A program made the translations under genes and the position numbers. Below the pieces are notes generated by a model. It saw only the letters and a program-made list of their open reading frames with translations, was not told the origin of the DNA and ran no database searches. A DNA stretch of 64,000 nt from Fimbriimonas ginsengisoli Gsoil 348 (GTDB taxonomy: Bacteria > Armatimonadota > Fimbriimonadia > Fimbriimonadales > Fimbriimonadaceae). This document shows positions 1 through 64,000 of the stretch, one piece after another. Numbering within the stretch: the first letter of the stretch is position 1; every line of letters starts with the position of its first letter. The DNA lies in NCBI GenBank assembly GCA_945881865.1, contig CAMCVK010000004.1:1-64000 (forward strand), in the 5' to 3' direction.

Positions 1-213
1 GTGGTCCACGCGGCCATCTTTCCCGCCGAACTGGATGGCGTAACGGCTGGCCGAACCACGTTCGGAGTCGATGATGAGCACGTTGCCTGGCGTTAAAGCG
101 CAGGCCATCGTGAGGGCGGTATAGGTTTTTCCGCTACCGGTCGGGCCGAACAGCGCCATGCGCAGTTGGACTTTTTGCATGGTCAACTTCGTGACGGTGA
201 ATTGAGTTCTCAT
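1..213 (-). CDS. Phage-type P-loop ATPase, N-terminal part (runs off left edge)
   Basis: The first 71 residues of a leftward gene are present. They hold a Walker A motif GPTGSGKT at residues 23-30, then a hydrophobic strand ending in LIIDSERGSA. This is typical of the RecA-like ATPases found in phage early regions (AAA_24 type), where they support replication or recombination. The ATG at 213 follows AAGGAG at an 8-nt distance, which fixes the start. It lies 12 bp downstream of the HTH gene and probably shares its transcript. The catalytic Walker B region is beyond the edge, so the exact family is not settled. Confidence 0.8.
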   Translation of the reverse strand, partial: MRTQFTVTKLTMQKVQLRMALFGPTGSGKTYTALTMACALTPGNVLIIDSERGSASRYAIQFGGKDGRVDH

Positions 214-225
214 TGGGTGTCTCCT

Positions 226-477
226 TCAAGGCAGGTCGGGGGAAACGCCGTGGGTATCCTTTGAAGGATCGCTCCCTGGTGTCTCCGGGCTGTCGATTGA
301 ATCCCCGCAACCTTTGGTAGAGGCCGGGGCTTCTTTTTGTTTGGCCCGCACTCGCCGGGCGATCTGCGGAACCGTCTGCCGAGCTATCCCGAACTGTTCC
401 GCAATCTCGGTTGTCCGAAGCTCGCGACTGTAATACAGGTCCGCAACCTGTCTTTCTAGGTGGCTACTTAGTCGCAC
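226..477 (-). CDS. Small helix-turn-helix protein
   Basis: An 83-residue protein starting at GTG. Residues about 3-42 form a homeodomain-like or resolvase-type HTH (ERQVADLYYSRELRTTEIAE, then FGIARQTV), with a basic linker and a Ser/Pro/Asp-rich tail without predicted fold. It probably binds DNA. It is divergent from the S24 repressor gene at 518, and the two share the operator-like region at 487-513, so it is likely under the same lysis-lysogeny-type control. It is followed 12 bp later by the ATPase gene. The exact family is not recognised, and no strong ribosome binding site is visible. Confidence 0.6.
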   Translation of the reverse strand: MRLSSHLERQVADLYYSRELRTTEIAEQFGIARQTVPQIARRVRAKQKEAPASTKGCGDSIDSPETPGSDPSKDTHGVSPDLP

Positions 478-486
478 GCCGATATT

Positions 487-513
487 CTACTAGGAAAATT
501 TACCTAGTGGTAG
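487..513. promoter_or_regulatory. Operator-like inverted repeat between divergent HTH and repressor genes
   Basis: CTACTAGG (487-494) and CCTAGTGGTAG (503-513) form an inverted repeat around an A/T-rich spacer. The right part, TTACCTAGTGGTAG (500-513), matches 11 of 14 bases of the core of the perfect palindrome at 1247-1268. It is therefore a plausible second binding site for the repressor encoded at 518. Confidence 0.55.
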
Positions 514-517
514 CGTT

Positions 518-1213
518 TTGGAAGATTTTTCGCAGACAATCAAGACGAACATGCTTTGCATGGCATCCGTAGACCCACGCGCACGGTTGGTTGAATCGCT
601 TCTCGCGAAACATCAGCTATCAAATCGCTGGCTTGCCGAGAGAATCGGCAGGTCTCACCCCTCTGTGAATGATTGGCTCTCGGGGGATCGGGCACCAAAA
701 AACCGGCAGGTCTTTGAAGAGATGCTTCAAGCAATTCGATCTTTTGAGGAGTCAATCTCACCGGACCGCGAGAAACAAGTTCGCAAGATGGGCATCCGAT
801 TGATTCCGCTTTATAATGGAATTTCCGCCGGTATGTTAAGTTCTACTCAATCAGACGTTGATTACATCGAAGTAATGGACTGGGGTAACGGGTTCGACCG
901 CTGGGCGCGAACCGTGATGGGTTTCTCTATGTCGCCACTCCTGGAACCTGGCGATATCGTCGTCTTCGAGTCAAGACCCGCCGAGCCCGGCCACGTCGTG
1001 CATGCGTTCGACGCAGGGGAAGACACCATAAAGGTCTTGCGAGGTCGCGGCGCATCGTCAAGGCTGGTGCCGGTCAATCCTGAGTACGACGAAATATCTG
1101 GTTCGGGCATGAACATTAAAGGCGTTGCGATGGAAGTTCACCGAAAGCTAAGCGGCGATGCCACACAGATTCTCAAGTACGACTCCGGTCTTCGGTGGCG
1201 TACGACGGAATAG
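518..1213 (+). CDS. LexA/CI-like phage repressor (HTH plus S24 peptidase domain)
   Basis: A two-domain repressor of up to 231 residues. An N-terminal Cro/CI-type HTH lies at about residues 20-57 (LSNRWLAERIGRSHPSVNDW). The C-terminal S24 domain has a candidate self-cleavage Ala104-Gly105, catalytic Ser137 in GFSMSP, and catalytic Lys172 in TIKVLR. By family knowledge such proteins hold the element silent and are cleaved after DNA damage. Palindromes sit upstream (487-513) and directly downstream (1247-1268), consistent with control of itself and of the rightward operon. The longest reading uses TTG at 518. ATG at 551 or 560 is equally possible, because no start has a convincing ribosome binding site. 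Confidence 0.82.
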   Translation: MEDFSQTIKTNMLCMASVDPRARLVESLLAKHQLSNRWLAERIGRSHPSVNDWLSGDRAPKNRQVFEEMLQAIRSFEESISPDREKQVRKMGIRLIPLYNGISAGMLSSTQSDVDYIEVMDWGNGFDRWARTVMGFSMSPLLEPGDIVVFESRPAEPGHVVHAFDAGEDTIKVLRGRGASSRLVPVNPEYDEISGSGMNIKGVAMEVHRKLSGDATQILKYDSGLRWRTTE

Positions 1214-1246
1214 GCCCACCGAAAAAACTTTCAAAATTTATTCCGC

Positions 1247-1279
1247 TTTTCTACCACGTGGTAGAAAACGATGTATAAT
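1247..1279 (+). promoter_or_regulatory. Perfect 22-bp palindromic operator overlapping promoter of rightward operon
   Basis: Positions 1247-1268 read TTTTCTACCAC followed by its exact reverse complement. A consensus -10 box TATAAT follows at 1274-1279, so the palindrome covers the place where the -35 box and spacer must lie. A repressor bound here would block RNA polymerase. The half-site GTGGTAG also occurs at 507-513, with C in place of nothing essential beyond the first base, on the other side of the repressor gene. Confidence 0.7.
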
Positions 1280-1311
1280 GTTTCCATGCCGCTACCAACG
1301 GCAGGAGACAC

Positions 1312-1500
1312 ATGCGAAACGCACCGAAGCACCAAAGCCGCCGCCGCGCGGCACTCGACATCATTTTCCGCAACGAAGCCCGCCGAATTAAGGCCATGCT
1401 TCTCGGCCGATACGACCGACTGTCGATCGATGACACGCTTGACCAGCACGAGCGCATCGCCACTCCCCGCGAACTCGCTGCCCTGCGAGGTGGTCGCTGA
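1312..1500 (+). CDS. Small basic phage-type protein, function unknown
   Basis: A 62-residue Arg-rich protein and the first gene of the rightward operon. The ATG is preceded by AGGAGA at good spacing, and the gene lies about 30 bp downstream of the TATAAT box. The sequence looks mostly helical, with a basic N-terminus (QSRRRAALD) and no recognisable motif. It ends in a TGATG overlap with the next gene, which supports translation. Its first position in an early operon suggests a regulatory or DNA-binding role, but this is only inference. Confidence 0.5.
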   Translation: MRNAPKHQSRRRAALDIIFRNEARRIKAMLLGRYDRLSIDDTLDQHERIATPRELAALRGGR

Positions 1501-1721
1501 TGCGAACGCGGCAGTTCAAGACCATCCTGCCGTGGGTTGCGTTTGGCATCCTTGGCATGGCTCTCCCGCAGGCGGTGCGCTTCCCTGGTGAAAACGCCCA
1601 ACCCGTCGGACGCCGACGCAACCGCACCCGCGTCAACCTGAACGAATCAAAGTTCAGAGCCAAATCCGCCCGACGCCGACGCAACCGCATCGCACGAGCA
1701 TCCCGAACGGTGAACCGCTGA
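1500..1721 (+). CDS. Small basic protein, function unknown
   Basis: A 73-residue protein with a short hydrophobic stretch (residues 8-22) followed by a very Arg/Asn-rich tail. Both ends overlap neighbours by a TGATG junction, the coupling style of the whole operon. The tail is low complexity because the DNA repeats CGACGCCGACGCAACCGCA-like units at 1609-1628 and 1671-1690. Such repeats can keep a frame open by chance, so existence is less sure than for its neighbours. Confidence 0.4.
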   Translation: MRTRQFKTILPWVAFGILGMALPQAVRFPGENAQPVGRRRNRTRVNLNESKFRAKSARRRRNRIARASRTVNR

Positions 1722-2272
1722 TGCCGCAGGTTGTCGACGCAAAGCAGGCAAAGGTTCTCGGCGCGCTCATTAGCCTGCGATCCGCCGCACTGCTACTGAG
1801 AGAGGCGGTTGTGTCCGAGATGGGCCGCAAGCAGTTCGACCTTGAAGTCATCGTTGGCGAGCTGAAGCCGACCGGACCGGCTCACAACTACGGCGGCGAT
1901 CCAGGCGAAGCCATCACCCGCGACGTGAAAGCCTCAATCAACGACCTGAACGGGCGCGTGATTGAGCACGCTGAAGGCCACCTGACGCTTATCGAGTCCG
2001 AACTCGTTGAATGCGGCGCGGCGCCGGAACAAGTTCGCTGGGCGAAAAAGGTTGATGACCTCAACGACCAAATGGGCGACCTACTCATCACGATCGCAGA
2101 CTCGTGGGAGCCGTTCTTCGGCACCGGAACGTTCGAGCCGCGTGACGATAGTTGGAAGCGTCGGGCACCGGTTGAGTTCTGCCCGTTTGAGGATGGTTTC
2201 CAACTCGCCGAGGAGCCACTTCAGAACGACGACGACGACGACGCACCTGGAACTTTCGCGGTGGCTGCCTGA
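1721..2272 (+). CDS. Hypothetical phage-region protein, largely helical
   Basis: A 183-residue acidic protein of unknown function. It starts at an ATG overlapping the previous stop. Residues about 1-140 look helical; the tail carries an acidic run of five Asp residues near residue 170. No catalytic motif is seen. The middle segment (VRWAKKVDDLNDQMGDLL) suggests a coiled helix bundle. Coupled position and protein-like composition support expression. It could be a replication accessory or inhibitor protein, but nothing in the sequence decides this. Confidence 0.55.
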   Translation: MPQVVDAKQAKVLGALISLRSAALLLREAVVSEMGRKQFDLEVIVGELKPTGPAHNYGGDPGEAITRDVKASINDLNGRVIEHAEGHLTLIESELVECGAAPEQVRWAKKVDDLNDQMGDLLITIADSWEPFFGTGTFEPRDDSWKRRAPVEFCPFEDGFQLAEEPLQNDDDDDAPGTFAVAA

Positions 2273-2505
2273 TGCCCAGCATCTGGGCCAAGGGCTACGA
2301 GAGCGTTGTGGAGCAAACGGAGCGAGATCGAAAAGTCGCCGACGCCGCCCCCCTGCTCCTTGCCGCCTGCCAAAGCGTGCTCGCCCTGCTTCACGCGGGC
2401 GGGCCCAAACACGTATTCGACCGGGCTCACGTTGAGCAGGTCGCCCATGAACTGATCGCGGCGGTTGCCGCTGCTACCGGAGAAGAAAATGTCGAAGAAG
2501 CCTGA
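2272..2505 (+). CDS. Small helical hypothetical protein
   Basis: A 77-residue protein starting at an ATG that overlaps the previous stop by one base. It is Ala-rich and helical, with segments resembling a short dimerising helix pair (ADAAPLLLAACQSVLALL). Small proteins of this type, with a 'LLAACQ..L..L' core, are common in phage early regions, but no function is established. Its last 17 bases overlap the start of the next gene. Confidence 0.5.
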   Translation: MPSIWAKGYESVVEQTERDRKVADAAPLLLAACQSVLALLHAGGPKHVFDRAHVEQVAHELIAAVAAATGEENVEEA

Positions 2506-3514
2506 AACCCCTAAGCTCGAATGGCCAGACCGAATCATGGCCGCTATCTCGCCCCCCAAGCCGGGCGAAACCCAGCCCCCTGACCTGATTGTCGAAGATG
2601 CCGTGCCTTTGGAAGCCGTGCCGGTGGAAGGGCTCGACATGGCCGCGGTTGCGGTCGAAGTGACCGAAGTGTTCGAGGACCCGTTCATCAGCTTTCCGCC
2701 GGTGATGCTCCCCGCCGACGCCAACGGCGAGCCGCTGGTCAAATCGACGGACGACGTGGTCGAAGCCGCTCCCAAACTGTGGGCGAACCTTGGTAATGAG
2801 CTAATGGCACTCCAGGAGAAGCTGGATGCGGAGGCCGCCGATTCCGCTGCGCCGGTGGTCGCCGAGCTCGTCTTCGAGCCTGAGCCCGAGCAGACGCCAG
2901 AGCCGCCGATTGAGACGGGCCTCGTTTTCGATCACGGTACCCGGCGGTTGCTGGATCCCGAAACCGGCGAGATGTTCGTGCTGGTTTCGGTCGTGGACGA
3001 CGCGACCGCCGAAGCCGCCTGTTCGCAAATTGGCGGCAACAACTATGCCATCGACCGCATCGACCAAGAGATTGCCCGGCTGGAGAAGCTCAAAAAGACC
3101 CGCGAACGACGGCGCGAATGGCTGAAGCTTTGCTACCTGGACGGCCTGATCAAAGCTGCCGACGCGAAGATGAAGCGCGAGAAGCTGAAGACGCAGAGCG
3201 TGTCGTTTACCTACGCCACCGTTGGTTGGGCCTCCAGTCGCAAATCGACCAAGGTCGTGGACAAGAACGCCGCGACAAAGTGGGCACTGAAAGAAGCACC
3301 CGAGTCAGTTCGTCTCGAAGTGGACCTGCAAGCTTGCAACAAAGTCGTCCGCGAGTTGTTGCGAATGCTCGCGTTCGATGAGTCTGGCCAGCCCGCGCCG
3401 GGCATCAGCGGCAGCGTGCAGACGTCCGTGATTCCCGACGAACTAAAGGTCAAGCTTCCCGCTGACGCTTTCACCTTCAACCCCGGCGGCGAGCCAAGTT
3501 GGTACATCAAGTGA
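2489..3514 (+). CDS. Coiled-coil phage protein, weakly Gp157-like
   Basis: A 341-residue protein; ATG 2489 is preceded by GGAGAAG. Residues 1-170 are acidic, Pro-rich and probably disordered. The C-terminal half has a coiled coil (DRIDQEIARLEKLKKTRERR), then a segment with MKREKLKTQSVSFTY and a Lys-rich stretch. The order 'coiled coil, then K..K/T..F, then basic beta segment' resembles siphovirus Gp157 and Gam-like host-nuclease inhibitors, which protect phage DNA or replication. This match is by pattern only. The gene ends in a GTGA overlap with the next. Confidence 0.5.
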   Translation: MSKKPETPKLEWPDRIMAAISPPKPGETQPPDLIVEDAVPLEAVPVEGLDMAAVAVEVTEVFEDPFISFPPVMLPADANGEPLVKSTDDVVEAAPKLWANLGNELMALQEKLDAEAADSAAPVVAELVFEPEPEQTPEPPIETGLVFDHGTRRLLDPETGEMFVLVSVVDDATAEAACSQIGGNNYAIDRIDQEIARLEKLKKTRERRREWLKLCYLDGLIKAADAKMKREKLKTQSVSFTYATVGWASSRKSTKVVDKNAATKWALKEAPESVRLEVDLQACNKVVRELLRMLAFDESGQPAPGISGSVQTSVIPDELKVKLPADAFTFNPGGEPSWYIK

Positions 3515-3765
3515 TCCCTGGCATGAACGACTTCGAGTATTTCTTGCTGACCCTGCTCGCCATCGGCGGACCCATCCTGTTCGGGTTTGGCTGGGCCATC
3601 CGCAGCGAAATCGCACACCACGAAAAGCGGGAGTTGCTCGCTCGGATTCGCGCCCTTCGCGGCCAGATCGATGCACACAACGCGGTCGAAGAGAACCTGA
3701 TTGAGCAGAAAGAGGCAGAGCTATACCGGCCGAGATTCCTTCGCGAGAAGGCGGTGTCCCGATGA
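3511..3765 (+). CDS. Small single-pass membrane protein with coiled-coil tail
   Basis: Starting from the GTG overlapping the previous stop (GTGA), or the ATG at 3523, this is an 80-84-residue protein. One transmembrane segment (FLLTLLAIGGPILFGFGWAI) lies near the N-terminus, followed by a charged helix with heptad-like spacing. It resembles phage inner-membrane proteins of the holin-spanin or superinfection-exclusion type in layout, but the family is not recognised. It is coupled on both sides (ATGA into the next gene). Confidence 0.5.
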   Translation: MIPGMNDFEYFLLTLLAIGGPILFGFGWAIRSEIAHHEKRELLARIRALRGQIDAHNAVEENLIEQKEAELYRPRFLREKAVSR

Positions 3766-4346
3766 TCTTCATCGCGCATCTCGATTGGCCCGCCGGACGT
3801 CCCCGCAAGATGGCCAAGGATCGCCGTCGCGGCACGTATTCGACCGGTGGGACTCTGGTGAGCCTCGCCGAAGCAAACCAGCGTCTAGCCGACGAACTTG
3901 TCAGACACAAGGCCGTGGATATCGAGCTTTACGCCGAATTCATGCCCGCTGCTTCGGGTCGCGTGACCGGCCAGAAATGGTCCGGCGTGGATCCGGGCGC
4001 GGTCGTGCGCTACAACGTCGACCGAACTTTGTTTTGCCTGCCTTGCGACACGTTCACCGAACTTGCCCAGAACATCGCCGGCCTAGCCGAGTACCTCAAG
4101 TCGGTGCGCAAGCAAGAGGCCTTGGGCGTGGCGACCCTCTCTGAGATGATGACGGCGTTCGCCGCGCTTCCGGCCCCGCCCTCGTGGCGGGAGATACTCG
4201 GTGTCGGACTGGACGCAACGCTCCTTGCCGCTGAGGCATCATACCGGCGTCTGGCATTCAATGCTCACCCCGACAAGGGCGGTTCGGTTGAAGCCATGCA
4301 ACGACTGAATGACGCCATCGCCCAAGCGCGCGAGGAGCTCAAGTGA
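3762..4346 (+). CDS. J-domain protein with unknown N-terminal domain
   Basis: A 194-residue protein. Residues about 142-194 form a short J domain: WREILGV, then a helix with YRRLAF, then HPD at 169-171 followed by KGG, and a last helix (MQRLNDAIAQAREEL). HPD is the tripeptide that stimulates the DnaK ATPase. The N-terminal 140 residues match no family I know. In phages J proteins recruit the host chaperone for replication or assembly; that role is inferred here. The gene starts in ATGA and ends in GTGA overlaps. Confidence 0.75.
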   Translation: MIFIAHLDWPAGRPRKMAKDRRRGTYSTGGTLVSLAEANQRLADELVRHKAVDIELYAEFMPAASGRVTGQKWSGVDPGAVVRYNVDRTLFCLPCDTFTELAQNIAGLAEYLKSVRKQEALGVATLSEMMTAFAALPAPPSWREILGVGLDATLLAAEASYRRLAFNAHPDKGGSVEAMQRLNDAIAQAREELK

Positions 4347-4696
4347 AGCCGTTCCTCGCGATCCTCGGATACTTCGACTCGCCCGAGCCCTCGCAGGTCG
4401 TGCTTGTTTCCGAAGTGACGGATGGAGAAGCAACCGTCCAGTACATCGTGGCAGGCAAAGGCAAGCCGTTCGAGAAGCCATTCACGTATCCGGAGGATAG
4501 GTTGCACCGGCTCACAACTTTCGGGATCACCCCGGAATACAACACGGGGAGACTGCTGTGCCATAAACGCGGCGAATCGAATGCGACCTATGAAGACGGC
4601 AAACCGCGACGCTGGCAAGGCAACCCGTGGGCGAGCGCATTGGTCCGGGAGGACCTTCGATCTCAAGTTAAAGAAGCCTGTGAGGTGGCTTCATGA
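4343..4696 (+). CDS. Hypothetical protein
   Basis: A 117-residue protein that starts at GTG in a GTGA overlap. The N-terminal 60 residues alternate hydrophobic and charged residues like a small beta barrel (FLAILGYFDS, then VVLVSEV and VQYIVAGKG). The rest is polar. No motif is recognised. Support comes from coupling on both sides and from protein-like composition. Confidence 0.5.
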   Translation: MKPFLAILGYFDSPEPSQVVLVSEVTDGEATVQYIVAGKGKPFEKPFTYPEDRLHRLTTFGITPEYNTGRLLCHKRGESNATYEDGKPRRWQGNPWASALVREDLRSQVKEACEVAS

Positions 4697-5190
4697 TCGG
4701 TTGCGAACTCGTTTACGCCGGAAACGAGTTCTACCGGGAGACTTCACATCGTGCCCGCAAGCCACGTCGGTGTGGCGAGACCGGTCACGAGATCGCCAAA
4801 GGTGAGCGGTACGTCTACATCTCGGCCATGACGGATGGGGAGTTTTGGACGTTCAGCCAGAGCGTTCGGACCTACCATCTCTGCCGCGCACTGAATGCCG
4901 TTTACAACATCAGGCAAGGCATCAAAAGGGGATGCGTTATCCCCTTCGACGGGCTCCGAGAGGTCGATGATGAGGACTTCGGAGAATGTGGTTTCGGCAT
5001 CACGGAGGACTTTCACCCGGCGGTTGGCAGGTGTTTCTGCGCTCACCTGCAACGAATCCCGCCTAAGGATGGTGACGGGTGGCCGTCATGGTTCCACGCG
5101 GCGACCGATGCCGACTGGCAAGAAGTCGAGCGTGTCAGCCGGGAATATTCGACGTGCTGCGTGCCAGAAGCAAAGGCGGTGGCCCCGTGA
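4693..5190 (+). CDS. Hypothetical Cys-containing phage protein
   Basis: A 165-residue protein starting in an ATGA overlap. It contains scattered Cys and His residues. The early segment (RARKPRRCGETGHEIAKGERYVY) looks like a zinc-binding treble-clef or knuckle of the type found in phage proteins that resemble HNH or zinc-finger folds: 'arkp..C..tG..I..Ge.Y...s'. No nuclease signature is present. It ends in a GTGA overlap with the next gene. Confidence 0.5.
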   Translation: MIGCELVYAGNEFYRETSHRARKPRRCGETGHEIAKGERYVYISAMTDGEFWTFSQSVRTYHLCRALNAVYNIRQGIKRGCVIPFDGLREVDDEDFGECGFGITEDFHPAVGRCFCAHLQRIPPKDGDGWPSWFHAATDADWQEVERVSREYSTCCVPEAKAVAP

Positions 5191-5432
5191 GCCAAGCCCA
5201 AACGACCGGAATCCTAACCCTTCGGTGCGTTGGGTGTGGGCAGGTGCCTTTTGCCGCTGTCATGGGCCGAGATCCGGAATGGGACGCCGAGCATTACATG
5301 GACGCGGCTAAGGCTATGAAGCGAAACCCTGGCAAGTACGTGCAGAAGATCGAATCTGCGACTGAACCTGTGACGCTTGGGCGCTGCACCTGCTCAACAA
5401 AGCGAAAGCTGGAGCAAGGGAGTTTGCTGTGA
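5187..5432 (+). CDS. Small Cys-rich hypothetical protein
   Basis: From GTG 5187, which overlaps the previous stop, this is an 81-residue protein. It has CVGCG near residue 14 and CTC near residue 70, a spacing that could bind zinc in a rubredoxin-like knuckle. A longer upstream reading exists but would lie wholly inside the preceding gene, so the coupled GTG is preferred. It ends in a GTGA overlap. Function unknown. Confidence 0.5.
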   Translation: MSQAQTTGILTLRCVGCGQVPFAAVMGRDPEWDAEHYMDAAKAMKRNPGKYVQKIESATEPVTLGRCTCSTKRKLEQGSLL

Positions 5433-5869
5433 CCATCTCCTTTGCTTGGACTACTCCTGCCGTGGTTATCGGCCAGAAGTGCGTGACCCGGCGGGACTGG
5501 AAGGCGCAGACCATCCGGCAGTTCGAAGGCGCAGTTCTCACGGGTGCCCTGGTTGACGCTTGGGACAAGAGCCCGCGTTTTGGCGGGAAGCCGTTCGGCA
5601 AGATTCGGATCATCGAAGTCGTTGCCAAAGAGGACTCCCGCACGATCCCCGAACCTGCTTGGGAAGAGGAAGGGTTCCACGTACTCACCAGGCTCGGGGC
5701 CAAGATCGGGAAGAGCAGCCCTATCGACGTTTGGAACTTCTGGAGGACCGAGAACGACGTGCCGCAGACGGTGGTCCGCTTCGAACTTGTCGAGCTCAAC
5801 GACCACGGCCGGCAGGTTAAATGGGAAACGCTGGACGTGCTGGATGCTCTCCCCCGGAGTGCAAGTTGA
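5429..5869 (+). CDS. ASCH/PUA-like domain protein (tentative)
   Basis: A 146-residue protein starting at GTG in a GTGA overlap. The start of the domain, a hydrophobic strand followed by GQKCVTRRDW, resembles the ASCH/PUA-like pattern 'i..G.Kt.T.R', which binds RNA or modified nucleic acid. Later strands (KIRIIEVVA, VVRFELVEL) fit a small beta barrel. Such proteins are common in phage early operons. The call rests on pattern only. It ends in a TTGA overlap with the next gene. Confidence 0.5.
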   Translation: MTISFAWTTPAVVIGQKCVTRRDWKAQTIRQFEGAVLTGALVDAWDKSPRFGGKPFGKIRIIEVVAKEDSRTIPEPAWEEEGFHVLTRLGAKIGKSSPIDVWNFWRTENDVPQTVVRFELVELNDHGRQVKWETLDVLDALPRSAS

Positions 5870-6270
5870 GCCAGCGCACCGCGATCACCGTGGATCCGCT
5901 TGATCGCTGGATCCGGCTTGGCCTACTTGCGGTCAGCTACGCCGAACCGGAGTCCACTTTGCGCGATCTCGTGAAATCCGGTGCCCTGAAAGCAAAATTT
6001 CGGGGCAAAATCATCTTCCTGAACGAACGCCAGTACCAAGACTATTTAGACGCCCTTCCCGACGAACCCGAAAATGCCACGCAAACCGAGCCCCAAGAGC
6101 CAAGACGAACCGCAGCGAACAGAACCGCTACGACGGGAACGGCGAGCCAACCACGAAGGAACGCTGGAGATCCGCGCGAACGGCGACTGCCGGTACCGCC
6201 GGAAGATCAACGGCGTCCGCGTCTCCGGATCCTGGAGTCGCACACGGACGGAAGCGAAGCGATCTCTTGA
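5866..6270 (+). CDS. Excisionase-like small DNA-binding protein
   Basis: The proposed start is TTG 5866, overlapping the previous stop, giving 134 residues. Residues about 15-60 resemble a MerR/excisionase winged helix: a hydrophobic helix, then STLRDLVKSGALKAKFRGK, then a wing and NERQYQDYL. Xis-type proteins direct the paired integrase toward excision, and its place just before the integrase fits. The last 65 residues are low-complexity Pro/Arg and overlap the integrase gene by 197 bp, so this tail may be an accident of the reading frame or an unusually long overlap. Confidence 0.55.
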   Translation: MSQRTAITVDPLDRWIRLGLLAVSYAEPESTLRDLVKSGALKAKFRGKIIFLNERQYQDYLDALPDEPENATQTEPQEPRRTAANRTATTGTASQPRRNAGDPRERRLPVPPEDQRRPRLRILESHTDGSEAIS

Positions 6271-7324
6271 GAAGGCGGTCGCTGCGCACCTGCAGAAAGG
6301 TGAGCCCGCCGAGACTACCGTTCCGACCGTGGCTGACTACGCATACAACGTTGTAAACGGAACCTACCGAGAGCGGGTGAAGAACGGCAGCATGGCGCTG
6401 AGCACATGGAAACTCTACGAAGGGTTCTTCGCCAATCACCTCGAGCTGTCCCCTCTTGGTTTGAAACCTATTACCACCGTGAGGCCGGTTGACATCGAGG
6501 AGTGGGCAGCCGGGCTGATGCTCACCGCCCAGATCATCACCAAAAAGGCCGGAGTATCGCGCGTCGCGCGGCCGGCGCTCCCGATGCCGCCCAACACCAA
6601 GCGGCGGGTACTGGGCTTCCTATCCGGGATCTTCACCCATGCCCGGGTGGCGTCTCGCCTGATCGAGGACAACCCGGTCCGCGACTCCGAGAAGCCGACG
6701 TTTACGGCCACCACTTTCCGGGTGCTGAAGTCCGAGGAGATTGACCGCCTCATCGCTGCGGCGAAAGCCTGGGACGAGGCCCAAATCGGTCATGACTGGT
6801 ATCCGCCCGAGTGCCGTGGCCGAGGACTTCTGCTCGTGCTCCTTGGTCTCCACGGCCTGGGCCCGGCCGAGATGTGCGGTTTGAAGTCGGAAGACTTCGA
6901 CGGAGCGGGCATCGAGATTCAGCGGCAGGCCAGGCGCGGCCGTGTAACGCGCCGCCTCAAAACAGCGAACCGAAACGGATGGGTGCCGGTAAGCGACGAC
7001 CTCAAGGCCGTGCTGCTCCTCGCGCCTGCCGGATGGGTTCTCCGCACGTCGACCGGCAACCCGGTCCAGGAAAGTGCGCTGCGCCGGACGTTCGCGTCGA
7101 TCGTCAAAGGCACCGAGTTCGAGGGCATGAAGCCATATGACTTGCGGCACACGTTCGCCACCCGGGCCCTCGTCGCCGGCGTCGACGTGAGGACCATCGC
7201 GGAGCTGCTACGGAACACACCGGAGGTTGTTTTGCGGCGATATGTCAAAAGCGAACGTTCCCTCAAAACGAGTGCGATTGACGCGGTTTTTGGCGGTAAG
7301 AACCCCAAAAAGAACCCCAACTAA
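6074..7324 (+). CDS. Tyrosine recombinase/integrase with substituted catalytic Arg
   Basis: A 416-residue phage-type integrase: an N-terminal arm-binding domain (about residues 26-80, GTLEIRANGDCRYRRKING), a SAM-like core-binding domain (about 85-215), and a C-terminal catalytic domain. The nucleophile is Tyr390 (RRYVK). Arg II is Arg358 in DLRHTFA. The normal Arg I position in 'GLR..E' is Gly263 (GLGPAE, codon GGC at 6860-6862). His355 and His381 equivalents are Tyr and Asn. Tyr and Asn are tolerated in some families, but loss of Arg I normally abolishes strand transfer. The gene ends 37 bp before the tRNA-Arg fragment, the usual place for an integrase. Confidence 0.9.
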   Translation: MPRKPSPKSQDEPQRTEPLRRERRANHEGTLEIRANGDCRYRRKINGVRVSGSWSRTRTEAKRSLEKAVAAHLQKGEPAETTVPTVADYAYNVVNGTYRERVKNGSMALSTWKLYEGFFANHLELSPLGLKPITTVRPVDIEEWAAGLMLTAQIITKKAGVSRVARPALPMPPNTKRRVLGFLSGIFTHARVASRLIEDNPVRDSEKPTFTATTFRVLKSEEIDRLIAAAKAWDEAQIGHDWYPPECRGRGLLLVLLGLHGLGPAEMCGLKSEDFDGAGIEIQRQARRGRVTRRLKTANRNGWVPVSDDLKAVLLLAPAGWVLRTSTGNPVQESALRRTFASIVKGTEFEGMKPYDLRHTFATRALVAGVDVRTIAELLRNTPEVVLRRYVKSERSLKTSAIDAVFGGKNPKKNPN

Positions 7325-7360
7325 TAGAATTCGCCCGAAAAGGAACGTGAAAAAACCTCC

Positions 7361-7405
7361 GTCCTAAGGAGGGCGCCGGGGGTTCGAGTCCCTCCGTGGC
7401 CGCCA
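7361..7405 (+). other. Attachment site: 3' half of tRNA-Arg(CCT), copy 1
   Basis: The 45 bases run from the anticodon loop (TCCTAA, anticodon CCT) through the T arm (GGGGGTTCGAGTCCCTC) to GTGGCCG and CCA. The five bases before it, CCTCC at 7356-7360, still complete the anticodon stem with GGAGG. The D arm and 5' acceptor strand are absent, so this is not a whole tRNA gene. Such fragments are left where elements insert into tRNA 3' ends. It lies just behind the integrase. Confidence 0.85.
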
Positions 7406-7671
7406 ATTTTGGAGTCTAACCGGTGGAAAATGGACCATCCGGAGTCAATTTTCCAACCTGGTCTCTCACGGGACTCACATACAGATTTGAGAGACCTCCC
7501 TTTCTTGATCATGCGGGTTCAGGTTCAGAGAGTGTGTTTGACGCCCTCCGCACTCGGGAGGGTGTCATGCTGTCTCGCTACTCTAACGCAGACAAACTAT
7601 CTCAAGTCCTCGCTCAACGCCTATGCTAGAGCGCCAGCTGACCTCGCACCTGTGTAGGTACTCTTTTGGAA
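7406..7671. other. Non-coding left end of efflux island with hairpins and GGTCTCTC motifs
   Basis: No convincing gene is present. It holds an inverted pair GGTCTCTC (7460-7467) and GAGAGACC (7489-7496), a TGGAAAAT/ATTTTCCA pair (7423-7430, 7449-7456), and a 10-bp hairpin (arms 7540-7549 and 7557-7566, no T-run). The GAGAGACC word recurs near the right end of the island. The stretch could carry recombinase accessory sites and the promoter for the efflux genes. Confidence 0.4.
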
Positions 7672-7980
7672 ATGAAGCTCGCGCCAATCTTTTTGTTGAT
7701 TGGCATCCTGGTTGCTGGATGCCAATCTGGGACTCCTGAAGCCAGTCAAAAGGCCGAGTCAGCTGCTTCGGGTAGCTCTGCCACCCCAGATCCTGGGCTA
7801 TCGGCGAAAGACTCTGGGAAAGAGGGCATCAAGCCCGGAATGAACATGGCAGATGTGAAGAAGATCAAGGGTGCGCCGAAAGACACCAAGCACGATCATG
7901 GTCCGAATGATTCGGAAATTGATCTTTGGATCTATGAGGATCAGACCGTGAAGTTTCAAAACGGGAAAGTGGTCGAATAA
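7672..7980 (+). CDS. Small lipoprotein with SmpA/BamE-like domain
   Basis: A 102-residue protein. The N-terminus is a lipoprotein signal with lipobox LVAGC (Cys about residue 17), followed by a Ser/Ala/Glu linker. The C-terminal half (KPGMNMADVKKIKGAPKD, then DLWIYEDQTVKFQNGKVV) follows the SmpA/BamE pattern 'G.s..dv....G.P......W.Y......f..gkv'. It is probably anchored in the outer membrane or cell envelope. It is the first gene of the efflux island. A weak purine stretch precedes ATG 7672, and a TTG six bases earlier is also possible. Confidence 0.7.
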   Translation: MKLAPIFLLIGILVAGCQSGTPEASQKAESAASGSSATPDPGLSAKDSGKEGIKPGMNMADVKKIKGAPKDTKHDHGPNDSEIDLWIYEDQTVKFQNGKVVE

Positions 7981-8021
7981 TGCGGCTTGATCGATCCTGG
8001 ACCTGCCAAGAAGTGTAACCC

Positions 8022-8408
8022 GTGAGATTGCTAGTCGCACTGTTGTGGCTCCTGAGCCTGCTGGGAATGCAGGCGCACTGTTTCGCGCCGCATCATGACC
8101 ACCACGACTTCGTTGCCGACCATGTTCACAGCGAATCCGAACGTCCAGAAGCTTCACCCGACGCACAGCTCACGCACGACCACCACCACCAACATAGCCT
8201 TCATGATCATTTGGATCATGCCGAAGTAAGGACGCAACGCTCACCGCGGACCTCTCCTGACCTCGTTGCTATTCTGCCATTGGTCACCAGCTTTAGCTTC
8301 ACCACACGATGTCCGGCAGACTCTAGGATTTCCCATCCGTTCGTTCCATTTCAGACTGGTCCTCCAGGCGTAGTTGCCAGCCGTGGTCCTCCTATTCCTG
8401 TTGCATAA
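8022..8408 (+). CDS. His-rich exported protein of metal-efflux locus
   Basis: A 128-residue protein from GTG 8022. A signal peptide (LLVALLWLLSLLGMQAHC) is followed by dense His clusters (HHDHHD, HDHHHQHSLHDHLDH). The C-terminal half is Pro-rich and unstructured. His-rich small periplasmic proteins often precede CzcCBA or CusCBA operons and probably buffer or deliver metal ions; which metal is not shown. The gap to the lipoprotein gene is 41 bp and to the channel gene 64 bp, so one transcript is likely. Function is inferred from composition and context. Confidence 0.65.
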   Translation: MRLLVALLWLLSLLGMQAHCFAPHHDHHDFVADHVHSESERPEASPDAQLTHDHHHQHSLHDHLDHAEVRTQRSPRTSPDLVAILPLVTSFSFTTRCPADSRISHPFVPFQTGPPGVVASRGPPIPVA

Positions 8409-8472
8409 CGCGCCCTCAGCGTAGTTCGGCTTGAGCCTCGGGGCTTAGCCTACAACAACAGGAATAACATAA

Positions 8473-9678
8473 TTGAAGAACAGATTATTCGTCTCATCAC
8501 TGGTCTGGGTGGCAATCATTGTCACCGGCCACGCTCAACCGAGCGAAATTTCCGCACTTATCCGCCAAGCACAGGAGCGCAGCAGCCTCGTAAAGGCGGC
8601 GCAATCTGTGGTCGACGCAAGGAAAGCATCTCTTACAGGCGCTCGAAGCAACCCTAGTCCGATTCTCGAGCTTTCTCCGGGACTTGGATTCACCAACGGC
8701 AATTCTGTGCTCAGTCAAGAACTTGACCTATTTGGCCGGAGGCGGGCAGCATCGACCCTTGCTCAAGCGAACCTAAGGATTGCAGAAATCGAGGTAGCTA
8801 GAGCGCGGACTCAAGTGTCGAGGGAACTCTTAACTGGAGTCGCAGACCTGCTCTCAGCAAGCGATGAAATCGCGAGTGTGCGAGTCACCCTGGAGTCTGC
8901 TGGCGCGCTTCAAGCAGCGGTGGCCAAGCAACATGAAGTTGGCGAAGCACCAAAAGTTCACGTCACCAGAGCGGAGCTCGATGTGCTCCGTGCAACTCAA
9001 ATGCTCACCGCTTCTGAAGGGCGCCTCAGGGCAGCCCTTGCCGCGGTTCAGTTCCTTGTGGGTCAAGAGCTCACCATCAATTCGCTGGTTTGGCCCGCGA
9101 ACGAGCAGACCGGAGGCGCAGCTCGCTCCTTTGAGCTTCTTGAAGCAACGCAGCAGGTTTCCCTTTTCGAAGCGCAACTTGATGTGATCCGATCCGAATA
9201 CGCGCCATTGTTCTCTGCTGGCGTTTCCACCGATGCTTGGAGTCTGGATCGAAATGCCTTCAAAGGGGACAACTTTGGGCTGCAATTCTCACTCCGAATA
9301 CCGCTCTTTGACTCGGGTCAACGGCGAGGGGCTCTCAGCGCCACACGCAGTGAGGCCATCGCAGCCCGTGCAAGGGTTGGCGAAGCTCAAAGAATTGCAG
9401 AGCTTGAGCTGGCTAAGGCGAGAACAGCCTTTAAAACCGCCAAGACGGTTGCGGCTAGTTATGTGGGCGATGTCCTTCCAAAAGCGGAATCAATGCTCAT
9501 CGCTATGCGGCAAGGCTACGCGTCGGGGCTCGTCACCCTCGTCGAGGTTCTCGAAGCACAGCAAACCTTGGCGAAACTCAGGCAAGAAAACATCCAAGCG
9601 GTACTGAACCTGCGACTCGCAGAGGTTGGTCTTTGGACAGCACAGCTGAAACTCCCCGGCACGGAGGTGCCCCAATGA
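8473..9678 (+). CDS. TolC-family outer-membrane efflux channel (CzcC/CusC-like)
   Basis: A 401-residue protein with an N-terminal signal ending near GHAQ. Two OEP-type repeats of long helices follow: LSQELDLFGRRRAA in the first half, and FSLRIPLFDSGQRRGA plus ASGLVTLVEVLEAQQTL in the second, as in the TolC/CzcC family. It would form the trimeric exit duct of a three-part pump with the next two genes. The start is TTG 8473, preceded by AGGAATAA. The end overlaps the adaptor gene by ATGA, so the proteins are co-translated. Confidence 0.88.
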   Translation: MKNRLFVSSLVWVAIIVTGHAQPSEISALIRQAQERSSLVKAAQSVVDARKASLTGARSNPSPILELSPGLGFTNGNSVLSQELDLFGRRRAASTLAQANLRIAEIEVARARTQVSRELLTGVADLLSASDEIASVRVTLESAGALQAAVAKQHEVGEAPKVHVTRAELDVLRATQMLTASEGRLRAALAAVQFLVGQELTINSLVWPANEQTGGAARSFELLEATQQVSLFEAQLDVIRSEYAPLFSAGVSTDAWSLDRNAFKGDNFGLQFSLRIPLFDSGQRRGALSATRSEAIAARARVGEAQRIAELELAKARTAFKTAKTVAASYVGDVLPKAESMLIAMRQGYASGLVTLVEVLEAQQTLAKLRQENIQAVLNLRLAEVGLWTAQLKLPGTEVPQ

Positions 9679-11858
9679 AACGCATTTCACTCTTGATTCC
9701 ATTTCTCGTTCTCTCGTGTGCGACCCTCGCCCAAGACAAAGAAGAGGGGCATATGCACGGGCCGGATGGTCGGCACATTGTCACCGCGGAAGATGCAAAG
9801 GGAGCAAGTTCCTTCATTCTCAGCCACCATGACACGAGAATCGAAGGGCCAGACGGCAGGACAGTTCTGGGTGTCGTCGTGAACTCAACGATCTCGCCGA
9901 AGGAAACGCCGAACGAGCCGATCCATACGGAGAAAAACGTCTACGAACCAGAAAATGAGGTCTATGGCTCCCACCTGACCTATACCGAACCCGGTGAATA
10001 TGTCTTAAGTCAAGACGTCACGATGCCGGATGGCAAAAAAATAGAAGTAGAGTTTCCAGTCTATGTTCCAGTGGTCGCCGCTCAAGCCGGCCCGACGCCC
10101 AAGGAAAACCAGCCTGGGCCGAACTACCTTCTCATCATTGGCGGCGGAATTGCCGTTGTCATTGCCTTAGTGCTTGCCTTTCGAATGGGAAAGAAGAGCG
10201 TTTCGCAGGGCATCGCTGGCATGCTGATGATCGCACTCGTTGGAAGTCTTCTTCCGGCAGGGGCGTTTGCCCAAGAGGAAGAAGGACACATGCACGGGCC
10301 CGACGGGCGGCACATCGTGACTGAGTCGGATGCGACAAAAGCTGCTGGCCCCCAACTAAAGGCCTACCCTGGCCCAAATCAGGAAGAGTCTGCAACGAAG
10401 ACCGTGGATGGCATCAAGTTCGTGCTCGCGATTGAAAACGAAGAGATGAAGCCTGATCCCGACCTCGTTTCCGTCTCGAAAGAACAGACGAACTTGATCG
10501 GTCTTAAGACGTCGAGGGCCGAAGTCGCTGGCTCCGCAACGGGCTTACAGACCACGGGAAAGGTCTCGGCCAATCCCAACGGCTTGGTAAAAGTGAACTC
10601 CCGCACGAGCGGACGAGTGATCCGACTTGGTGCACTGCCTGGAACGAGCGTGCGTCGCGGTCAAATGTTGGCCGTAATTGAAAGCCCTGAACTTGCTGAC
10701 GCTCAGGCAGCTTACCGACGCGCCGTCGCTGAACTCGCTCAAAGCCAAGCGGGTGTCAAGGTTGCTGAGGCTTCAATTGCTTCCGGAAAAACGGAGGTCC
10801 AGGTGGCGACTCGAAATCTGGACCGCCAATCTCGAATGGCCCGAGCGGGTGAGTTCGCTTCTCCAGCGGTGGAACGGGCGAAATCGGAAGTTTCGACCTC
10901 GCGATCTGCTCTTGAGACCTCGGCGGCGGAAGTTTCAAGGCTGGATAAGCTTGTGAACCGCCTTCGCTCCGGCATTCAGTCAGGTGTAGTAGCCCAGCGT
11001 GACCTTGATCGAGCTGAGTCTGAGCTTACTGAGGCGCTCGCAACAAAAACGGACGCAACAACTCAGCTCCGACTAGCGCAAGAGTCTCTCACCCGTGAAG
11101 AAGAAATCGCGAAGCAAGGTCTTCGGAACGCCCTAGAAGTCGACCAAGCTCGGGCCCAGCTTGAACTCGCCAAGTCGAGCCAGCGGTCTGCTGAAAGCCG
11201 ACTTTTGCAGGCGCGCGCGGACGCAGTCAGAGTTCAAAGCTCGATCCGATTGGCTCGCGACCAAGTCAACTTGCTCGGAGGTGGAGTTGGCGGTGGGCAC
11301 GTTATCACCATCTCTGCGCCAATTTCGGCAGAAGTTGAGCATCGTTTTGTGAGCGTTGGCCAGACGATCGCTACTGGAGAGCAACTTTACGACCTCCTCA
11401 ATGCCGACATCGTGTGGGTGCTCGCGGATGTCTATGAAACCGACGTTCCCAAAGTTCGAGTCGGACAATCGATCCAGGTAGTCGCCGATGCCTACCCAGG
11501 AACGATATATGAAGGTGAAGTCGCCTTTATTCACAACGAAGTTGATCCTCAAACACGAACTACCCAAGTTCGAATAGTGATCAAAAATCCCGGCGAGCGG
11601 CTCAAGCAAAACATGTTTGTGCGCGTGAATCTAGGAGTAGGCAGTGGCAATGGAGTAACCGTTCCTTCTTCCGCAATTCAGAATGATAAAGGGCTTGACG
11701 TCATTTTTGTTGAGGAGAAGGCCGGTGTCTATCGACGAACTCTCGTGCAGATTAAGGGAACTTTTGGAGACCGTACGGTAGTCAACGGCGTCGCGGCCGG
11801 TCGAAAGATTGCCACCAGCGGATCGTATCAGTTGCTCTCACTAGGTGGCTCAGAATGA
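9675..11858 (+). CDS. RND efflux adaptor fused to N-terminal YtkA-like domain
   Basis: A 727-residue protein; ATG 9675 follows GGAGGTG. Residues 1-20 form a signal peptide, then the metal-ligand-like motif EEGHMHGPDGRHIVT (23-37), a YtkA/FixH-like beta domain (to about 140) and a transmembrane helix (about 152-170). Next comes a second signal-like helix and a second copy of the same motif (202-216). From about 265 on it is a normal CusB/CzcB adaptor: barrel-sandwich half (GRVIRLGALPGTSVRRGQ), long coiled hairpin, and membrane-proximal domain. It looks like two secreted proteins joined in one frame. It links pump and channel. Confidence 0.88.
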   Translation: MKRISLLIPFLVLSCATLAQDKEEGHMHGPDGRHIVTAEDAKGASSFILSHHDTRIEGPDGRTVLGVVVNSTISPKETPNEPIHTEKNVYEPENEVYGSHLTYTEPGEYVLSQDVTMPDGKKIEVEFPVYVPVVAAQAGPTPKENQPGPNYLLIIGGGIAVVIALVLAFRMGKKSVSQGIAGMLMIALVGSLLPAGAFAQEEEGHMHGPDGRHIVTESDATKAAGPQLKAYPGPNQEESATKTVDGIKFVLAIENEEMKPDPDLVSVSKEQTNLIGLKTSRAEVAGSATGLQTTGKVSANPNGLVKVNSRTSGRVIRLGALPGTSVRRGQMLAVIESPELADAQAAYRRAVAELAQSQAGVKVAEASIASGKTEVQVATRNLDRQSRMARAGEFASPAVERAKSEVSTSRSALETSAAEVSRLDKLVNRLRSGIQSGVVAQRDLDRAESELTEALATKTDATTQLRLAQESLTREEEIAKQGLRNALEVDQARAQLELAKSSQRSAESRLLQARADAVRVQSSIRLARDQVNLLGGGVGGGHVITISAPISAEVEHRFVSVGQTIATGEQLYDLLNADIVWVLADVYETDVPKVRVGQSIQVVADAYPGTIYEGEVAFIHNEVDPQTRTTQVRIVIKNPGERLKQNMFVRVNLGVGSGNGVTVPSSAIQNDKGLDVIFVEEKAGVYRRTLVQIKGTFGDRTVVNGVAAGRKIATSGSYQLLSLGGSE

Positions 11859-11889
11859 GCGAGCTTCCTGAGACCGAGGGAGGGCACTG

Positions 11890-14800
11890 ATGCTTAACCG
11901 ACTTATTCAGATGAGCCTGCAGCAGCGGATTCTCGTCGTCGTGTTGACGGCGATGTTGATCCTGTTTGGTGCGATGACCATCCCCAAGATGGACGTGGAT
12001 GTGTTGCCCGATCTCAACCGACCCGTGGTGACGATCATGACGGAAGCACATGGCATGGCTCCAGAAGAAACGGAGGCGTTGGTGACCTTTCCCATCGAAA
12101 CGATGATGAACGGGGCAACCGGCGTTCAGCGAGTGCGTTCTGCTTCAAGTGCTGGGTTCAGCATTGTGTTTGTCGAGTTCGACTGGAACACGGATATCTA
12201 CCGCGCCCGCCAAGTCGTCAATGAAAAACTTCAACTAGCACAATCTCGACTGCCAGCAGGAGCCGTTGCTTCGCTCTCCCCAATCAGTTCGATCATGGGA
12301 GAGATCATGCTCGTGGCAGTTTCAAGCAAATCTGGAAACACGGAGCCCATTGAAGTTCGCTCGATGGCCGACTTTGTGATCCGACCTCGGCTCCTTGCAG
12401 TCCCTGGTGTATCCCAAGTAGTTCCCATTGGTGGGGGAACCAAGCAGTATCAAGTTCTGACCGACCCGGCACGGCTGAAGCAGTTTGGTATCACGCTCGA
12501 TGAGCTGCTAGAAGCGGCAAAAGAGAGCAACACCAACGCTGGGGGTGGCTTCTTCCAAGAACCGAACCGCGAGGCGGTCATCCGTATTCAGGGCCGGGTT
12601 CGCAACCTGGACGACATCAAAAGCACCCCGATAAAGGCGGTAAATGGGATTCCCGTCACCATTGGGCAGGTTGCGGATGTTGTCTTTGCAAAAGGATCTC
12701 CCCGAGGTGACGCTAGCGTGAATGGCGACCCCGCCGTGATTCTCTCCGTGCAGAAACAGCCAGATGCAAATACGCTCGAACTTACGGAGCAGCTCGATAA
12801 AGCGTTGAACGAGATTACGGAGGCTCTGCCCGAAGATGTGCAGGTCAATCGAGAGCTCTTTCGGCAAGAACACTTTATCAAGAACTCCGTTCACAATGTT
12901 GAGAAGGCCCTCCTGGAAGCGGGAGTCATCGTTCTCATCGTTATCCTCGCGTTTCTGATGAACGTGCGGGCAACGCTGATCTCTCTGGTCTCGATTCCCG
13001 TTTCATTCATCCTGACGCTGCTTTTGCTGAACCAGTTCGGAATCAGCATCAATACGATGACCCTTGGTGGGCTCGCCATCGCGATTGGACTCGTTGTGGA
13101 CGACAGCATCGTCGATGTAGAAAACGTCTTCAGGCGGCTGCGCATCAATGCAGCGCAGGAGAAACCAGATTCCATCCTGAAGGTGATCTACGGGGCGAGT
13201 GCGGAGATACGTAACAGCATCGTTTACGCGACGCTGATCATTGTTCTTGTCTTCATCCCTTTGCTCTCGCTGGAAGGAATGGAAGGACGAGTCTTCACCC
13301 CTCTCGGGCTTGCATTCATCTTCTCGATGATCGCTTCGCTGTTGGTTTCCCTGACCTTGACGCCTGCGCTTTGTGCTTTGCTTCTCGGCAAAGTCAAGCT
13401 CAAGAGTCACGGAGACTCCAAACTCGTTGCGCTCCTAAAACGATGGAATGCCCCGGTTGTTCGCGCGTCCATGAAGTATCCCTGGATCGTGATTGGTGCG
13501 ACCGTCGCGATGACAGCAGTGGCTGTGTACATGCTTCCGAAGCTTGGACGCGAATTCCTGCCCAAGTTCAATGAGGGGTCGCTCGCGCTCAGCGCGATCC
13601 TGCCCCCAGGAACGAGTCTGGATGAAAGCAACCGGATCGGCAAAATCATCGAAAACACTGCGCTGACGGTTCCCGAAGTCACCCACATTGGACGAAGAAC
13701 CGGGCGGGCCGAAATGGATGAACATGCCGAAGGTGTGAACTATTCGGAAATTGACGTTGGGCTTGCTCCCTCCAAACGGGGATTAGCAAAAGTGACCGAT
13801 GAATTGCGAGCCAAAATCGGAACGATCCCGGGAGTCTATGTCGCGTTTGGACAACCAATCTCGCACCGTCTTGATCACTTGTCATCCGGCGTACGGGCCG
13901 CACTTGCGGTTAAGGTCTTTGGAAGCGATCTCCATGAATTGCGGCGGCTCGCCGCCCAAGTTGGGGCGACCATGGAGTCGGTGCCGGGAATCGTGGACCT
14001 CCAGGTGGAACCTCAGATTCAAGTTCCGCAAATCAGCATCCAAATTGATCGCATTGCGGCGGCTCGATATGGAGTGACTCCCTATGAACTTGCTGAAAAC
14101 TTGGAGGTAGGGCTTGGTGGGCATACAGTGTCCCAAGTCCTTCAGGGTCAGCGAACCTTCGACCTCGTGGTTTGGTTTACTCCGGAAGCGCGAACGAACC
14201 TCGACGTAATTGGATCGACGTTGATCAACACGCCAGCTGGTCAGCGGATTCCGCTCTCTCAGCTGGCAACCGTAAAGCGGGAAACTGGTCCAAATACAAT
14301 TAACCGTGAAAACGTCTCGCGGAGAATCGTTATCCAGGCAAACGTGGAAGGACGTGACCTCAACGGCGTGGTCACCGAACTGCAAGCCAAGATGAAGCCC
14401 CTGCAGACCGATTGGCCAAGGGGTTATTACTTGGAGTACGGTGGCCAATTCCAGAGTCAGCAAAGCGCCATGGCTCGAATCCTCTTAATCGGAGTGTTCA
14501 CCATTATCGGAATATTCCTGGTTCTCAATGTCGCGCTGAAGTCTTGGAGCTTGGCATTGCAGGTCATGGTGAACTTGCCCCTTGCTCTGGTGGGTGGGGT
14601 GATCGCCGTGTTCATGACGGGAGGCGTACTGTCTGTGGCCTCGATGGTGGGGTTCATCACGCTCTTTGGGATCGCAACCCGAAACGGCATCATGATGCTC
14701 TCGCACTATGACCACTTGATGAAGGAGGAAGGAGAAACTTTCAGCAAGGACATGATCGTGCGGGGAACCCTAGAGCGACTCTCTCCTGTTCTGATGACGG

Positions 14801-14982
14801 CTCTTGCAGCTGCTTTCGGTCTGTTGCCTTTGGCACTCTCGCAAGGAGAGCCCGGTAAGGAGCTACTTCAACCCATCGCCGTGGTCATCTTGGGCGGCCT
14901 TGTGTCCAGCACGCTCCTCGACCAGATTGTCACCCCGGCACTCTTCTGGGTGTTCGGAAAGCGGGCCCGGGCGGAGGACTGA
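11890..14982 (+). CDS. Heavy-metal RND efflux pump (CzcA/CusA family)
   Basis: A 1030-residue inner-membrane proton/metal antiporter. It has the HME-RND layout: TM1, a porter domain, TM2-6, a second porter domain, TM7-12. TM4 carries the charged motif IAIGLVVDDSIVDVENV, with a paired Asp like the proton-relay residues of the family. The early sequence PKMDVDVLPDLNRPVV and EETEALVTFPIE match HME pumps rather than drug pumps. GGGAGGGCACTG precedes the ATG. The metal (Cu/Ag or Zn/Co/Cd) cannot be decided by eye. It completes the three-part pump with the two preceding genes. Confidence 0.92.
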   Translation: MLNRLIQMSLQQRILVVVLTAMLILFGAMTIPKMDVDVLPDLNRPVVTIMTEAHGMAPEETEALVTFPIETMMNGATGVQRVRSASSAGFSIVFVEFDWNTDIYRARQVVNEKLQLAQSRLPAGAVASLSPISSIMGEIMLVAVSSKSGNTEPIEVRSMADFVIRPRLLAVPGVSQVVPIGGGTKQYQVLTDPARLKQFGITLDELLEAAKESNTNAGGGFFQEPNREAVIRIQGRVRNLDDIKSTPIKAVNGIPVTIGQVADVVFAKGSPRGDASVNGDPAVILSVQKQPDANTLELTEQLDKALNEITEALPEDVQVNRELFRQEHFIKNSVHNVEKALLEAGVIVLIVILAFLMNVRATLISLVSIPVSFILTLLLLNQFGISINTMTLGGLAIAIGLVVDDSIVDVENVFRRLRINAAQEKPDSILKVIYGASAEIRNSIVYATLIIVLVFIPLLSLEGMEGRVFTPLGLAFIFSMIASLLVSLTLTPALCALLLGKVKLKSHGDSKLVALLKRWNAPVVRASMKYPWIVIGATVAMTAVAVYMLPKLGREFLPKFNEGSLALSAILPPGTSLDESNRIGKIIENTALTVPEVTHIGRRTGRAEMDEHAEGVNYSEIDVGLAPSKRGLAKVTDELRAKIGTIPGVYVAFGQPISHRLDHLSSGVRAALAVKVFGSDLHELRRLAAQVGATMESVPGIVDLQVEPQIQVPQISIQIDRIAAARYGVTPYELAENLEVGLGGHTVSQVLQGQRTFDLVVWFTPEARTNLDVIGSTLINTPAGQRIPLSQLATVKRETGPNTINRENVSRRIVIQANVEGRDLNGVVTELQAKMKPLQTDWPRGYYLEYGGQFQSQQSAMARILLIGVFTIIGIFLVLNVALKSWSLALQVMVNLPLALVGGVIAVFMTGGVLSVASMVGFITLFGIATRNGIMMLSHYDHLMKEEGETFSKDMIVRGTLERLSPVLMTALAAAFGLLPLALSQGEPGKELLQPIAVVILGGLVSSTLLDQIVTPALFWVFGKRARAED

Positions 14983-15002
14983 CGCAAGAAGAAAAGTAGG
15001 TG

Positions 15003-15060
15003 AGAGACCATATGGAGGGATTGGAGAGACCTTGACCCAAGGTCTCTCCAATGGTCTCTC
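15003..15060. terminator. Nested double hairpin after efflux operon
   Basis: An inner 13-bp stem (15021-15033 with 15039-15051, loop GACCC) lies inside an outer 10-bp stem (15003-15012 with 15051-15060, sharing one base). Every arm contains GAGAGACC or GGTCTCTC. It starts 20 bp after the pump stop codon. It can end transcription from either side but lacks a T-run, and may instead be a protein-binding site of the island end. Confidence 0.6.
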
Positions 15061-15136
15061 TTAGCCCATGGATGTTGTGAGACACCCTGAGACATCTGCA
15101 GACTCAAATCAGAGACTTTCAACCTGATTTTCTTCA

Positions 15137-15181
15137 GTCCTAAGGAGGGCGCCGGGGGTTCGAGGCCCTCCGTGGCCGCCA
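15137..15181 (+). other. Attachment site: 3' half of tRNA-Arg(CCT), copy 2
   Basis: The 45 bases match copy 1 (7361-7405) at 44 positions; the one difference is TTCGAGG in the T loop. The bases before it (TTCTTCA) do not complete the anticodon stem. Together the copies flank a 7.7-kb efflux island as direct repeats. Confidence 0.85.
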
Positions 15182-15250
15182 TGTTCTGGGTGTGTCCATT
15201 CCAAACGCATGGGTTAAACCCAGATGGGTCAGTTAGGGTTTTCGGCTTCG

Positions 15251-15358
15251 TGGCACGGGTGAAGCCGGGGGTTTGTACCGGCATCACCCGTGTTCGGCGT
15301 GGGTTAGAGAGCACTGGTCACCGGGGCAAAAGCATCCACGCTGACCAGTGGCACCCAC
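15251..15358. repeat. Paired-hairpin intergenic repeat, copy 1
   Basis: First hairpin: CACGGGTGA (15254-15262) with TCACCCGTG (15284-15292). Second hairpin: CACTGGTCA (15312-15320) with TGACCAGTG (15342-15350). The linker between them reads TTCGGCGTGGGT. The same two-stem plan recurs five more times to 21.7 kb, always between genes. Confidence 0.8.
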
Positions 15359-15366
15359 GGGTCATA

Positions 15367-15415
15367 GGTGGCACGAGTGAAGCCGCAGGTTCTTACCGGT
15401 GTCACCCGTGTTCTT
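15367..15415. repeat. Paired-hairpin repeat, copy 2 (first hairpin only)
   Basis: It begins GGTGGCACGAGTGA and ends TCACCCGTGTTCTT. It contains only the first stem, with one G-A change that leaves an A-C mismatch, and it lies 9 bp after copy 1. It is a truncated member of the family. Confidence 0.7.
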
Positions 15416-15733
15416 GAGTCAGTAGCCACGGAAAGTTGAGCCCTCCGAGGCCCCGATCAGTCGAAGTCCCACTGTGGCCGCAACATTCTGAACCTAAAGC
15501 GAGAGACCAAACTCACGAAAGGCACTTCGGGTTATCCAAGAAGAACGATGATAGAATGTGTGCACGTAGGAAACGCTTGTGAGCAGACTGATTCAAGTTG
15601 AAGGACCAAGTGCGTGCCGACAAGTTCTAGCCGAAGCACGAGGTGAGGCGACTGCCCAGCAGCATAGTCATATCCCGCAACTCTCCGCGGCCGTTCTCAT
15701 CTCCAGAGCGAACGGTGGAGACACCCCAAAAGG
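15416..15733. other. Non-coding leader of hydroxylase-GH3-enolase operon
   Basis: No gene is supported. It contains a degenerate likeness of the tRNA-Arg end (15461-15482), a GAGAGACC word near 15502-15509, and a possible -10 box TAGAAT at about 15551-15556 without a good -35. A hairpin-like region (CTCCGCGGCC, CTCCAGAGCG) precedes the AAAAGG ribosome binding site of the next gene. Confidence 0.4.
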
Positions 15734-16621
15734 ATGAACCCAACACTTCGGAGTGCTCTGACCTGGACGGTTTATCCAGGCGTGATGCTCATCAGCATTC
15801 TCATGTTCTATAGCCTAATCGCGCTTGGAATAAGCTCAACGATTAGTAGCTACCTCGCTGCGATTGTCTGCGGACTGGGCCTTATCACCGTCCTCGAGCT
15901 CGTCTTACCGTACCGAAAAGAATGGCTTCCAACTCGGCACGAGATCAAGACTGACCTCATCTTCATGGTGCTGGTGCAAGTTCTCTTGCCTTATCTTCTC
16001 ACCATTTTGTCGGTGGCCTTCCTCGGCGACTATGTGAAGAACATGGGCTGGAATATCCATGGCTGGTGGCCCCACAGCTACCCAATATGGATACAAATGC
16101 TAATCATGATGTTCACCGCCGACTTCTTTAGATATTGGCTGCACCGTGCCGCGCATACATGGGAACCGCTATGGAGGTTCCATGCTGTCCACCATTCCGT
16201 TCAAAAGCTCTACTGGATCAACGTTGGAAGATTTCACCCGATAGACAAAGCCCTCCAATTCATCTGCGATGTGCTTCCGTTTATTGTCCTAGGAGTCTCA
16301 AAAGAGGTCCTCGCGCTCTACTTCGTCGTGTATGCGGTCAAAGGCTTCTTCCAGCATAGTAACGTCGATACAAAACTTGGATGGCTAAACTTCATTATTA
16401 GTGGGCCCGAACTCCACAGGTGGCACCACTCAATGAAGGTCGAAGAATCTAACACGAATTACGGCAACAATGTAATCGTCTGGGATATTCTCTTCGGGAC
16501 ATACTTGCTCCCGAGGAACCAAGCGGTGGATGATCTTGGCCTGTACAATCGCGATTATCCCATGGACTTCGTCGATCAGATGAAGGCTCCCTTTGTTAAG
16601 GGCATTGATAAAGAGAAATGA
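15734..16621 (+). CDS. Membrane di-iron hydroxylase (fatty acid hydroxylase/sterol desaturase family)
   Basis: A 295-residue integral membrane protein with about five hydrophobic segments. It has the three His clusters of the family: HRAAH (137-141), HAVHH (150-154) and HRWHH (228-232). These hold two irons that activate oxygen to hydroxylate or desaturate a lipid substrate at the membrane; substrate unknown. AAAAGG precedes the ATG. It is the first gene of a three-gene operon, with the GH3 gene starting one base after its stop. Base composition is AT-richer than the flanking core genes, suggesting transfer. Confidence 0.88.
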   Translation: MNPTLRSALTWTVYPGVMLISILMFYSLIALGISSTISSYLAAIVCGLGLITVLELVLPYRKEWLPTRHEIKTDLIFMVLVQVLLPYLLTILSVAFLGDYVKNMGWNIHGWWPHSYPIWIQMLIMMFTADFFRYWLHRAAHTWEPLWRFHAVHHSVQKLYWINVGRFHPIDKALQFICDVLPFIVLGVSKEVLALYFVVYAVKGFFQHSNVDTKLGWLNFIISGPELHRWHHSMKVEESNTNYGNNVIVWDILFGTYLLPRNQAVDDLGLYNRDYPMDFVDQMKAPFVKGIDKEK

Positions 16622-16622
16622 G

Positions 16623-18296
16623 ATGCTCAGCAAGCGACTGTACTCTTCACCGCTTCTAACCCACCTGAAGATGAAGCTGTCTCAGCTTCGTGAGGTTAAG
16701 TCTTTCCTCGCAAGCTTAGACCGTCCAAAGCAGACGCAGGCAGCCGTGCTGAAGCGAATCTTAGCCCTTAACGAGACTTCTTCCTTTGGCAGGCAGCATG
16801 ACTTTTCATCCATAGCATCTGAGCGCGACTTTCGAGATCGAGTCCCTCTTCACAACTATGAAGATTTGAGGCCATATATTGAGAGGCAGATCGAAGGAGG
16901 GGCTGGAGAACGGAGTCCGAAACCGTTGCTATGCCTCCAAACAAGCGGAACTACTGGGAAGCCGAAACTAATTCCCGTATATCGGGAAACGCTGCGATCC
17001 TATCGGCGTTGCCAGTCAATCAGCTCATACGCGCAATATATATCCATCAAAGGCATCCTGTCAGGTTCTGTTCTTGCGATAGTGAGCCCGAGGGTTGAAG
17101 GCCGTCTTGAAAATGGAATGCCCTACGGCTCGATGTCGGGAGCGATTGCTCAAAGTCTCTCCAAGGCTGTTTCGTCGCGAGGAGTCCTGCCAGAAGCCAT
17201 CTTCGAAGTTCCCAATTACGAAGATCGCTATCGACTGATTGCCGCTCTTGCCCTGAGTGACGCAAATATTTCAGCTTTTGCCAGTGCCAATCCTTCTACT
17301 TTCATCAGACTAGGTGAGGTCATCTGGCGCCACTCGGAGAGCCTGCTTCGATTTATAGAAACCAATGACGTCGCGGCGTTAGGTCTACAGCTACCGCATA
17401 AAGAGAGCTCAGCCGTGCTGTCAGCTCACAAGCCGAGCCGTGCGCGAGCAGCCGAACTGAGGGAGTTGATACGAAGGCACGGCCGCCCAACTTTCTCCCA
17501 ATTGTGGCCTAACCTTAGGGGTGTTGCCACGTGGACGAATGGGAACTGCGCCTTGCTGATTCCCGCTCTTAAGAAGGAACTGTCGAGTGAAGTGTGCATA
17601 ACTGAGATGGGATATATGGCATCTGAGTTCTGGGGGACCATAACTATGGATCCGGGTCTCAATGGTGGCTCCCTTACGATTCAGGACAATTTTTATGAAT
17701 TCATCGAACCGCATGCATGGGATAGCGGCATTCGAGAAACTCACTTGGTCTCCGAAATAGAAGAGGGCAAGCAATACTACATCATCGTAACAACGCCCGA
17801 AGGACTCTATCGGTATTTCATAAACGATATCATTGAGGTTACGGGATCCTATAGAAGAACACCCACGATCAAATTCGTTCAAAAAGGAAAGGGCGTCACG
17901 AGTCTCACGGGGGAGAAGCTTTATGAAGGGCAAGTAATCCAGGCGGTGCAAGAAGCATGCCTGGGAAGCAAGATTAACATCGATCACTTTGTAATGCTCG
18001 CAGATCGCCAAGAAATGTCTTACATCCTGTATATCGAGTGTAGTTACGAGATTGATATTATTAACTTTGCTGAAGACGTGTATGCGCATCTTGGTAAATT
18101 CAATGTGGAATTTGGCGCCAAGCTCGAGAGCGGTCGAATCAGGAGCGCGAAAGTTCGGCGGGTAGCGCAGGGCACATTCGAGTCCCAGAAATTGATGGCA
18201 ATTAGCTTCGGACAAAGAGAGGGGCAGTTTAAGACTATTAAACTGCAATACCAGGACGAAGTGGCCTTCCCATTTCACGAGTACGTGTACGGATGA
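16623..18296 (+). CDS. GH3-family acyl-adenylating amido synthetase
   Basis: A 557-residue cytoplasmic enzyme of the GH3 auxin-responsive promoter family (ANL-related). It shows the ATP-binding loop LQTSGTTGKPKLIPV (from about residue 105), the family segment ATWTNGNCALL, the ITEMGYMASEFWG block that contacts the acyl group, and YRYFINDIIEV preceding the hinge. GH3 enzymes adenylate a carboxylic acid and transfer it to an amine, usually an amino acid. Here the acid could be the product of the hydroxylase. ATG 16623 lies two bases after the upstream stop, and the 3' end overlaps the next gene by ATGA. The substrate is not predictable by eye. Confidence 0.87.
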   Translation: MLSKRLYSSPLLTHLKMKLSQLREVKSFLASLDRPKQTQAAVLKRILALNETSSFGRQHDFSSIASERDFRDRVPLHNYEDLRPYIERQIEGGAGERSPKPLLCLQTSGTTGKPKLIPVYRETLRSYRRCQSISSYAQYISIKGILSGSVLAIVSPRVEGRLENGMPYGSMSGAIAQSLSKAVSSRGVLPEAIFEVPNYEDRYRLIAALALSDANISAFASANPSTFIRLGEVIWRHSESLLRFIETNDVAALGLQLPHKESSAVLSAHKPSRARAAELRELIRRHGRPTFSQLWPNLRGVATWTNGNCALLIPALKKELSSEVCITEMGYMASEFWGTITMDPGLNGGSLTIQDNFYEFIEPHAWDSGIRETHLVSEIEEGKQYYIIVTTPEGLYRYFINDIIEVTGSYRRTPTIKFVQKGKGVTSLTGEKLYEGQVIQAVQEACLGSKINIDHFVMLADRQEMSYILYIECSYEIDIINFAEDVYAHLGKFNVEFGAKLESGRIRSAKVRRVAQGTFESQKLMAISFGQREGQFKTIKLQYQDEVAFPFHEYVYG

Positions 18297-19381
18297 AATT
18301 AAAACAACTTGAGATTCGCAAATTGGAAATTCCGTTTCGGTTTTCATTCAAGCATTCTTCAGCAGAGCGCTCGGTTACAGAGGCAGTGATTGTCGTTGCC
18401 GAATCGGATGCCTTTGTCAAAGGATATGGAGAAGGTTGTCCGAGGGGATACGTGACGGGAGAAAGCATTGACTCTTGTTTGCGCTTCTTTGAACTGTGCC
18501 GTGATGAGCTACTGCAGATACAGGACGTTGAGTCATTAAGGAAGTGGGTTTCGATCCATAGTCAGCTTATCAATGCCAACCCAGCAGCTTGGTGCGCGAT
18601 AGAAACTGCGCTACTCGATCTTCTCGGAAAGACTGAAGGTCATTCTCTTGAGGCACTCCTCGGAATCTCTGAGATTTCGGGCGACTTTGCCTACACCGCA
18701 GTTCTTGGCGTATCGTCACCGAGAATCTTTGAAGCGCAGTGCGAACAGTATCATCGCCTTGGACTCACGGATTTCAAGGTTAAAGTGTGCGGTGAGTTAG
18801 AAAGCGATGTTTCCGCGATCGGAACTCTAACGAAACGGTTTCCTGCCTCTCGAATACGTATTGATGCCAACAACTTATGGGAAGAAGCTGATGCCGCGGC
18901 GAGCTACATTTTGTCGTTGGGTTCTAGCCCGTGGGCAGTAGAGGAGCCCCTTAAAGCGGCCGACTTTCCGTCGTTAAGAAAGGTTGCGAAGGCGCTGGGC
19001 TGCAAAATTGTCCTCGACGAAAGCTTTCTCGGCCTTCAGACGTTTGATCAAATTCAGGATGATCTAGATATTTGGGTTCCAAATATTCGCATCTCCAAAA
19101 TGGGTGGATTATTGAGATCTCTAGCCGTTGCCGAGAAATGCAAGCAGCTGGACCTGAATTTCATTATCGGAGCGCAAGTTGGTGAAACAAGCATTCTGAC
19201 TCGCATGGCGCTTTCTTTGGCAAGTCACTATCGTGACAGCGTGATAGCGCAGGAAGGTGCGTTTGGTACCTATCTCTTGGCTAGCGATGTAACGGATGCT
19301 CCCATCATGTTTGGGGCAGGTGGATTCCTGAGAGCGAACTTTGTTGGACTTCCTGGCTTAGGGTTTGATGTTAATCTCTGA
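18293..19381 (+). CDS. Enolase-superfamily enzyme (muconate-lactonizing/dipeptide-epimerase subgroup)
   Basis: A 362-residue enzyme: an alpha+beta capping domain (about 1-125), then a TIM barrel. Catalytic residues of the MLE subgroup are visible: Lys162 and Lys164 (FKVKV), Asp191 (RIDANN), Glu217/218 (VEEPL), Asp242 (VLDES) and Lys269 (ISKMGG). Such enzymes remove a proton next to a carboxylate, as in epimerisation of amino-acid or dipeptide stereocentres, or dehydration. In this operon it could epimerise the amino-acid part of a GH3 product; that is inference. Its ATG overlaps the GH3 stop. Confidence 0.85.
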   Translation: MKLKQLEIRKLEIPFRFSFKHSSAERSVTEAVIVVAESDAFVKGYGEGCPRGYVTGESIDSCLRFFELCRDELLQIQDVESLRKWVSIHSQLINANPAAWCAIETALLDLLGKTEGHSLEALLGISEISGDFAYTAVLGVSSPRIFEAQCEQYHRLGLTDFKVKVCGELESDVSAIGTLTKRFPASRIRIDANNLWEEADAAASYILSLGSSPWAVEEPLKAADFPSLRKVAKALGCKIVLDESFLGLQTFDQIQDDLDIWVPNIRISKMGGLLRSLAVAEKCKQLDLNFIIGAQVGETSILTRMALSLASHYRDSVIAQEGAFGTYLLASDVTDAPIMFGAGGFLRANFVGLPGLGFDVNL

Positions 19382-19430
19382 GGTTCACACGGTCGGACCA
19401 TGCCTATGGAACAACGCTCGGTTAACGGCT

Positions 19431-19540
19431 GGGTGGCACGGGTGAGGCCGGAGGTTAGTACCGGCATCACCCGTGTTTAGCTTGGCTCGATGGGCACTGG
19501 TCACCGAGGCACAATCATCCACGCTGACCAGTGGCACCCG
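19431..19540. repeat. Paired-hairpin intergenic repeat, copy 3
   Basis: It begins GGGTGGCACGGGTGAGGCCG and ends GACCAGTGGCACCCG. Both stems are intact (CACGGGTGA/TCACCCGTG and CACTGGTCA/TGACCAGTG). It starts 50 bp after the enolase-type gene. Confidence 0.8.
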
Positions 19541-19556
19541 GATTTCAGGATTTGGT

Positions 19557-19665
19557 GGGTGGCACGGGTGAGGGCGGAGGTTAGTACCGGCATCACCCGT
19601 GTTCGGTGTGCAACAGAGAGCACGGGTCGCCGAGGAACCAGCCTCCCCGGTGACCCGTGGCACCC
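19557..19665. repeat. Paired-hairpin repeat, copy 4, with compensatory stem changes
   Basis: The first stem is as in the other copies. The second reads CACGGGTCGCCG and CGGTGACCCGTG, so T-A in the usual stem is replaced by G-C with both partners changed. Pairing is kept while sequence differs, which argues that the hairpin matters. Confidence 0.8.
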
Positions 19666-19738
19666 ACACTTCCAAAATTGGAGGTCACGAGTCTGGAGAG
19701 CCCGTCAGGCTCACCTGACCTAACGTAAACTCAGTTGC

Positions 19739-19981
19739 ATGTCGGCTATTCAAAATTTCTTCCTCAAGATTCTGCCGAAGGCGATGGGCGAAGACATGCG
19801 TCGGGATTCGATGCGCTGGATCGTGAAGTGCCAATGTGGATTCGGCCGGTCTATTTGGGAAATGGGCGGCATCCGGTGGAAGGCGTCTGGCGACCGCAAG
19901 ACTCTTCTGAAATGTCCGGAGTGTGGCGAAAGGAGCTTACACTCGGTCGTTTATGTGCCGGATTCCAAGGTGAGTACGTAG
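19739..19981 (+). CDS. Small zinc-ribbon protein
   Basis: An 80-residue protein with two Cys pairs, CQC (about residues 31-33) and CPEC (about 59-62), separated by a beta-like segment; this is a zinc-ribbon fold. Its role is unknown; similar short proteins bind nucleic acid or act as scaffolds. A -10-like TAAACT (19726-19731) sits seven bases before the ATG with no ribosome binding site between, suggesting a leaderless message. It is flanked by repeat copies 4 and 5, and its end runs almost into copy 5. Confidence 0.6.
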   Translation: MSAIQNFFLKILPKAMGEDMRRDSMRWIVKCQCGFGRSIWEMGGIRWKASGDRKTLLKCPECGERSLHSVVYVPDSKVST

Positions 19982-20005
19982 CCAAAAGGACAGCTCCGCG
20001 CGGCT

Positions 20006-20115
20006 GGGTGGCACGGGTGAGGCGGGAGGTTTTTTCCGGTATCACCCGTGTTCGGCGTGGGTCGGCCAGCACTGGTCACCGAGGCAGAAGAATCCTCCGC
20101 TGACCAGTGGCACCT
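20006..20115. repeat. Paired-hairpin intergenic repeat, copy 5
   Basis: GGGTGGCACGGGTGAGGCGG to TGACCAGTGGCACC, with both stems intact. It lies between the zinc-ribbon gene and the HEAT-repeat gene. Confidence 0.8.
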
Positions 20116-20213
20116 ACGCGTCGTGGGTGCCACTGGTGAAAAACAATACCGAGGCTATCCCGAAGTCTCTTTGCAACGCAACGCAAAACATGTCTTCCGC
20201 GTAAAATCAGCAA

Positions 20214-21548
20214 ATGGTTTTTGCGTTAGCGATCGCGGTAATAGGGGGCTTTCAAACCGGATTTCCTGTGGGATCCTATAAGCCCGACGTCTCGAAGGCA
20301 CCCGTCAAAACGCGGGACCTACTCCAAGGCTACTTTGGCCGGGCACTTCTCGTCGTGCGGCCCAACGGCGAATTCGAGCTATCCGGAATTGAACAGGAGG
20401 GTTACTGGCGCAAGGCCGGTGACAAGTTCGTCTTTGTCTACGACGGGTTCCTCAGCATTCAGTCAAGCGAACCGTCGGAGGTTCTTCGGAAAGCATGGCC
20501 GAAAAACCACGTAGAGGGGATGATTCTGCGAAAGGGTGCCGACGGCACGTTGACCCTCAGCGACTTCGGTCCGGTTCCAGGGCCTGTAATATTTCGGCCG
20601 ATGCCGCGACGCACGATCGCCCAGTTGATCGTAGCAAGCAACCCTCCCGAAGGCGCGGTCCAGCTTTCGGCTGCGGCCGGGGAAGCCTGGAGCTCATTGA
20701 AAGACCGGATCGAGGCCGAGTGGCCCGAGGTGCTGCGCTTCATCAACGATCCGAAGCGAAGCGTACCGGACAGAGGATGGGCCGCCATCCTGCTTCAAGG
20801 TCTCAAGGGTCCGAAGGGGATTGAGGCAACCGCTCGACTGATCTTCGATCTCAAGCCTACCAACGTGAAGAACCGAGATCAAAGCCTCCGAGGCACTCTG
20901 GCGCGTGTGGTCGCCCAGCACCCGACTGAGAATGCGGCGGATCTACTGATTGAGGCCCAGAGACGGGGCCTATTGAGACCCGCCGACGTTGCCCCGGCCC
21001 TGCGACAACTGAACCGGAAGACTGACATTCCGGTGCTGCTCCCATGGCTAACCTCGAAGAGGGAGTACGACAAGAGCGAGACGCTCGAAGCGTTGACCAT
21101 CCTCGAGGCAGAAGAAGCACTTTCCATAGCCCGAACGTTAACCATCGACCCGGCAGAGGGTGTGCAGCTGGCCGCATACGGACTTATCGCGAGAACGACA
21201 CCCGACCCTATAGAGCGCAAGGAGGCAATTTCGAAGTTGGCGAAGTGGATCAAGAGTTCAGAATTCCTCCTGCCCTTTGCCGCTGTCGACGCCCTTTGCC
21301 GCTCGAAAGCACCGGAGGCCCTACCGCACTTGGTGGCGATTCTCGGTTCAGAGATGCCGGCCGTGAACCGCCGAAACACCGCCATGGCTCTTGGGAAGCT
21401 CGGCGACATTCGCGCGGTTCCCGCTCTGATCGAGGCCAAGTCGCGTCCCTCGGATGATCTAGATACGTGGGCCGAGGAGTCTCGGGTTAGGAGAGCAGTG
21501 GCGGAAGCGTTGGTGCAGCTCGGCAATTTAAAGCACTCAGGCGACTGA
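20214..21548 (+). CDS. HEAT-repeat protein with possible export signal
   Basis: A 444-residue protein. It opens with a hydrophobic stretch (MVFALAIAVIGGF) that could be a short signal. Residues about 30-130 look like a beta domain (YFGRALLVVRPNGEF). From about 190 on there are helical pairs of HEAT/armadillo type (GWAAILLQGLKGPKGIEATA, then SEMPAVNRRNTAMALGKLGD), ending in a final repeat AVPALIEA. HEAT solenoids bind other proteins; no catalytic motif is seen. A -10-like TAAAAT (20202-20207) is six bases before the ATG without a ribosome binding site. Confidence 0.7.
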   Translation: MVFALAIAVIGGFQTGFPVGSYKPDVSKAPVKTRDLLQGYFGRALLVVRPNGEFELSGIEQEGYWRKAGDKFVFVYDGFLSIQSSEPSEVLRKAWPKNHVEGMILRKGADGTLTLSDFGPVPGPVIFRPMPRRTIAQLIVASNPPEGAVQLSAAAGEAWSSLKDRIEAEWPEVLRFINDPKRSVPDRGWAAILLQGLKGPKGIEATARLIFDLKPTNVKNRDQSLRGTLARVVAQHPTENAADLLIEAQRRGLLRPADVAPALRQLNRKTDIPVLLPWLTSKREYDKSETLEALTILEAEEALSIARTLTIDPAEGVQLAAYGLIARTTPDPIERKEAISKLAKWIKSSEFLLPFAAVDALCRSKAPEALPHLVAILGSEMPAVNRRNTAMALGKLGDIRAVPALIEAKSRPSDDLDTWAEESRVRRAVAEALVQLGNLKHSGD

Positions 21549-21623
21549 ACGTGACTCGGCCTTGAGAAATATATGTGAGATCAGAATATTTGGGCCCTCG
21601 TCCGATTCCGCCCACTAGTCATA

Positions 21624-21731
21624 GGTGGTACGGGTGAGGCCGGAGGTTTTTTCCGGCATCACCCGTGTTCTCCGTGGGTCCATAAGCACTGTTCACCGAG
21701 GCACGAGCATCCTCGCTGACCAGTGCCACCC
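21624..21731. repeat. Paired-hairpin intergenic repeat, copy 6
   Basis: It runs from GGTGGTACGGGTGAGGCCGG to CAGTGCCACCC. The second stem has decayed on its left arm (CACTGTTCA) while the right arm remains TGACCAGTG. It lies 28 bp before the VanZ gene. Confidence 0.75.
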
Positions 21732-21758
21732 TCCCTTTCCGGCGGCGCATAATCAACG

Positions 21759-22346
21759 ATGATGCCTTCAGGTTTTGGCAAGAACACATTCCGGTCGGTG
21801 AAGCAGAAGTGCGCGGATGGGTTTCGGGCCCTAGACCCAAAGCTAAAGATTCTAGCCGGGGCCGCAATCGTCTGGGGGCTGCTCATTTGGGCCACGTCCG
21901 GAACGGTCGTCACCGTCCCGCAACTGGCCACCGCCGTCACGTCGGTGCTGCCCATCGAGCGGGCGCAGTTTCTGGCATTCTGGGAGCGGAGTTGGTGGCT
22001 CTTCGTCAAAGGGTGGCATGCGACGGAGTTCGGACTTCTGTACGCAGTAATGCACACGGTCATCCGCCGATTCAAGGTCCGATTCAACCCGGCTTTCGGG
22101 CTCGCGCTGACGTGGGCGTTCCTCGATGAGTACCACCAAACGTTTGTGAAGTTTCGCGGTGGGCAGCTCAGCGACGTCGTGATCGACGCGATTGGCATCA
22201 CCGTCGCGTGCCTTCTTATCCACTGGCGCAAGGACGGAAAGAAGATTCCGCCACTCCGCGTGATCGCCCTCATCGGGCTCGCGATCACGCTCATCGGAGC
22301 GATCGCCCTGAATCCGTTTGGGAAATTCCCGACGCCGGTCCAATAG
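21759..22346 (+). CDS. VanZ-family membrane protein
   Basis: A 195-residue protein with four predicted membrane helices. The VanZ signature is present: KGWHATEFGLLYAV before the second helix, then LDEYHQTFVKFRGGQLSDVVIDAIG. VanZ proteins give low-level teicoplanin resistance in some Gram-positives, but in most genomes the role is unknown. A -10-like CATAAT (21748-21753) lies five bases before the first ATG; ATG 21762 is an equal candidate. The gene stands alone, with the Fic gene 63 bp downstream under its own palindromes. Confidence 0.82.
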   Translation: MMPSGFGKNTFRSVKQKCADGFRALDPKLKILAGAAIVWGLLIWATSGTVVTVPQLATAVTSVLPIERAQFLAFWERSWWLFVKGWHATEFGLLYAVMHTVIRRFKVRFNPAFGLALTWAFLDEYHQTFVKFRGGQLSDVVIDAIGITVACLLIHWRKDGKKIPPLRVIALIGLAITLIGAIALNPFGKFPTPVQ

Positions 22347-22348
22347 AG

Positions 22349-22422
22349 TGATCGATAGAATACGGTTCTATCGATCATAAAACTGGGCTAAACTGATCGA
22401 TAGAACGGGATGCAATCGATCA
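22349..22422. promoter_or_regulatory. Palindromic boxes at the start of the Fic gene
   Basis: TGATCGATAGAA (22349-22360) and its exact reverse complement (22366-22377) form a 12-bp palindrome with a 5-bp spacer. TGATCGATAGAA occurs again at 22394-22405, followed by a half partner TCGATCA at 22416-22422 inside the Fic start. A -10-like TAAACT lies between the two boxes (22388-22393). A dimeric regulator, perhaps the Fic protein's own wHTH, could bind here. Confidence 0.65.
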
Positions 22423-23522
22423 TGGCCTGGAACTGGGAGCTAGCGGAGTGGCCGAACTTTGCGTGGGATGCCGCCGAATTGGCTCCGCTAGAACAACGGT
22501 TCCTCCTCGGCTCGGGCGAGCTAGCCGGCGTCTTTAAGCATCTCGAGGCCAGCGACCAGGACGAACTGGTGATGGAATCTCTGAGTAATGAGGCAATGAC
22601 CACGTCCGAAATCGAAGGGGAAACGCTGGACCGGGCAAGCGTGCAGTCGTCCATCAAGCGGCAGCTCGGCATCGCAACCGAACCGCGACGCGTTCCTCCC
22701 GCCGAGCAAGGGATCGCGGAAATCATGGTCGACGCCTACCGCAGCTATGCCAATCCACTGCATCACGAAACGCTTTTTTCGTGGCACCGCTCTTTGATGG
22801 CCGGGCGTACGGACCTATCCGAAATTGGCCAGTATCGAACCACCGAAGAACCCATGCAAATTGTCTCGGCGGGACGCTTCCCGGATTCTCCGACCGTTCA
22901 TTTCGAGGCACCACCTTCAAACCGGGTGGCAGACGAGATGAACACTTTTTTGGCGTGGTTCAACGCGGCAAGCCCGCTCCCCGCCCTGACCCGAGCCGGC
23001 ATTGCGCACCTGTATTTCGAGAGCATCCACCCCTTTGCCGATGGAAATGGTCGTCTGGGCAGAGCTATCTCAGAAAAAGCGATCGCGCAGAATCTCGGCC
23101 GCCCAACCTACTCCTCTTTGGCATCCGTCATTCTAAGCCGCCGCAGAGCCTACTATGACTCCCTTGAGCGGGCCAGCCGCATAATGGAAGTCACCGAATG
23201 GCTATTGTGGTTCGGCGATGCCGCCCTGGAAGCCCAGCGGAACACGACCAATATGGTGGAGTTCATCCTCGCCAAAACGCAGCTGTTCGATCGGTTACGC
23301 GGGCAGCTGAACCCTCGGCAGGAAAAGGCCCTGCGCCGAATGTTTCAGGAGGGTCCGGACGGCTTTAAGGGCGGGCTGAGCGCGGGAAACTATTCGAAGA
23401 TCACCGGCGCGCCGCCCGCCACCACCACCCGCGATCTTTCGGATCTGGTGGAAAAAGGAGCCCTGAGCCGAGTCGGTGAGAATCGCCACACGCGCTACTA
23501 CCTGAACCAAAACGCCCCGTAG
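22410..23522 (+). CDS. Fic-family AMP transferase with DUF4172 and wHTH
   Basis: A 370-residue protein. The N-terminal segment (WNWELAEWPNFAWD) is of DUF4172 type. An inhibitory helix motif TSEIEG lies at 65-70, matching [ST]xxxE[GN], which blocks ATP in self-inhibited Fic proteins. The catalytic loop HPFADGNGRLGR is complete at 207-218. The C-terminal 70 residues look like a winged helix (KITGAPPATTTRDLSDLVEKGALSRVG is spread over the recognition area). It likely AMPylates a host protein when the inhibitory Glu is displaced; the target is unknown. It converges on the LacI gene with a 3-bp gap. Confidence 0.9.
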   Translation: MQSIMAWNWELAEWPNFAWDAAELAPLEQRFLLGSGELAGVFKHLEASDQDELVMESLSNEAMTTSEIEGETLDRASVQSSIKRQLGIATEPRRVPPAEQGIAEIMVDAYRSYANPLHHETLFSWHRSLMAGRTDLSEIGQYRTTEEPMQIVSAGRFPDSPTVHFEAPPSNRVADEMNTFLAWFNAASPLPALTRAGIAHLYFESIHPFADGNGRLGRAISEKAIAQNLGRPTYSSLASVILSRRRAYYDSLERASRIMEVTEWLLWFGDAALEAQRNTTNMVEFILAKTQLFDRLRGQLNPRQEKALRRMFQEGPDGFKGGLSAGNYSKITGAPPATTTRDLSDLVEKGALSRVGENRHTRYYLNQNAP

Positions 23523-23525
23523 CCG

Positions 23526-24557
23526 TCAAGTCGTGCTGCCGACAACCAACTCGACCGGCAGCGTCGTCGATTCCGGCGGGGGGCAACCCTCGGTTGCGGC
23601 CTGCAGGGCGGCCACGGCGGCGGCGCCCATCGCATCCCACGGCGCCCGAATCGTCGTGAGTTGCCACCGAAGCTCAGCCATGGCGAGGTCGCCGTTGTAT
23701 CCCATGATGGCAACATCACCCGGCACGCGGAGCCCGGCGGTGGTTGCGGCCGTGGCAAGTCGGTAGGCCGAGTGGTCGTCCCAGCAGAGCAGCGCGGTCA
23801 GTTCCGACGGCCGACGCAAAAGCTCCAAATTACGCTCATCGCGGCGCTGAACGGCGGAATCAAGCTTCGATCTCGGCACATGCCCCGCGACCGGACTACC
23901 CAATTCGACCCGCATCCCGAGCCGCCCGGCTTCCTCCAGAAATGTCGTTTGCCGCTCTAGGGCAGAAGGGAACGGGAAGTCCGACGGAACCAACAGCACA
24001 TTCCGATGCCCGCGCGAGTAAAGATGTTGCGCCTGAAGCCGCCCGGCAAGCTCCGTGTCGGCGAGAATCGAAGCGATTCCGGGAACGCGGTCGGCGATGG
24101 CCACTACCGGCAGCGACTCCTGCGCCAGCAGCCGCATGATCGGGTGGCCGGGCAGGGCCGTTACCAAGAGGCCATCAAGTCGGCCGTCGGCAAGGCTCGC
24201 AACGATCTGCTCGGCGGAATGGTTGGCGTTAGCGGTGTACAGCAACAGGTCCAGCCCTTGGCTGGCGCAACCGGTCTGGACACCATAGAGTAGCTCGGCA
24301 ATATGTCCGTTTCGGGGGTCGATGCCGTCGTAACCGGAAAAGAAGCCGATGATGCCGGTGCGCTGGCGGCGAAGGGAACGCGCAAGGACGTTCGGGCGAT
24401 AGTTGAGTTCGCGGGCAACACGCAGGATAGCCTCGCGTGTTTTCTGCGACACCTTCGTGCCGGACTTCGCGCCGTTCAACACGACCGAGGCGGTCGACGG
24501 CCCGACGCCTACGCGGGCGGCAACCTCTTTTAGCGTTGCCGGACGTTTTGCCATCAT
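23526..24557 (-). CDS. LacI-family transcriptional regulator
   Basis: A 343-residue protein. The N-terminal LacI HTH (TLKEVAARVGVGPSTASVVL, about 8-27) and hinge (YRPNVLARSLR) are followed by a periplasmic-binding-protein-like sensor domain with the usual blocks (IIGFFSGYD, GLLVTALPG, HRNVLLVPSD, WDDHSAYRLA, IMGYNGDLAM). It should repress until a small sugar-like ligand binds. It is divergent from the ten-gene operon starting at 24772, the obvious target. A palindrome with AAAC and GTTT arms lies in the shared 214-bp region. The double ATG leaves the start uncertain by one codon. Confidence 0.9.
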   Translation of the reverse strand: MMAKRPATLKEVAARVGVGPSTASVVLNGAKSGTKVSQKTREAILRVARELNYRPNVLARSLRRQRTGIIGFFSGYDGIDPRNGHIAELLYGVQTGCASQGLDLLLYTANANHSAEQIVASLADGRLDGLLVTALPGHPIMRLLAQESLPVVAIADRVPGIASILADTELAGRLQAQHLYSRGHRNVLLVPSDFPFPSALERQTTFLEEAGRLGMRVELGSPVAGHVPRSKLDSAVQRRDERNLELLRRPSELTALLCWDDHSAYRLATAATTAGLRVPGDVAIMGYNGDLAMAELRWQLTTIRAPWDAMGAAAVAALQAATEGCPPPESTTLPVELVVGSTT

Positions 24558-24643
24558 CGTGACCCCAAGGATGCGAGAGGGGCCGTCGGCTTAGTCCGAT
24601 AAATCAAGATTTTTTGCCCATCCCGTTCGATTCATAGTATATT

Positions 24644-24655
24644 AAACAATCGTTT
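24644..24655. promoter_or_regulatory. Candidate LacI-family operator AAAC-N4-GTTT
   Basis: AAACAATCGTTT is a short inverted repeat in the 214-bp gap between the LacI-family gene and the prepilin-led operon. It overlaps A/T-rich promoter-like sequence (TAGTATATTAAAC). LacI-family sites are usually such palindromes, but the arms here are only four bases. Confidence 0.35.
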
Positions 24656-24771
24656 GGTTTAGCCCGGGGGCCCTCAACAAGTCCGTGGTCTGGCCAGCAG
24701 ATAAAAACGTCTATGACGGCCCGGCCGTCCTTTCCAGACTCCATATCCGGTAACTCCCGCAAAGTAGCGCC

Positions 24772-25593
24772 ATGACCAGAAACAATCGCCAATCCGCATT
24801 CACGCTCATCGAGCTCCTCGTCGTTATTGCGATCATCGCAATCCTCGCCGCCATTCTGTTCCCCGTTTTCGCCCAGGCAAAGGCCGCCGCCAAAACCACG
24901 GCCACCCTTTCGAACCTGAAGCAGATCGGCACCGCCGGTCAGATGTATCTCAGCGACAGCGACGACGTGGTGCACCCGCACCAGTTCCCCGTTCCGACGA
25001 CGAACCCAGGCACGGGCGCCCTCTGGAGCCCGAGCGGCCAAGCCGGCTGGGCCGAAATCGTAATGCCGTACATGAAGAATAAGGACCTCATGTTCGATGC
25101 CGCACGCGGCAAGACGGTTCGGACGGACACCGGTAACGATGTCTCCTGGCAGAGCCTGGTCACCCTGACGCTCAACCGAAACGGTTGGTCGAGCTGGGAA
25201 ACGCCGACGGACTTCGTCCGCTCATATCGAATCGCCTCCGCACAGGAGAACATCGCTCAGCGAGCGGCCTACATGATTACGGCCGACTTCTTGAACCCGA
25301 ACCTTGGCTTCCGATGGAACACCGACGAAGCCGCCTGCCCGAACATCACGCCGGGCGCAACGGGCGTAAGCCGCTTCAACCGCGTTTGGGTTGCCGCGAA
25401 CAAGTTCCACCGCGACCAGATCGTGACTTCCTACGGCGACTCGCACGCCGGTAAGGTTCCGGTCGGTAAGGTCATGATCCTCAACCGGACCAACGCCGAA
25501 TCCGACGCCTGCGCCTATCCTCCGACGACGAGCGAGATCCGAATGCCGTTCGACATCACGTACTGGGGACTGTGGCGGGACCCAGTCAATTGA
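24772..25593 (+). CDS. Prepilin-like pseudopilin protein, type IV N-terminal signal
   Basis: A 273-residue protein. The N-terminus has a short basic leader and then [26 protein letters not shown], the class III signal cut by prepilin peptidase. Ala replaces the usual Gly before the cut, and Glu5 is kept. After the helix comes the segment [22 protein letters not shown], typical of the large pseudopilin family expanded in Armatimonadota and Planctomycetes (DUF1559-related). It is probably surface-anchored. It leads the LacI-linked operon and overlaps the next gene's TTG start. Note: the quoted helix is described, not a full pilin identity. Confidence 0.85.
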
Positions 25594-25766
25594 AGTCGAA
25601 AGAGATCCCTCCTGCACTCATCGGGGGCGCGGTTGTTGTCGTGCTCCTGATCGTTGGGTTCTTTCTCTACAACAGCCTGCTGAAGCCGCCGGAACAAACC
25701 GATCCGGCGACGATCTCGGCAGAAAGGCTGGAAGACCCCGACGTGCCCCGCTCTCCTAAGCCCTGA
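25590..25766 (+). CDS. Small single-pass membrane protein
   Basis: A 58-residue protein from TTG 25590, which overlaps the previous stop (TTGA). One membrane helix ([19 protein letters not shown]) is followed by a Pro/Glu-rich tail. Such small proteins regularly follow pseudopilin genes in related bacteria. A GTG six codons earlier would extend it. Function unknown. Confidence 0.6.
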
Positions 25767-25824
25767 GCTTGGGAACAACTCATGAGTGCCGCCGACTGGC
25801 GGCACTCTTTGCCACGCATCATCC

Positions 25825-27708
25825 ATGAACGCGCGCACGATCGACGGGGACGATCCCCATTTGCCCCTTCGCGATGCCGTCCGCACGTTGCGGCGGTTTT
25901 GGCGTTTCGCCCGGCCATACCGGGGCAAACTATTTCTCTCGCTTGCGCTGCTCCTCTTTTCGGTACCGCTGGCGGCATTCGCCGTATTCCTTACGCGTGA
26001 CGTAACGAACCAAGCCCTTCTTGCGACGAACCTCACCGTCGAAGAGCGCTGGGGAACGGTCCTTCGTATCGTCGGTCTGCAAGCCATTTTCTGGTTCAGT
26101 AGCGCCGTACTCTCCACTTGGCGCGAAGTGCTGGAATGGTACGGGTCGATGCGATCGACCTTCGATGTCCGAATCGCCTTTTACCGCCACCTACACCGAC
26201 TTCCGCTTGGCTTTCTCAGCCGACGCACGCCAGGTGAGCACCTCTTCCGCGCCACCACCGACATGGTCTCGATGTTCCGGCCCGCCGTTGGGGGCCAGGA
26301 AGTTGCCGTCGCATTCTATTCGAATGACGTCGATCCGTACGACCCCGGCCTGATGGGCATGTTCTTCCGGTCGGCACCGCTTCTGGTCGAAACCGTGTAT
26401 GCCCTGCTCTGGGGCGCGGTGCTTTTGTTCCTCATCGACCCCGTTCTGAGCGTTGCCCTGATCGCGTACGTTGTTCCCTTCGCGCTGGTGAGTCACTACA
26501 TGTTTGGCCGCGTTCGGCGGACTGCGTTTCGATTCAAAGCCCGAACCGAGTTCGAAACCGGCGTCCTGCGAGACTCCATCGCGGGCCTGCGAACCCTGAA
26601 GGCGTTTGGCCGCGTTCGACGCCAACTGGTGCGTTTTCATTCCGCCGCCGCAAACACGCGGCGAAAGGGCGTCGGCCTCGTCGGCGATTTGGTCATCACC
26701 CAGAACGTGGTTCAGGCCGGCCTTCGCTGGGTTTTCGCCGGCTCGATTTACGTTTACGTTGCGCTGCGGATCCTCGAGGGGCGCGCCACGATCGGCGACT
26801 GGCTCGCCACATTCTTGCTCGTCGAAGCCGCCCAAATCCCACTTGAGCGACTCGTCGGAATCTTCCAACTGCTCCGAATGCAGCTGGTTCCGGCGCAGCG
26901 CGTTCTCGAAACGCTGGAAGCTCCGGCGACTCTTGAAGACAAGCCGGGTGCGGTCGAAATTCCGCCCATCTCGGGCGCGTTGCAGTTCTCTAACGTCGCG
27001 TTTTCCTACGAACCCGGTCGCCCGGTCCTGAAGAATCTGAGCCTGGATATCGCCCCCGGTGAATATGTCGGAATCGTGGGTCCGAGTGGCGCCGGGAAGA
27101 GCTCGATGATCGCGCTCGCGTTGCGGCTGTTTCGAGCCGAGAGCGGCTCGATTCGATACGATGGCCACGAAGTCAACGACATCAAGCTACAAAGTCTTCT
27201 GGAGAAGACCGCGACGGTTCCGCAGCTGACGACGATCTACTCCGGCACGATCCTGGAAAACGTGATGTTCGGCGATCCGTGGGCAAGGCCCGAATCCCTT
27301 TCCCTCGCGATCGAGCAGTCCGGCGTGTCCCTCTTCGCGGACCGCCTACCGCAGGGTCTGAACACGGAATTAGGCGAGGGCCATTCTATCTCGGGCGGCG
27401 AGCGCCAGCGAATTGGCATCGCCCGGGCGTTGGTTCGCGAACCAAGAATCCTGTTTTTGGATGAGGCGACGGCGAGCCTGGATCCCACAACCGAGGACGG
27501 CGTCCTGCGATCCATCGAAGCGCTTCGCTCGCAACTCACCATCGTTTCCATCGCCCACCGCCTGAAGGCAGTCGCCGGCTGCGACCGAATTGTGGTTCTC
27601 GATGCAGGCGAAATTGTCCAAATTGGTAGCCACGAGGAACTCGTCGCGGTGCCCGGCCTGTACCGAGATCTTTGGCGCGAGCAAGCCTACGGCATGGGGC
27701 TGGCGTGA
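25825..27708 (+). CDS. ABC exporter half-transporter (TMD-NBD), first of pair
   Basis: About 627 residues from ATG 25825; a GTG at 25786 is also possible and neither has a good ribosome binding site. Six membrane helices are followed by a nucleotide-binding domain: Walker A GPSGAGKS from about 419, signature ISGGERQR near 523, Walker B LFLDEA with Glu547, and H-loop IAHR. It likely pairs with the next gene as a heterodimeric exporter. The substrate is unknown; linkage to a HlyD-like protein suggests movement across the envelope. Its stop overlaps the next gene's GTG. Confidence 0.88.
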   Translation: MNARTIDGDDPHLPLRDAVRTLRRFWRFARPYRGKLFLSLALLLFSVPLAAFAVFLTRDVTNQALLATNLTVEERWGTVLRIVGLQAIFWFSSAVLSTWREVLEWYGSMRSTFDVRIAFYRHLHRLPLGFLSRRTPGEHLFRATTDMVSMFRPAVGGQEVAVAFYSNDVDPYDPGLMGMFFRSAPLLVETVYALLWGAVLLFLIDPVLSVALIAYVVPFALVSHYMFGRVRRTAFRFKARTEFETGVLRDSIAGLRTLKAFGRVRRQLVRFHSAAANTRRKGVGLVGDLVITQNVVQAGLRWVFAGSIYVYVALRILEGRATIGDWLATFLLVEAAQIPLERLVGIFQLLRMQLVPAQRVLETLEAPATLEDKPGAVEIPPISGALQFSNVAFSYEPGRPVLKNLSLDIAPGEYVGIVGPSGAGKSSMIALALRLFRAESGSIRYDGHEVNDIKLQSLLEKTATVPQLTTIYSGTILENVMFGDPWARPESLSLAIEQSGVSLFADRLPQGLNTELGEGHSISGGERQRIGIARALVREPRILFLDEATASLDPTTEDGVLRSIEALRSQLTIVSIAHRLKAVAGCDRIVVLDAGEIVQIGSHEELVAVPGLYRDLWREQAYGMGLA

Positions 27709-29492
27709 CCGAACGCGAGGCCCTAACCGAAGGCTTTGGCTTTCGGCGCAACTCCTGGAAGGCGTTTGTCTTCGTCTTGCAGTTTCTGCGCCCGCAGTTG
27801 CCGCGCCTGATTCTCGTTTGCCTCATCGACATCGCCATCGTTTTGGTGAATCTGGCCACGCCCTGGTTCGGCAAGGCAATCCTCGACCAGGCTTTTCCCT
27901 CCGGGGACACCGCACTGGCATTGAAGATTGCGGCCGCCGTGGCTGGGCTGTTGGCGTTGGTCTATGCGCTCACGGCGATGCGCACTTTTCTCTATAACTC
28001 CACGGAAATGCTCATTGGGCTGAACATCCGGCGGCGTCTGTACGGGCACCTCCAAACACTGTCGCTGGATACGGTGGAGTCGCTCCCGGTCGGGCAGCAG
28101 GCTTTTCGCATTACCACCGACGCAGATCGGATCGCCCACATGCTGGTGCGGATCCTGCCGACCCTGACCATGCTGGTGGAGTTCGGGTTGATCCTTGCCG
28201 CCGCCATCTACGTTGACCGGATTCTGACCTTCATCGTCCTCGCGTTCCTGGTTCCGTGGACGATTCTCTTTGTTTGGGTCACCCACTTTGGCCGCATCCT
28301 CGACCGGCGGCGGCTCCGGTTTTGCGAGCTTCGCGATGCCGGAATTTTGCAGGCCGCCGCGTCTTTTTCGGCGATCAAGGCGCTCGGCCGAACCCGTCGC
28401 GAGGTTCGACGTAACGGAAAAGTCAGCGTCGCGGTTCAGCGCGTTGCCGCTCAAGGCTACATGATTTTGGTTGGCTTTGAGTTCACGACGCAGAAGCTTC
28501 TGCCGTTTCTCAAAGAAACCACGATCTATCTTTGGCTTGCCCGGCGCGTGGTTTTTGGCGAAATGACGCTTGGCATGACGGTTCCGATGATCGCCTACCT
28601 CAAGCGGCTGCCGGTTCCCATTGAGAAGATCGTAAACTTTGGATGTTGGATATGGCAAACGATGGTTTCGGCGGAACGCATGATGCAGATCATGCAAACC
28701 GTCCCTCAAGTTAAGGATAAACCGAACGCCCACATTCTGAAAGACTTCACCGGGACCGTGCGCTTAGAATCCGTAGGATTTGACCGTCCGGACGTTGGCC
28801 CAGTGCTGCAAGCGGTCGATCTGGAACTACGGCCGGGCCGAAAAGTCGCCGTTGTCGGCCCGAGCGGCGCCGGCAAGAGCACGCTGCTGGGGCTGGTTCT
28901 GCGATTCCATGATCCCGCCCGAGGTCGGGTGCTCGTCGACGGGCACGACCTGAAAGATGTGGACCGAAACTCCTTCCTTCGCAGCTGTGGAACCGTAATG
29001 CAAGATACGTTTGTTTTTGGCGGGAGCCTTGCCGACAACCTGCGGGTGGTCTCGCCAGACGCCACGCCGGAAGCAATGGAGGCCGCCATTCGCGAGGCCG
29101 ACCTCGGACCGTGGTTCGACACGCTTCCCGACGGCCTGGACCAAGATCTCGAAGGCGGGCTCGCGCTCTCGGTCGGGCAACGACAACGGCTCGGCATCGC
29201 CCGGGCGCTGATCGTGGATGCTCCGTTGCTCCTGCTAGATGAACCAACTTCCGCACTCGATGCTAAAACCGAGGTCGGCGTGATGGCGACCCTACGCCGG
29301 GTTTCCGCGGGACGCGCAAGCCTACTCGTCACCCACCGGCTTGGCACCGTGATCGATGCCGACGAAATCCTGGTGCTCGACCGGGGCCAAGTTGTCGAAC
29401 GAGGCACCCACACAGAACTGCTCTCGCGCGACGGGCTGTACTCTGAGCTCCAGCGACGCTACCGCGCTTTGCCGACCGAGGTTCTTGTATGA
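27705..29492 (+). CDS. ABC exporter half-transporter (TMD-NBD), second of pair
   Basis: A 595-residue protein from GTG 27705 (GTGA overlap). It has six membrane helices and a nucleotide-binding domain with Walker A GPSGAGKST (Lys391), Walker B LLLLDEP, and H-loop VTHR. The ABC signature is LSVGQ (488-492) instead of LSGGQ: the first Gly is Val490, which could make one ATP site slower, as in known asymmetric heterodimers. It couples to the HlyD-like gene by ATGA. Confidence 0.9.
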   Translation: MTEREALTEGFGFRRNSWKAFVFVLQFLRPQLPRLILVCLIDIAIVLVNLATPWFGKAILDQAFPSGDTALALKIAAAVAGLLALVYALTAMRTFLYNSTEMLIGLNIRRRLYGHLQTLSLDTVESLPVGQQAFRITTDADRIAHMLVRILPTLTMLVEFGLILAAAIYVDRILTFIVLAFLVPWTILFVWVTHFGRILDRRRLRFCELRDAGILQAAASFSAIKALGRTRREVRRNGKVSVAVQRVAAQGYMILVGFEFTTQKLLPFLKETTIYLWLARRVVFGEMTLGMTVPMIAYLKRLPVPIEKIVNFGCWIWQTMVSAERMMQIMQTVPQVKDKPNAHILKDFTGTVRLESVGFDRPDVGPVLQAVDLELRPGRKVAVVGPSGAGKSTLLGLVLRFHDPARGRVLVDGHDLKDVDRNSFLRSCGTVMQDTFVFGGSLADNLRVVSPDATPEAMEAAIREADLGPWFDTLPDGLDQDLEGGLALSVGQRQRLGIARALIVDAPLLLLDEPTSALDAKTEVGVMATLRRVSAGRASLLVTHRLGTVIDADEILVLDRGQVVERGTHTELLSRDGLYSELQRRYRALPTEVLV

Positions 29493-30712
29493 AGAATGTT
29501 TTCCCTCCTGAGTGGCGTGCCCAGAGTCGCTGGCAACGCCGGTTCTACTCGCGATACATGCGAACGTTGGAACGCGCTGGCTATGTGTTGGTCGCGGGTG
29601 TGTTCGCCGCATTCATCTTTGCCTTCAACTACTCGGTTGAGGACCTCGTGACCGCGGACAAGGTTCAAATTGTGCCGTTCTCGGTGCCGTTGAATGCGGC
29701 AGAACCTACCCGCGTAACCGAATACCTCGCGGAGGACAATGCGATGGTGGCGAAGGGGCAAGCGGTGATGCGGATTGTTCAAGGCCGAGCGGTGGAGCGG
29801 TATGCCGCTTGGGAGCAGGTTGACGCCCTGAGGCGTCTCGTCGGCAACACCGCTGAAGTTCGTGAGCTGGCGAGCGCATTCCCTAAACCCACGACAACAT
29901 TGGTGGTCGCGCCGGCCGCGGGAGTCTTTCGAAAGGTGGCAGAAACCGCAGGAGCGGACGAGCCGCTCGCCCGAATCGTCGATTACTCCAACCTCAGGCT
30001 TGCCGCAAGCCTTGCCGGGCAGACCGTATCTCAGGCGGCCGTTGGGCAACCGACCCGAATCACGTCGATCTCCATCGAGCCGGACGCAGGAGTTCTGTTT
30101 CGGGGCACCGATTCGATCAGCGGCTCGATCCTCGGGAAGGAGCTCAAAGATGCTATTTCGAAGGATCTGGTGGGGCGCGGCGTCCGGGTGCGGGATGACA
30201 TTCCGCTTGCCGTGACGGAAGTCACGGAGGTTCAGGTCGATGCGACGACGCGGTTTGACTCGGCCACGCCGTCGGGAGAATCCGTTGCGCTCGATCCGGT
30301 TGGCAGTCTGGTGTTGGACGCCGAGGTCATTTCCGGCACTCCGGCGGCAACCATCCAGGTCGCCGACCTCCCGCCCAACGTCTACGAAAGCGCGCGCAAA
30401 CTTGCCCAGGACGGAACCCTAAATCGCGCCGTGAAGAAGATCGATGGCTCCACGGCGCAGATTGCCGGGGTCGAAAATCTGCGATTCTTGGTCAAGCTCA
30501 AGGCCGGTCCGGCAGGCGAAGGCATGGCAAGCGAACTCGCCGGCGCTATGGTCTCCCGATCTTTTGAGGCGGGCGTTCGCCTAAAACAACCGCCAGAGTT
30601 CCTCATCGAAGCGGTTCGACGCGCCGACGTAGCCGGCCGAAAGGTCACCGCCCGTGTGGAAATGGTCACCGGCAAGCGGCCCATCGCGCTGCGACTGTTG
30701 AAGAAATCATGA
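29489..30712 (+). CDS. HlyD-like membrane fusion protein
   Basis: A 407-residue protein: a basic cytoplasmic N-terminus, one membrane helix (about 29-48, AGYVLVAGVFAAFIFAFN), then a periplasmic part with a lipoyl/barrel-sandwich pattern split around a short insertion (VTEYLAEDNAMVAKGQAVMRI and VVAPAAGVFRKVAE). The long coiled hairpin of classic HlyD is missing or very short. It would join the ABC pair to the outer layers. ATGA overlaps on both sides. Confidence 0.72.
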   Translation: MKNVFPPEWRAQSRWQRRFYSRYMRTLERAGYVLVAGVFAAFIFAFNYSVEDLVTADKVQIVPFSVPLNAAEPTRVTEYLAEDNAMVAKGQAVMRIVQGRAVERYAAWEQVDALRRLVGNTAEVRELASAFPKPTTTLVVAPAAGVFRKVAETAGADEPLARIVDYSNLRLAASLAGQTVSQAAVGQPTRITSISIEPDAGVLFRGTDSISGSILGKELKDAISKDLVGRGVRVRDDIPLAVTEVTEVQVDATTRFDSATPSGESVALDPVGSLVLDAEVISGTPAATIQVADLPPNVYESARKLAQDGTLNRAVKKIDGSTAQIAGVENLRFLVKLKAGPAGEGMASELAGAMVSRSFEAGVRLKQPPEFLIEAVRRADVAGRKVTARVEMVTGKRPIALRLLKKS

Positions 30713-32640
30713 TTCCACACGATTATCTAGAGAGAGTCTATGCGGGCGTCCTTGGCAAGCTGATCGGGGTCTACCTCGGTCGTCCCGTCGAGAACTGGAC
30801 CCACGAGCGTATCGCAGCGACCTTCGGCGAAATCACGGGTTACATTCATGAGGCGCGCGGCCGACGACTGGTGATCACGGACGATGACATCAGCGGCACG
30901 TTCATTTTTCTCCGCGCTTTGCGGGACCACGGATTCAATCCCGACATCATGTCGGCCCAAATCGGCGAAACCTGGCTGAACTCAATCATCGAAGGAAAGA
31001 CGATTCTCTGGTGGGGCGGCATGGGCCATTCCACGGAGCACACCGCCTACCTTCGCCTGAAGGACGGCCTGAGCGCGCCCGACAGCGGATCGGCGGCGAC
31101 CAACGGAGTCGTGACGTCCGAGCAAATCGGCGCGCAAATCTTTATCGAAGGATGGGCGATGGTGTGGCCCGGGCAACCCGCCCGCGCCGCCGACTTAGCC
31201 GCCCGTGCGGCCCGAGTGAGTCACGACGGTGAGGCGGTACACGCCGCCCAAGTGATCGCGGCGCTGGCTTCGGCGGCCTTTACCGAATCGGACTTGGATG
31301 TTCTGCTCGACACCGCATTGGGTCTGATTCCGGCCGATTGCGTGATTCGCCGGCTCATCGACGACCTTCGTCGGTGGCACGCCACCGGGGAAGATTGGCG
31401 CGCTTCGCGCGATCGACTTGAGGCGGATTATGGCTACGACCGCTACCCTGGAATCTGCCACGTCGTGCCGAACCACGGTCTGGTCATCCTGGCGGTGCTG
31501 CACGGCGCGGGTGATTTTGATCGCTCGCTCAGCATCGTGAACACCTGTGGGTGGGACACGGACTGCAACTCCGGCAACGTCGGCTGCATTCTCGGCATTC
31601 GAAACGGGCTTGCCGGAATTGACGAACGGTGGCGGGAACCGGTCGCGGACCGGCTGTATTTGCCGTCGGCCGACGGCGGCGGTTCGATCACCGACGCGGT
31701 TCGCGAGACCTACGCGGTCGTCGATGCCGGGCGTCAGCTTAACGGACTACCGCCCCTCGCCCCAAGGCCAAGGTTCGATTTTTCGTTGCCCGGCAGTGTG
31801 CAGGGTTGGCGGCCGGGCACGCACGAAAGCGGCGGTCTTCGGTTTGATGGCCGAGTATCCTCGCCGACATTCATCCCGCCGGACATGAAGGATTTCGTCT
31901 CGGGGTACCAACTCATCGCGAGCCCGACGCTCTATCCCGGCCAAACCGTAACCGCGCGCTTGCGCTCCGGCTCGGGGCGGCTGTTCTTGTCGCACTACAA
32001 CACGGCCGATGAGTCGGTTTCCATCGAGGGGCCGCCGTTCGAAGATGGGATGGTGACTTGGACCGTGCCAGACACCGGCGGATACCCGATTCACGAGATC
32101 GGGATCGAAGGCGACGGTGTGCTGGACTGGCTCGATTGGCAGGGCGTGCCGACGACCGCGTGGCCCATCCTTCCCGGCACGATGGCGCAGCGTGCCTGGA
32201 CGAACGCGGTTTACCGACTCGATCCGACCGGCGTTGTGGTCCAAAACGATGGAATCGGGCTGCTCACGCAGGGAACCCGCGAGTGGGATAACTACATCGT
32301 TACCGCCGATATTACGCCGCGAATGGCGGTGGCATCGGGGCTGGGCGTCCGCCTGCAGGGCATGCGGCGGGGTTACCTACTGATGTTCGGCCCTCCCGGC
32401 GAAGTGCAGTTGGTGCGATTGGGTGCCGAACCAACCGTCCTGGAAACCGCCGATTGGGGCTGGAAGCCGTACGAAACGTACCGCGTGGAGATCGAAGCGG
32501 TCGGTGATCGATTTTACATATCGATCGACGATGTATTGTTAATACAAGCTTACGACGACAAGTATCCCTCTGGCGCCGTCGGATACGCGGTCGACAGCGG
32601 TGCGCTCGGAGTTGGCACGCTGCAAGTGAGGCCGGCATGA
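30709..32640 (+). CDS. ADP-ribosylglycohydrolase-family protein with C-terminal lectin-like domain
   Basis: A 643-residue protein. Residues about 1-350 are of the ADP-ribosylglycohydrolase fold: TDDD at 57-60 and GWDTDCNSG with Asp283 and Asp285 supply the two-Mg site. The rest looks like two beta domains, the last resembling a concanavalin-type or 3-keto-disaccharide-hydrolase domain (from about 470, YLLMFGPPGEVQLVRLG). In carbohydrate operons such proteins may cleave N- or O-glycosidic bonds rather than ADP-ribose; the real substrate is unknown. No export signal is visible. Coupled by ATGA on both sides. Confidence 0.85.
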   Translation: MIPHDYLERVYAGVLGKLIGVYLGRPVENWTHERIAATFGEITGYIHEARGRRLVITDDDISGTFIFLRALRDHGFNPDIMSAQIGETWLNSIIEGKTILWWGGMGHSTEHTAYLRLKDGLSAPDSGSAATNGVVTSEQIGAQIFIEGWAMVWPGQPARAADLAARAARVSHDGEAVHAAQVIAALASAAFTESDLDVLLDTALGLIPADCVIRRLIDDLRRWHATGEDWRASRDRLEADYGYDRYPGICHVVPNHGLVILAVLHGAGDFDRSLSIVNTCGWDTDCNSGNVGCILGIRNGLAGIDERWREPVADRLYLPSADGGGSITDAVRETYAVVDAGRQLNGLPPLAPRPRFDFSLPGSVQGWRPGTHESGGLRFDGRVSSPTFIPPDMKDFVSGYQLIASPTLYPGQTVTARLRSGSGRLFLSHYNTADESVSIEGPPFEDGMVTWTVPDTGGYPIHEIGIEGDGVLDWLDWQGVPTTAWPILPGTMAQRAWTNAVYRLDPTGVVVQNDGIGLLTQGTREWDNYIVTADITPRMAVASGLGVRLQGMRRGYLLMFGPPGEVQLVRLGAEPTVLETADWGWKPYETYRVEIEAVGDRFYISIDDVLLIQAYDDKYPSGAVGYAVDSGALGVGTLQVRPA

Positions 32641-34328
32641 GCCACCGTCCGGCAGACCGAGTCACGTGGCGTCCGGGGCCGGTCGGCGACGCCGTTCGCG
32701 ACAGCCTTGAGGGTCGACTGAGAGAGTTCATCGTGGACGAATCCAGCGAGCCGGTCGTCATGTTCTCGCCAGAAGCGCGTGAGGTTTCCGATCCGGGCGG
32801 ATGGTACGGCGAGCACTTGGGCAAGTGGCTCGTTGCGGCGAGCCATGCGGCGCAACGCACCGGCGATCCGGTCCTCACGGAGCGAATCCGCGCCGTCGTC
32901 GATTTCGTCTCCCAGAACCAAGAACCCAGCGGCTATGCCGGCACGTACGCCCACGACGCGGCTTGGCGAATGACCGAAACATCGTCGGAAAAGGTTCGCA
33001 CGTGGGACGTCTGGGTGCACGCCTGGACGATGATGGGGCTGCTTCGCGCGGGCGCGATCGAACCGGCGGTTTGCATTGGGGAACTGATGCTGACCACCTT
33101 CGCAGAAAGATCACTCCTAGACCTAGGCAATCATGCCGGTCTGAGTTCGGCGGTGGCAACTGAGCCGCTGGCCGAACTCACCTTGGCGACCGGCGACCCC
33201 CGCTTTGCCGACCTTGCGGCCCGCACGGTCGAGGAATTGGAGTTCCGCCTTGGCTTCCTGAGCAAAGACGATGCCGCCGAGATCGGCACCGGCAAGGCGT
33301 ACCAGCTTCTGTGGTGCGTCACCGGCCTTGTCGCCCTTTACCGTGCGACCGGCGAGCGGCGGTACTTGGACGCCGCCATCCGGCGGTGGTTGAACATCGC
33401 CGAGTTTCACCTGTCGCCCCTCGGCGGGCCTTGGGGTGGCGTTGCGGGACACAAAGAAGTCTTCAACTCGAAGGGCTTTTTCTCGCCGTATGGGATGACC
33501 GAAACCTGCGCCGCCGCCTCGTGGATGTCTCTCTGCCGAGAGCTATTCAAGATCACCGGCGAGGCTCGGTACGCAGCGGCTTTTGAGCGGACGCTATTGA
33601 ACACGCTCCTGGGTGCGCTGGACGAGAACGGACGCGATTGGGTGTATTTCACGTTCCCGAACGGGCGACGAAACAACACCTACCACTGGGCATGCTGCCG
33701 ATCTAGCGGCGCGATGGCATTAGAACAAGCCTCCGGCATGGTTGCAACGTCCGACGAAAGCGAGGTCTTCGTCAACCTGCTTCACCCGGCGGAAGTGCAG
33801 TTTGAGCAACTCGGCTTAGCGCTAGAAATCTCCGAACGAGCAATTCATTTCAAGACAGATGCAGAAACCGAACTCACCCTGAAAGTCAGGGTGCCGGAAG
33901 GCGCGCAAATCCTGTCGATCACCCTTAACGGCGAGCCGAACGACGCCGTGATTCAAGACGGGTATCTCCAGATCAGTCGCGAATGGGCAACCGGCGACGA
34001 ACTGAGCTGGGAGGTCAATACTCCCATTCGCGTCGTTCCGTTCACCTACTCGGTCGATCACCACGGCCAGGAAGTCGTCCGGATGGACTACGCCTACGTC
34101 GCGCGGGGACCGTGGGTTTACGCGACCGGGCTAATCGACGGCTACCGAAAAGAGGAAACCCTCCGGATTCCGCGTCTCACGCCGGAAGCGCCGTTTCGGC
34201 TCGAAAACGATGAAATTCGCTTCTACGCACCGGGGCGAACCCCGATTCTGTTTCTGCCCTACTACCGTGCCGGAGGTCGGCACGAGGGGGCTTGGCGCAC
34301 CACATGGTTACAAATAGCATGGCAATGA
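32637..34328 (+). CDS. GH127-family glycoside hydrolase (beta-L-arabinofuranosidase-like)
   Basis: A 563-residue protein with an (alpha/alpha)6 barrel then beta domains, as in GH127/DUF1680. The zinc set known from HypBA1 (one Glu, three Cys) is matched by Glu289, Cys291 (MTETCAA) and Cys353-Cys354 (HWACCRS). It likely releases L-arabinofuranose or a related sugar from small oligosaccharides in the cytoplasm, since no signal is present. It overlaps the ADP-ribosylglycohydrolase gene by ATGA and is followed 20 bp later by the CitDE-like gene. Confidence 0.86.
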   Translation: MSHRPADRVTWRPGPVGDAVRDSLEGRLREFIVDESSEPVVMFSPEAREVSDPGGWYGEHLGKWLVAASHAAQRTGDPVLTERIRAVVDFVSQNQEPSGYAGTYAHDAAWRMTETSSEKVRTWDVWVHAWTMMGLLRAGAIEPAVCIGELMLTTFAERSLLDLGNHAGLSSAVATEPLAELTLATGDPRFADLAARTVEELEFRLGFLSKDDAAEIGTGKAYQLLWCVTGLVALYRATGERRYLDAAIRRWLNIAEFHLSPLGGPWGGVAGHKEVFNSKGFFSPYGMTETCAAASWMSLCRELFKITGEARYAAAFERTLLNTLLGALDENGRDWVYFTFPNGRRNNTYHWACCRSSGAMALEQASGMVATSDESEVFVNLLHPAEVQFEQLGLALEISERAIHFKTDAETELTLKVRVPEGAQILSITLNGEPNDAVIQDGYLQISREWATGDELSWEVNTPIRVVPFTYSVDHHGQEVVRMDYAYVARGPWVYATGLIDGYRKEETLRIPRLTPEAPFRLENDEIRFYAPGRTPILFLPYYRAGGRHEGAWRTTWLQIAWQ

Positions 34329-34348
34329 TTACTGCAGGAGAGAGAGGA

Positions 34349-35458
34349 TTGAACGTGCGGGCGGACGCCTGGGTGGCCGTCACCGACGCACCCCGCGCGG
34401 GATTCTCGCTGACAACTTCGGTCGAGGCGATTTACGGCGCTTCGCTGCGGCGGCAAATCACTTCGACCTTAGCCGCGTTCGGAAACCCTGGGGTTCACCT
34501 GGAAATCCACGATTCCGGCGCGCTACCGTTCGTGGTTGAGGCCCGAATGGAAGCCGCCCTCTGCGCGTTTCTGTGTGTGCCGCTTCCCGAGTTGCCAGCC
34601 TCCCGGCGTCGCCCGGATCGCCATCGTCTACGCCGAACGCGGCTTTATGTTCCCGGGAACGGGCCGAAGCAGTTCGCCAACGCGGGGCTCTACGGTCCAG
34701 ATGGGTTGATTCTCGACCTTGAGGATTCCGTTTCGCCCGATGCCAAATGGGCGGCGCGTGCCCTTGTACGACGTGCTTTTGCCACTTTGGAGTGGCCCGG
34801 GTGTGAGCGGATTATCCGCATCAATGACGGTCCCGAAGGCCTGGAGGATCTCGCCGCCATCGCGCCGCAAGGCATCGAAGCCGTGCTGGTTCCGAAAGTT
34901 GAAGAACCGGAAACGATCCTCAGTATCGCCGCTCTGCTCGATTCCTTAGAACTAGAAACCCTCTTGATTCCCTTGCTGGAAACTCCGTTAGGCATTCAAA
35001 ACGCCTACGCAATCGCCAAGTCGTCCCCCCGAATCGTGGCCCTCGCAATCGGGTTGGAAGACTATGCCACCGAGATCCGGGCGGAACGATCGGAAAGCGG
35101 CAACGAGACCGCTTTCGCCCACGGCCAACTGGTCAACGCCGCCCGTGCAGCCCAGGTTTCGCCGCTTGCCAGCGTGTTTCCGAACATCGACGACCGCGAT
35201 GCGGTTTTTCGCTATGCCCGCCGCATGCGAGGTCTCGGATTCGACGGAATCGGTTGCATTCATCCGCGCCAAGTGCGCGCCGCCCACGCAGCGCTCGCAC
35301 CGTCGGTTGATGAGCTTGAACGGGCGCGCCTCATCGTGGAAGGCTACGAGGCCGCCATTGCCGAAGGGCGCGGGGCCGTGTCAGTGGAAGGCCGCATGGT
35401 CGACGTTCCAGTTTATGAAAGGGCGCGACACGTGCTAGCTCAGGGAGAGATTCGATGA
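34349..35458 (+). CDS. citE: Fused CitD-like and CitE (citrate lyase beta) protein
   Basis: The best start is TTG 34349, four bases after a strong AGGAGAGAGAGG. The protein is 369 residues. Residues about 1-75 match CitD (SLTTSVEAIYG, then IHDSGALPFVVEARMEAAL). The prosthetic-group Ser in the usual 'AGTxES' segment is not present. Residues about 90-369 are a CitE-type TIM barrel (LYVPGNGPKQF, LILDLEDSV, RINDG, PLLETPLG, GCIHPRQV), which cleaves citryl-CoA or similar thioesters. It is coupled to citF by ATGA. It may use free CoA thioesters instead of a bound arm; that is inference. Confidence 0.87.
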   Translation: MNVRADAWVAVTDAPRAGFSLTTSVEAIYGASLRRQITSTLAAFGNPGVHLEIHDSGALPFVVEARMEAALCAFLCVPLPELPASRRRPDRHRLRRTRLYVPGNGPKQFANAGLYGPDGLILDLEDSVSPDAKWAARALVRRAFATLEWPGCERIIRINDGPEGLEDLAAIAPQGIEAVLVPKVEEPETILSIAALLDSLELETLLIPLLETPLGIQNAYAIAKSSPRIVALAIGLEDYATEIRAERSESGNETAFAHGQLVNAARAAQVSPLASVFPNIDDRDAVFRYARRMRGLGFDGIGCIHPRQVRAAHAALAPSVDELERARLIVEGYEAAIAEGRGAVSVEGRMVDVPVYERARHVLAQGEIR

Positions 35459-36978
35459 TTAATGCCGTAGGCCGAGAAGTTCCTCACCATCCGTTTGCCG
35501 GGGTCGGCGCAAAACTCGTTTCCGGTCGGCAAGCGTCGCCGCCAATCCGGTCTTGCGAAGACTATCCGGGTGACGGCAACAAGCGCGTGCCGGACCTGAT
35601 GACTGCCCTGAAGAACGCCGGGCTCCGCGACGGGATGGTCATATCAACGCACCATCACCTTCGTAACGGCGATTACCTAGCCGCAAAACTGTTTGCGGCG
35701 GCCGATGCGCTGGGGGTTCGCGACCTGGTCTGGTTCCCGTCGGCGGTGTTCCCGTGCCATGCCGAGCTGATTCCGTACCTGGAGCGGGGCGTCATCCATC
35801 ACATCGAAGGCAGCCTCAACGGCCCGGTAGGTGACTTCGCCTCAGAAGGCGGAATGAAGGGGATCGCCGTACTTCGCTCGCACGGCGGGCGGTACCGCGC
35901 AATGCAAGACGGCGACGTGCGTGTCGATATCGCCGTGATTGCCGCTCCCACCGCTGACCCGTTTGGCAACATGCGCGGCACGACCGGACCATCGGCATGC
36001 GGCGGTCTTGGCTTTGCCGTGGCGGATGCCCAATATGCCGATCACGTCATCGCCGTCACCGACAACCTCGTCCGGTTCCCGTGTGCCCCGTGGCAGATTC
36101 AGGGCAACTACATCGATCAGGTTGTGGTGGTGGACCGAATCGGTGATCCATCTAAGATCCTCAGCGGGACCACCGAGCTCACGCGTTCACCCGAGCGACT
36201 GCTGGTGGCCGAGCATGCCGCGCGATTCGTGGCGGCTTCCGGCGTTCTACGGGAAGGCTGGTCGTTCCAGGCCGGAGCCGGCGGGATCTCGCTGGCGTTC
36301 ACACTTTTTGTACGCGATTTGATGCGAGAGCGTGGTGTGCGAGCGCGATTCGTGCGTGGTGGCAGCACGCGCTACTTAGTCGAAATGCTTGAAACGGGCC
36401 TCACGGATTTCATCCTCGACGGCCAGACGTTCGACCTCGACGGCATCCGGTCGATGCGAGAGAACGCGAACCACATCATGACGTCACCCTTCAATAGCTA
36501 CAACTACCACGGAAAAGGCAATCTGGCTTCCCTGCTGGATTGCGCGGTTTTGGGGGCGACGGAGGTGGACCTCGAGTTCAACGCGAACGTCGTCACGCAC
36601 TCCGACGGTCGGATGCTGCACGGCATCGGTGGCTGGCAAGACGCCCTGTTCTCGCGGTGTACGATTCTGGCCGTGCCGACCTTCCGAAACCGCGTTCCGA
36701 TCGTTCGGGAGCGCCTCACGACGTTCTGCGGTCCGGAAACGTTGGTGGATGTCATCGCCACCGAGCGCGGCATCGCGATCAATCCGCGGCGAACCGATTT
36801 GTTGGCCGCAGTTGCCGGTTCGGACCTGCCGCTAAAGTCGCTGGAAGAGCTGAAAGCCGAAGCCGAGGCGCTGTGCGGCGGGCCGCCGGAGTCGCTCGAG
36901 CTAAGCGGGCCGGTGATCGGGCACGTCACTTGGGTCGACGGCACGCTGCTCGATGTGGTTCGTCAGGTGACGGCATGA
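35455..36978 (+). CDS. citF: Citrate lyase alpha subunit (CoA transferase)
   Basis: A 507-residue protein matching CitF along its length: VPDLMTALKNAGLRDGMVISTHHHLRNGD is the opening of the family (quoted only in part here), followed by GNMRGTTGPSACG, FQAGAGGISLAFT and NVVTHSDGRMLHGIGGWQDAL. CitF moves the CoA group from an acetyl to a citryl carrier. Together with the CitDE fusion it gives acid cleavage. Accessory genes citC, citX and citG are not in the window. It overlaps both neighbours by ATGA. Confidence 0.9.
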   Translation: MINAVGREVPHHPFAGVGAKLVSGRQASPPIRSCEDYPGDGNKRVPDLMTALKNAGLRDGMVISTHHHLRNGDYLAAKLFAAADALGVRDLVWFPSAVFPCHAELIPYLERGVIHHIEGSLNGPVGDFASEGGMKGIAVLRSHGGRYRAMQDGDVRVDIAVIAAPTADPFGNMRGTTGPSACGGLGFAVADAQYADHVIAVTDNLVRFPCAPWQIQGNYIDQVVVVDRIGDPSKILSGTTELTRSPERLLVAEHAARFVAASGVLREGWSFQAGAGGISLAFTLFVRDLMRERGVRARFVRGGSTRYLVEMLETGLTDFILDGQTFDLDGIRSMRENANHIMTSPFNSYNYHGKGNLASLLDCAVLGATEVDLEFNANVVTHSDGRMLHGIGGWQDALFSRCTILAVPTFRNRVPIVRERLTTFCGPETLVDVIATERGIAINPRRTDLLAAVAGSDLPLKSLEELKAEAEALCGGPPESLELSGPVIGHVTWVDGTLLDVVRQVTA

Positions 36979-38093
36979 TGGCCCTCATCGCGGCGCTCGC
37001 CTTCGATGCCGCCAGGCTTGAGGCGATGCGGACGAAGATCCATGCGGCGGTTAACGCGGAAGCGGTGAGCGGAGTGGTAATGCTGGTTCAGCATCGCGGT
37101 AAGCCGGTCTTCTCGGACGCCTACGGTCTGGCCAACCGCGCCGAAAAGCTCCCGATGCGGCCGGACACCATCTTCCAGGTGATGTCGATGACGAAGCCGA
37201 TCGTGGCGATTGCCGTCATGATGTGCGTCGAAGCGGGTGATTTGAACCTGGACGACCCCGTGGAGCGCTACATTCCGGCATTTCAGGGCATCTCGGTTCG
37301 GGAGAACGGCAGGTTGCGCACGCCCGCGCGGCGGCTCACGGTCCGGCACCTTCTCACCCACACCGGCGGGCTTGGGTCGATCGATCCGGGCGGGCTAGAT
37401 GACGACGCCAAGCGGAAACTCACGCTCGCCGTCTATGCCGACATGATTCCGACGGAGCCGCTTCGGCGCGATCCGGGCACGGCGATGGAATACAGCGGGC
37501 TTGGTTTTTCGACTCTCGGCCGCATCGTTGAGGTCGTATCGAAAATGCCGCTTGAGCGTTTTATGGAAGAGCGGATTTTCCGGCCACTCGGTATGCGAGA
37601 TACGGCGTTCTTCCTTCGTCCGGCAGACCATGCGCGCGCCGCCTACACCTACGTTGAGGGAATGCAACCGCTGGAGCCGAACCCGTTTCGGCTCGGAGCG
37701 CGGTTAGCGAACCCCGCTGGAGGGCTGTATTCCACCGCCGCCGACATGGCGACTCTGTTGCAAACCATTGCCGACGGCGGTCGTCGTGGGAAAACTCGGT
37801 TGCTGTCTGCCGCCGGTGTCGAAGCCATGACGACCGTGCAGACCGGCAACCTGCCGGTGGATGGCGGCGACGGGCAGGGCGTCGGGCTTGGGTTCTTTGT
37901 CGTGCGCGGCGCGGCCGGGCAATCGACTTTGAAGTCGATCGGCACGTTTGGGCACACCGGTGCGTTCGGTACGGAGTTCTGGGCGGACCGAAAACGAGGG
38001 ATCGTCGCCGTGTTCCTGGCCCAGGGCCTGGACAACGTCTCGCCGGTCCGGCGAACGTTTAACACGATGCTCAACGCCGCGTTTGATAGGTGA
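36975..38093 (+). CDS. Serine hydrolase of beta-lactamase class C/PBP-like family
   Basis: A 372-residue protein starting at ATG 36975 (ATGA overlap). The active-site SMTK is at 71-74, the Tyr motif YSG at 173-175, and HTG in FGHTGAFG near residue 325. The family includes esterases, peptidases and beta-lactamases; which applies is not clear. No clear signal peptide is present, so it may act inside the cell. It ends the ten-gene operon. Confidence 0.85.
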   Translation: MMALIAALAFDAARLEAMRTKIHAAVNAEAVSGVVMLVQHRGKPVFSDAYGLANRAEKLPMRPDTIFQVMSMTKPIVAIAVMMCVEAGDLNLDDPVERYIPAFQGISVRENGRLRTPARRLTVRHLLTHTGGLGSIDPGGLDDDAKRKLTLAVYADMIPTEPLRRDPGTAMEYSGLGFSTLGRIVEVVSKMPLERFMEERIFRPLGMRDTAFFLRPADHARAAYTYVEGMQPLEPNPFRLGARLANPAGGLYSTAADMATLLQTIADGGRRGKTRLLSAAGVEAMTTVQTGNLPVDGGDGQGVGLGFFVVRGAAGQSTLKSIGTFGHTGAFGTEFWADRKRGIVAVFLAQGLDNVSPVRRTFNTMLNAAFDR

Positions 38094-38125
38094 CCCTAGG
38101 CAGCGCCGGCGAAGGGGCGGACTTC
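38092..38125. repeat. 34-bp direct repeat, copy 1 (fragment of YCII gene 3' end)
   Basis: GACCCTAGGCAGCGCCGGCG continuing to ACTTC is identical to 38451-38484, where it encodes the last residues of the YCII protein. Copy 1 lies just behind the serine hydrolase stop and the HicB stop. Confidence 0.8.
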
Positions 38126-38128
38126 GAC

Positions 38129-38353
38129 CTAGCTTAGACTGGCCAGCGCGATCTGCTCGTAGACGGTTCCGCTTGTAGCTTTCGCACGGGCTTTTTCACG
38201 TCGGTACTCAAGCATCTCAACAAGTGCTTCCGACACCATTTGCTTTGCCTCTTCCAGTGTCTCGCCCTGCGAATTCACCCCGGGCACCTCTGCGACGAAG
38301 GCAGAGTATCCCCCTTCTTCGGCGGGTTCGAACACAAGGGTCACGTGTTCCAT
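38129..38353 (-). CDS. HicB-like antitoxin-family protein, no HicA partner
   Basis: A 74-residue protein of the HicB/UPF0150 fold: FEPAEEGGYSAFVAEVPGV, then GETLEEAKQMVSEALVEML. HicB proteins bind and block HicA RNases. No HicA-like gene is seen on either side, so this is an orphan, perhaps a regulator. It has no DNA-binding C-terminus of normal length. A promoter (38360-38389) places the transcript start at or next to the ATG. The gene lies between two 34-bp direct repeats. Confidence 0.85.
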   Translation of the reverse strand: MEHVTLVFEPAEEGGYSAFVAEVPGVNSQGETLEEAKQMVSEALVEMLEYRREKARAKATSGTVYEQIALASLS

Positions 38354-38359
38354 TGAGAA

Positions 38360-38389
38360 AGTATACGTCCGAATCGCAAATTCGGTAAA
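38360..38389 (-). promoter_or_regulatory. Promoter of HicB-like gene, leaderless type
   Basis: On the minus strand TTTACC (38389-38384) and TATACT (38365-38360) are separated by 18 bases. The -10 box ends six bases before the ATG at 38353, so transcription should begin at about the start codon. Confidence 0.6.
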
Positions 38390-38450
38390 GGATGCCTAAT
38401 CAGTCTCAACGCCTTCCGCGTCGCCGAAGCCAGATAGGGTTCAGGATTGC

Positions 38451-38484
38451 GACCCTAGGCAGCGCCGGCGAAGGGGCGGACTTC
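38451..38484. repeat. 34-bp direct repeat, copy 2 (in YCII gene 3' end)
   Basis: This copy is identical to 38092-38125. It spans the YCII stop codon and last residues, and so is the probable source copy. Confidence 0.8.
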
Positions 38485-38802
38485 CACCGAGCCTCGGCAG
38501 GCGAGGGCAGCTTTTCGGCCCCATTCGATGGCCTCGTCTTCGGTCGAGCAATCTAGGACCCAGAAGCCGTCGACGAAAGCCGCAGCCTCCAGGAACGGAC
38601 CTTCGTTCGTCGTCAATTCACCGTCAGGCTGAAGGTGGATCGACGTGGCCGTAGTGGTGGCACAAAGCCCGCCAACGAAGACGCGAACTCCCGCCGCGAC
38701 CATGGCGTCGTTGACGTCATCAATGGCCGCATGCGCGGCGGCGTCCAGCATTTCGGCGTGGTTATAGCCGTTGGGTCGGTGGATGGAAACGAGGTATTTC
38801 AT
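38455..38802 (-). CDS. YCII-related domain protein
   Basis: A 115-residue protein of the YCII/DGPF family (ferredoxin-like fold): MKYLVSIH at the start, GGLCATTTATSIHL, then EAAAFVDGFWVLDCSTEDEAIEWG. Such proteins are often linked to ECF sigma factors or detoxification but mostly have no proven role. AAGGAATGACACC precedes the ATG. It lies 55 bp from the DinB-family gene in the same direction. Confidence 0.85.
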   Translation of the reverse strand: MKYLVSIHRPNGYNHAEMLDAAAHAAIDDVNDAMVAAGVRVFVGGLCATTTATSIHLQPDGELTTNEGPFLEAAAFVDGFWVLDCSTEDEAIEWGRKAALACRGSVEVRPFAGAA

Positions 38803-38857
38803 GGTGTCATTCCTTGTCGGCTGAGCGGCCGAAGATTCGACATCGTGGTTGGCAAAA

Positions 38858-39343
38858 TCAAAACCCCGAATGCCAATCGTGGTCGCCGTACAGGGTTTGG
38901 ATGTATTCGATCTGCGGGATGTGGCTTTGCGTGTGTTGGTTGCCGGCCGTCATGAAGTAGCGAAGCGGTGCTTCGCCGAGGCCAAACGGCATCATGACCA
39001 GCCGATCTAGATCGTCCCGTTGGAACGAGTTGAGGCACGCGATGTAGCCATCGCGCGCGGCTTCGAAGTACCGCACGAGTGGCTCGCGCTCCGAGAACGT
39101 CGCGTCGTGCGCCAAAAAGTGGGCGTTCGCCTCAGCGGAAGCCAGGATCGGGAACGGAGTTCCTTGCAATTGCATTGCAATGTTTTCCAGAGCGTGGGCT
39201 GCGTGGGCGACAATCGCGCCGATGGACCGGCTGCTCGGCGAAGGTTTCCAGAAAAGCTTCTCGTCGGGAGTTTTGTCGACAAGCACCAAAACGCGCTGCG
39301 TCGTGCGCTCAAGCTCTGCAATCGCGGCATCAATCGGGTTCAT
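38858..39343 (-). CDS. DinB-family (YfiT-type) metal-binding protein
   Basis: A 161-residue four-helix protein. Candidate metal His residues are in IVAHAAHALE (about 47-52), NQHTQSHIPQ (about 136-140), the usual DinB spacing. DinB-like enzymes include bacillithiol and mycothiol S-transferases; the actual thiol is unknown. A TAGAAT box (39353-39358, minus strand) lies nine bases before the ATG, suggesting a very short leader. Confidence 0.83.
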   Translation of the reverse strand: MNPIDAAIAELERTTQRVLVLVDKTPDEKLFWKPSPSSRSIGAIVAHAAHALENIAMQLQGTPFPILASAEANAHFLAHDATFSEREPLVRYFEAARDGYIACLNSFQRDDLDRLVMMPFGLGEAPLRYFMTAGNQHTQSHIPQIEYIQTLYGDHDWHSGF

Positions 39344-39399
39344 GGGGTCTGCATTCTATCATGCGAAAAGTGGACAGCCGTACGCGTTATCTCGACAAG

Positions 39400-39855
39400 C
39401 TACAGCCGTTTCCAGAACGTGATCTTGTCGTGACCATCGGCGTAATACGCCTCGATACGAGACTCCTCGCGAAAGCCCAGCTTCCTATAGAAAGTCCGAG
39501 CCACCTCAAAGTTCTCGTCACTCGATGTTTCTACCAACAGTATCCTAGCCGCACGCTCGCCAATCGTCCGTTCGAAGGCGTCCATGAGTAAGCGCCCGAC
39601 GCCCTTACTTTGGGCTTCCGGTGCGACAATCAACATCAACGCGTTCCAAGTTTGGTCGGTCAGGGCCTCGACATCGCCGTAAACCACACCAATCGTTTCT
39701 TCCGTCTCGGCGAGAATCCAGATTGCGGTGCCGTCAGTTTGAAAACGATCCTCAATTAGCGTGATTCCCGCCTCATCAAAGAGGCCCGAACCCATTGCGA
39801 CCTTTCGAACTTCGCTTAGATCCTCAGGCTGAGCAAGGCGGGTGCGCGCTTCCAC
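39400..39855 (-). CDS. GNAT-family N-acetyltransferase
   Basis: A 151-residue GNAT protein. The acetyl-CoA loop is VAPEAQSKGVGRLLMDAF, after strand ALMLIV, with FYRKLGFREES near the end. The substrate is unknown. The GTG start has a TAAGAT box six bases upstream (39862-39867, minus strand) and no ribosome binding site, so the message may be leaderless. Confidence 0.87.
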   Translation of the reverse strand: MEARTRLAQPEDLSEVRKVAMGSGLFDEAGITLIEDRFQTDGTAIWILAETEETIGVVYGDVEALTDQTWNALMLIVAPEAQSKGVGRLLMDAFERTIGERAARILLVETSSDENFEVARTFYRKLGFREESRIEAYYADGHDKITFWKRL

Positions 39856-39965
39856 GCCTGAATCTTAGCACGCGAGAATTTCTATGACTCTTTCTGCAAT
39901 CTCTGCGCACTCTGTGGCCTGTAAGTGGCGGAGCCCCGCGCGCAATAGAATAAGTTGGTGAGTTC

Positions 39966-40439
39966 ATGTTGACAATCCGCCAAGTTGTGCTGGACGAAAT
40001 GGAGGCCTTAGCCGAGAGCCATGCGGCATTCCAGTACCTCACCGGACTGGGAGTCGCCGAAGGCGGGGTGCTGCCGTCGGCGTTCATCGCCGAGTTCTTG
40101 CCCCGGGCCCGCGCCGCCGACCCGTGGCTAGGAGTTTGGGCGATTGACGACGGCGTTGTGGTGGGCTCCGGGGGGTTCAAATCGGCCCCGAAGGAAGGTG
40201 TGGTTGAGATCGGATACGGCGTCGCACCGTCGGTAGAAGGCAAAGGGGTTGCCACCGCCATGGCGAAGGCAATGGTTTCCTTTGCCTTGGCAAACGGCGC
40301 CCAGGCCGTCATTGCGCACACCTTGCCCGATGGTTTTGCCTCCCAGCGCGTGCTCGCCAAGGCCGGATTCACACTCGTCGGGCCGGTGGTCGACCCGGAA
40401 GACGGCGACGTTTTACGGTTTACGTGCAGCCAACTCTAG
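39966..40439 (+). CDS. GNAT-family N-acetyltransferase (RimJ/RimL-like)
   Basis: A 157-residue GNAT protein with loop VAPSVEGKGVATAMAKAM and the end block ASQRVLAKAGFTLVG, the pattern of RimJ/RimL-type enzymes that acetylate N-termini or small amines. The substrate is unknown. It is divergent from the other GNAT gene with a 110-bp gap. TAGAAT (39946-39951) and a GGTGAG ribosome binding site precede the ATG. Confidence 0.87.
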   Translation: MLTIRQVVLDEMEALAESHAAFQYLTGLGVAEGGVLPSAFIAEFLPRARAADPWLGVWAIDDGVVVGSGGFKSAPKEGVVEIGYGVAPSVEGKGVATAMAKAMVSFALANGAQAVIAHTLPDGFASQRVLAKAGFTLVGPVVDPEDGDVLRFTCSQL

Positions 40440-40523
40440 TGATCTTCGTCGCGAAGCCCTTTGAATGCCTCATCGAGCTCCCAAATCGCCTCTTCGTGCG
40501 TCACGGCGCGATTGAACAACGCG

Positions 40524-41204
40524 TCAGCCGCCAAGCGTTGGTTCTTGCGTTTGAAACCAGGCAAGCGCGGCAAGAAAATGCGGCAACTCGTAATCTGGCC
40601 AATACTCCTCAACCACGTAAAAATCGGAGTAAACCGATTGCACGGGCAAAAACCCGCTCAGTCGTCGGCAGCCGCCCCAGCGAACCACCATGTCGATCCG
40701 GCTCACTTGGCGCGACGCCAGCCCATCGTGAACGCGCTTCTGGCCGGATTCAAAGGCGCTCTTTAAGTCCCATTCCCAGCCGTAGTTCACGAGCATGTTC
40801 ACCTTCAGGCCGCTGCCCTGGCGCTCCTTCACATACGGCTTCAGCTCCTCGGGAAACATCGCCGACGTCGAATCTCCCACCACCAGCAGTGCAATATCGA
40901 ATTTCAGAGCCTCTTCAACAAACGCTACGCAGGCACCGGAAAAGGCCATACGCTGTTCCTTTGGCCGCTTTGTATTGTCCTGCGTAAAACCATACAGGGA
41001 GACTTCTTCGATCCCTAGGTCGCAGCAGTCTTGCAGCATCTGCAGCCCTTTGCCGACGCCCGCAATGTAGCCCTCCGGAACCGATAGACCTCGCTCCTTG
41101 GCCCATCGCCGGTTTCCGTCGGGAATCAGCCCCACGTGGCGTGGCAACCGCGTAAGCCGGACCCCATCCACTTCGGGCAGGGGAGTGCGTTGGGAGCGGG
41201 CCAT
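40524..41204 (-). CDS. Cis-prenyltransferase-like protein with altered metal site
   Basis: A 226-residue protein from ATG 41204, slightly short for UppS (about 245). The pyrophosphate loop VGLIPDGNRRWAK keeps Asp29. In the C-terminal motif the usual 'RT.GE.R.SNF' is RWGGCRRLSGF, so the Mg-binding Glu is Cys179. The dimer segment SVYSDFYVVEEYWPDY is family-like. It probably descends from undecaprenyl diphosphate synthase but may have another activity. A longer reading to 41348 exists and lacks family support. It is divergent from katG. Confidence 0.8.
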   Translation of the reverse strand: MARSQRTPLPEVDGVRLTRLPRHVGLIPDGNRRWAKERGLSVPEGYIAGVGKGLQMLQDCCDLGIEEVSLYGFTQDNTKRPKEQRMAFSGACVAFVEEALKFDIALLVVGDSTSAMFPEELKPYVKERQGSGLKVNMLVNYGWEWDLKSAFESGQKRVHDGLASRQVSRIDMVVRWGGCRRLSGFLPVQSVYSDFYVVEEYWPDYELPHFLAALAWFQTQEPTLGG

Positions 41205-41337
41205 GCTTCTTTGTACCGCCAGATCGCGGCCGGGTTCCGGCGCGGCGCAATTTCCTCGCGCACGATCGGCGTCGAGCCAGATGGGGAATCGAAAGCTACG
41301 ACCATAAATCGACGCCGAAAACTCCATTTTCGCGTAG

Positions 41338-43560
<2,223 letters not shown>

Positions 43561-43579
43561 GGGGAATTCGATGAATTGG

Positions 43580-43615
43580 AGCCCTCCCTTTCGCTCGCCG
43601 AGAGGGAGGGCTTTT
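43580..43615 (+). terminator. Rho-independent terminator after katG
   Basis: AGCCCTCCCT (43580-43589) pairs with AGGGAGGGCT (43603-43612), followed by TTT. The sequence around it is related to the repeat hairpins A1-A3 that follow. Confidence 0.75.
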
Positions 43616-43624
43616 AAACATTAT

Positions 43625-43748
43625 TACCCCATCCTTTTGTCTGCGAGAGGAGGGGGCCAGGGGGTGGAGAGTCTGCTTCGTCAGATCTGGATTTAGCTGA
43701 CTCTCCCAACCCAACCCTTCCCTCTCACAAGTGAAAGGGAAGGGCTTT
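43625..43748. repeat. Intergenic repeat array 1 (units B1 and A1)
   Basis: B1 (43625-43674) runs TACCCCATCC to GGTGGAGAGTC. A1 (43699-43748) runs GACTCTCCCAACCC and a hairpin CCCTTCCCT/AGGGAAGGG ending GGGCTTTC. The 24-bp linker is also conserved in array 2. A1 lies eight bp behind the stop of the next leftward gene and can act as its terminator. Confidence 0.75.
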
Positions 43749-43755
43749 CGGATGC

Positions 43756-45450
43756 TTACTGAATGGTAAACGTCGCCGTGTGGGCGGTGTTGATGTCGTG
43801 CGTCGCATTGGTTCGGGCAACAACCGTCGCCGAGCCGACCGTCGCGGTGTTCTTCACCTTGACGGTGAACGTCACCGTCGAGTCGCCAGCCGGGACCGTA
43901 ACCGTGCGTGGCGCATCTTGCAGGTTTGAACTGACCGAGACGGCAAACCTATAGCCTCCGGTCGGGGCGGGAGTATTCAGGTGCGCTTTGACCGTCACCG
44001 TATCTCCTCGGCGGGCCGAGGACCGCGCGGAAATTCCAACGAAGTACTCGGGCTCCTGCCATTGGATCACGGCTTGCAGACCGGTCGATGTCGTGCCGAC
44101 CGTCCAGAACCGCTTATCCGTCGTTGGAACCACGAAAGACGTGGAAAGCGTCAACGGCTGTTTGACCCCCGCAGAGTAGACCAACTCGCCCAGATCACTA
44201 AACGAACTGTAAATCCCCTGGAAACCGTTCACCGTCGGCCCGCCGGCAAGATAAGCGCGTCTCCGCGACGAAGTAAAGCTGCTGCCAGCATAGTACGGAG
44301 CCGCCGCCGCGTCGGAGATCGTAAACGAAGTGGCCGTTAGGGCACCAAAGGCCGGGTACTTCAAAATGAACTCACCGGCTCCGGTCATGCTCTGGCCGTA
44401 GACCAGCCAGTTACCGCCGACCCTGGTTGCGGTGTAAGGCACCGAGGACATTCTTGCAAGCACCACGTTCTCGAAGGACGAGGCCCGTCGGGAGGCGTGG
44501 CCGTTGTTACTTGCATCCCGGCTTAAGACCAGTTCCTGATCTTCCGAGGATCCCAGCCCTTCGGCCTGAAAGCCCATGCGGTCGGCAAGGACCGTACTGG
44601 TGGGATCACCTAAGGAAATCGAATAGGTGTCGGCGTCGGTGCTGACTTCGTGGCTGAGGAGTGACGTCCGGTCATAGTTCAGGGAAGAATCGCCGTAACT
44701 GAAAAAGGAGACCTCCTGCTTGACCGCCAGCCGCAGCCGAGGATCCTCTGGCGTGCCAGAAGGAGTCAGCCCGAAAAGCGTGTTGCTGACGATGAGCCTG
44801 CCGGCGGCGTCATCATCGCTGTACGAACCGGGCAAGGATGCAAGACCGACGACATTAGGGCCGTCCAGGTAAAGGAGGTAGATGCTTGAAAAGCCCTCGG
44901 GATCGACGGCAGTTACGGCAAGTACCGTGTCCGTCGAGTTCCTTTTCGTTAACAGCATCCGACCGTTCGATACGTTGAGTTCCTTCCCGGTCTGCTCGGC
45001 AAGGTAGCGAACAATGGAAAGGTAGCTTCCGGTGGTGCCACGGTAATTAAGCTGGCGGAGAATCAGGTCTTCGGTTGTGCTGGGAAAATCCGGATTGCCG
45101 GCCCGTGGCGAGAGCACATAGGTGTTGGATGCGCCATCCGGCAGGATCTGGAACTTCCCCGCGATCTGCCCGGTGGCTGCCACCGAGACCGGTGTGTTGA
45201 TGGTACTCGACCAGGCGCGCGAACCGTACTTGAACTGAGTGATGACGAGCCGTTTGCCGCCACCGATGACGTCCGCCTCAGTGGCCGTCACGAGGAAGTC
45301 ATTATCATTGACTCTGGCGTCCAGAACAACTGGATTCGTCAGCCCGGCGGGGAGGAAGAAGCTTGTGCCTAAGCGAACTGGTCCGGCAAGAGACACGGAG
45401 GCCGCCAAAACAACCACGGCACTGAGAACGGACCTAAAAAACATCACCAT
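43756..45450 (-). CDS. Secreted protein with C-terminal Ig-like domain, function unknown
   Basis: A 564-residue protein from ATG 45450 (ATG 45444 also possible). A signal peptide (FFRSVLSAVVVLAASVSLAG) is followed by a long beta-rich region with repeated Ser/Thr/Gly strands like a propeller (TQFKYGSRAW, VLAVTAVDPEGFS, then VLADRMGFQAEG). A C-terminal Ig-like domain lies at about residues 475-564 (RGDTVTVKAHLN, TVTFTVKVKN). It is probably a surface or extracellular protein. A strong promoter with TTGACA lies directly upstream. The gene is bracketed by two related repeat arrays. Confidence 0.75.
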   Translation of the reverse strand: MVMFFRSVLSAVVVLAASVSLAGPVRLGTSFFLPAGLTNPVVLDARVNDNDFLVTATEADVIGGGKRLVITQFKYGSRAWSSTINTPVSVAATGQIAGKFQILPDGASNTYVLSPRAGNPDFPSTTEDLILRQLNYRGTTGSYLSIVRYLAEQTGKELNVSNGRMLLTKRNSTDTVLAVTAVDPEGFSSIYLLYLDGPNVVGLASLPGSYSDDDAAGRLIVSNTLFGLTPSGTPEDPRLRLAVKQEVSFFSYGDSSLNYDRTSLLSHEVSTDADTYSISLGDPTSTVLADRMGFQAEGLGSSEDQELVLSRDASNNGHASRRASSFENVVLARMSSVPYTATRVGGNWLVYGQSMTGAGEFILKYPAFGALTATSFTISDAAAAPYYAGSSFTSSRRRAYLAGGPTVNGFQGIYSSFSDLGELVYSAGVKQPLTLSTSFVVPTTDKRFWTVGTTSTGLQAVIQWQEPEYFVGISARSSARRGDTVTVKAHLNTPAPTGGYRFAVSVSSNLQDAPRTVTVPAGDSTVTFTVKVKNTATVGSATVVARTNATHDINTAHTATFTIQ

Positions 45451-45453
45451 GAA

Positions 45454-45483
45454 ATGATACAGAGATCTGCCGCAAGCTGTCAA
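45454..45483 (-). promoter_or_regulatory. Promoter of the Ig-like secreted protein
   Basis: On the minus strand TTGACA (45483-45478) and TATCAT (45459-45454) are 18 bases apart. The -10 box ends three bases before ATG 45450 and nine before ATG 45444, so the message is leaderless or nearly so. Confidence 0.65.
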
Positions 45484-45550
45484 GAGACTGTCAGATACTT
45501 CGAAGGACTTCCGTTTCCTTGCCAAACGGTGGTGTAGCGAAAACTCACCG

Positions 45551-45735
45551 GACTCTCCCAACCCAACCCTTCCCTCTCACAAGTGAAAGGGAAGGGCTTT
45601 TGGGCGTTACTACCCCATCCTTTCGCTTGCGAGAGGAGGGGGCCAGGGGGTGGAGAGTCCACCTCGTCCGAGCTTGGTTTAGCAGACTCTCCCAACCCAA
45701 CCCTTCCCTCTCACGAGTGAAAGGGAAGGGCTTTT
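45551..45735. repeat. Intergenic repeat array 2 (units A2, B2, A3)
   Basis: A2 (45551-45602), B2 (45611-45660) and A3 (45684-45735) have the same order and spacing as terminator-B1-A1 near 43.6 kb. A3 lies nine bp behind the PEP-CTERM gene stop and can end its transcript. The A2-B2 pair is bounded by GACTCTCC and GGAGAGTC, an inverted repeat of about 110 bp. Confidence 0.75.
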
Positions 45736-45743
45736 AAGCATGC

Positions 45744-46589
45744 CTACTTCTTGCGGCGGCGGAGCATTGCCATCGCGCCGAAGCCGAGGGCGATCATGCT
45801 CGCCGGCTCGGGAACCGGGGCAACATTGCTCGTGTTCACAAGCATCAGGTCGATGCTGGCGTCGCTGAAGTTCGCCCTATCCTTGTCCTCGAACAGGAAC
45901 CCAACGCCACCGCGCAACGTCCAGTCCTCGGCGTAGTTCACGTAGTCCTTGTCGATCACGAGGCCGGTCGAGCTTGCCTCGTCCTTTGGGCTCATCAGCC
46001 ATTCCTGGCTCAACGGTCGGGTGTCGCCCTTGCCCTCTCCCTCGCCTTTGAATCCGTCAAAGTTCCGCGTGAGCTCCATGCTCTTCATGTAGCTGTACAC
46101 GCCGTTCTTGGCGTCTCCGCCCAGTCGGATGAACATGTTCTTGAAGCTGAGGTCACCCTGAAGCTGAATCTTCGTCTCGGCGCCGTCGACGTTCATGTAG
46201 AGAACCTTATCTGCCGCGAAGTACCGAAGCTCGAAGGATTTCGTGTTGCCGGATTCCCACTCGGTTGCGGTCGCTTCCGATCGGATGTCGCCCTTGGTGT
46301 TGTCGAGCAAGAACAGGTTCGACTTCTCATCGCGATCCCAAGGCTTGTCCCACTTGTCGCCCTTCTCCTTGCCTTCTCTTTCCTCGCGTTCCTTGCGCTC
46401 TTCGTCAAATTCGTCGCGCTTGCCGCCTCGGCCAAGCCGCAGGGTCGCGCCGGCATCGAGCGAGTTCACGGAATTCATCAAGCCACTGCGATCAAAGTCA
46501 TTGACAACATGCGTCGGAACAGTTTGCGCTTGAACGGAAGCAACAACGGAGAGTGCGGCGACAGAGATAAGAAGCTGAAACTTTTTCAT
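45744..46589 (-). CDS. PEP-CTERM protein with charged segment
   Basis: A 281-residue exported protein. The signal peptide (FQLLISVAALSVVASVQAQ) is followed at about 55-95 by a very charged Lys/Glu/Asp/Arg segment. Then comes a beta-rich domain (SFELRYFAADKVLYMNVDG, DWTLRGGVGFLFEDKD). The end has VPEPASMIAL, a membrane helix and a basic tail, the PEP-CTERM signal read by exosortase. No exosortase is in the window. Function unknown; surface or matrix location likely. Confidence 0.85.
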   Translation of the reverse strand: MKKFQLLISVAALSVVASVQAQTVPTHVVNDFDRSGLMNSVNSLDAGATLRLGRGGKRDEFDEERKEREEREGKEKGDKWDKPWDRDEKSNLFLLDNTKGDIRSEATATEWESGNTKSFELRYFAADKVLYMNVDGAETKIQLQGDLSFKNMFIRLGGDAKNGVYSYMKSMELTRNFDGFKGEGEGKGDTRPLSQEWLMSPKDEASSTGLVIDKDYVNYAEDWTLRGGVGFLFEDKDRANFSDASIDLMLVNTSNVAPVPEPASMIALGFGAMAMLRRRKK

Positions 46590-46686
46590 GATGCTTTATT
46601 GAACCTTCTATGCCAGTATCGGCGGGCAGACAACAAATCTAAAGACCCAGCTTCGCGTGTCAACCGTATACGGGACATTTTCCGCG

Positions 46687-47189
46687 CTACGGCGCGAGAA
46701 CGGGAACCAGCGCGTTGGCGATGGCTTGTCCGACGGCACGGGCGCGCTGCCGGTTGACGAGTTGCACCGCAAGTTCTTCCGCGTCAGGAGTTCCCTCAAG
46801 GTCGCGGCGGCGGGTCGTGCCGAAGTACGGCCCTTTCGCCCAACCCTTCAAACCTTTGGAAGCCGTGCCATCAAACGTGATGTCCACCGTGACTTCGGTG
46901 CGGCTACCGCCGCCGTTGGGGTCGTTCAGCAGGTCGGTTCGGCTGCGGTTTTCTTGTTTCAGGCTGCGAACGCGAATATCAAGCCGCCGGACGAACGCGC
47001 CGTCAAGTTCCCGCACTTCGACCGCTTTCGGCTCCATTGCCTTAATGAGCGTCGCGAGCACTTCCTTTCGCAACAACTCATCTCGCTCGACGCCCTTCAG
47101 TTCCGCGAACGCCGGATAACGGTCGAACTTCACCTCACCGAGTTGAATCGGGGCGGCGGCCAGAACGAGTAAGGGCAAAAACGCGAGCA

Positions 47190-47190
<1 letters not shown>
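46687..47190 (-). CDS. Small exported hypothetical protein coupled to gyrB
   Basis: A 167-residue protein from ATG 47190, overlapping the gyrB stop (TGATG). A signal peptide (MLAFLPLLVLAAAP) is followed by an alpha/beta domain (GEVKFDRYPAFAELKG, AVEVRELDGAF, TEVTVDITFDG). It resembles small periplasmic lipoprotein-like domains but no family is recognised. The coupling to gyrB is probably positional only. Confidence 0.65.
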
Positions 47191-50251
<3,061 letters not shown>

Positions 50252-50311
50252 CGTTCAACCTCAGATTTGCTTTTACCCGTTAACCGGTTTGCACGACCGG
50301 CAGACGCGGAT

Positions 50312-50327
50312 GTGAGGTTCATCACAT
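50312..50327. promoter_or_regulatory. Perfect Crp-type box TGTGA-N6-TCACA
   Basis: TGTGA (50312-50316), GGTTCA, TCACA (50323-50327), with one more flanking A/T pair on each side. It lies 61 bp before the Crp-like gene and 138 bp before the cyclase start. It matches the classic E. coli Crp consensus at every defined base. Confidence 0.75.
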
Positions 50328-50464
50328 TCGATCTGGGCGGTTTGGCCTACGATTGAGGATTGACCCGGTTCATTTGCCGGGTGAGGAGAGTGCAAGATGG
50401 TGGAAAGGAAGTCTGTCGAAGGCGTTGGCGCGGTGGCGCGTCGTATAATCCAAGGGGAGGCAAG

Positions 50465-51721
50465 TTGCAGTCGATCTCGAGTCCCATGGCATCCAATTAC
50501 GAAACCGCTCAGATCTACGGAACTGTGCTGGCTCTGGATGTCTTCGAGTCCACGGTCTTGACGTTGCAGTACGGCGATGTCGTGACGGTTCGGATGAACC
50601 AGGACTTTGACGAATTCCTGAAAATAGCAAAGGAATTCGAGGGCGAGCTTTCCGACCGGCGCGGGGACGGGCTTCGGCTCGTCTTCAAGGATGCCACGAA
50701 GGCCCTCTTCGCCGCCTACCGCATGCAAATTTCCGCCGGATTCCGGAACTCGAAGATCGGAACCGACGACCCAAAAGTGACGCACCGGATTGGACTCTTT
50801 TTCGGGGAGATAACGGCCCTGAAGCGATCCGCCGAAGATGCGACGTTCTACGACGGCGAGGCATTTATCCGTGCCGCCCGGATCGAGGCGTTTTGCGTGC
50901 CCGGCGAAGTGTTCATGTCGAAAGGCGTTTACGACGCTGTCCGGCAGAACGTGCCGTTTGTCTTGCGTGACCTCGGCGCGCACCGATTTAAGGGCATGGG
51001 CAGCGTCACGATGCACGTTTGGTCGACCTGTATCGACCCTCGATGGCCGACTCCGCTTACCGATGTTGAGAAAGAAACTTACTACGCAGAGCGGGAAAAG
51101 GATCGCGTCCGTCGCGAGAAAGCCGCGCAGGTAGAGCGTGATAAAGAGCAAGCCCGTAAGCAAGAACTTGAACGTATCCGAATCCAACGATTGGAAAAAA
51201 TGCGGGCGGAACATCGGGCTTCCGATGCCCGAAATCGTCGCCGCGCGCTTGCCATCATGATTCCAGCGGTGCTTGGTATTGCGGCGTGGAACTGGGGCAT
51301 CCGCGAGCCCGAGCAGGTTCGGACGGCGAACAGCTTCCTCATTCGAATGCTGGGTGGGACCGACGTGGCGAAAGAGAAGATCCGATCTAACGCCCCGCCG
51401 GTCGTCAAAACCGGCGCGGCCGTCGTGGCGCCGAAGCCCGAGAGGTCGGTACCGGATCCGAGCGAGTCGAAACCGACCGAAGATAAGCGAATCCGCAACA
51501 TGGAGACGGTGATTCCGGTCACTAGTCCGGTTTCGCCGCAAGAGACAACCACCCCGGAGCCAACCGAGCCACAGCCGAATGACACCACCGCCGACGGCGT
51601 CATCGATCCGAACGACAATCTCTCAACCGACGCGGTCGATCCCAGGAAAGAAGAAAAGCCGAAGGACGAACCGACGCCCGAACTTCGAAATCCCCATCAG
51701 GACCAGCGCCCTGGGGGCTAG
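50465..51721 (+). CDS. Class III adenylate/guanylate cyclase-like protein, membrane-anchored
   Basis: A 418-residue protein from TTG 50465, preceded by GGGGAGG; ATG 50486 is the alternative. The N-terminal cyclase domain has metal residues Asp25 (LALDVFES) and Asp68 (RRGDGLRLVF), then HRIGLFFGE. At the usual Asn of 'VN.AAR' there is Ile135, while Arg139 remains (FIRAARIE). A charged coiled region (about 210-255) leads to one membrane helix (IMIPAVLGIAAWNW), then a Pro/Glu/Thr-rich outer tail. It may supply the ligand for the divergent Crp-like regulator. Confidence 0.82.
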   Translation: MQSISSPMASNYETAQIYGTVLALDVFESTVLTLQYGDVVTVRMNQDFDEFLKIAKEFEGELSDRRGDGLRLVFKDATKALFAAYRMQISAGFRNSKIGTDDPKVTHRIGLFFGEITALKRSAEDATFYDGEAFIRAARIEAFCVPGEVFMSKGVYDAVRQNVPFVLRDLGAHRFKGMGSVTMHVWSTCIDPRWPTPLTDVEKETYYAEREKDRVRREKAAQVERDKEQARKQELERIRIQRLEKMRAEHRASDARNRRRALAIMIPAVLGIAAWNWGIREPEQVRTANSFLIRMLGGTDVAKEKIRSNAPPVVKTGAAVVAPKPERSVPDPSESKPTEDKRIRNMETVIPVTSPVSPQETTTPEPTEPQPNDTTADGVIDPNDNLSTDAVDPRKEEKPKDEPTPELRNPHQDQRPGG

Positions 51722-52757
51722 ACCCACCTTTTACGAGCGGGTACTGCGTCCGCTCGCTTTCCGCCTGGACCCCGAATGGGTCCACTACCGCGCGATGGAC
51801 CTGCTGTCGCGGGGCCTCATCCGGTCCGAGATCGTGGAAGATCCTAGGCTGGCGGGATCGGCGGCCGGTCTTCAGTTTGCCAACCCGATGGGGCTTGCGG
51901 CCGGGTTCGACAAGAACGCGGTGGCGGTAAGCCAGTGGCACCGCGTTGGGTTTGGGCACGCCGAACTGGGCACGGTGACGCGCCATGCCCAGCCAGGAAA
52001 TCCGCGTCCGCGGCTTTTTCGCCTTCCGGCGGACCGCGCGATCTTAAACCGCATGGGCTTCAACAACGACGGCGCGGACGCCATGGCCACCCATCTGGAA
52101 GAGAAACGCGCCGCCATCCCAATCGGCATCAACCTCGGAAAGTCGAAGATCACCGAGTTAGCCGACGCCGCGTCGGATTACGCCTATAGCTTCCGTCGGC
52201 TGCAATCATTTGGCGACTACTTTGTCGTGAACGTGTCGTCGCCGAATACGCCGGGCCTCCGGGGTCTGCAAGAAAAAGGACCGCTCGGCGAAATCTTCGC
52301 GGCGATCAACGAAATCGATTCCACCCGGCCGCTGTTTGTCAAGACCGCCCCCGACCTCACCTTTGCCGCGCTGGACGACGTGATCGAAGTCGCCCTTGAG
52401 CACGGCTTGAAGGGGATGATCCTCACGAACACGACGCTTTCACGGGAGGGACTGGCGACGAAGATCGACGAAGCCGGCGGCGTCTCGGGTCGCCCGGTTT
52501 TCGAACTCTCCAACCAACATCTGGCCTACGCGTTTCGCTCCGTCCCGGCCGATTTTGCCCTCATCGGTGTCGGGGGAATCTTCGACGGCGAAGACGTCTA
52601 CCGGAAGATTCGGCTGGGGGCCAACTTGACTCAGGTCTACACGGGCTGGGTGTACGGCGGGCCGGGCATGGTGCCAAGGTCGCTTCGGCAGCTCCTCGCG
52701 CTGATGGAGCGCGACGGAGTAACCTCGCTGGCCGAGATTCGGGGCGTCGACGCCTAA
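51579..52757 (+). CDS. pyrD: Dihydroorotate dehydrogenase (quinone type)
   Basis: A class 2 PyrD: FMN TIM barrel with an N-terminal helical part (TFYERVLRPLAFRLDPEWVH) for the membrane. Blocks seen are NPMGLAAGFDKNA, GFGHAELGTVT, NRMGFNNDG, GINLGKS, VVNVSSPNTPGLR, LTNTTL and GVGGIFDGED. It oxidises dihydroorotate to orotate. The only ATG before the domain is 51579, which would overlap the cyclase gene by 143 bp. Between it and the domain there is no ATG, GTG or TTG; a CTG at 51711 is the nearest plausible alternative. Confidence 0.93.
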   Translation: MTPPPTASSIRTTISQPTRSIPGKKKSRRTNRRPNFEIPIRTSALGARPTFYERVLRPLAFRLDPEWVHYRAMDLLSRGLIRSEIVEDPRLAGSAAGLQFANPMGLAAGFDKNAVAVSQWHRVGFGHAELGTVTRHAQPGNPRPRLFRLPADRAILNRMGFNNDGADAMATHLEEKRAAIPIGINLGKSKITELADAASDYAYSFRRLQSFGDYFVVNVSSPNTPGLRGLQEKGPLGEIFAAINEIDSTRPLFVKTAPDLTFAALDDVIEVALEHGLKGMILTNTTLSREGLATKIDEAGGVSGRPVFELSNQHLAYAFRSVPADFALIGVGGIFDGEDVYRKIRLGANLTQVYTGWVYGGPGMVPRSLRQLLALMERDGVTSLAEIRGVDA

Positions 52758-52811
52758 TCGCCAATCGTCCCGCCTTGCAACCCGCGCAGTTGGCTTTCGG
52801 TCTAAAGGAAT

Positions 52812-53003
52812 GTGAAACCTTCGAAACCGTGGGGCCCGGTCTTGGCCGCGATCGGGAGTCTGCTGTACGGCGTCAGCCCCATCGACATCGTGCCGGACTT
52901 TATTCCGGTGCTGGGGCAGCTCGATGACGTGGCCGTGATCGGTCTCGCCGGAATCGTGGTCTACCGCTACCTGAAGCAGCGGCGAAAGCCGTCGCTTCGA
53001 TGA
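52812..53003 (+). CDS. DUF1232 (YkvA-like) small membrane protein
   Basis: A 63-residue protein with the DUF1232 core LLYGVSPIDIVPDFIPVLGQLDDV and a membrane segment. GTG 52812 follows AAGGAA. The role is unknown in all bacteria. Only one base separates it from the convergent DUF454 gene. Confidence 0.83.
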   Translation: MKPSKPWGPVLAAIGSLLYGVSPIDIVPDFIPVLGQLDDVAVIGLAGIVVYRYLKQRRKPSLR

Positions 53004-53004
53004 A

Positions 53005-53436
53005 CTAGCTTCTCGGTTCAGCGTTCGGGCGGGTGAGCACGAAATGGGTTACCCCGATCGCGGCCGCGCTCAGCAAAATCGTCATCGCCCAAACCAAAAC
53101 CGGGCTGTCTTTCTGCTTCATCATTGCGGCCGCAGCCGAACCGATGATCGATAGCCACAGCACGACGACGATGATCACCTTCGTGCGCGGGTGAATCGCA
53201 CCCGACTCGTCCCACTCCCGAAGAATCGGGCCGATGAGCGGCGTGTTCAAGATCCACGCCTCGAACTTGGGACTGCACCGCCGGAACGCGTTCAGCGCCA
53301 AGATGAAGAAGATGGTGCTGGGCATCACCGGCAAGAACGCGCCGATGTAGCCGAGTGCGACGAAAACCATCCCGGCCGCGAAATAGAATGGGCGGGCGTA
53401 CCGGTGGGCAAGCGGAGCTCGCGTGGATGGTGTCAC
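53005..53436 (-). CDS. DUF454 (YbaN-like) membrane protein
   Basis: A 143-residue inner-membrane protein. The DUF454 features are FAAGMVFVALGYIGAFLPVMPSTIF and the motif NTPLIGPILREWDESGAI, followed by two more membrane helices. Function is unknown. The start is GTG 53436. It lies 43 bp downstream of the receiver gene and may share its transcript. Confidence 0.85.
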   Translation of the reverse strand: MTPSTRAPLAHRYARPFYFAAGMVFVALGYIGAFLPVMPSTIFFILALNAFRRCSPKFEAWILNTPLIGPILREWDESGAIHPRTKVIIVVVLWLSIIGSAAAAMMKQKDSPVLVWAMTILLSAAAIGVTHFVLTRPNAEPRS

Positions 53437-53479
53437 GGTTCCAGAGAACCCCGTGCGTGCGCTGGCGGGGTTGACCGGA

Positions 53480-53917
53480 CTAATGATTGCGTGCTTGCCG
53501 CAACGATTCGTCGATCAACCGCTCGATCTCCCGCTTCCTGACGCCAATGACGGCGCCAAACTGGACCATTCGGTGGTTGCAGGCCGGTTCGCTCGACATT
53601 CCAATGATACGGATCTGCGGATTTCCGGCGACAAAAAACTCCGTGAGCGTGCCGCCGTTCTCGGTGGCCGATTCGATGTTGTAGTCCATAAAGACGGCGT
53701 CGAACATGCTCGGCCGGACGGTGGCGACGACGACGCCGGAGATGCAAAGCTCGATCGTTCCGTCGTCAGGAGCGTGTGCCCCGGCGGCGCCGACCGCCGT
53801 ATGGCCCATTGCCCGGAGCGTGCTTACCAATCGCTCGCGGATGCCGGTGATGTCTTCGATGACGAGGATTCGGCAAGGCGTGCTCAGGCCGACAGAGTCA
53901 AGAAACGACGGGCTCAT
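53480..53917 (-). CDS. Stand-alone response-regulator receiver-like protein
   Basis: A 145-residue protein from ATG 53917, overlapping the DinG stop (ATGA). The receiver fold is seen as RILVIEDITGIRERL, the phosphoacceptor in AVFMDYNIES, GMSSEP for the switch Ser, and a C-terminal Lys-Arg stretch. The acidic pocket is Glu-Asp instead of Asp-Asp. No output domain is present. Middle segments are longer and less regular than usual. It may bind partner proteins. Confidence 0.65.
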   Translation of the reverse strand: MSPSFLDSVGLSTPCRILVIEDITGIRERLVSTLRAMGHTAVGAAGAHAPDDGTIELCISGVVVATVRPSMFDAVFMDYNIESATENGGTLTEFFVAGNPQIRIIGMSSEPACNHRMVQFGAVIGVRKREIERLIDESLRQARNH

Positions 53918-55959
53918 CGGTGAATCCACCCGACCGCGTCGGCGATGTCATCGAAGGTTCGCATGCCGGAGGGCAGATTATCCAAAATCTCTGCGCCGTA
54001 TCGCTTGGTTCGTAAACGCGGGTCGAGCAGCGCGATGATGCCGACGTCTTCGGTGGTTCGGATGAGCCGCCCCGCACCTTGCCGCATCAGCATTTTGGTG
54101 TTGGCCAGCGTGAACTCGCGGAACGGGTCCTGCCCTTGCAGGCGCATGTAGGCCGCCCGCGCGATCTGCGGCGGCTCCACCGGGACTTCGAAGGGAACGC
54201 GCACCAGCGCGACGCACGAGAGCGTTTCGCCCGGTGCGTCGAACCCGGTCCAGAACGAGCGCAAGGCAAAAAGACTAGTAGCCGGATCGTCGCGAAACCG
54301 CTCACCGACGTTGCCCGCGCCGAACTTCGGCTGCATCAAAATCGGGAAGTCCTCGGGCACCATCATCATCGAGAACACCCCTTCCATCTCCTTTCGGCTA
54401 TGGAAAAGCGCCAGCGTACGCCCCTCGCAAGCCTCAATAATCTCGCCGAGTTCGCGCGCCAGGGCGCGATAGTAGGCGGGCTCGCTGCCTTGTTGCCGGG
54501 CCACCGATGGGTCGGGAATCGCGCCCGCCTTAGGCAAATAGACGGCCGCTTGCGTCGCAAAGTCGAATGGCGTCGGCAGAACTTCCTCAAAGTCGGGTCG
54601 AGCTCCGCTGGCGTTCTTAAAGAAGTCGAACGAGCCATCCAAAACCATCGTTGCCGAGAGCGCGGCGTAAGGAACCCGGTTCCAGAGAAGTTCCGTCAGT
54701 GGCTCCGCCAGGCCGATGATGTCGCGCCGAATCTTGGTTTCAGACCGATTGTTGCCGAGGTAGCTCACCGAAACGCCCTGCGGTTCCAACACGCTTTGGC
54801 AGCCAAGTCCGAATTCTCGGATGTAGGTGGAATAGTTACGGATGCCGTCGGTTGCCTGACGGGCTCGCTCACCGAGGTCAGACCGCCAAGCCAAGCCCCG
54901 GCGCTCCATGGCGCTCACAAACGTGGCGCAAGCTTCACCGACGGTCTGGGCGATCCCCTCGGCAAACGCCTTGCCGTTCTGGGTGGATGCCGCCTTTATC
55001 TGCTCGGTTTCGGCGAGGTTGCCGGGAGCTGCCGCCAAGATTCCGGGCTCCGTCAAAAGGTCGGGCGGCATCGACAATCGGCGTTGGCTGTTCTCGGCAG
55101 CAGTTCGCAAGGAGGCACAATCGCGACGCCAAGCGGCTTCCTCGCCGCTCATCTCCGCGAGGTTCAGCAGTGCGTTCTCGCAGCGCCCCAAGATGCCGAG
55201 TAGAGCCGAGAGGTTGGGCGGGCTGAGCTCGAATTCCAGACCGTTCGTCGCCGCCTGCAGGAAGTCGTGCGCCTCATCCAGGATCAGAAAGTCGTACTTG
55301 CCCAGCGGTCCGGTGCCGTCCGCGGACGCCTGCGCCATGATTGCATCTTGAATCACGACCGAGTGGTTCGTGATGACGATGGACGCCGTTTCCGCCTTTC
55401 GCCGTGCTTCGTAATAGAAGCATTCGTCGTACATCGGGCAAAGGCGCGCGGGACAAACCGGCGGGGCGGCCGCCTTTTGCCATAGTTGAGACAGCTCACG
55501 GCCAGATTTCGGGACGATCTTTCGAAACTCCGACTCGATCCCCAGGGTGGATCTCGCCCGGACGACGTCCACCACGTGCGGGTCGGTTTCGTCCAGCGCA
55601 GTCAGGCATACGTAGCGTTGGCGACCAATGAGGAACGCTGTTGACGGGTTTTCCTCAAACAACGAGAGCGCGGTCGGAAGGTCCTTGTGCCAGTATTGCT
55701 CGGCCAGCACGTTCGTGTACGTCGCGATGATGATCCGCTTGCCGGCAATGGCGTGCGCGACCGCCGGAATGAGGGTGGCGAGTGACTTCCCTAGGCCGGT
55801 CGGGGCCTCAAAGAGGCCGCGTTGCCCGCCGCCGATGAGGTCCGACAAGAGCATCGCGAGCTGGACTTGGCTCGGCCGCTCGGTGAAACCGGACCGCTGA
55901 CGCAACTTCGCAAACGCGAGTTCAATTGCGTGCGTGGTTTCTTCGGATACCAGGTTCAC
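53914..55959 (-). CDS. DinG/XPD-family iron-sulfur DNA helicase
   Basis: A 681-residue superfamily 2 helicase. Walker A is EAPTGLGKS (about residues 51-59). The iron-sulfur site comprises a Cys in RYVCLTA and three in CPARLCPMYDEC. The DEAH box is LDEAHD. C-terminal helicase motifs include LFHSRKEM, SFWTGFDAPGE and RQGAGRLIRT. It unwinds DNA or D-loops/R-loops in repair. The GTG start has a TACACT box six bases upstream. A leftward terminator stands 34 bp before the start. Confidence 0.9.
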   Translation of the reverse strand: MNLVSEETTHAIELAFAKLRQRSGFTERPSQVQLAMLLSDLIGGGQRGLFEAPTGLGKSLATLIPAVAHAIAGKRIIIATYTNVLAEQYWHKDLPTALSLFEENPSTAFLIGRQRYVCLTALDETDPHVVDVVRARSTLGIESEFRKIVPKSGRELSQLWQKAAAPPVCPARLCPMYDECFYYEARRKAETASIVITNHSVVIQDAIMAQASADGTGPLGKYDFLILDEAHDFLQAATNGLEFELSPPNLSALLGILGRCENALLNLAEMSGEEAAWRRDCASLRTAAENSQRRLSMPPDLLTEPGILAAAPGNLAETEQIKAASTQNGKAFAEGIAQTVGEACATFVSAMERRGLAWRSDLGERARQATDGIRNYSTYIREFGLGCQSVLEPQGVSVSYLGNNRSETKIRRDIIGLAEPLTELLWNRVPYAALSATMVLDGSFDFFKNASGARPDFEEVLPTPFDFATQAAVYLPKAGAIPDPSVARQQGSEPAYYRALARELGEIIEACEGRTLALFHSRKEMEGVFSMMMVPEDFPILMQPKFGAGNVGERFRDDPATSLFALRSFWTGFDAPGETLSCVALVRVPFEVPVEPPQIARAAYMRLQGQDPFREFTLANTKMLMRQGAGRLIRTTEDVGIIALLDPRLRTKRYGAEILDNLPSGMRTFDDIADAVGWIHR

Positions 55960-56243
55960 CGGTGAAGTGTAACGCCCCGACGTGCGGACATGAAAAAACC
56001 CGACGGTGTGCCGGGCTTTCCAAAATAAATGGCTTCTTTTGCAGGAAGTGGCGGGCTTTTTGGCCCAACGTCTTTATAACACCGGTCTTGATTTTTCACG
56101 CAATAATTTTGTCGAAAACCAGTATCTTTACTAGGTGTCGCCGGAACTTTCCAATGAATGTGAGGGAATTTGCCGTTTTGGCATCTTTCGGTTCGACTTG
56201 AACTCCCGATCCGGCGAAACTTCCGCTACACTACGAACCGCGC
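55960..56243. other. Divergent intergenic region between helicase and membrane-protein genes
   Basis: There is no gene of convincing length. It contains the -10-like TACACT of the helicase gene (55966-55971, minus strand), a minus-strand terminator (55993-56015), and A/T-rich stretches around 56095-56130. A TACACT at 56227-56232 could be the -10 box for the rightward gene. Confidence 0.5.
55993..56015 (-). terminator. Leftward rho-independent terminator without an upstream gene
   Basis: On the minus strand CCCGGC, loop ACACC, then GTCGGG form a 6-bp stem (one G-T pair) followed by six T. It points toward the helicase gene, yet no leftward gene lies upstream of it, so it may end a small RNA or insulate the helicase. 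Confidence 0.6.
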
Positions 56244-58220
56244 ATGGCAACGTTGCAGGCTCCAGAAGGCAAGTCGGGCGATGACCAACCCGGACAAGTC
56301 ACCCCCCGGTTTCAGCCGCTTCGTTTCCGAGCCCTCCTTTTGGGTTTTCTGCTGGTCATTCCGGTCAGCTACGCCTGTACAAACCAGGGCGTCTCTGGGA
56401 TCTTCTCGCTGATGACCGCGCCGATGTCGGCGCTGCTGCTGACGATCCTCACCAACTTCTTCCTGCGCAAGATTTCCCCCAAGCTCGCGCTGACCCAGAC
56501 CGACCTGATCGTGATCTTCTGCATCTGCAGCGTCGGCGGGGCGGTCTCCGGCGAGTGGTCAACCTTCCAATACGCCTCTACCTACAACTATCCGTACCAA
56601 GCGAAATGGAACGGCACCTACCGGGACTACTTGATGAAGTACATCCCGGACTGGCTGGTCATCAAGGACATGGAGAAGGTTAAGGATATCCAGGGCGGAG
56701 GCAAGGATATTTGGTACACGTTCTCCCGGCTGCATATCTACTTCCCGATTTGGTGTGCCTGGGCCGGCCTCGTGGTCACGCTCTGCTTCGCGATGATGTG
56801 CATCAACTCCCTCATGCGGGGAGCCTGGTGCGAGCGTGAGCGGCTGACCTTCCCGCTCATTCAGCTTCCGGTCGCGATGTGCGAGGAAGGCGGCGCGGGG
56901 GCCATGTGGAAGAGCAAGTTCATGTGGATCGCCTTCGCGATCATGTTCGGAATCGACATCCTGAACGGACTGAACTACCTCTATCCGAACGTGCCGGCCA
57001 TCCCGGTCAAAGACCTTTTCTACATCAACAACGCTTTCAAAGAGCCACCGCTCAGCAACATCGGCGACTTCCGTATTTCGATCTATCCGTTCATGGCGGC
57101 GATCGGGCTGTTCGTGCCGAGCGATCTGCTGTTTAGCATCGTCGTGTTCTTCCTCATGCGGAAGGGTCTGCACGTGTTGCTGGCCGCGAACGGCATCCCG
57201 CAAAGTACGTTCTCGGGAACCGCAATCGCCCCCGGCCCGCCCTACTTCGACGAGCAGACGTGGGGTGCCGTAATCGCGATGTTCCTGGGTGCCATGTGGG
57301 TTTCCAAGGACTACCTGCGCGAAATTTGGACCGACATCAAAACCGGTCGCGGTGCCGAAGACGGCGGCTTTAAGCATCGTTGGGCGTTTGTTGGCCTCAT
57401 CGTCGCCTTTGGCGTGATGGTGGGTTACGGCGTGGCCGGTAAGTTGCCGCTTCCCTACATGGTGGCCTTTGTGGCCCTGTTCCTCATCTTCAGCATCGTC
57501 CTTACCCGGTTGCGCGCCCAGCTTGGACCGCCCACCCACGAGTTCGCGTTCTTCGGTTCCAGCAGCATCATGCATCGCTTCCTGGGCACCAAATGGATCT
57601 CGGATGAGCAGGCGAGCTACGTTTCCCAGGTCTTCTTGGTGATGAACCGTATCTACCGAAACCACCCCATGCCGTACCAACTTGAGGCGATGAAGATGGG
57701 TAAAGATGAGCGGCTCCACCAAGGCAAGTTGTTCGGAGCCATTCTTGCCGCCACGGTTTTTGCCTTCTTCGTGGGCCAATTCTTCCTGCAGGTAAAGGTG
57801 TTCCGCACGGGAGATCTCGGCTGGAGCGACGCGCCGACCTATCTGGAAAATCTCCTACGAGACCGTAAGGGGCCCGACATCCTGGGGATCGTGATGACGA
57901 TCGTCGGCTTCTCCATCGTCATGGTTCTGGATGCGATTCGGTTCCGTTTCCCCGGATTTCCGCTGCACCCGGCCGGCTACATGTTGTCGATGAATTTCGG
58001 CGTTGACTACTATTGGTTCGGAATTCTGATGGCATTGCTCGTAAAGAACTTTGTGCAGAAGAATTACGGCCTGCCCGGCTACGATAAGCTCCGTCAGGTG
58101 GCGTTTGGGATCCTCGTCGGTGAATATGCCGCCGAAACCATATGGATGGCCATGGCGCTCATCACGAACCAAAGCACGTACACGATTTCCTTTAACGACC
58201 GCTCGTTGCTTGGACAATGA
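56244..58220 (+). CDS. DUF6785-like multi-pass membrane protein
   Basis: A 658-residue protein with about 12 to 14 membrane helices. It matches the plan of large Armatimonadota membrane proteins annotated DUF6784/DUF6785: PLRFRALLLGFLLVIPVSYA, WSTFQYAS, WCERERLTFPLIQLPVAM, EAMKMGKDERLHQGKLF, and LHPAGYMLSMNFGVDYYWFG. These look like distant OPT-type transporters, but no substrate is known. It overlaps the CPBP protease gene by ATGA. Confidence 0.78.
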   Translation: MATLQAPEGKSGDDQPGQVTPRFQPLRFRALLLGFLLVIPVSYACTNQGVSGIFSLMTAPMSALLLTILTNFFLRKISPKLALTQTDLIVIFCICSVGGAVSGEWSTFQYASTYNYPYQAKWNGTYRDYLMKYIPDWLVIKDMEKVKDIQGGGKDIWYTFSRLHIYFPIWCAWAGLVVTLCFAMMCINSLMRGAWCERERLTFPLIQLPVAMCEEGGAGAMWKSKFMWIAFAIMFGIDILNGLNYLYPNVPAIPVKDLFYINNAFKEPPLSNIGDFRISIYPFMAAIGLFVPSDLLFSIVVFFLMRKGLHVLLAANGIPQSTFSGTAIAPGPPYFDEQTWGAVIAMFLGAMWVSKDYLREIWTDIKTGRGAEDGGFKHRWAFVGLIVAFGVMVGYGVAGKLPLPYMVAFVALFLIFSIVLTRLRAQLGPPTHEFAFFGSSSIMHRFLGTKWISDEQASYVSQVFLVMNRIYRNHPMPYQLEAMKMGKDERLHQGKLFGAILAATVFAFFVGQFFLQVKVFRTGDLGWSDAPTYLENLLRDRKGPDILGIVMTIVGFSIVMVLDAIRFRFPGFPLHPAGYMLSMNFGVDYYWFGILMALLVKNFVQKNYGLPGYDKLRQVAFGILVGEYAAETIWMAMALITNQSTYTISFNDRSLLGQ

Positions 58221-59551
58221 CGCCGATTCAGCTTGACCCTTCGGTCTTCGCTGGAAACAAGCGTCGCCCGATGAACTGGGTGTTCCTCGCCGTCATTTTG
58301 GGTTTTCTTATTATTATTGCTGTCGCATCTGTATTTCGTTCAGGCTCGCGGGAATCCTCCTTTTCCGTGGAACGGCGAGAATTCAAGAGCGCCATTCAAA
58401 TGCGAGAAAGCGACCTGCGCTTTGGCACGAAGCGAACTCCCGCTAAGGAAACGCTGTCCATCCCGGCCAGACTTTCCGCTGCTCCCAAAGAGATGCTTGA
58501 AGCAGTTCGGTTGCGGTCGGTGATTTCGGCGGAGAATGGGGTCGCTGTCCCGCCGTCAGATTTGGCGCTGCTGAAAAAGTCCTCAAACCGGGCCGACCGG
58601 CTGGTCGCCCAACTGTATGGGAAACCAAAGCCCAGCAAAGACTTGGCGAAGTCAATCGCCGCCGAACTTCCAGATGCGCCGTTCGAATTGAGCGTGGCGA
58701 GGGCATATGCGCAGCGGCTGGCGGGCGACAACAATGCCTATGCCAGTTTTGCCGATCGCGGCACCGCGTTACGTCTCGGCCTCGTCGTGATCGGGTTCGT
58801 GCTGGTGCTCCTCGGCAGCCTGGTTGCCTGGTGCATCGTGTTTGGATTGCGGCAGGCGGGCGCGCTGCCGGTGCCAGCGAGCGAACCCAGTTTCTCGCTG
58901 GCGACCGCCGACCAATATGCCGGGAAGGCGGCGCTGATTCTGCTGGGCTACCTAATGCTCAACCTGATGCTTGCCGAACTGCCAAACCAGGTTTCCAGAA
59001 TTCTGCTACCGATCAGCGTCGTGCTCATGGTCCCGGCGGTTCTCTGGGCGCCGTTTCTTGGCGGCACCGTGTCGCTCGCCGATCTTGGCGTAACGGGGAA
59101 AAACCTCGGTCGGAACATCGGCCTCGGGTTCTTTTTCTTGTTGCTGGAGATTCCGGTGTCGATGGCCGCCGGCATGGTGGGAACCCTATTGTTCAAGTTT
59201 TTGCCGCCGCAACATCCGGCCAGCGAGCAATTAATGGCCTCGCCGACGCCGTTTATGCTCCTAACCGTACTGCTTTCGGCTTGCGTTGCCGCACCCTTTT
59301 GTGAAGAGATTGTGTTTCGCGGCCTGTTTTTCCCGGCGATGCATCGGGTGACGGCACTTGTGCTAAGCGTCGCGGTTACCTCTTTCTCCTTCGCCCTGCT
59401 CCACCCGCAAGGCCCGGCGCTGTGGGCGGCTCTGGCATCGGTGGGGGCGTTCAGCTGTCTTGCAGTTCGCTACACGAAGTCCCTCGTGCCTAGCATTGTG
59501 ATGCACTTCGGGCACAACTTCCTGATTGTCTTGTTGATACTTGTGCTCTAA
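58217..59551 (+). CDS. CPBP-family intramembrane endopeptidase (Rce1/Abi type)
   Basis: A 444-residue protein. An N-terminal membrane anchor and a soluble segment (about 50-180) precede eight membrane helices with the CPBP motif EEIVFRG (Glu363, Glu364, Arg368), then FALLHPQGP and VMHFGHNF. The two Glu and the His form the Rce1-type site. The soluble N-terminal part is unusual. It is coupled to the DUF6785-like gene, which might be its partner. It converges with the next gene at a 2-bp gap. Confidence 0.87.
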   Translation: MTPIQLDPSVFAGNKRRPMNWVFLAVILGFLIIIAVASVFRSGSRESSFSVERREFKSAIQMRESDLRFGTKRTPAKETLSIPARLSAAPKEMLEAVRLRSVISAENGVAVPPSDLALLKKSSNRADRLVAQLYGKPKPSKDLAKSIAAELPDAPFELSVARAYAQRLAGDNNAYASFADRGTALRLGLVVIGFVLVLLGSLVAWCIVFGLRQAGALPVPASEPSFSLATADQYAGKAALILLGYLMLNLMLAELPNQVSRILLPISVVLMVPAVLWAPFLGGTVSLADLGVTGKNLGRNIGLGFFFLLLEIPVSMAAGMVGTLLFKFLPPQHPASEQLMASPTPFMLLTVLLSACVAAPFCEEIVFRGLFFPAMHRVTALVLSVAVTSFSFALLHPQGPALWAALASVGAFSCLAVRYTKSLVPSIVMHFGHNFLIVLLILVL

Positions 59552-59553
59552 AA

Positions 59554-61839
59554 CTAGATGGCGGGCGGTTCCGGCTTTGCAGGCGTCCAAGATTCGAGAT
59601 CGAGTCCCGCGAGGGCTTTCTGGAGTCGGCTGCCAAACGTGTTTTGGCCCGGCCGGGTGGGAAAGGCAATGTACAGGTGCCGGGTTGCCCGTGTGAGCGC
59701 CACGTACAGCACCCGAAGTTCCTCCTGTTCCGCATCCGCCCGCCGGACGAAGTCCGCAACCTTCGCAAGCGTCACGAGCGGTGGATCGGCTTGGTAAACG
59801 ATCATCCCCTCGGAAGCCATCACCCGAAGACTCTTTGCCTTCTTGACCAAGTCCTTGCCCGAGTCCAAGAAGATCACGTTTGGAAACTCCAGTCCCTTGG
59901 ATTTGTGGATCGTCATGATCTGCAGCACATCCGCGGTCTCGGCGTCGGCGGCTGCCTCGCCTTCTTTGCTCCGCAGGCTCTGCATTTCGAAGATCCTTCG
60001 TGCAAACCCGACCGCCGATTCTTCCGGTTGCGCAGAAGCCATCGAGAGCAGCTTGCGCGCGTTCGCGATCGTTTGGTCGCGGCGGGGTCGCTTTGCCAAG
60101 GTTGCCAAGAACGGCGACACCCGGAAAACTTCGGTGATGACTTCCCACGCCGCCATCCGGTCGCTCTCCATTGCCAGCGGCCCGAACCACGCTAGGAAAT
60201 GATCGCGGGCATCGTTGTCGGCCGCCACCGGCGAGGCGAAGTCTGGCAATCGGGCCCAAACGTCGCCGCCGTTCGCCAGCAACGCCACGGCATCGAGCGA
60301 GAACAATGCGGCCGGTCCGCGCAGGACCGCAAGTAGCCGAACGTCGTCGTGCGGGTTCGAAAGCGCCTCCAGCAGGTTCGCCAAATCCCGAATTTCCAAT
60401 CGCGTGTAGAAGTTCTCGCTTCCGCCGGCAATTCTAGCCGGGAGGCCGCGTTTCAGCAGCGCCGAGCGCAGATAGCCGGCCTGAAAGCCATCGCGCACCA
60501 GCAACGTCGTGTCGCGCAGTCGCTCCCCGGCGTCGCGAAGCCGTTCGATGTAACCGGCAACCTGGTCCCAGTTCGTGGAGTCGTATCGCCAAAGGGTCAC
60601 GTGGGCCATGGGCGTCTCAACGGCTTCTTCTTCCAGCGTGGCCGGCGGCCGATCGACGTGCATGGGTTGATACTCGTCCTTCCACATCCGGCTAAAGATA
60701 TGGTCCACGACCCGAAGCATCCCCGCCGGAGATCGCTTGTTCGCCCGCAACGGGAACACCGGGCGGGCTTCGGTGTGCCGCATGAACGCGCCCCGGTCGG
60801 CCCCCTGAAAGCTGTAGATCGTCTGCTGCGGGTCGCCCACTCGCATTTCGTTTGGGATGTCGAGGCTGGCGAGCAGGTCGTCCTGAATGGCGTTGATATC
60901 CTGGCTTTCGTCGACCATCACGAACCGGTACTGACGGCGCAGACGGTCGCCGACGGAAGGCACCCGGCGGAGTAGTTCGCTGGTTCGCCGGAGAATATCC
61001 AAGAAATCCACGCCGCTGGCCGCGTGCATCATCGAGGTGTAGTTGACCGAGGCCGCGATTCCCAGCTGGACCAGCCCGGAGGTGTGAAACGCCGCCGTCA
61101 GCTCACGAGAAGCATCAAATCCATCCAGGTACTTGCACCTCGACTTGTCACCGCGATTTGTAAGCACCTTGCGGATGCGGTCTACCGACTCTGCATCTAG
61201 CACGCCCGGATTCTCGATCTCCAGGTGACGGCAAATGAAGCCGCACCAAGTAGCCAGCGTTGACTCAGCCGAACCGTATCGCCGGGAGAACTCGTCGAGG
61301 CCCAACACCGACTCTCGCAGAAACTTCATTACTTCTTGAACTTCGGTGGTCAGAAGGTCATTCATGCCGGTCGGGCTCCAACTCGTCGTGCCGCCGAGAT
61401 CGCGAATGAACCGCACGACCTCGGCGGTTTCGGCGGTCGGCGACAGGATCGCTCGATCAACCGCGAGCCGTTTGGCGGGGCCGGACAGTTGGTCATCCCA
61501 AACTTCAAAGTCGGGCGGCAATCCGGCGGCCAGGCAGTTCTCTCGCAAGATGCGCTCGCAAAACGAGTGCACGGTCTGAACCGGGCCGGTCTCCGCGATT
61601 TGCGCCTCTTCGAACTTTCTTGCCGCGCGGAGCCCGTCGACAATGCGTCGCTTCATTTCGGCGGCGGCCTTTCGCGAATAGGTGATGGCCAGGATGTGAT
61701 CCGGCGAGGTTCCGTCGGCGACCAATTGCAGATAGCGTTCGGTGAGGACGCGCGTCTTTCCCGACCCGGCGGCGGCCGTGATGATGAAACGGGAATCCTT
61801 CGCGCGCAGGGCGGCAAGCTGCTCTTCGGTCCAGTTCAC
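59554..61839 (-). CDS. UvrD/AddA-like superfamily 1 helicase without nuclease domain
   Basis: A 761-residue protein from GTG 61839 (GTGA overlap with the upstream gene). Motifs: TAAAGSGKTRVLTERY (Lys28), LAITYSRKAAAEM, VMVDESQDIN, QTIYSFQGAD, LQIMTIHKSKGLEFPNV, and LYVALTRAT. AddA proteins are about 1,200 residues with a C-terminal PD-(D/E)XK nuclease; here the protein ends soon after motif VI, so that domain is absent. With the next gene it should process double-strand breaks. Confidence 0.9.
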   Translation of the reverse strand: MNWTEEQLAALRAKDSRFIITAAAGSGKTRVLTERYLQLVADGTSPDHILAITYSRKAAAEMKRRIVDGLRAARKFEEAQIAETGPVQTVHSFCERILRENCLAAGLPPDFEVWDDQLSGPAKRLAVDRAILSPTAETAEVVRFIRDLGGTTSWSPTGMNDLLTTEVQEVMKFLRESVLGLDEFSRRYGSAESTLATWCGFICRHLEIENPGVLDAESVDRIRKVLTNRGDKSRCKYLDGFDASRELTAAFHTSGLVQLGIAASVNYTSMMHAASGVDFLDILRRTSELLRRVPSVGDRLRRQYRFVMVDESQDINAIQDDLLASLDIPNEMRVGDPQQTIYSFQGADRGAFMRHTEARPVFPLRANKRSPAGMLRVVDHIFSRMWKDEYQPMHVDRPPATLEEEAVETPMAHVTLWRYDSTNWDQVAGYIERLRDAGERLRDTTLLVRDGFQAGYLRSALLKRGLPARIAGGSENFYTRLEIRDLANLLEALSNPHDDVRLLAVLRGPAALFSLDAVALLANGGDVWARLPDFASPVAADNDARDHFLAWFGPLAMESDRMAAWEVITEVFRVSPFLATLAKRPRRDQTIANARKLLSMASAQPEESAVGFARRIFEMQSLRSKEGEAAADAETADVLQIMTIHKSKGLEFPNVIFLDSGKDLVKKAKSLRVMASEGMIVYQADPPLVTLAKVADFVRRADAEQEELRVLYVALTRATRHLYIAFPTRPGQNTFGSRLQKALAGLDLESWTPAKPEPPAI

Positions 61840-64000
61840 AGCCCTTCGTCCTCCGAGAAGTCGCGGTGGCGGCGGCAGAATTCGGCAAGGCCGCACGAGG
61901 TGCAGCCGTCGCCGGGGCTAGGCGTGATGTCTTGCGATTCAATGCGTTGCAGTACCGGGCGGATGCGGGTTTGGTAGCGATGCCAAAAGCTTGCCGTGGC
62001 GCTGCCAGATTCCTCGCTGCCGAAGATCGTGCGGACGATCAGCCCGGCGGCGAAGTCGCTGGCCGTGCCTTCTTTGCTCGGCACCAGCATTTCGCGCTTG
62101 CCGCGGCCATCTTCAATTTCGAGGCACGGCATGGCAGATTCTTCTTGCATGCTGTTCATCACGGCGCTCCAAAGCGAGCCGTAATAGGCCCAGTCGGCGT
62201 CGGATTCGACCTCCTTCGGCGTGGTAGGTCCGTAAAGATGCACAATCCGTCGGCCGTCTCTGCCTTTCGAAAAGGCGGGAGCCACGAACTCGATCCACGG
62301 TTGGCCCGGCGGAGGACCGCTCGGCTTCAGCACGGAGACCTCGAAATGCAAGTTGGTCTTATCGCGTGGCCAAAGCTCGCGGGCGCGATGCTCTCGGTCG
62401 AGGACGCCCTGAATGATCCGCTGGCCGGCAAGGCGCAGCAGCTCTCGTTCGTCGCGCTCGAATCCGTTCGCCGGGTCGGTCAGACGGCTCTCAAGCGCGT
62501 TGAACAGAACAGTTGGAGCTTCCTCCAGGTCAAGTTTTGCCAAATTGGTCGCTGCGTACAAGCCGTCGAAGACGCGCCAGCGGTCACGTTTGCGAACCGG
62601 ACGGATGCCGAGCCTCGCTCCAAACTGGTAGCGAAACGCGCAGATCGCAGCGTCGCGCAGGTGGTCCGGCCGAAACTTCGCCGGAAGCACAGGCAGTTGC
62701 GCCATCGTCTTCTCCGGCTCCAGGTAGGCGACGGGCGGCGACGGTTCCACCGGTGCCGCCAATATTTCCGATAGCACGCGGTCGGATTCGGCGGTCGCCT
62801 CTTCCGGCAACGGAACCCAGCGGTCGCGCGGGATGTCCCGAAGGTCCGCGCCCGGATCGAACGATGCGATCGCTTGCCGCACCGATTCGATATAAAACGC
62901 CGGGATGTTGTCCGTGTCGTCGCCGGCCTTCGGGTAGCTGAGAATCAGCGTCGATTGCGCCGCCGCGCAAACCTTGTAGAAGTCGTCGCGCTCCGATTCC
63001 GCCTCGCGGTGCGAGTTCTTTAGCCTTGGCCAGTCCATACGGAGCCGGGAGATAATGCCGCGCTCCTCGTCCGTGAGAATTGGATCCTCTTTTCGTCGAC
63101 GGGGGAAGGTGCCTTCGAGCATTCCCAATACGATGATCGTGTCGGAATTTTGCAGCGCGTCCACGTTGGCCGTCACCTGGATGCCGTCATCACTGGCGGG
63201 GTAACGGTACCGGCCGTTCTCCCACTGCCTTCGGCAAAGCGCAACAAAGGCGCGGAACGACTCGCCTTCATCGGAGCGAAGCTGACGAACCGACGCCTCG
63301 CCGGCCACCACCCGTTGCATCGCGTTTTGTGCGAAAGAATCCCGAGCGATGATCCAGGCTGGAGCGGGCCGCGCCGAATCCATCCACGGTAACTTTGGCA
63401 AGAGGCCGCGAAGCAGGCTGTACCACTCGGTGGACCGACGGCTTCCGGTTGGGAGGGTCTGTCGGAAGTTCACGACTTCGGCCAGCCATTGATACGGTTC
63501 GGGTTGCTCGCCCAGCCACGCGGCCAGCTTTTTCCAGGCTTCGTCTCGGGATTCAGTGGCGTGCCAGGTCCGGATTTTGTCAATCAGCGTCTCGGTTTCC
63601 GTGCGAGACAGTCCGGAATCTGGGTTATCGATCACCGAAATGAGCTCGCGGATGTCGGTCTGCGAGGCAGCCTCTAGGACTTTTAACGTGTTTCGAACGC
63701 TTGCGTTCGAAAGGAGCGGATCGGCGCACGTGAGCCGGAGCGGAATGCCGAGCCGTCGCGATGCCGAGAGCAGCAATGGGGCATAGTTCGTGAGGTCGCG
63801 AACGTAAATCGCTGCATCCTCGGCTTCGGCAACGGTTCGCAAGGCCCATTCGCACTCGTGCAACGGGTCGGCGGCGCTTTGGATGACCGCGCGCACGGGG
63901 CTGCTGGGCAAGGTCTCGGTGCCGAACAGATTTCGCAACAGCTCGTTTCCGTCGCCCACCGCCTCAGCGTCCTGGCCAAAGTCGAGGACAGTCTGTTTTG
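61836..64000 (-). CDS. AddB-like protein (partial; runs off right edge)
   Basis: More than 720 residues, open past the right edge. It has the AddB/RexB-like order: an inactive helicase-like part (SSPVRAVIQSAADPLHECEWA, AIYVRDLTNYAPLL, IIVLGMLEGTFPRRR) and a C-terminal region with iron-sulfur Cys candidates: one in DAAICAFRYQF and three in CTSCGLAEFC. A clear 'DYKT' nuclease motif between them is not visible. It overlaps the AddA-like gene by GTGA. It likely forms the second subunit of the break-processing complex. Confidence 0.85.
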   Translation of the reverse strand, partial: KQTVLDFGQDAEAVGDGNELLRNLFGTETLPSSPVRAVIQSAADPLHECEWALRTVAEAEDAAIYVRDLTNYAPLLLSASRRLGIPLRLTCADPLLSNASVRNTLKVLEAASQTDIRELISVIDNPDSGLSRTETETLIDKIRTWHATESRDEAWKKLAAWLGEQPEPYQWLAEVVNFRQTLPTGSRRSTEWYSLLRGLLPKLPWMDSARPAPAWIIARDSFAQNAMQRVVAGEASVRQLRSDEGESFRAFVALCRRQWENGRYRYPASDDGIQVTANVDALQNSDTIIVLGMLEGTFPRRRKEDPILTDEERGIISRLRMDWPRLKNSHREAESERDDFYKVCAAAQSTLILSYPKAGDDTDNIPAFYIESVRQAIASFDPGADLRDIPRDRWVPLPEEATAESDRVLSEILAAPVEPSPPVAYLEPEKTMAQLPVLPAKFRPDHLRDAAICAFRYQFGARLGIRPVRKRDRWRVFDGLYAATNLAKLDLEEAPTVLFNALESRLTDPANGFERDERELLRLAGQRIIQGVLDREHRARELWPRDKTNLHFEVSVLKPSGPPPGQPWIEFVAPAFSKGRDGRRIVHLYGPTTPKEVESDADWAYYGSLWSAVMNSMQEESAMPCLEIEDGRGKREMLVPSKEGTASDFAAGLIVRTIFGSEESGSATASFWHRYQTRIRPVLQRIESQDITPSPGDGCTSCGLAEFCRRHRDFSEDEGL

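What the first reader, a model, noticed from the sequence alone, without database searches (positions are those of the whole stretch)
15734..19381. Three-gene cassette: membrane hydroxylase, GH3 amido synthetase, enolase-superfamily enzyme
The three enzymes are co-translated (2-bp gap, then ATGA overlap), keep their catalytic residues, and are AT-richer by eye than the genes around. Family knowledge: the first oxidises lipids, the second joins an acid to an amine via an adenylate, the third shifts a proton next to a carboxylate. I know of no described pathway with this trio. A hydroxylated fatty-acyl amino acid with an epimerised centre is a reasonable guess.
Basis: partly seen in the sequence, partly recalled or inferred. 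Interest (0 to 1): 0.75.

Follow-up and report, generated by a model that had tools for sequence, protein, structure and literature searches.

The report
Conserved hydroxylase–GH3–enolase operon, probably lipid-making
Three neighbouring genes for a membrane hydroxylase, an amide-forming enzyme and an enolase-type enzyme recur side by side in at least five bacterial phyla, with two of them fused into one protein in one genome, so they very probably build one molecule together, most likely an undescribed fatty-acid–amino-acid lipid.

Summary
The trio is real: HYD 15734-16621, GH3 16623-18296 (1-bp gap, not 2), ENO 18293-19381 (ATGA overlap), at 48.5-49.8% G+C against 55-65% for its neighbours. 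The host is an Armatimonadota bacterium; no GH3 was found in 60 relatives, so horizontal gain is likely. An ENO+GH3 pair without HYD is common in Planctomycetota and Omnitrophota. No paper found describes trio or pair. Best reading: GH3 joins a fatty acid to an amino acid (as OlsH does), ENO acts on the alpha-carbon, and HYD (OlsE-like) hydroxylates the lipid. By NCBI models with positive controls, GH3 is not OlsH and HYD is not OlsE. Substrates and product are inferred; nothing was assayed.

The parts
15734..16621 (+). HYD: membrane fatty-acid-hydroxylase-superfamily protein, 295 aa, sister family of ornithine-lipid hydroxylase OlsE
   Evidence: PF04116 1e-30; OlsE model 198.7 bits, cut-off 475; histidines invariant in nine sequences
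16623..18296 (+). GH3: acyl-adenylating amido synthetase, 557 aa
   Evidence: GH3 N, M and C domains; model pLDDT 88.1, best solved match JAR1 4epl, Z 40.7
18293..19381 (+). ENO: enolase-superfamily (MLE-like) enzyme, 362 aa, with K162-x-K164 and R266 in place of the second catalytic lysine
   Evidence: MR_MLE domains; model pLDDT 92.5; closest profile match N-succinyl-Arg/Lys racemase 2p88, 2e-65; residue table
15020..15052 (+). Terminator-like 15-bp hairpin after the upstream RND gene; suggests that the trio is transcribed on its own
   Evidence: Pattern scan only; total count not above shuffles
15237..15414 (+). Copies of a ~120-nt intergenic repeat upstream of the trio; may mark the insertion site
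19420..19665 (+). Two copies of the same repeat downstream of the trio

Best explanation
A horizontally acquired, translationally coupled operon that makes a modified amino lipid. GH3 activates a fatty acid as an acyl-adenylate and joins it to the amino group of an amino acid (inferred from the family and from OlsH). ENO binds the free carboxylate of that conjugate through Mg2+ and removes the alpha-proton with K164; the net result is either inversion at the alpha-carbon or a one-base elimination or isomerisation, because the usual second lysine is R266 (unresolved, I lean to one-base). HYD, a histidine-rich membrane hydroxylase, adds a hydroxyl to the lipid, as OlsE does to ornithine lipid. 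Shown here: gene families, active-site residues, conserved linkage, HYD-GH3 fusion, trio-specific clades. Inferred: substrates, order of steps, product.
For: Same order and strand with gaps of -11 to +11 bp in seven genomes, plus a planctomycete with HYD and GH3 in one 849-aa frame followed by ENO. Trio copies cluster in the HYD (93), GH3 (96*) and ENO (100*) trees; pairwise identities of the three proteins correlate across nine genomes. Starting from ENO, 18 of 40 loci have GH3 next to it. OlsH precedent for a bacterial GH3 making an N-acyl amino acid (PMC12493201); OlsE as nearest named family of HYD; N-acyl amino acid racemase as nearest solved relative of ENO. Host has no OlsB/OlsF-type N-acyltransferase domain.
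Against: No substrate or product is known; GH3 and HYD fail the OlsH and OlsE cut-offs. ENO's second catalytic lysine is arginine, so its reaction cannot be read from its relatives. Pair-only loci show that HYD is not always needed. No O-acyltransferase lies beside the trio.
Confidence: 0.5

Rival explanations
1. ENO is a true N-acyl amino acid racemase/epimerase: K164 serves one face, R266 acts as acid/base on the other, and the lipid carries a D-amino acid.
For: Closest solved relatives are N-succinyl-Arg/Lys racemase and dipeptide epimerases. DgcA, an N-acetyl-D-Glu racemase, is among the NCBIfam matches. K-x-K and metal ligands are intact. A racemase acting on the product of an N-acylating enzyme fits the linkage.
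Against: R266 instead of the second lysine in 50 of 52 members, against Lys in all eight references; N-succinylamino acid racemases use a Lys/Lys pair (PMC8142540).
Confidence: 0.3
2. ENO is a one-base enzyme: K164 does all proton transfers and R266 only stabilises the enolate, as proposed for the second lysine in OSBS-type enzymes (own knowledge), giving a dehydrated or isomerised conjugate such as an N-acyl dehydroamino acid.
For: K164 kept, second lysine replaced by Arg; the superfamily includes syn-eliminating OSBS and cycloisomerases, which rank among the structural and family matches.
Against: No identified leaving group; in pair-only loci there is no hydroxylase to supply one; sequence is closest to racemases/epimerases.
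Confidence: 0.35
3. The trio makes a small secondary metabolite rather than a lipid: GH3 joins a polyketide or aromatic acid to an amine, ENO being OSBS-like.
For: Some other GH3 homologues lie near PKS genes (L008; L022, by eye); menC is the top NCBIfam match of the window ENO; plant GH3s that use benzoates are among the structural matches.
Against: menC score 93 against a cut-off of 200; no PKS gene seen beside any trio locus; HYD is a membrane lipid-hydroxylase relative fused to GH3 in L186.
Confidence: 0.15
4. It is a form of the known ornithine-lipid pathway (OlsH plus OlsE) with ENO as an accessory.
For: Same two superfamilies as OlsH and OlsE; the host lacks OlsB/OlsF-type acyltransferases.
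Against: Far below both model cut-offs while controls pass; two other trio genomes also hold an Acetyltransf_5 domain in a ~600-aa frame, as expected for OlsF; the ENO loops are cationic, unlike a pocket for ornithine (inference).
Confidence: 0.08

Closest known systems
OlsH-OlsI(-OlsG) ornithine-lipid pathway of Singulisphaera acidiphila (PMC12493201)
   Same: A bacterial GH3 enzyme with the three nucleotide motifs encoded in an operon with lipid-tailoring enzymes
   Different: GH3 scores 74.6 bits on the OlsH model (cut-off 620; controls 897 and 947); no OlsI or OlsG beside the trio; ENO and HYD instead
OlsE ornithine-lipid hydroxylase (Rhizobium; NF052566)
   Same: Full-length similarity (about 33% identity), same histidine motifs
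   Different: 177-203 bits against a cut-off of 475, rhizobial OlsE 491 and 517; separate branch of the tree; tied to GH3 and ENO, sometimes fused to TM4 or GH3
N-succinyl-Arg/Lys racemase 2p88 and the N-acylamino acid racemases
   Same: Fold, metal ligands, K-x-K base; best profile and Foldseek match
   Different: Second catalytic Lys is Arg; specificity loops carry H21, R26, R51, Y53
Dipeptide epimerases (3jva, 1jpm)
   Same: Subgroup and overall alignment
   Different: Carboxylate (DxD) motif that binds the dipeptide ammonium is EGxFG here; R266 in place of K268 of 1jpm
Plant GH3 enzymes (JAR1, GH3.12, GH3.15)
   Same: Fold (Z 38-41 over most of the chain) and ATP motifs
   Different: About 18-24% identity; acid and amino acid unknown

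Membership tests
GH3 acyl acid amido synthetases | GH3 domains over the curated Pfam cut-off and the three nucleotide-binding motifs | tested here: met
   169.2, 66.8 and 42.3 bits, cut-offs 23.6; motifs at 107-115, 331-335, 394-402
GH3 acyl acid amido synthetases | ATP-dependent amide formation between an acid and an amino acid | not testable with these tools
   needs an enzyme assay
OlsH (lyso-ornithine lipid synthetase) | NF052613 score of at least 620 | tested here: not met
   74.6 bits; controls L084 and L086 897 and 947 bits
OlsE (ornithine lipid hydroxylase) | NF052566 score of at least 475 | tested here: not met
   198.7 bits; rhizobial controls 517 and 491 bits
Fatty acid hydroxylase superfamily | PF04116 over cut-off and conserved histidine motifs | tested here: met
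   107.3 bits, cut-off 31; HRAAH, HAVHH, HRWHH invariant histidines
Enolase superfamily, MLE-like | MR_MLE domains, three carboxylate metal ligands, K-x-K | tested here: met
   D191, E217, D242, K162, K164
N-acylamino acid racemases (enolase superfamily) | Lys/Lys catalytic pair | tested here: not met
   R266 at the beta-6 position; pair stated in PMC8142540
N-acylamino acid racemases (enolase superfamily) | Racemisation of N-acyl amino acids | not testable with these tools
   needs an enzyme assay
Dipeptide epimerases | DxD motif near the end of the barrel (own knowledge) | tested here: not met
   EGAFG 321-325 instead
o-Succinylbenzoate synthase (menC) | TIGR01928 score of at least 200.65 | tested here: not met
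   93.1 bits

The most novel reading that the evidence does not exclude
An undescribed amino-lipid pathway spread over at least six phyla, built on a GH3 synthetase paired with a new catalytic subgroup of the enolase superfamily (Lys/Arg instead of Lys/Lys); the trio with an OlsE-like hydroxylase, and its HYD-GH3 fusion, is one branch of it.
Probability: 0.5. Interest if true: 0.8.

Novelty: new variant of a known kind. Interest (0 to 1): 0.62.

Why it matters
OlsH is the only characterised bacterial GH3 lipid pathway I found, and its authors say that many bacterial GH3 homologues probably use other amino acids (PMC12493201). This finding ties a large set of them to one specific enolase subgroup and, in one branch, to a lipid hydroxylase. 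It gives a concrete, testable product class, and an enolase subgroup whose catalytic pair differs from every reference enzyme checked here.

Tried and rejected
Chance co-location: rejected (recurrence in other phyla, fusion). OlsH and OlsE membership: rejected with positive controls. menC: below cut-off. OlsI in pair loci: their alpha/beta-hydrolases show only short, weak similarity to an OlsI control. Other GH3 carriers in the host's phylum (L003, L004, L005): distant GH3 without HYD or ENO beside them. Plasmid GH3s: 24-37% identity, and where annotated they sit in other clusters. TM4, a fourth gene of other trio loci, was sought in the host genome and not found. Promoter scan: nothing above the shuffled level. 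Dehydrotyrosine lipids (stieleriacines) as a precedent: their paper names no enolase or GH3.

Full report
OBSERVATION. The three open frames exist as described. HYD (15734-16621) is a PF04116 fatty acid hydroxylase, GH3 (16623-18296) carries all three GH3 Pfam domains, and ENO (18293-19381) is an MR_MLE enzyme. GH3 has an ATG at 16623, so the first gap is 1 bp; the second junction is an ATGA overlap. G+C is 0.485-0.498 in the trio and 0.547-0.648 in nine flanking genes, and the stretch is the G+C minimum of the window. It is bordered by copies of a roughly 120-nt repeat whose core was found only at 15.2-21.7 kb of the window.

HOST AND ORIGIN. The genome is Armatimonadota: a contig that the genome tool calls 'same phylum' (L004) is identical over 4332 bases to an 'Armatimonadetes bacterium DeMMO6_22' contig (L046). 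GH3 is single-copy in the host and absent from 60 relatives, 19 of them in the same genus. Only three other genomes of 291 in the phylum have a GH3 match; these are distant and have no HYD or ENO beside them. HYD is 71% identical to a copy in a 'delta proteobacterium' MAG. Horizontal gain is the simplest reading (inference).

IS IT A UNIT? One genome-collection scan with a GH3 alignment, followed by searches of the phyla of the hits, found HYD-GH3-ENO in the same order and strand. The loci are L012 (71/48/52% identity), L013, L014 (Vicinamibacterales), L015 (Acidobacteria), L122, L124 and L125 (a 3.7-Mb contig). Gaps run from -11 to +11 bp. L118 is cut by a contig end after GH3-ENO. L111 has the three genes with ENO and GH3 swapped. 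In L186 (Planctomycetota) HYD and GH3 are one open frame of 849 aa followed by ENO, with the HYD domain at 9-292 and the GH3 domain at 305-848. The trio copies sit together in the HYD tree (support 93), the GH3 tree (96*) and the ENO tree (a 100* clade that also holds the fusion genome). Pairwise identities of the three proteins across nine genomes correlate (Spearman 0.43-0.71, permutation p 0.001-0.006).

THE WIDER FAMILY. ENO and GH3 also form a pair without HYD (L018, L019, L020, L023, L033, L112, L123). Starting from ENO instead of GH3, 18 of 40 loci in Planctomycetota and Omnitrophota have GH3 beside ENO, or 16 of 38 if the two seed genomes are left out. The ENO profile used was itself built from GH3-linked copies, so this is not a fully unbiased rate. 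Some of these loci add an SDR and alpha/beta-hydrolases, which resemble OlsI only weakly. A fourth gene of other trio loci, TM4, is a roughly 150-aa membrane protein without a Pfam or NCBIfam match. It is fused to HYD in L012, L111 and L122, fused to an S15-type hydrolase in L014, and stands alone in L013, L124 and L186. It was not found in the host or in G847.

GH3. The model (pLDDT 88.1) matches plant GH3 enzymes best (JAR1, Z 40.7, rmsd 2.9 over 516 residues). The characterised bacterial GH3, OlsH, joins free fatty acid and ornithine with ATP (PMC12493201). The trio GH3 scores 74.6 bits against the OlsH model (cut-off 620), while Isosphaeraceae controls score 897 and 947. It is thus a GH3 but not OlsH, and its amino acid is unknown. 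The host has no Acetyltransf_5 domain, the N-acyltransferase type of OlsB/OlsF.

HYD. The nearest named family is OlsE (198.7 bits, cut-off 475); rhizobial OlsE controls score 491 and 517. All histidines are kept. It is a sister family to OlsE.

ENO. The model (pLDDT 92.5) and the profile both point to N-succinyl-Arg/Lys racemase 2p88 and dipeptide epimerases. The profile alignments are gapless around the beta-6 motif: N-I-K-x-x-K-x-G-G in 2p88, 3jva and 1jpm is N-x-R-x-S-K-x-G-G here. K268 of 1jpm, the catalytic lysine by my own knowledge and by counting along the printed sequence, falls on R266. In a 60-row alignment all eight reference enzymes have Lys there, while 50 of the 52 rows of the ENO clade have Arg; L174 has Lys and L164 has Ser. 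Nearly all rows of the clade also share H21, R26, R51 and Y53. The clade separates from the references with 97* support, but only eight references were used. PMC8142540 states that N-succinylamino acid racemases use a pair of lysines. Hence either arginine serves as the second acid/base, or the enzyme uses one base and does not racemise. The cationic loops suggest a substrate with a second anionic group rather than ornithine (inference; no distances were measured).

MECHANISM. Most likely GH3 makes an N-acyl amino acid, ENO removes the alpha-proton of that carboxylate-bearing conjugate, and HYD hydroxylates it in the membrane. The first step rests on family knowledge and the OlsH precedent, the second on residues and linkage, the third on the OlsE relation. 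None is shown by experiment. The order could differ, and ENO could act on the acid before GH3.

NOVELTY. Paper searches for the combination found nothing; subscription journals are mostly missing from that library. The parts belong to known families. The conserved trio, the ENO-GH3 pair and the Lys/Arg enolase subgroup appear undescribed. I rate it a new variant of a known kind, GH3-based amino-lipid biosynthesis.

Noticed in passing
window 15237-15414, 19420-19665, 19995-20114, 21612-21731: Hairpin-rich ~120-nt intergenic repeats; the core matched only in this part of the 64-kb window, on both sides of the trio.
   Followed up: partly
L186 7815-10364 (minus strand): Hydroxylase and GH3 synthetase fused in one 849-aa open frame in a planctomycete genome (G1122).
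   Followed up: yes
L012 5559-6005, L013 1398-1859, L014 3816-4268, L111 3267-3692, L122 8313-8747, L124 2450-2854, L186 10342-10770: TM4, an unnamed ~150-aa membrane protein next to or fused with the hydroxylase (or an S15-type hydrolase in L014); no Pfam or NCBIfam match; absent from the window's genome.
   Followed up: partly
L010 4206-10492: Mobilizable Citrobacter portucalensis plasmid from a gull carries a GH3 gene followed by three radical SAM genes and an N-acetyltransferase; G825 and G849 (L126, L127) carry GH3 of the same clade.
   Followed up: no
L019, L179, L183, L184: ENO loci with added S33-type alpha/beta-hydrolases and, in L019, L179 and L184, a 3-beta-HSD-like SDR; L019 also has a second GH3 gene.
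   Followed up: partly
L022 6899-15551: In a delta-proteobacterial MAG a GH3 gene is followed directly by what looks, by eye, like a large type I polyketide synthase.
   Followed up: no
L146-L163: Planctomycete enolases of the same arginine-type clade without an adjacent GH3 gene; what they pair with is open.
   Followed up: partly
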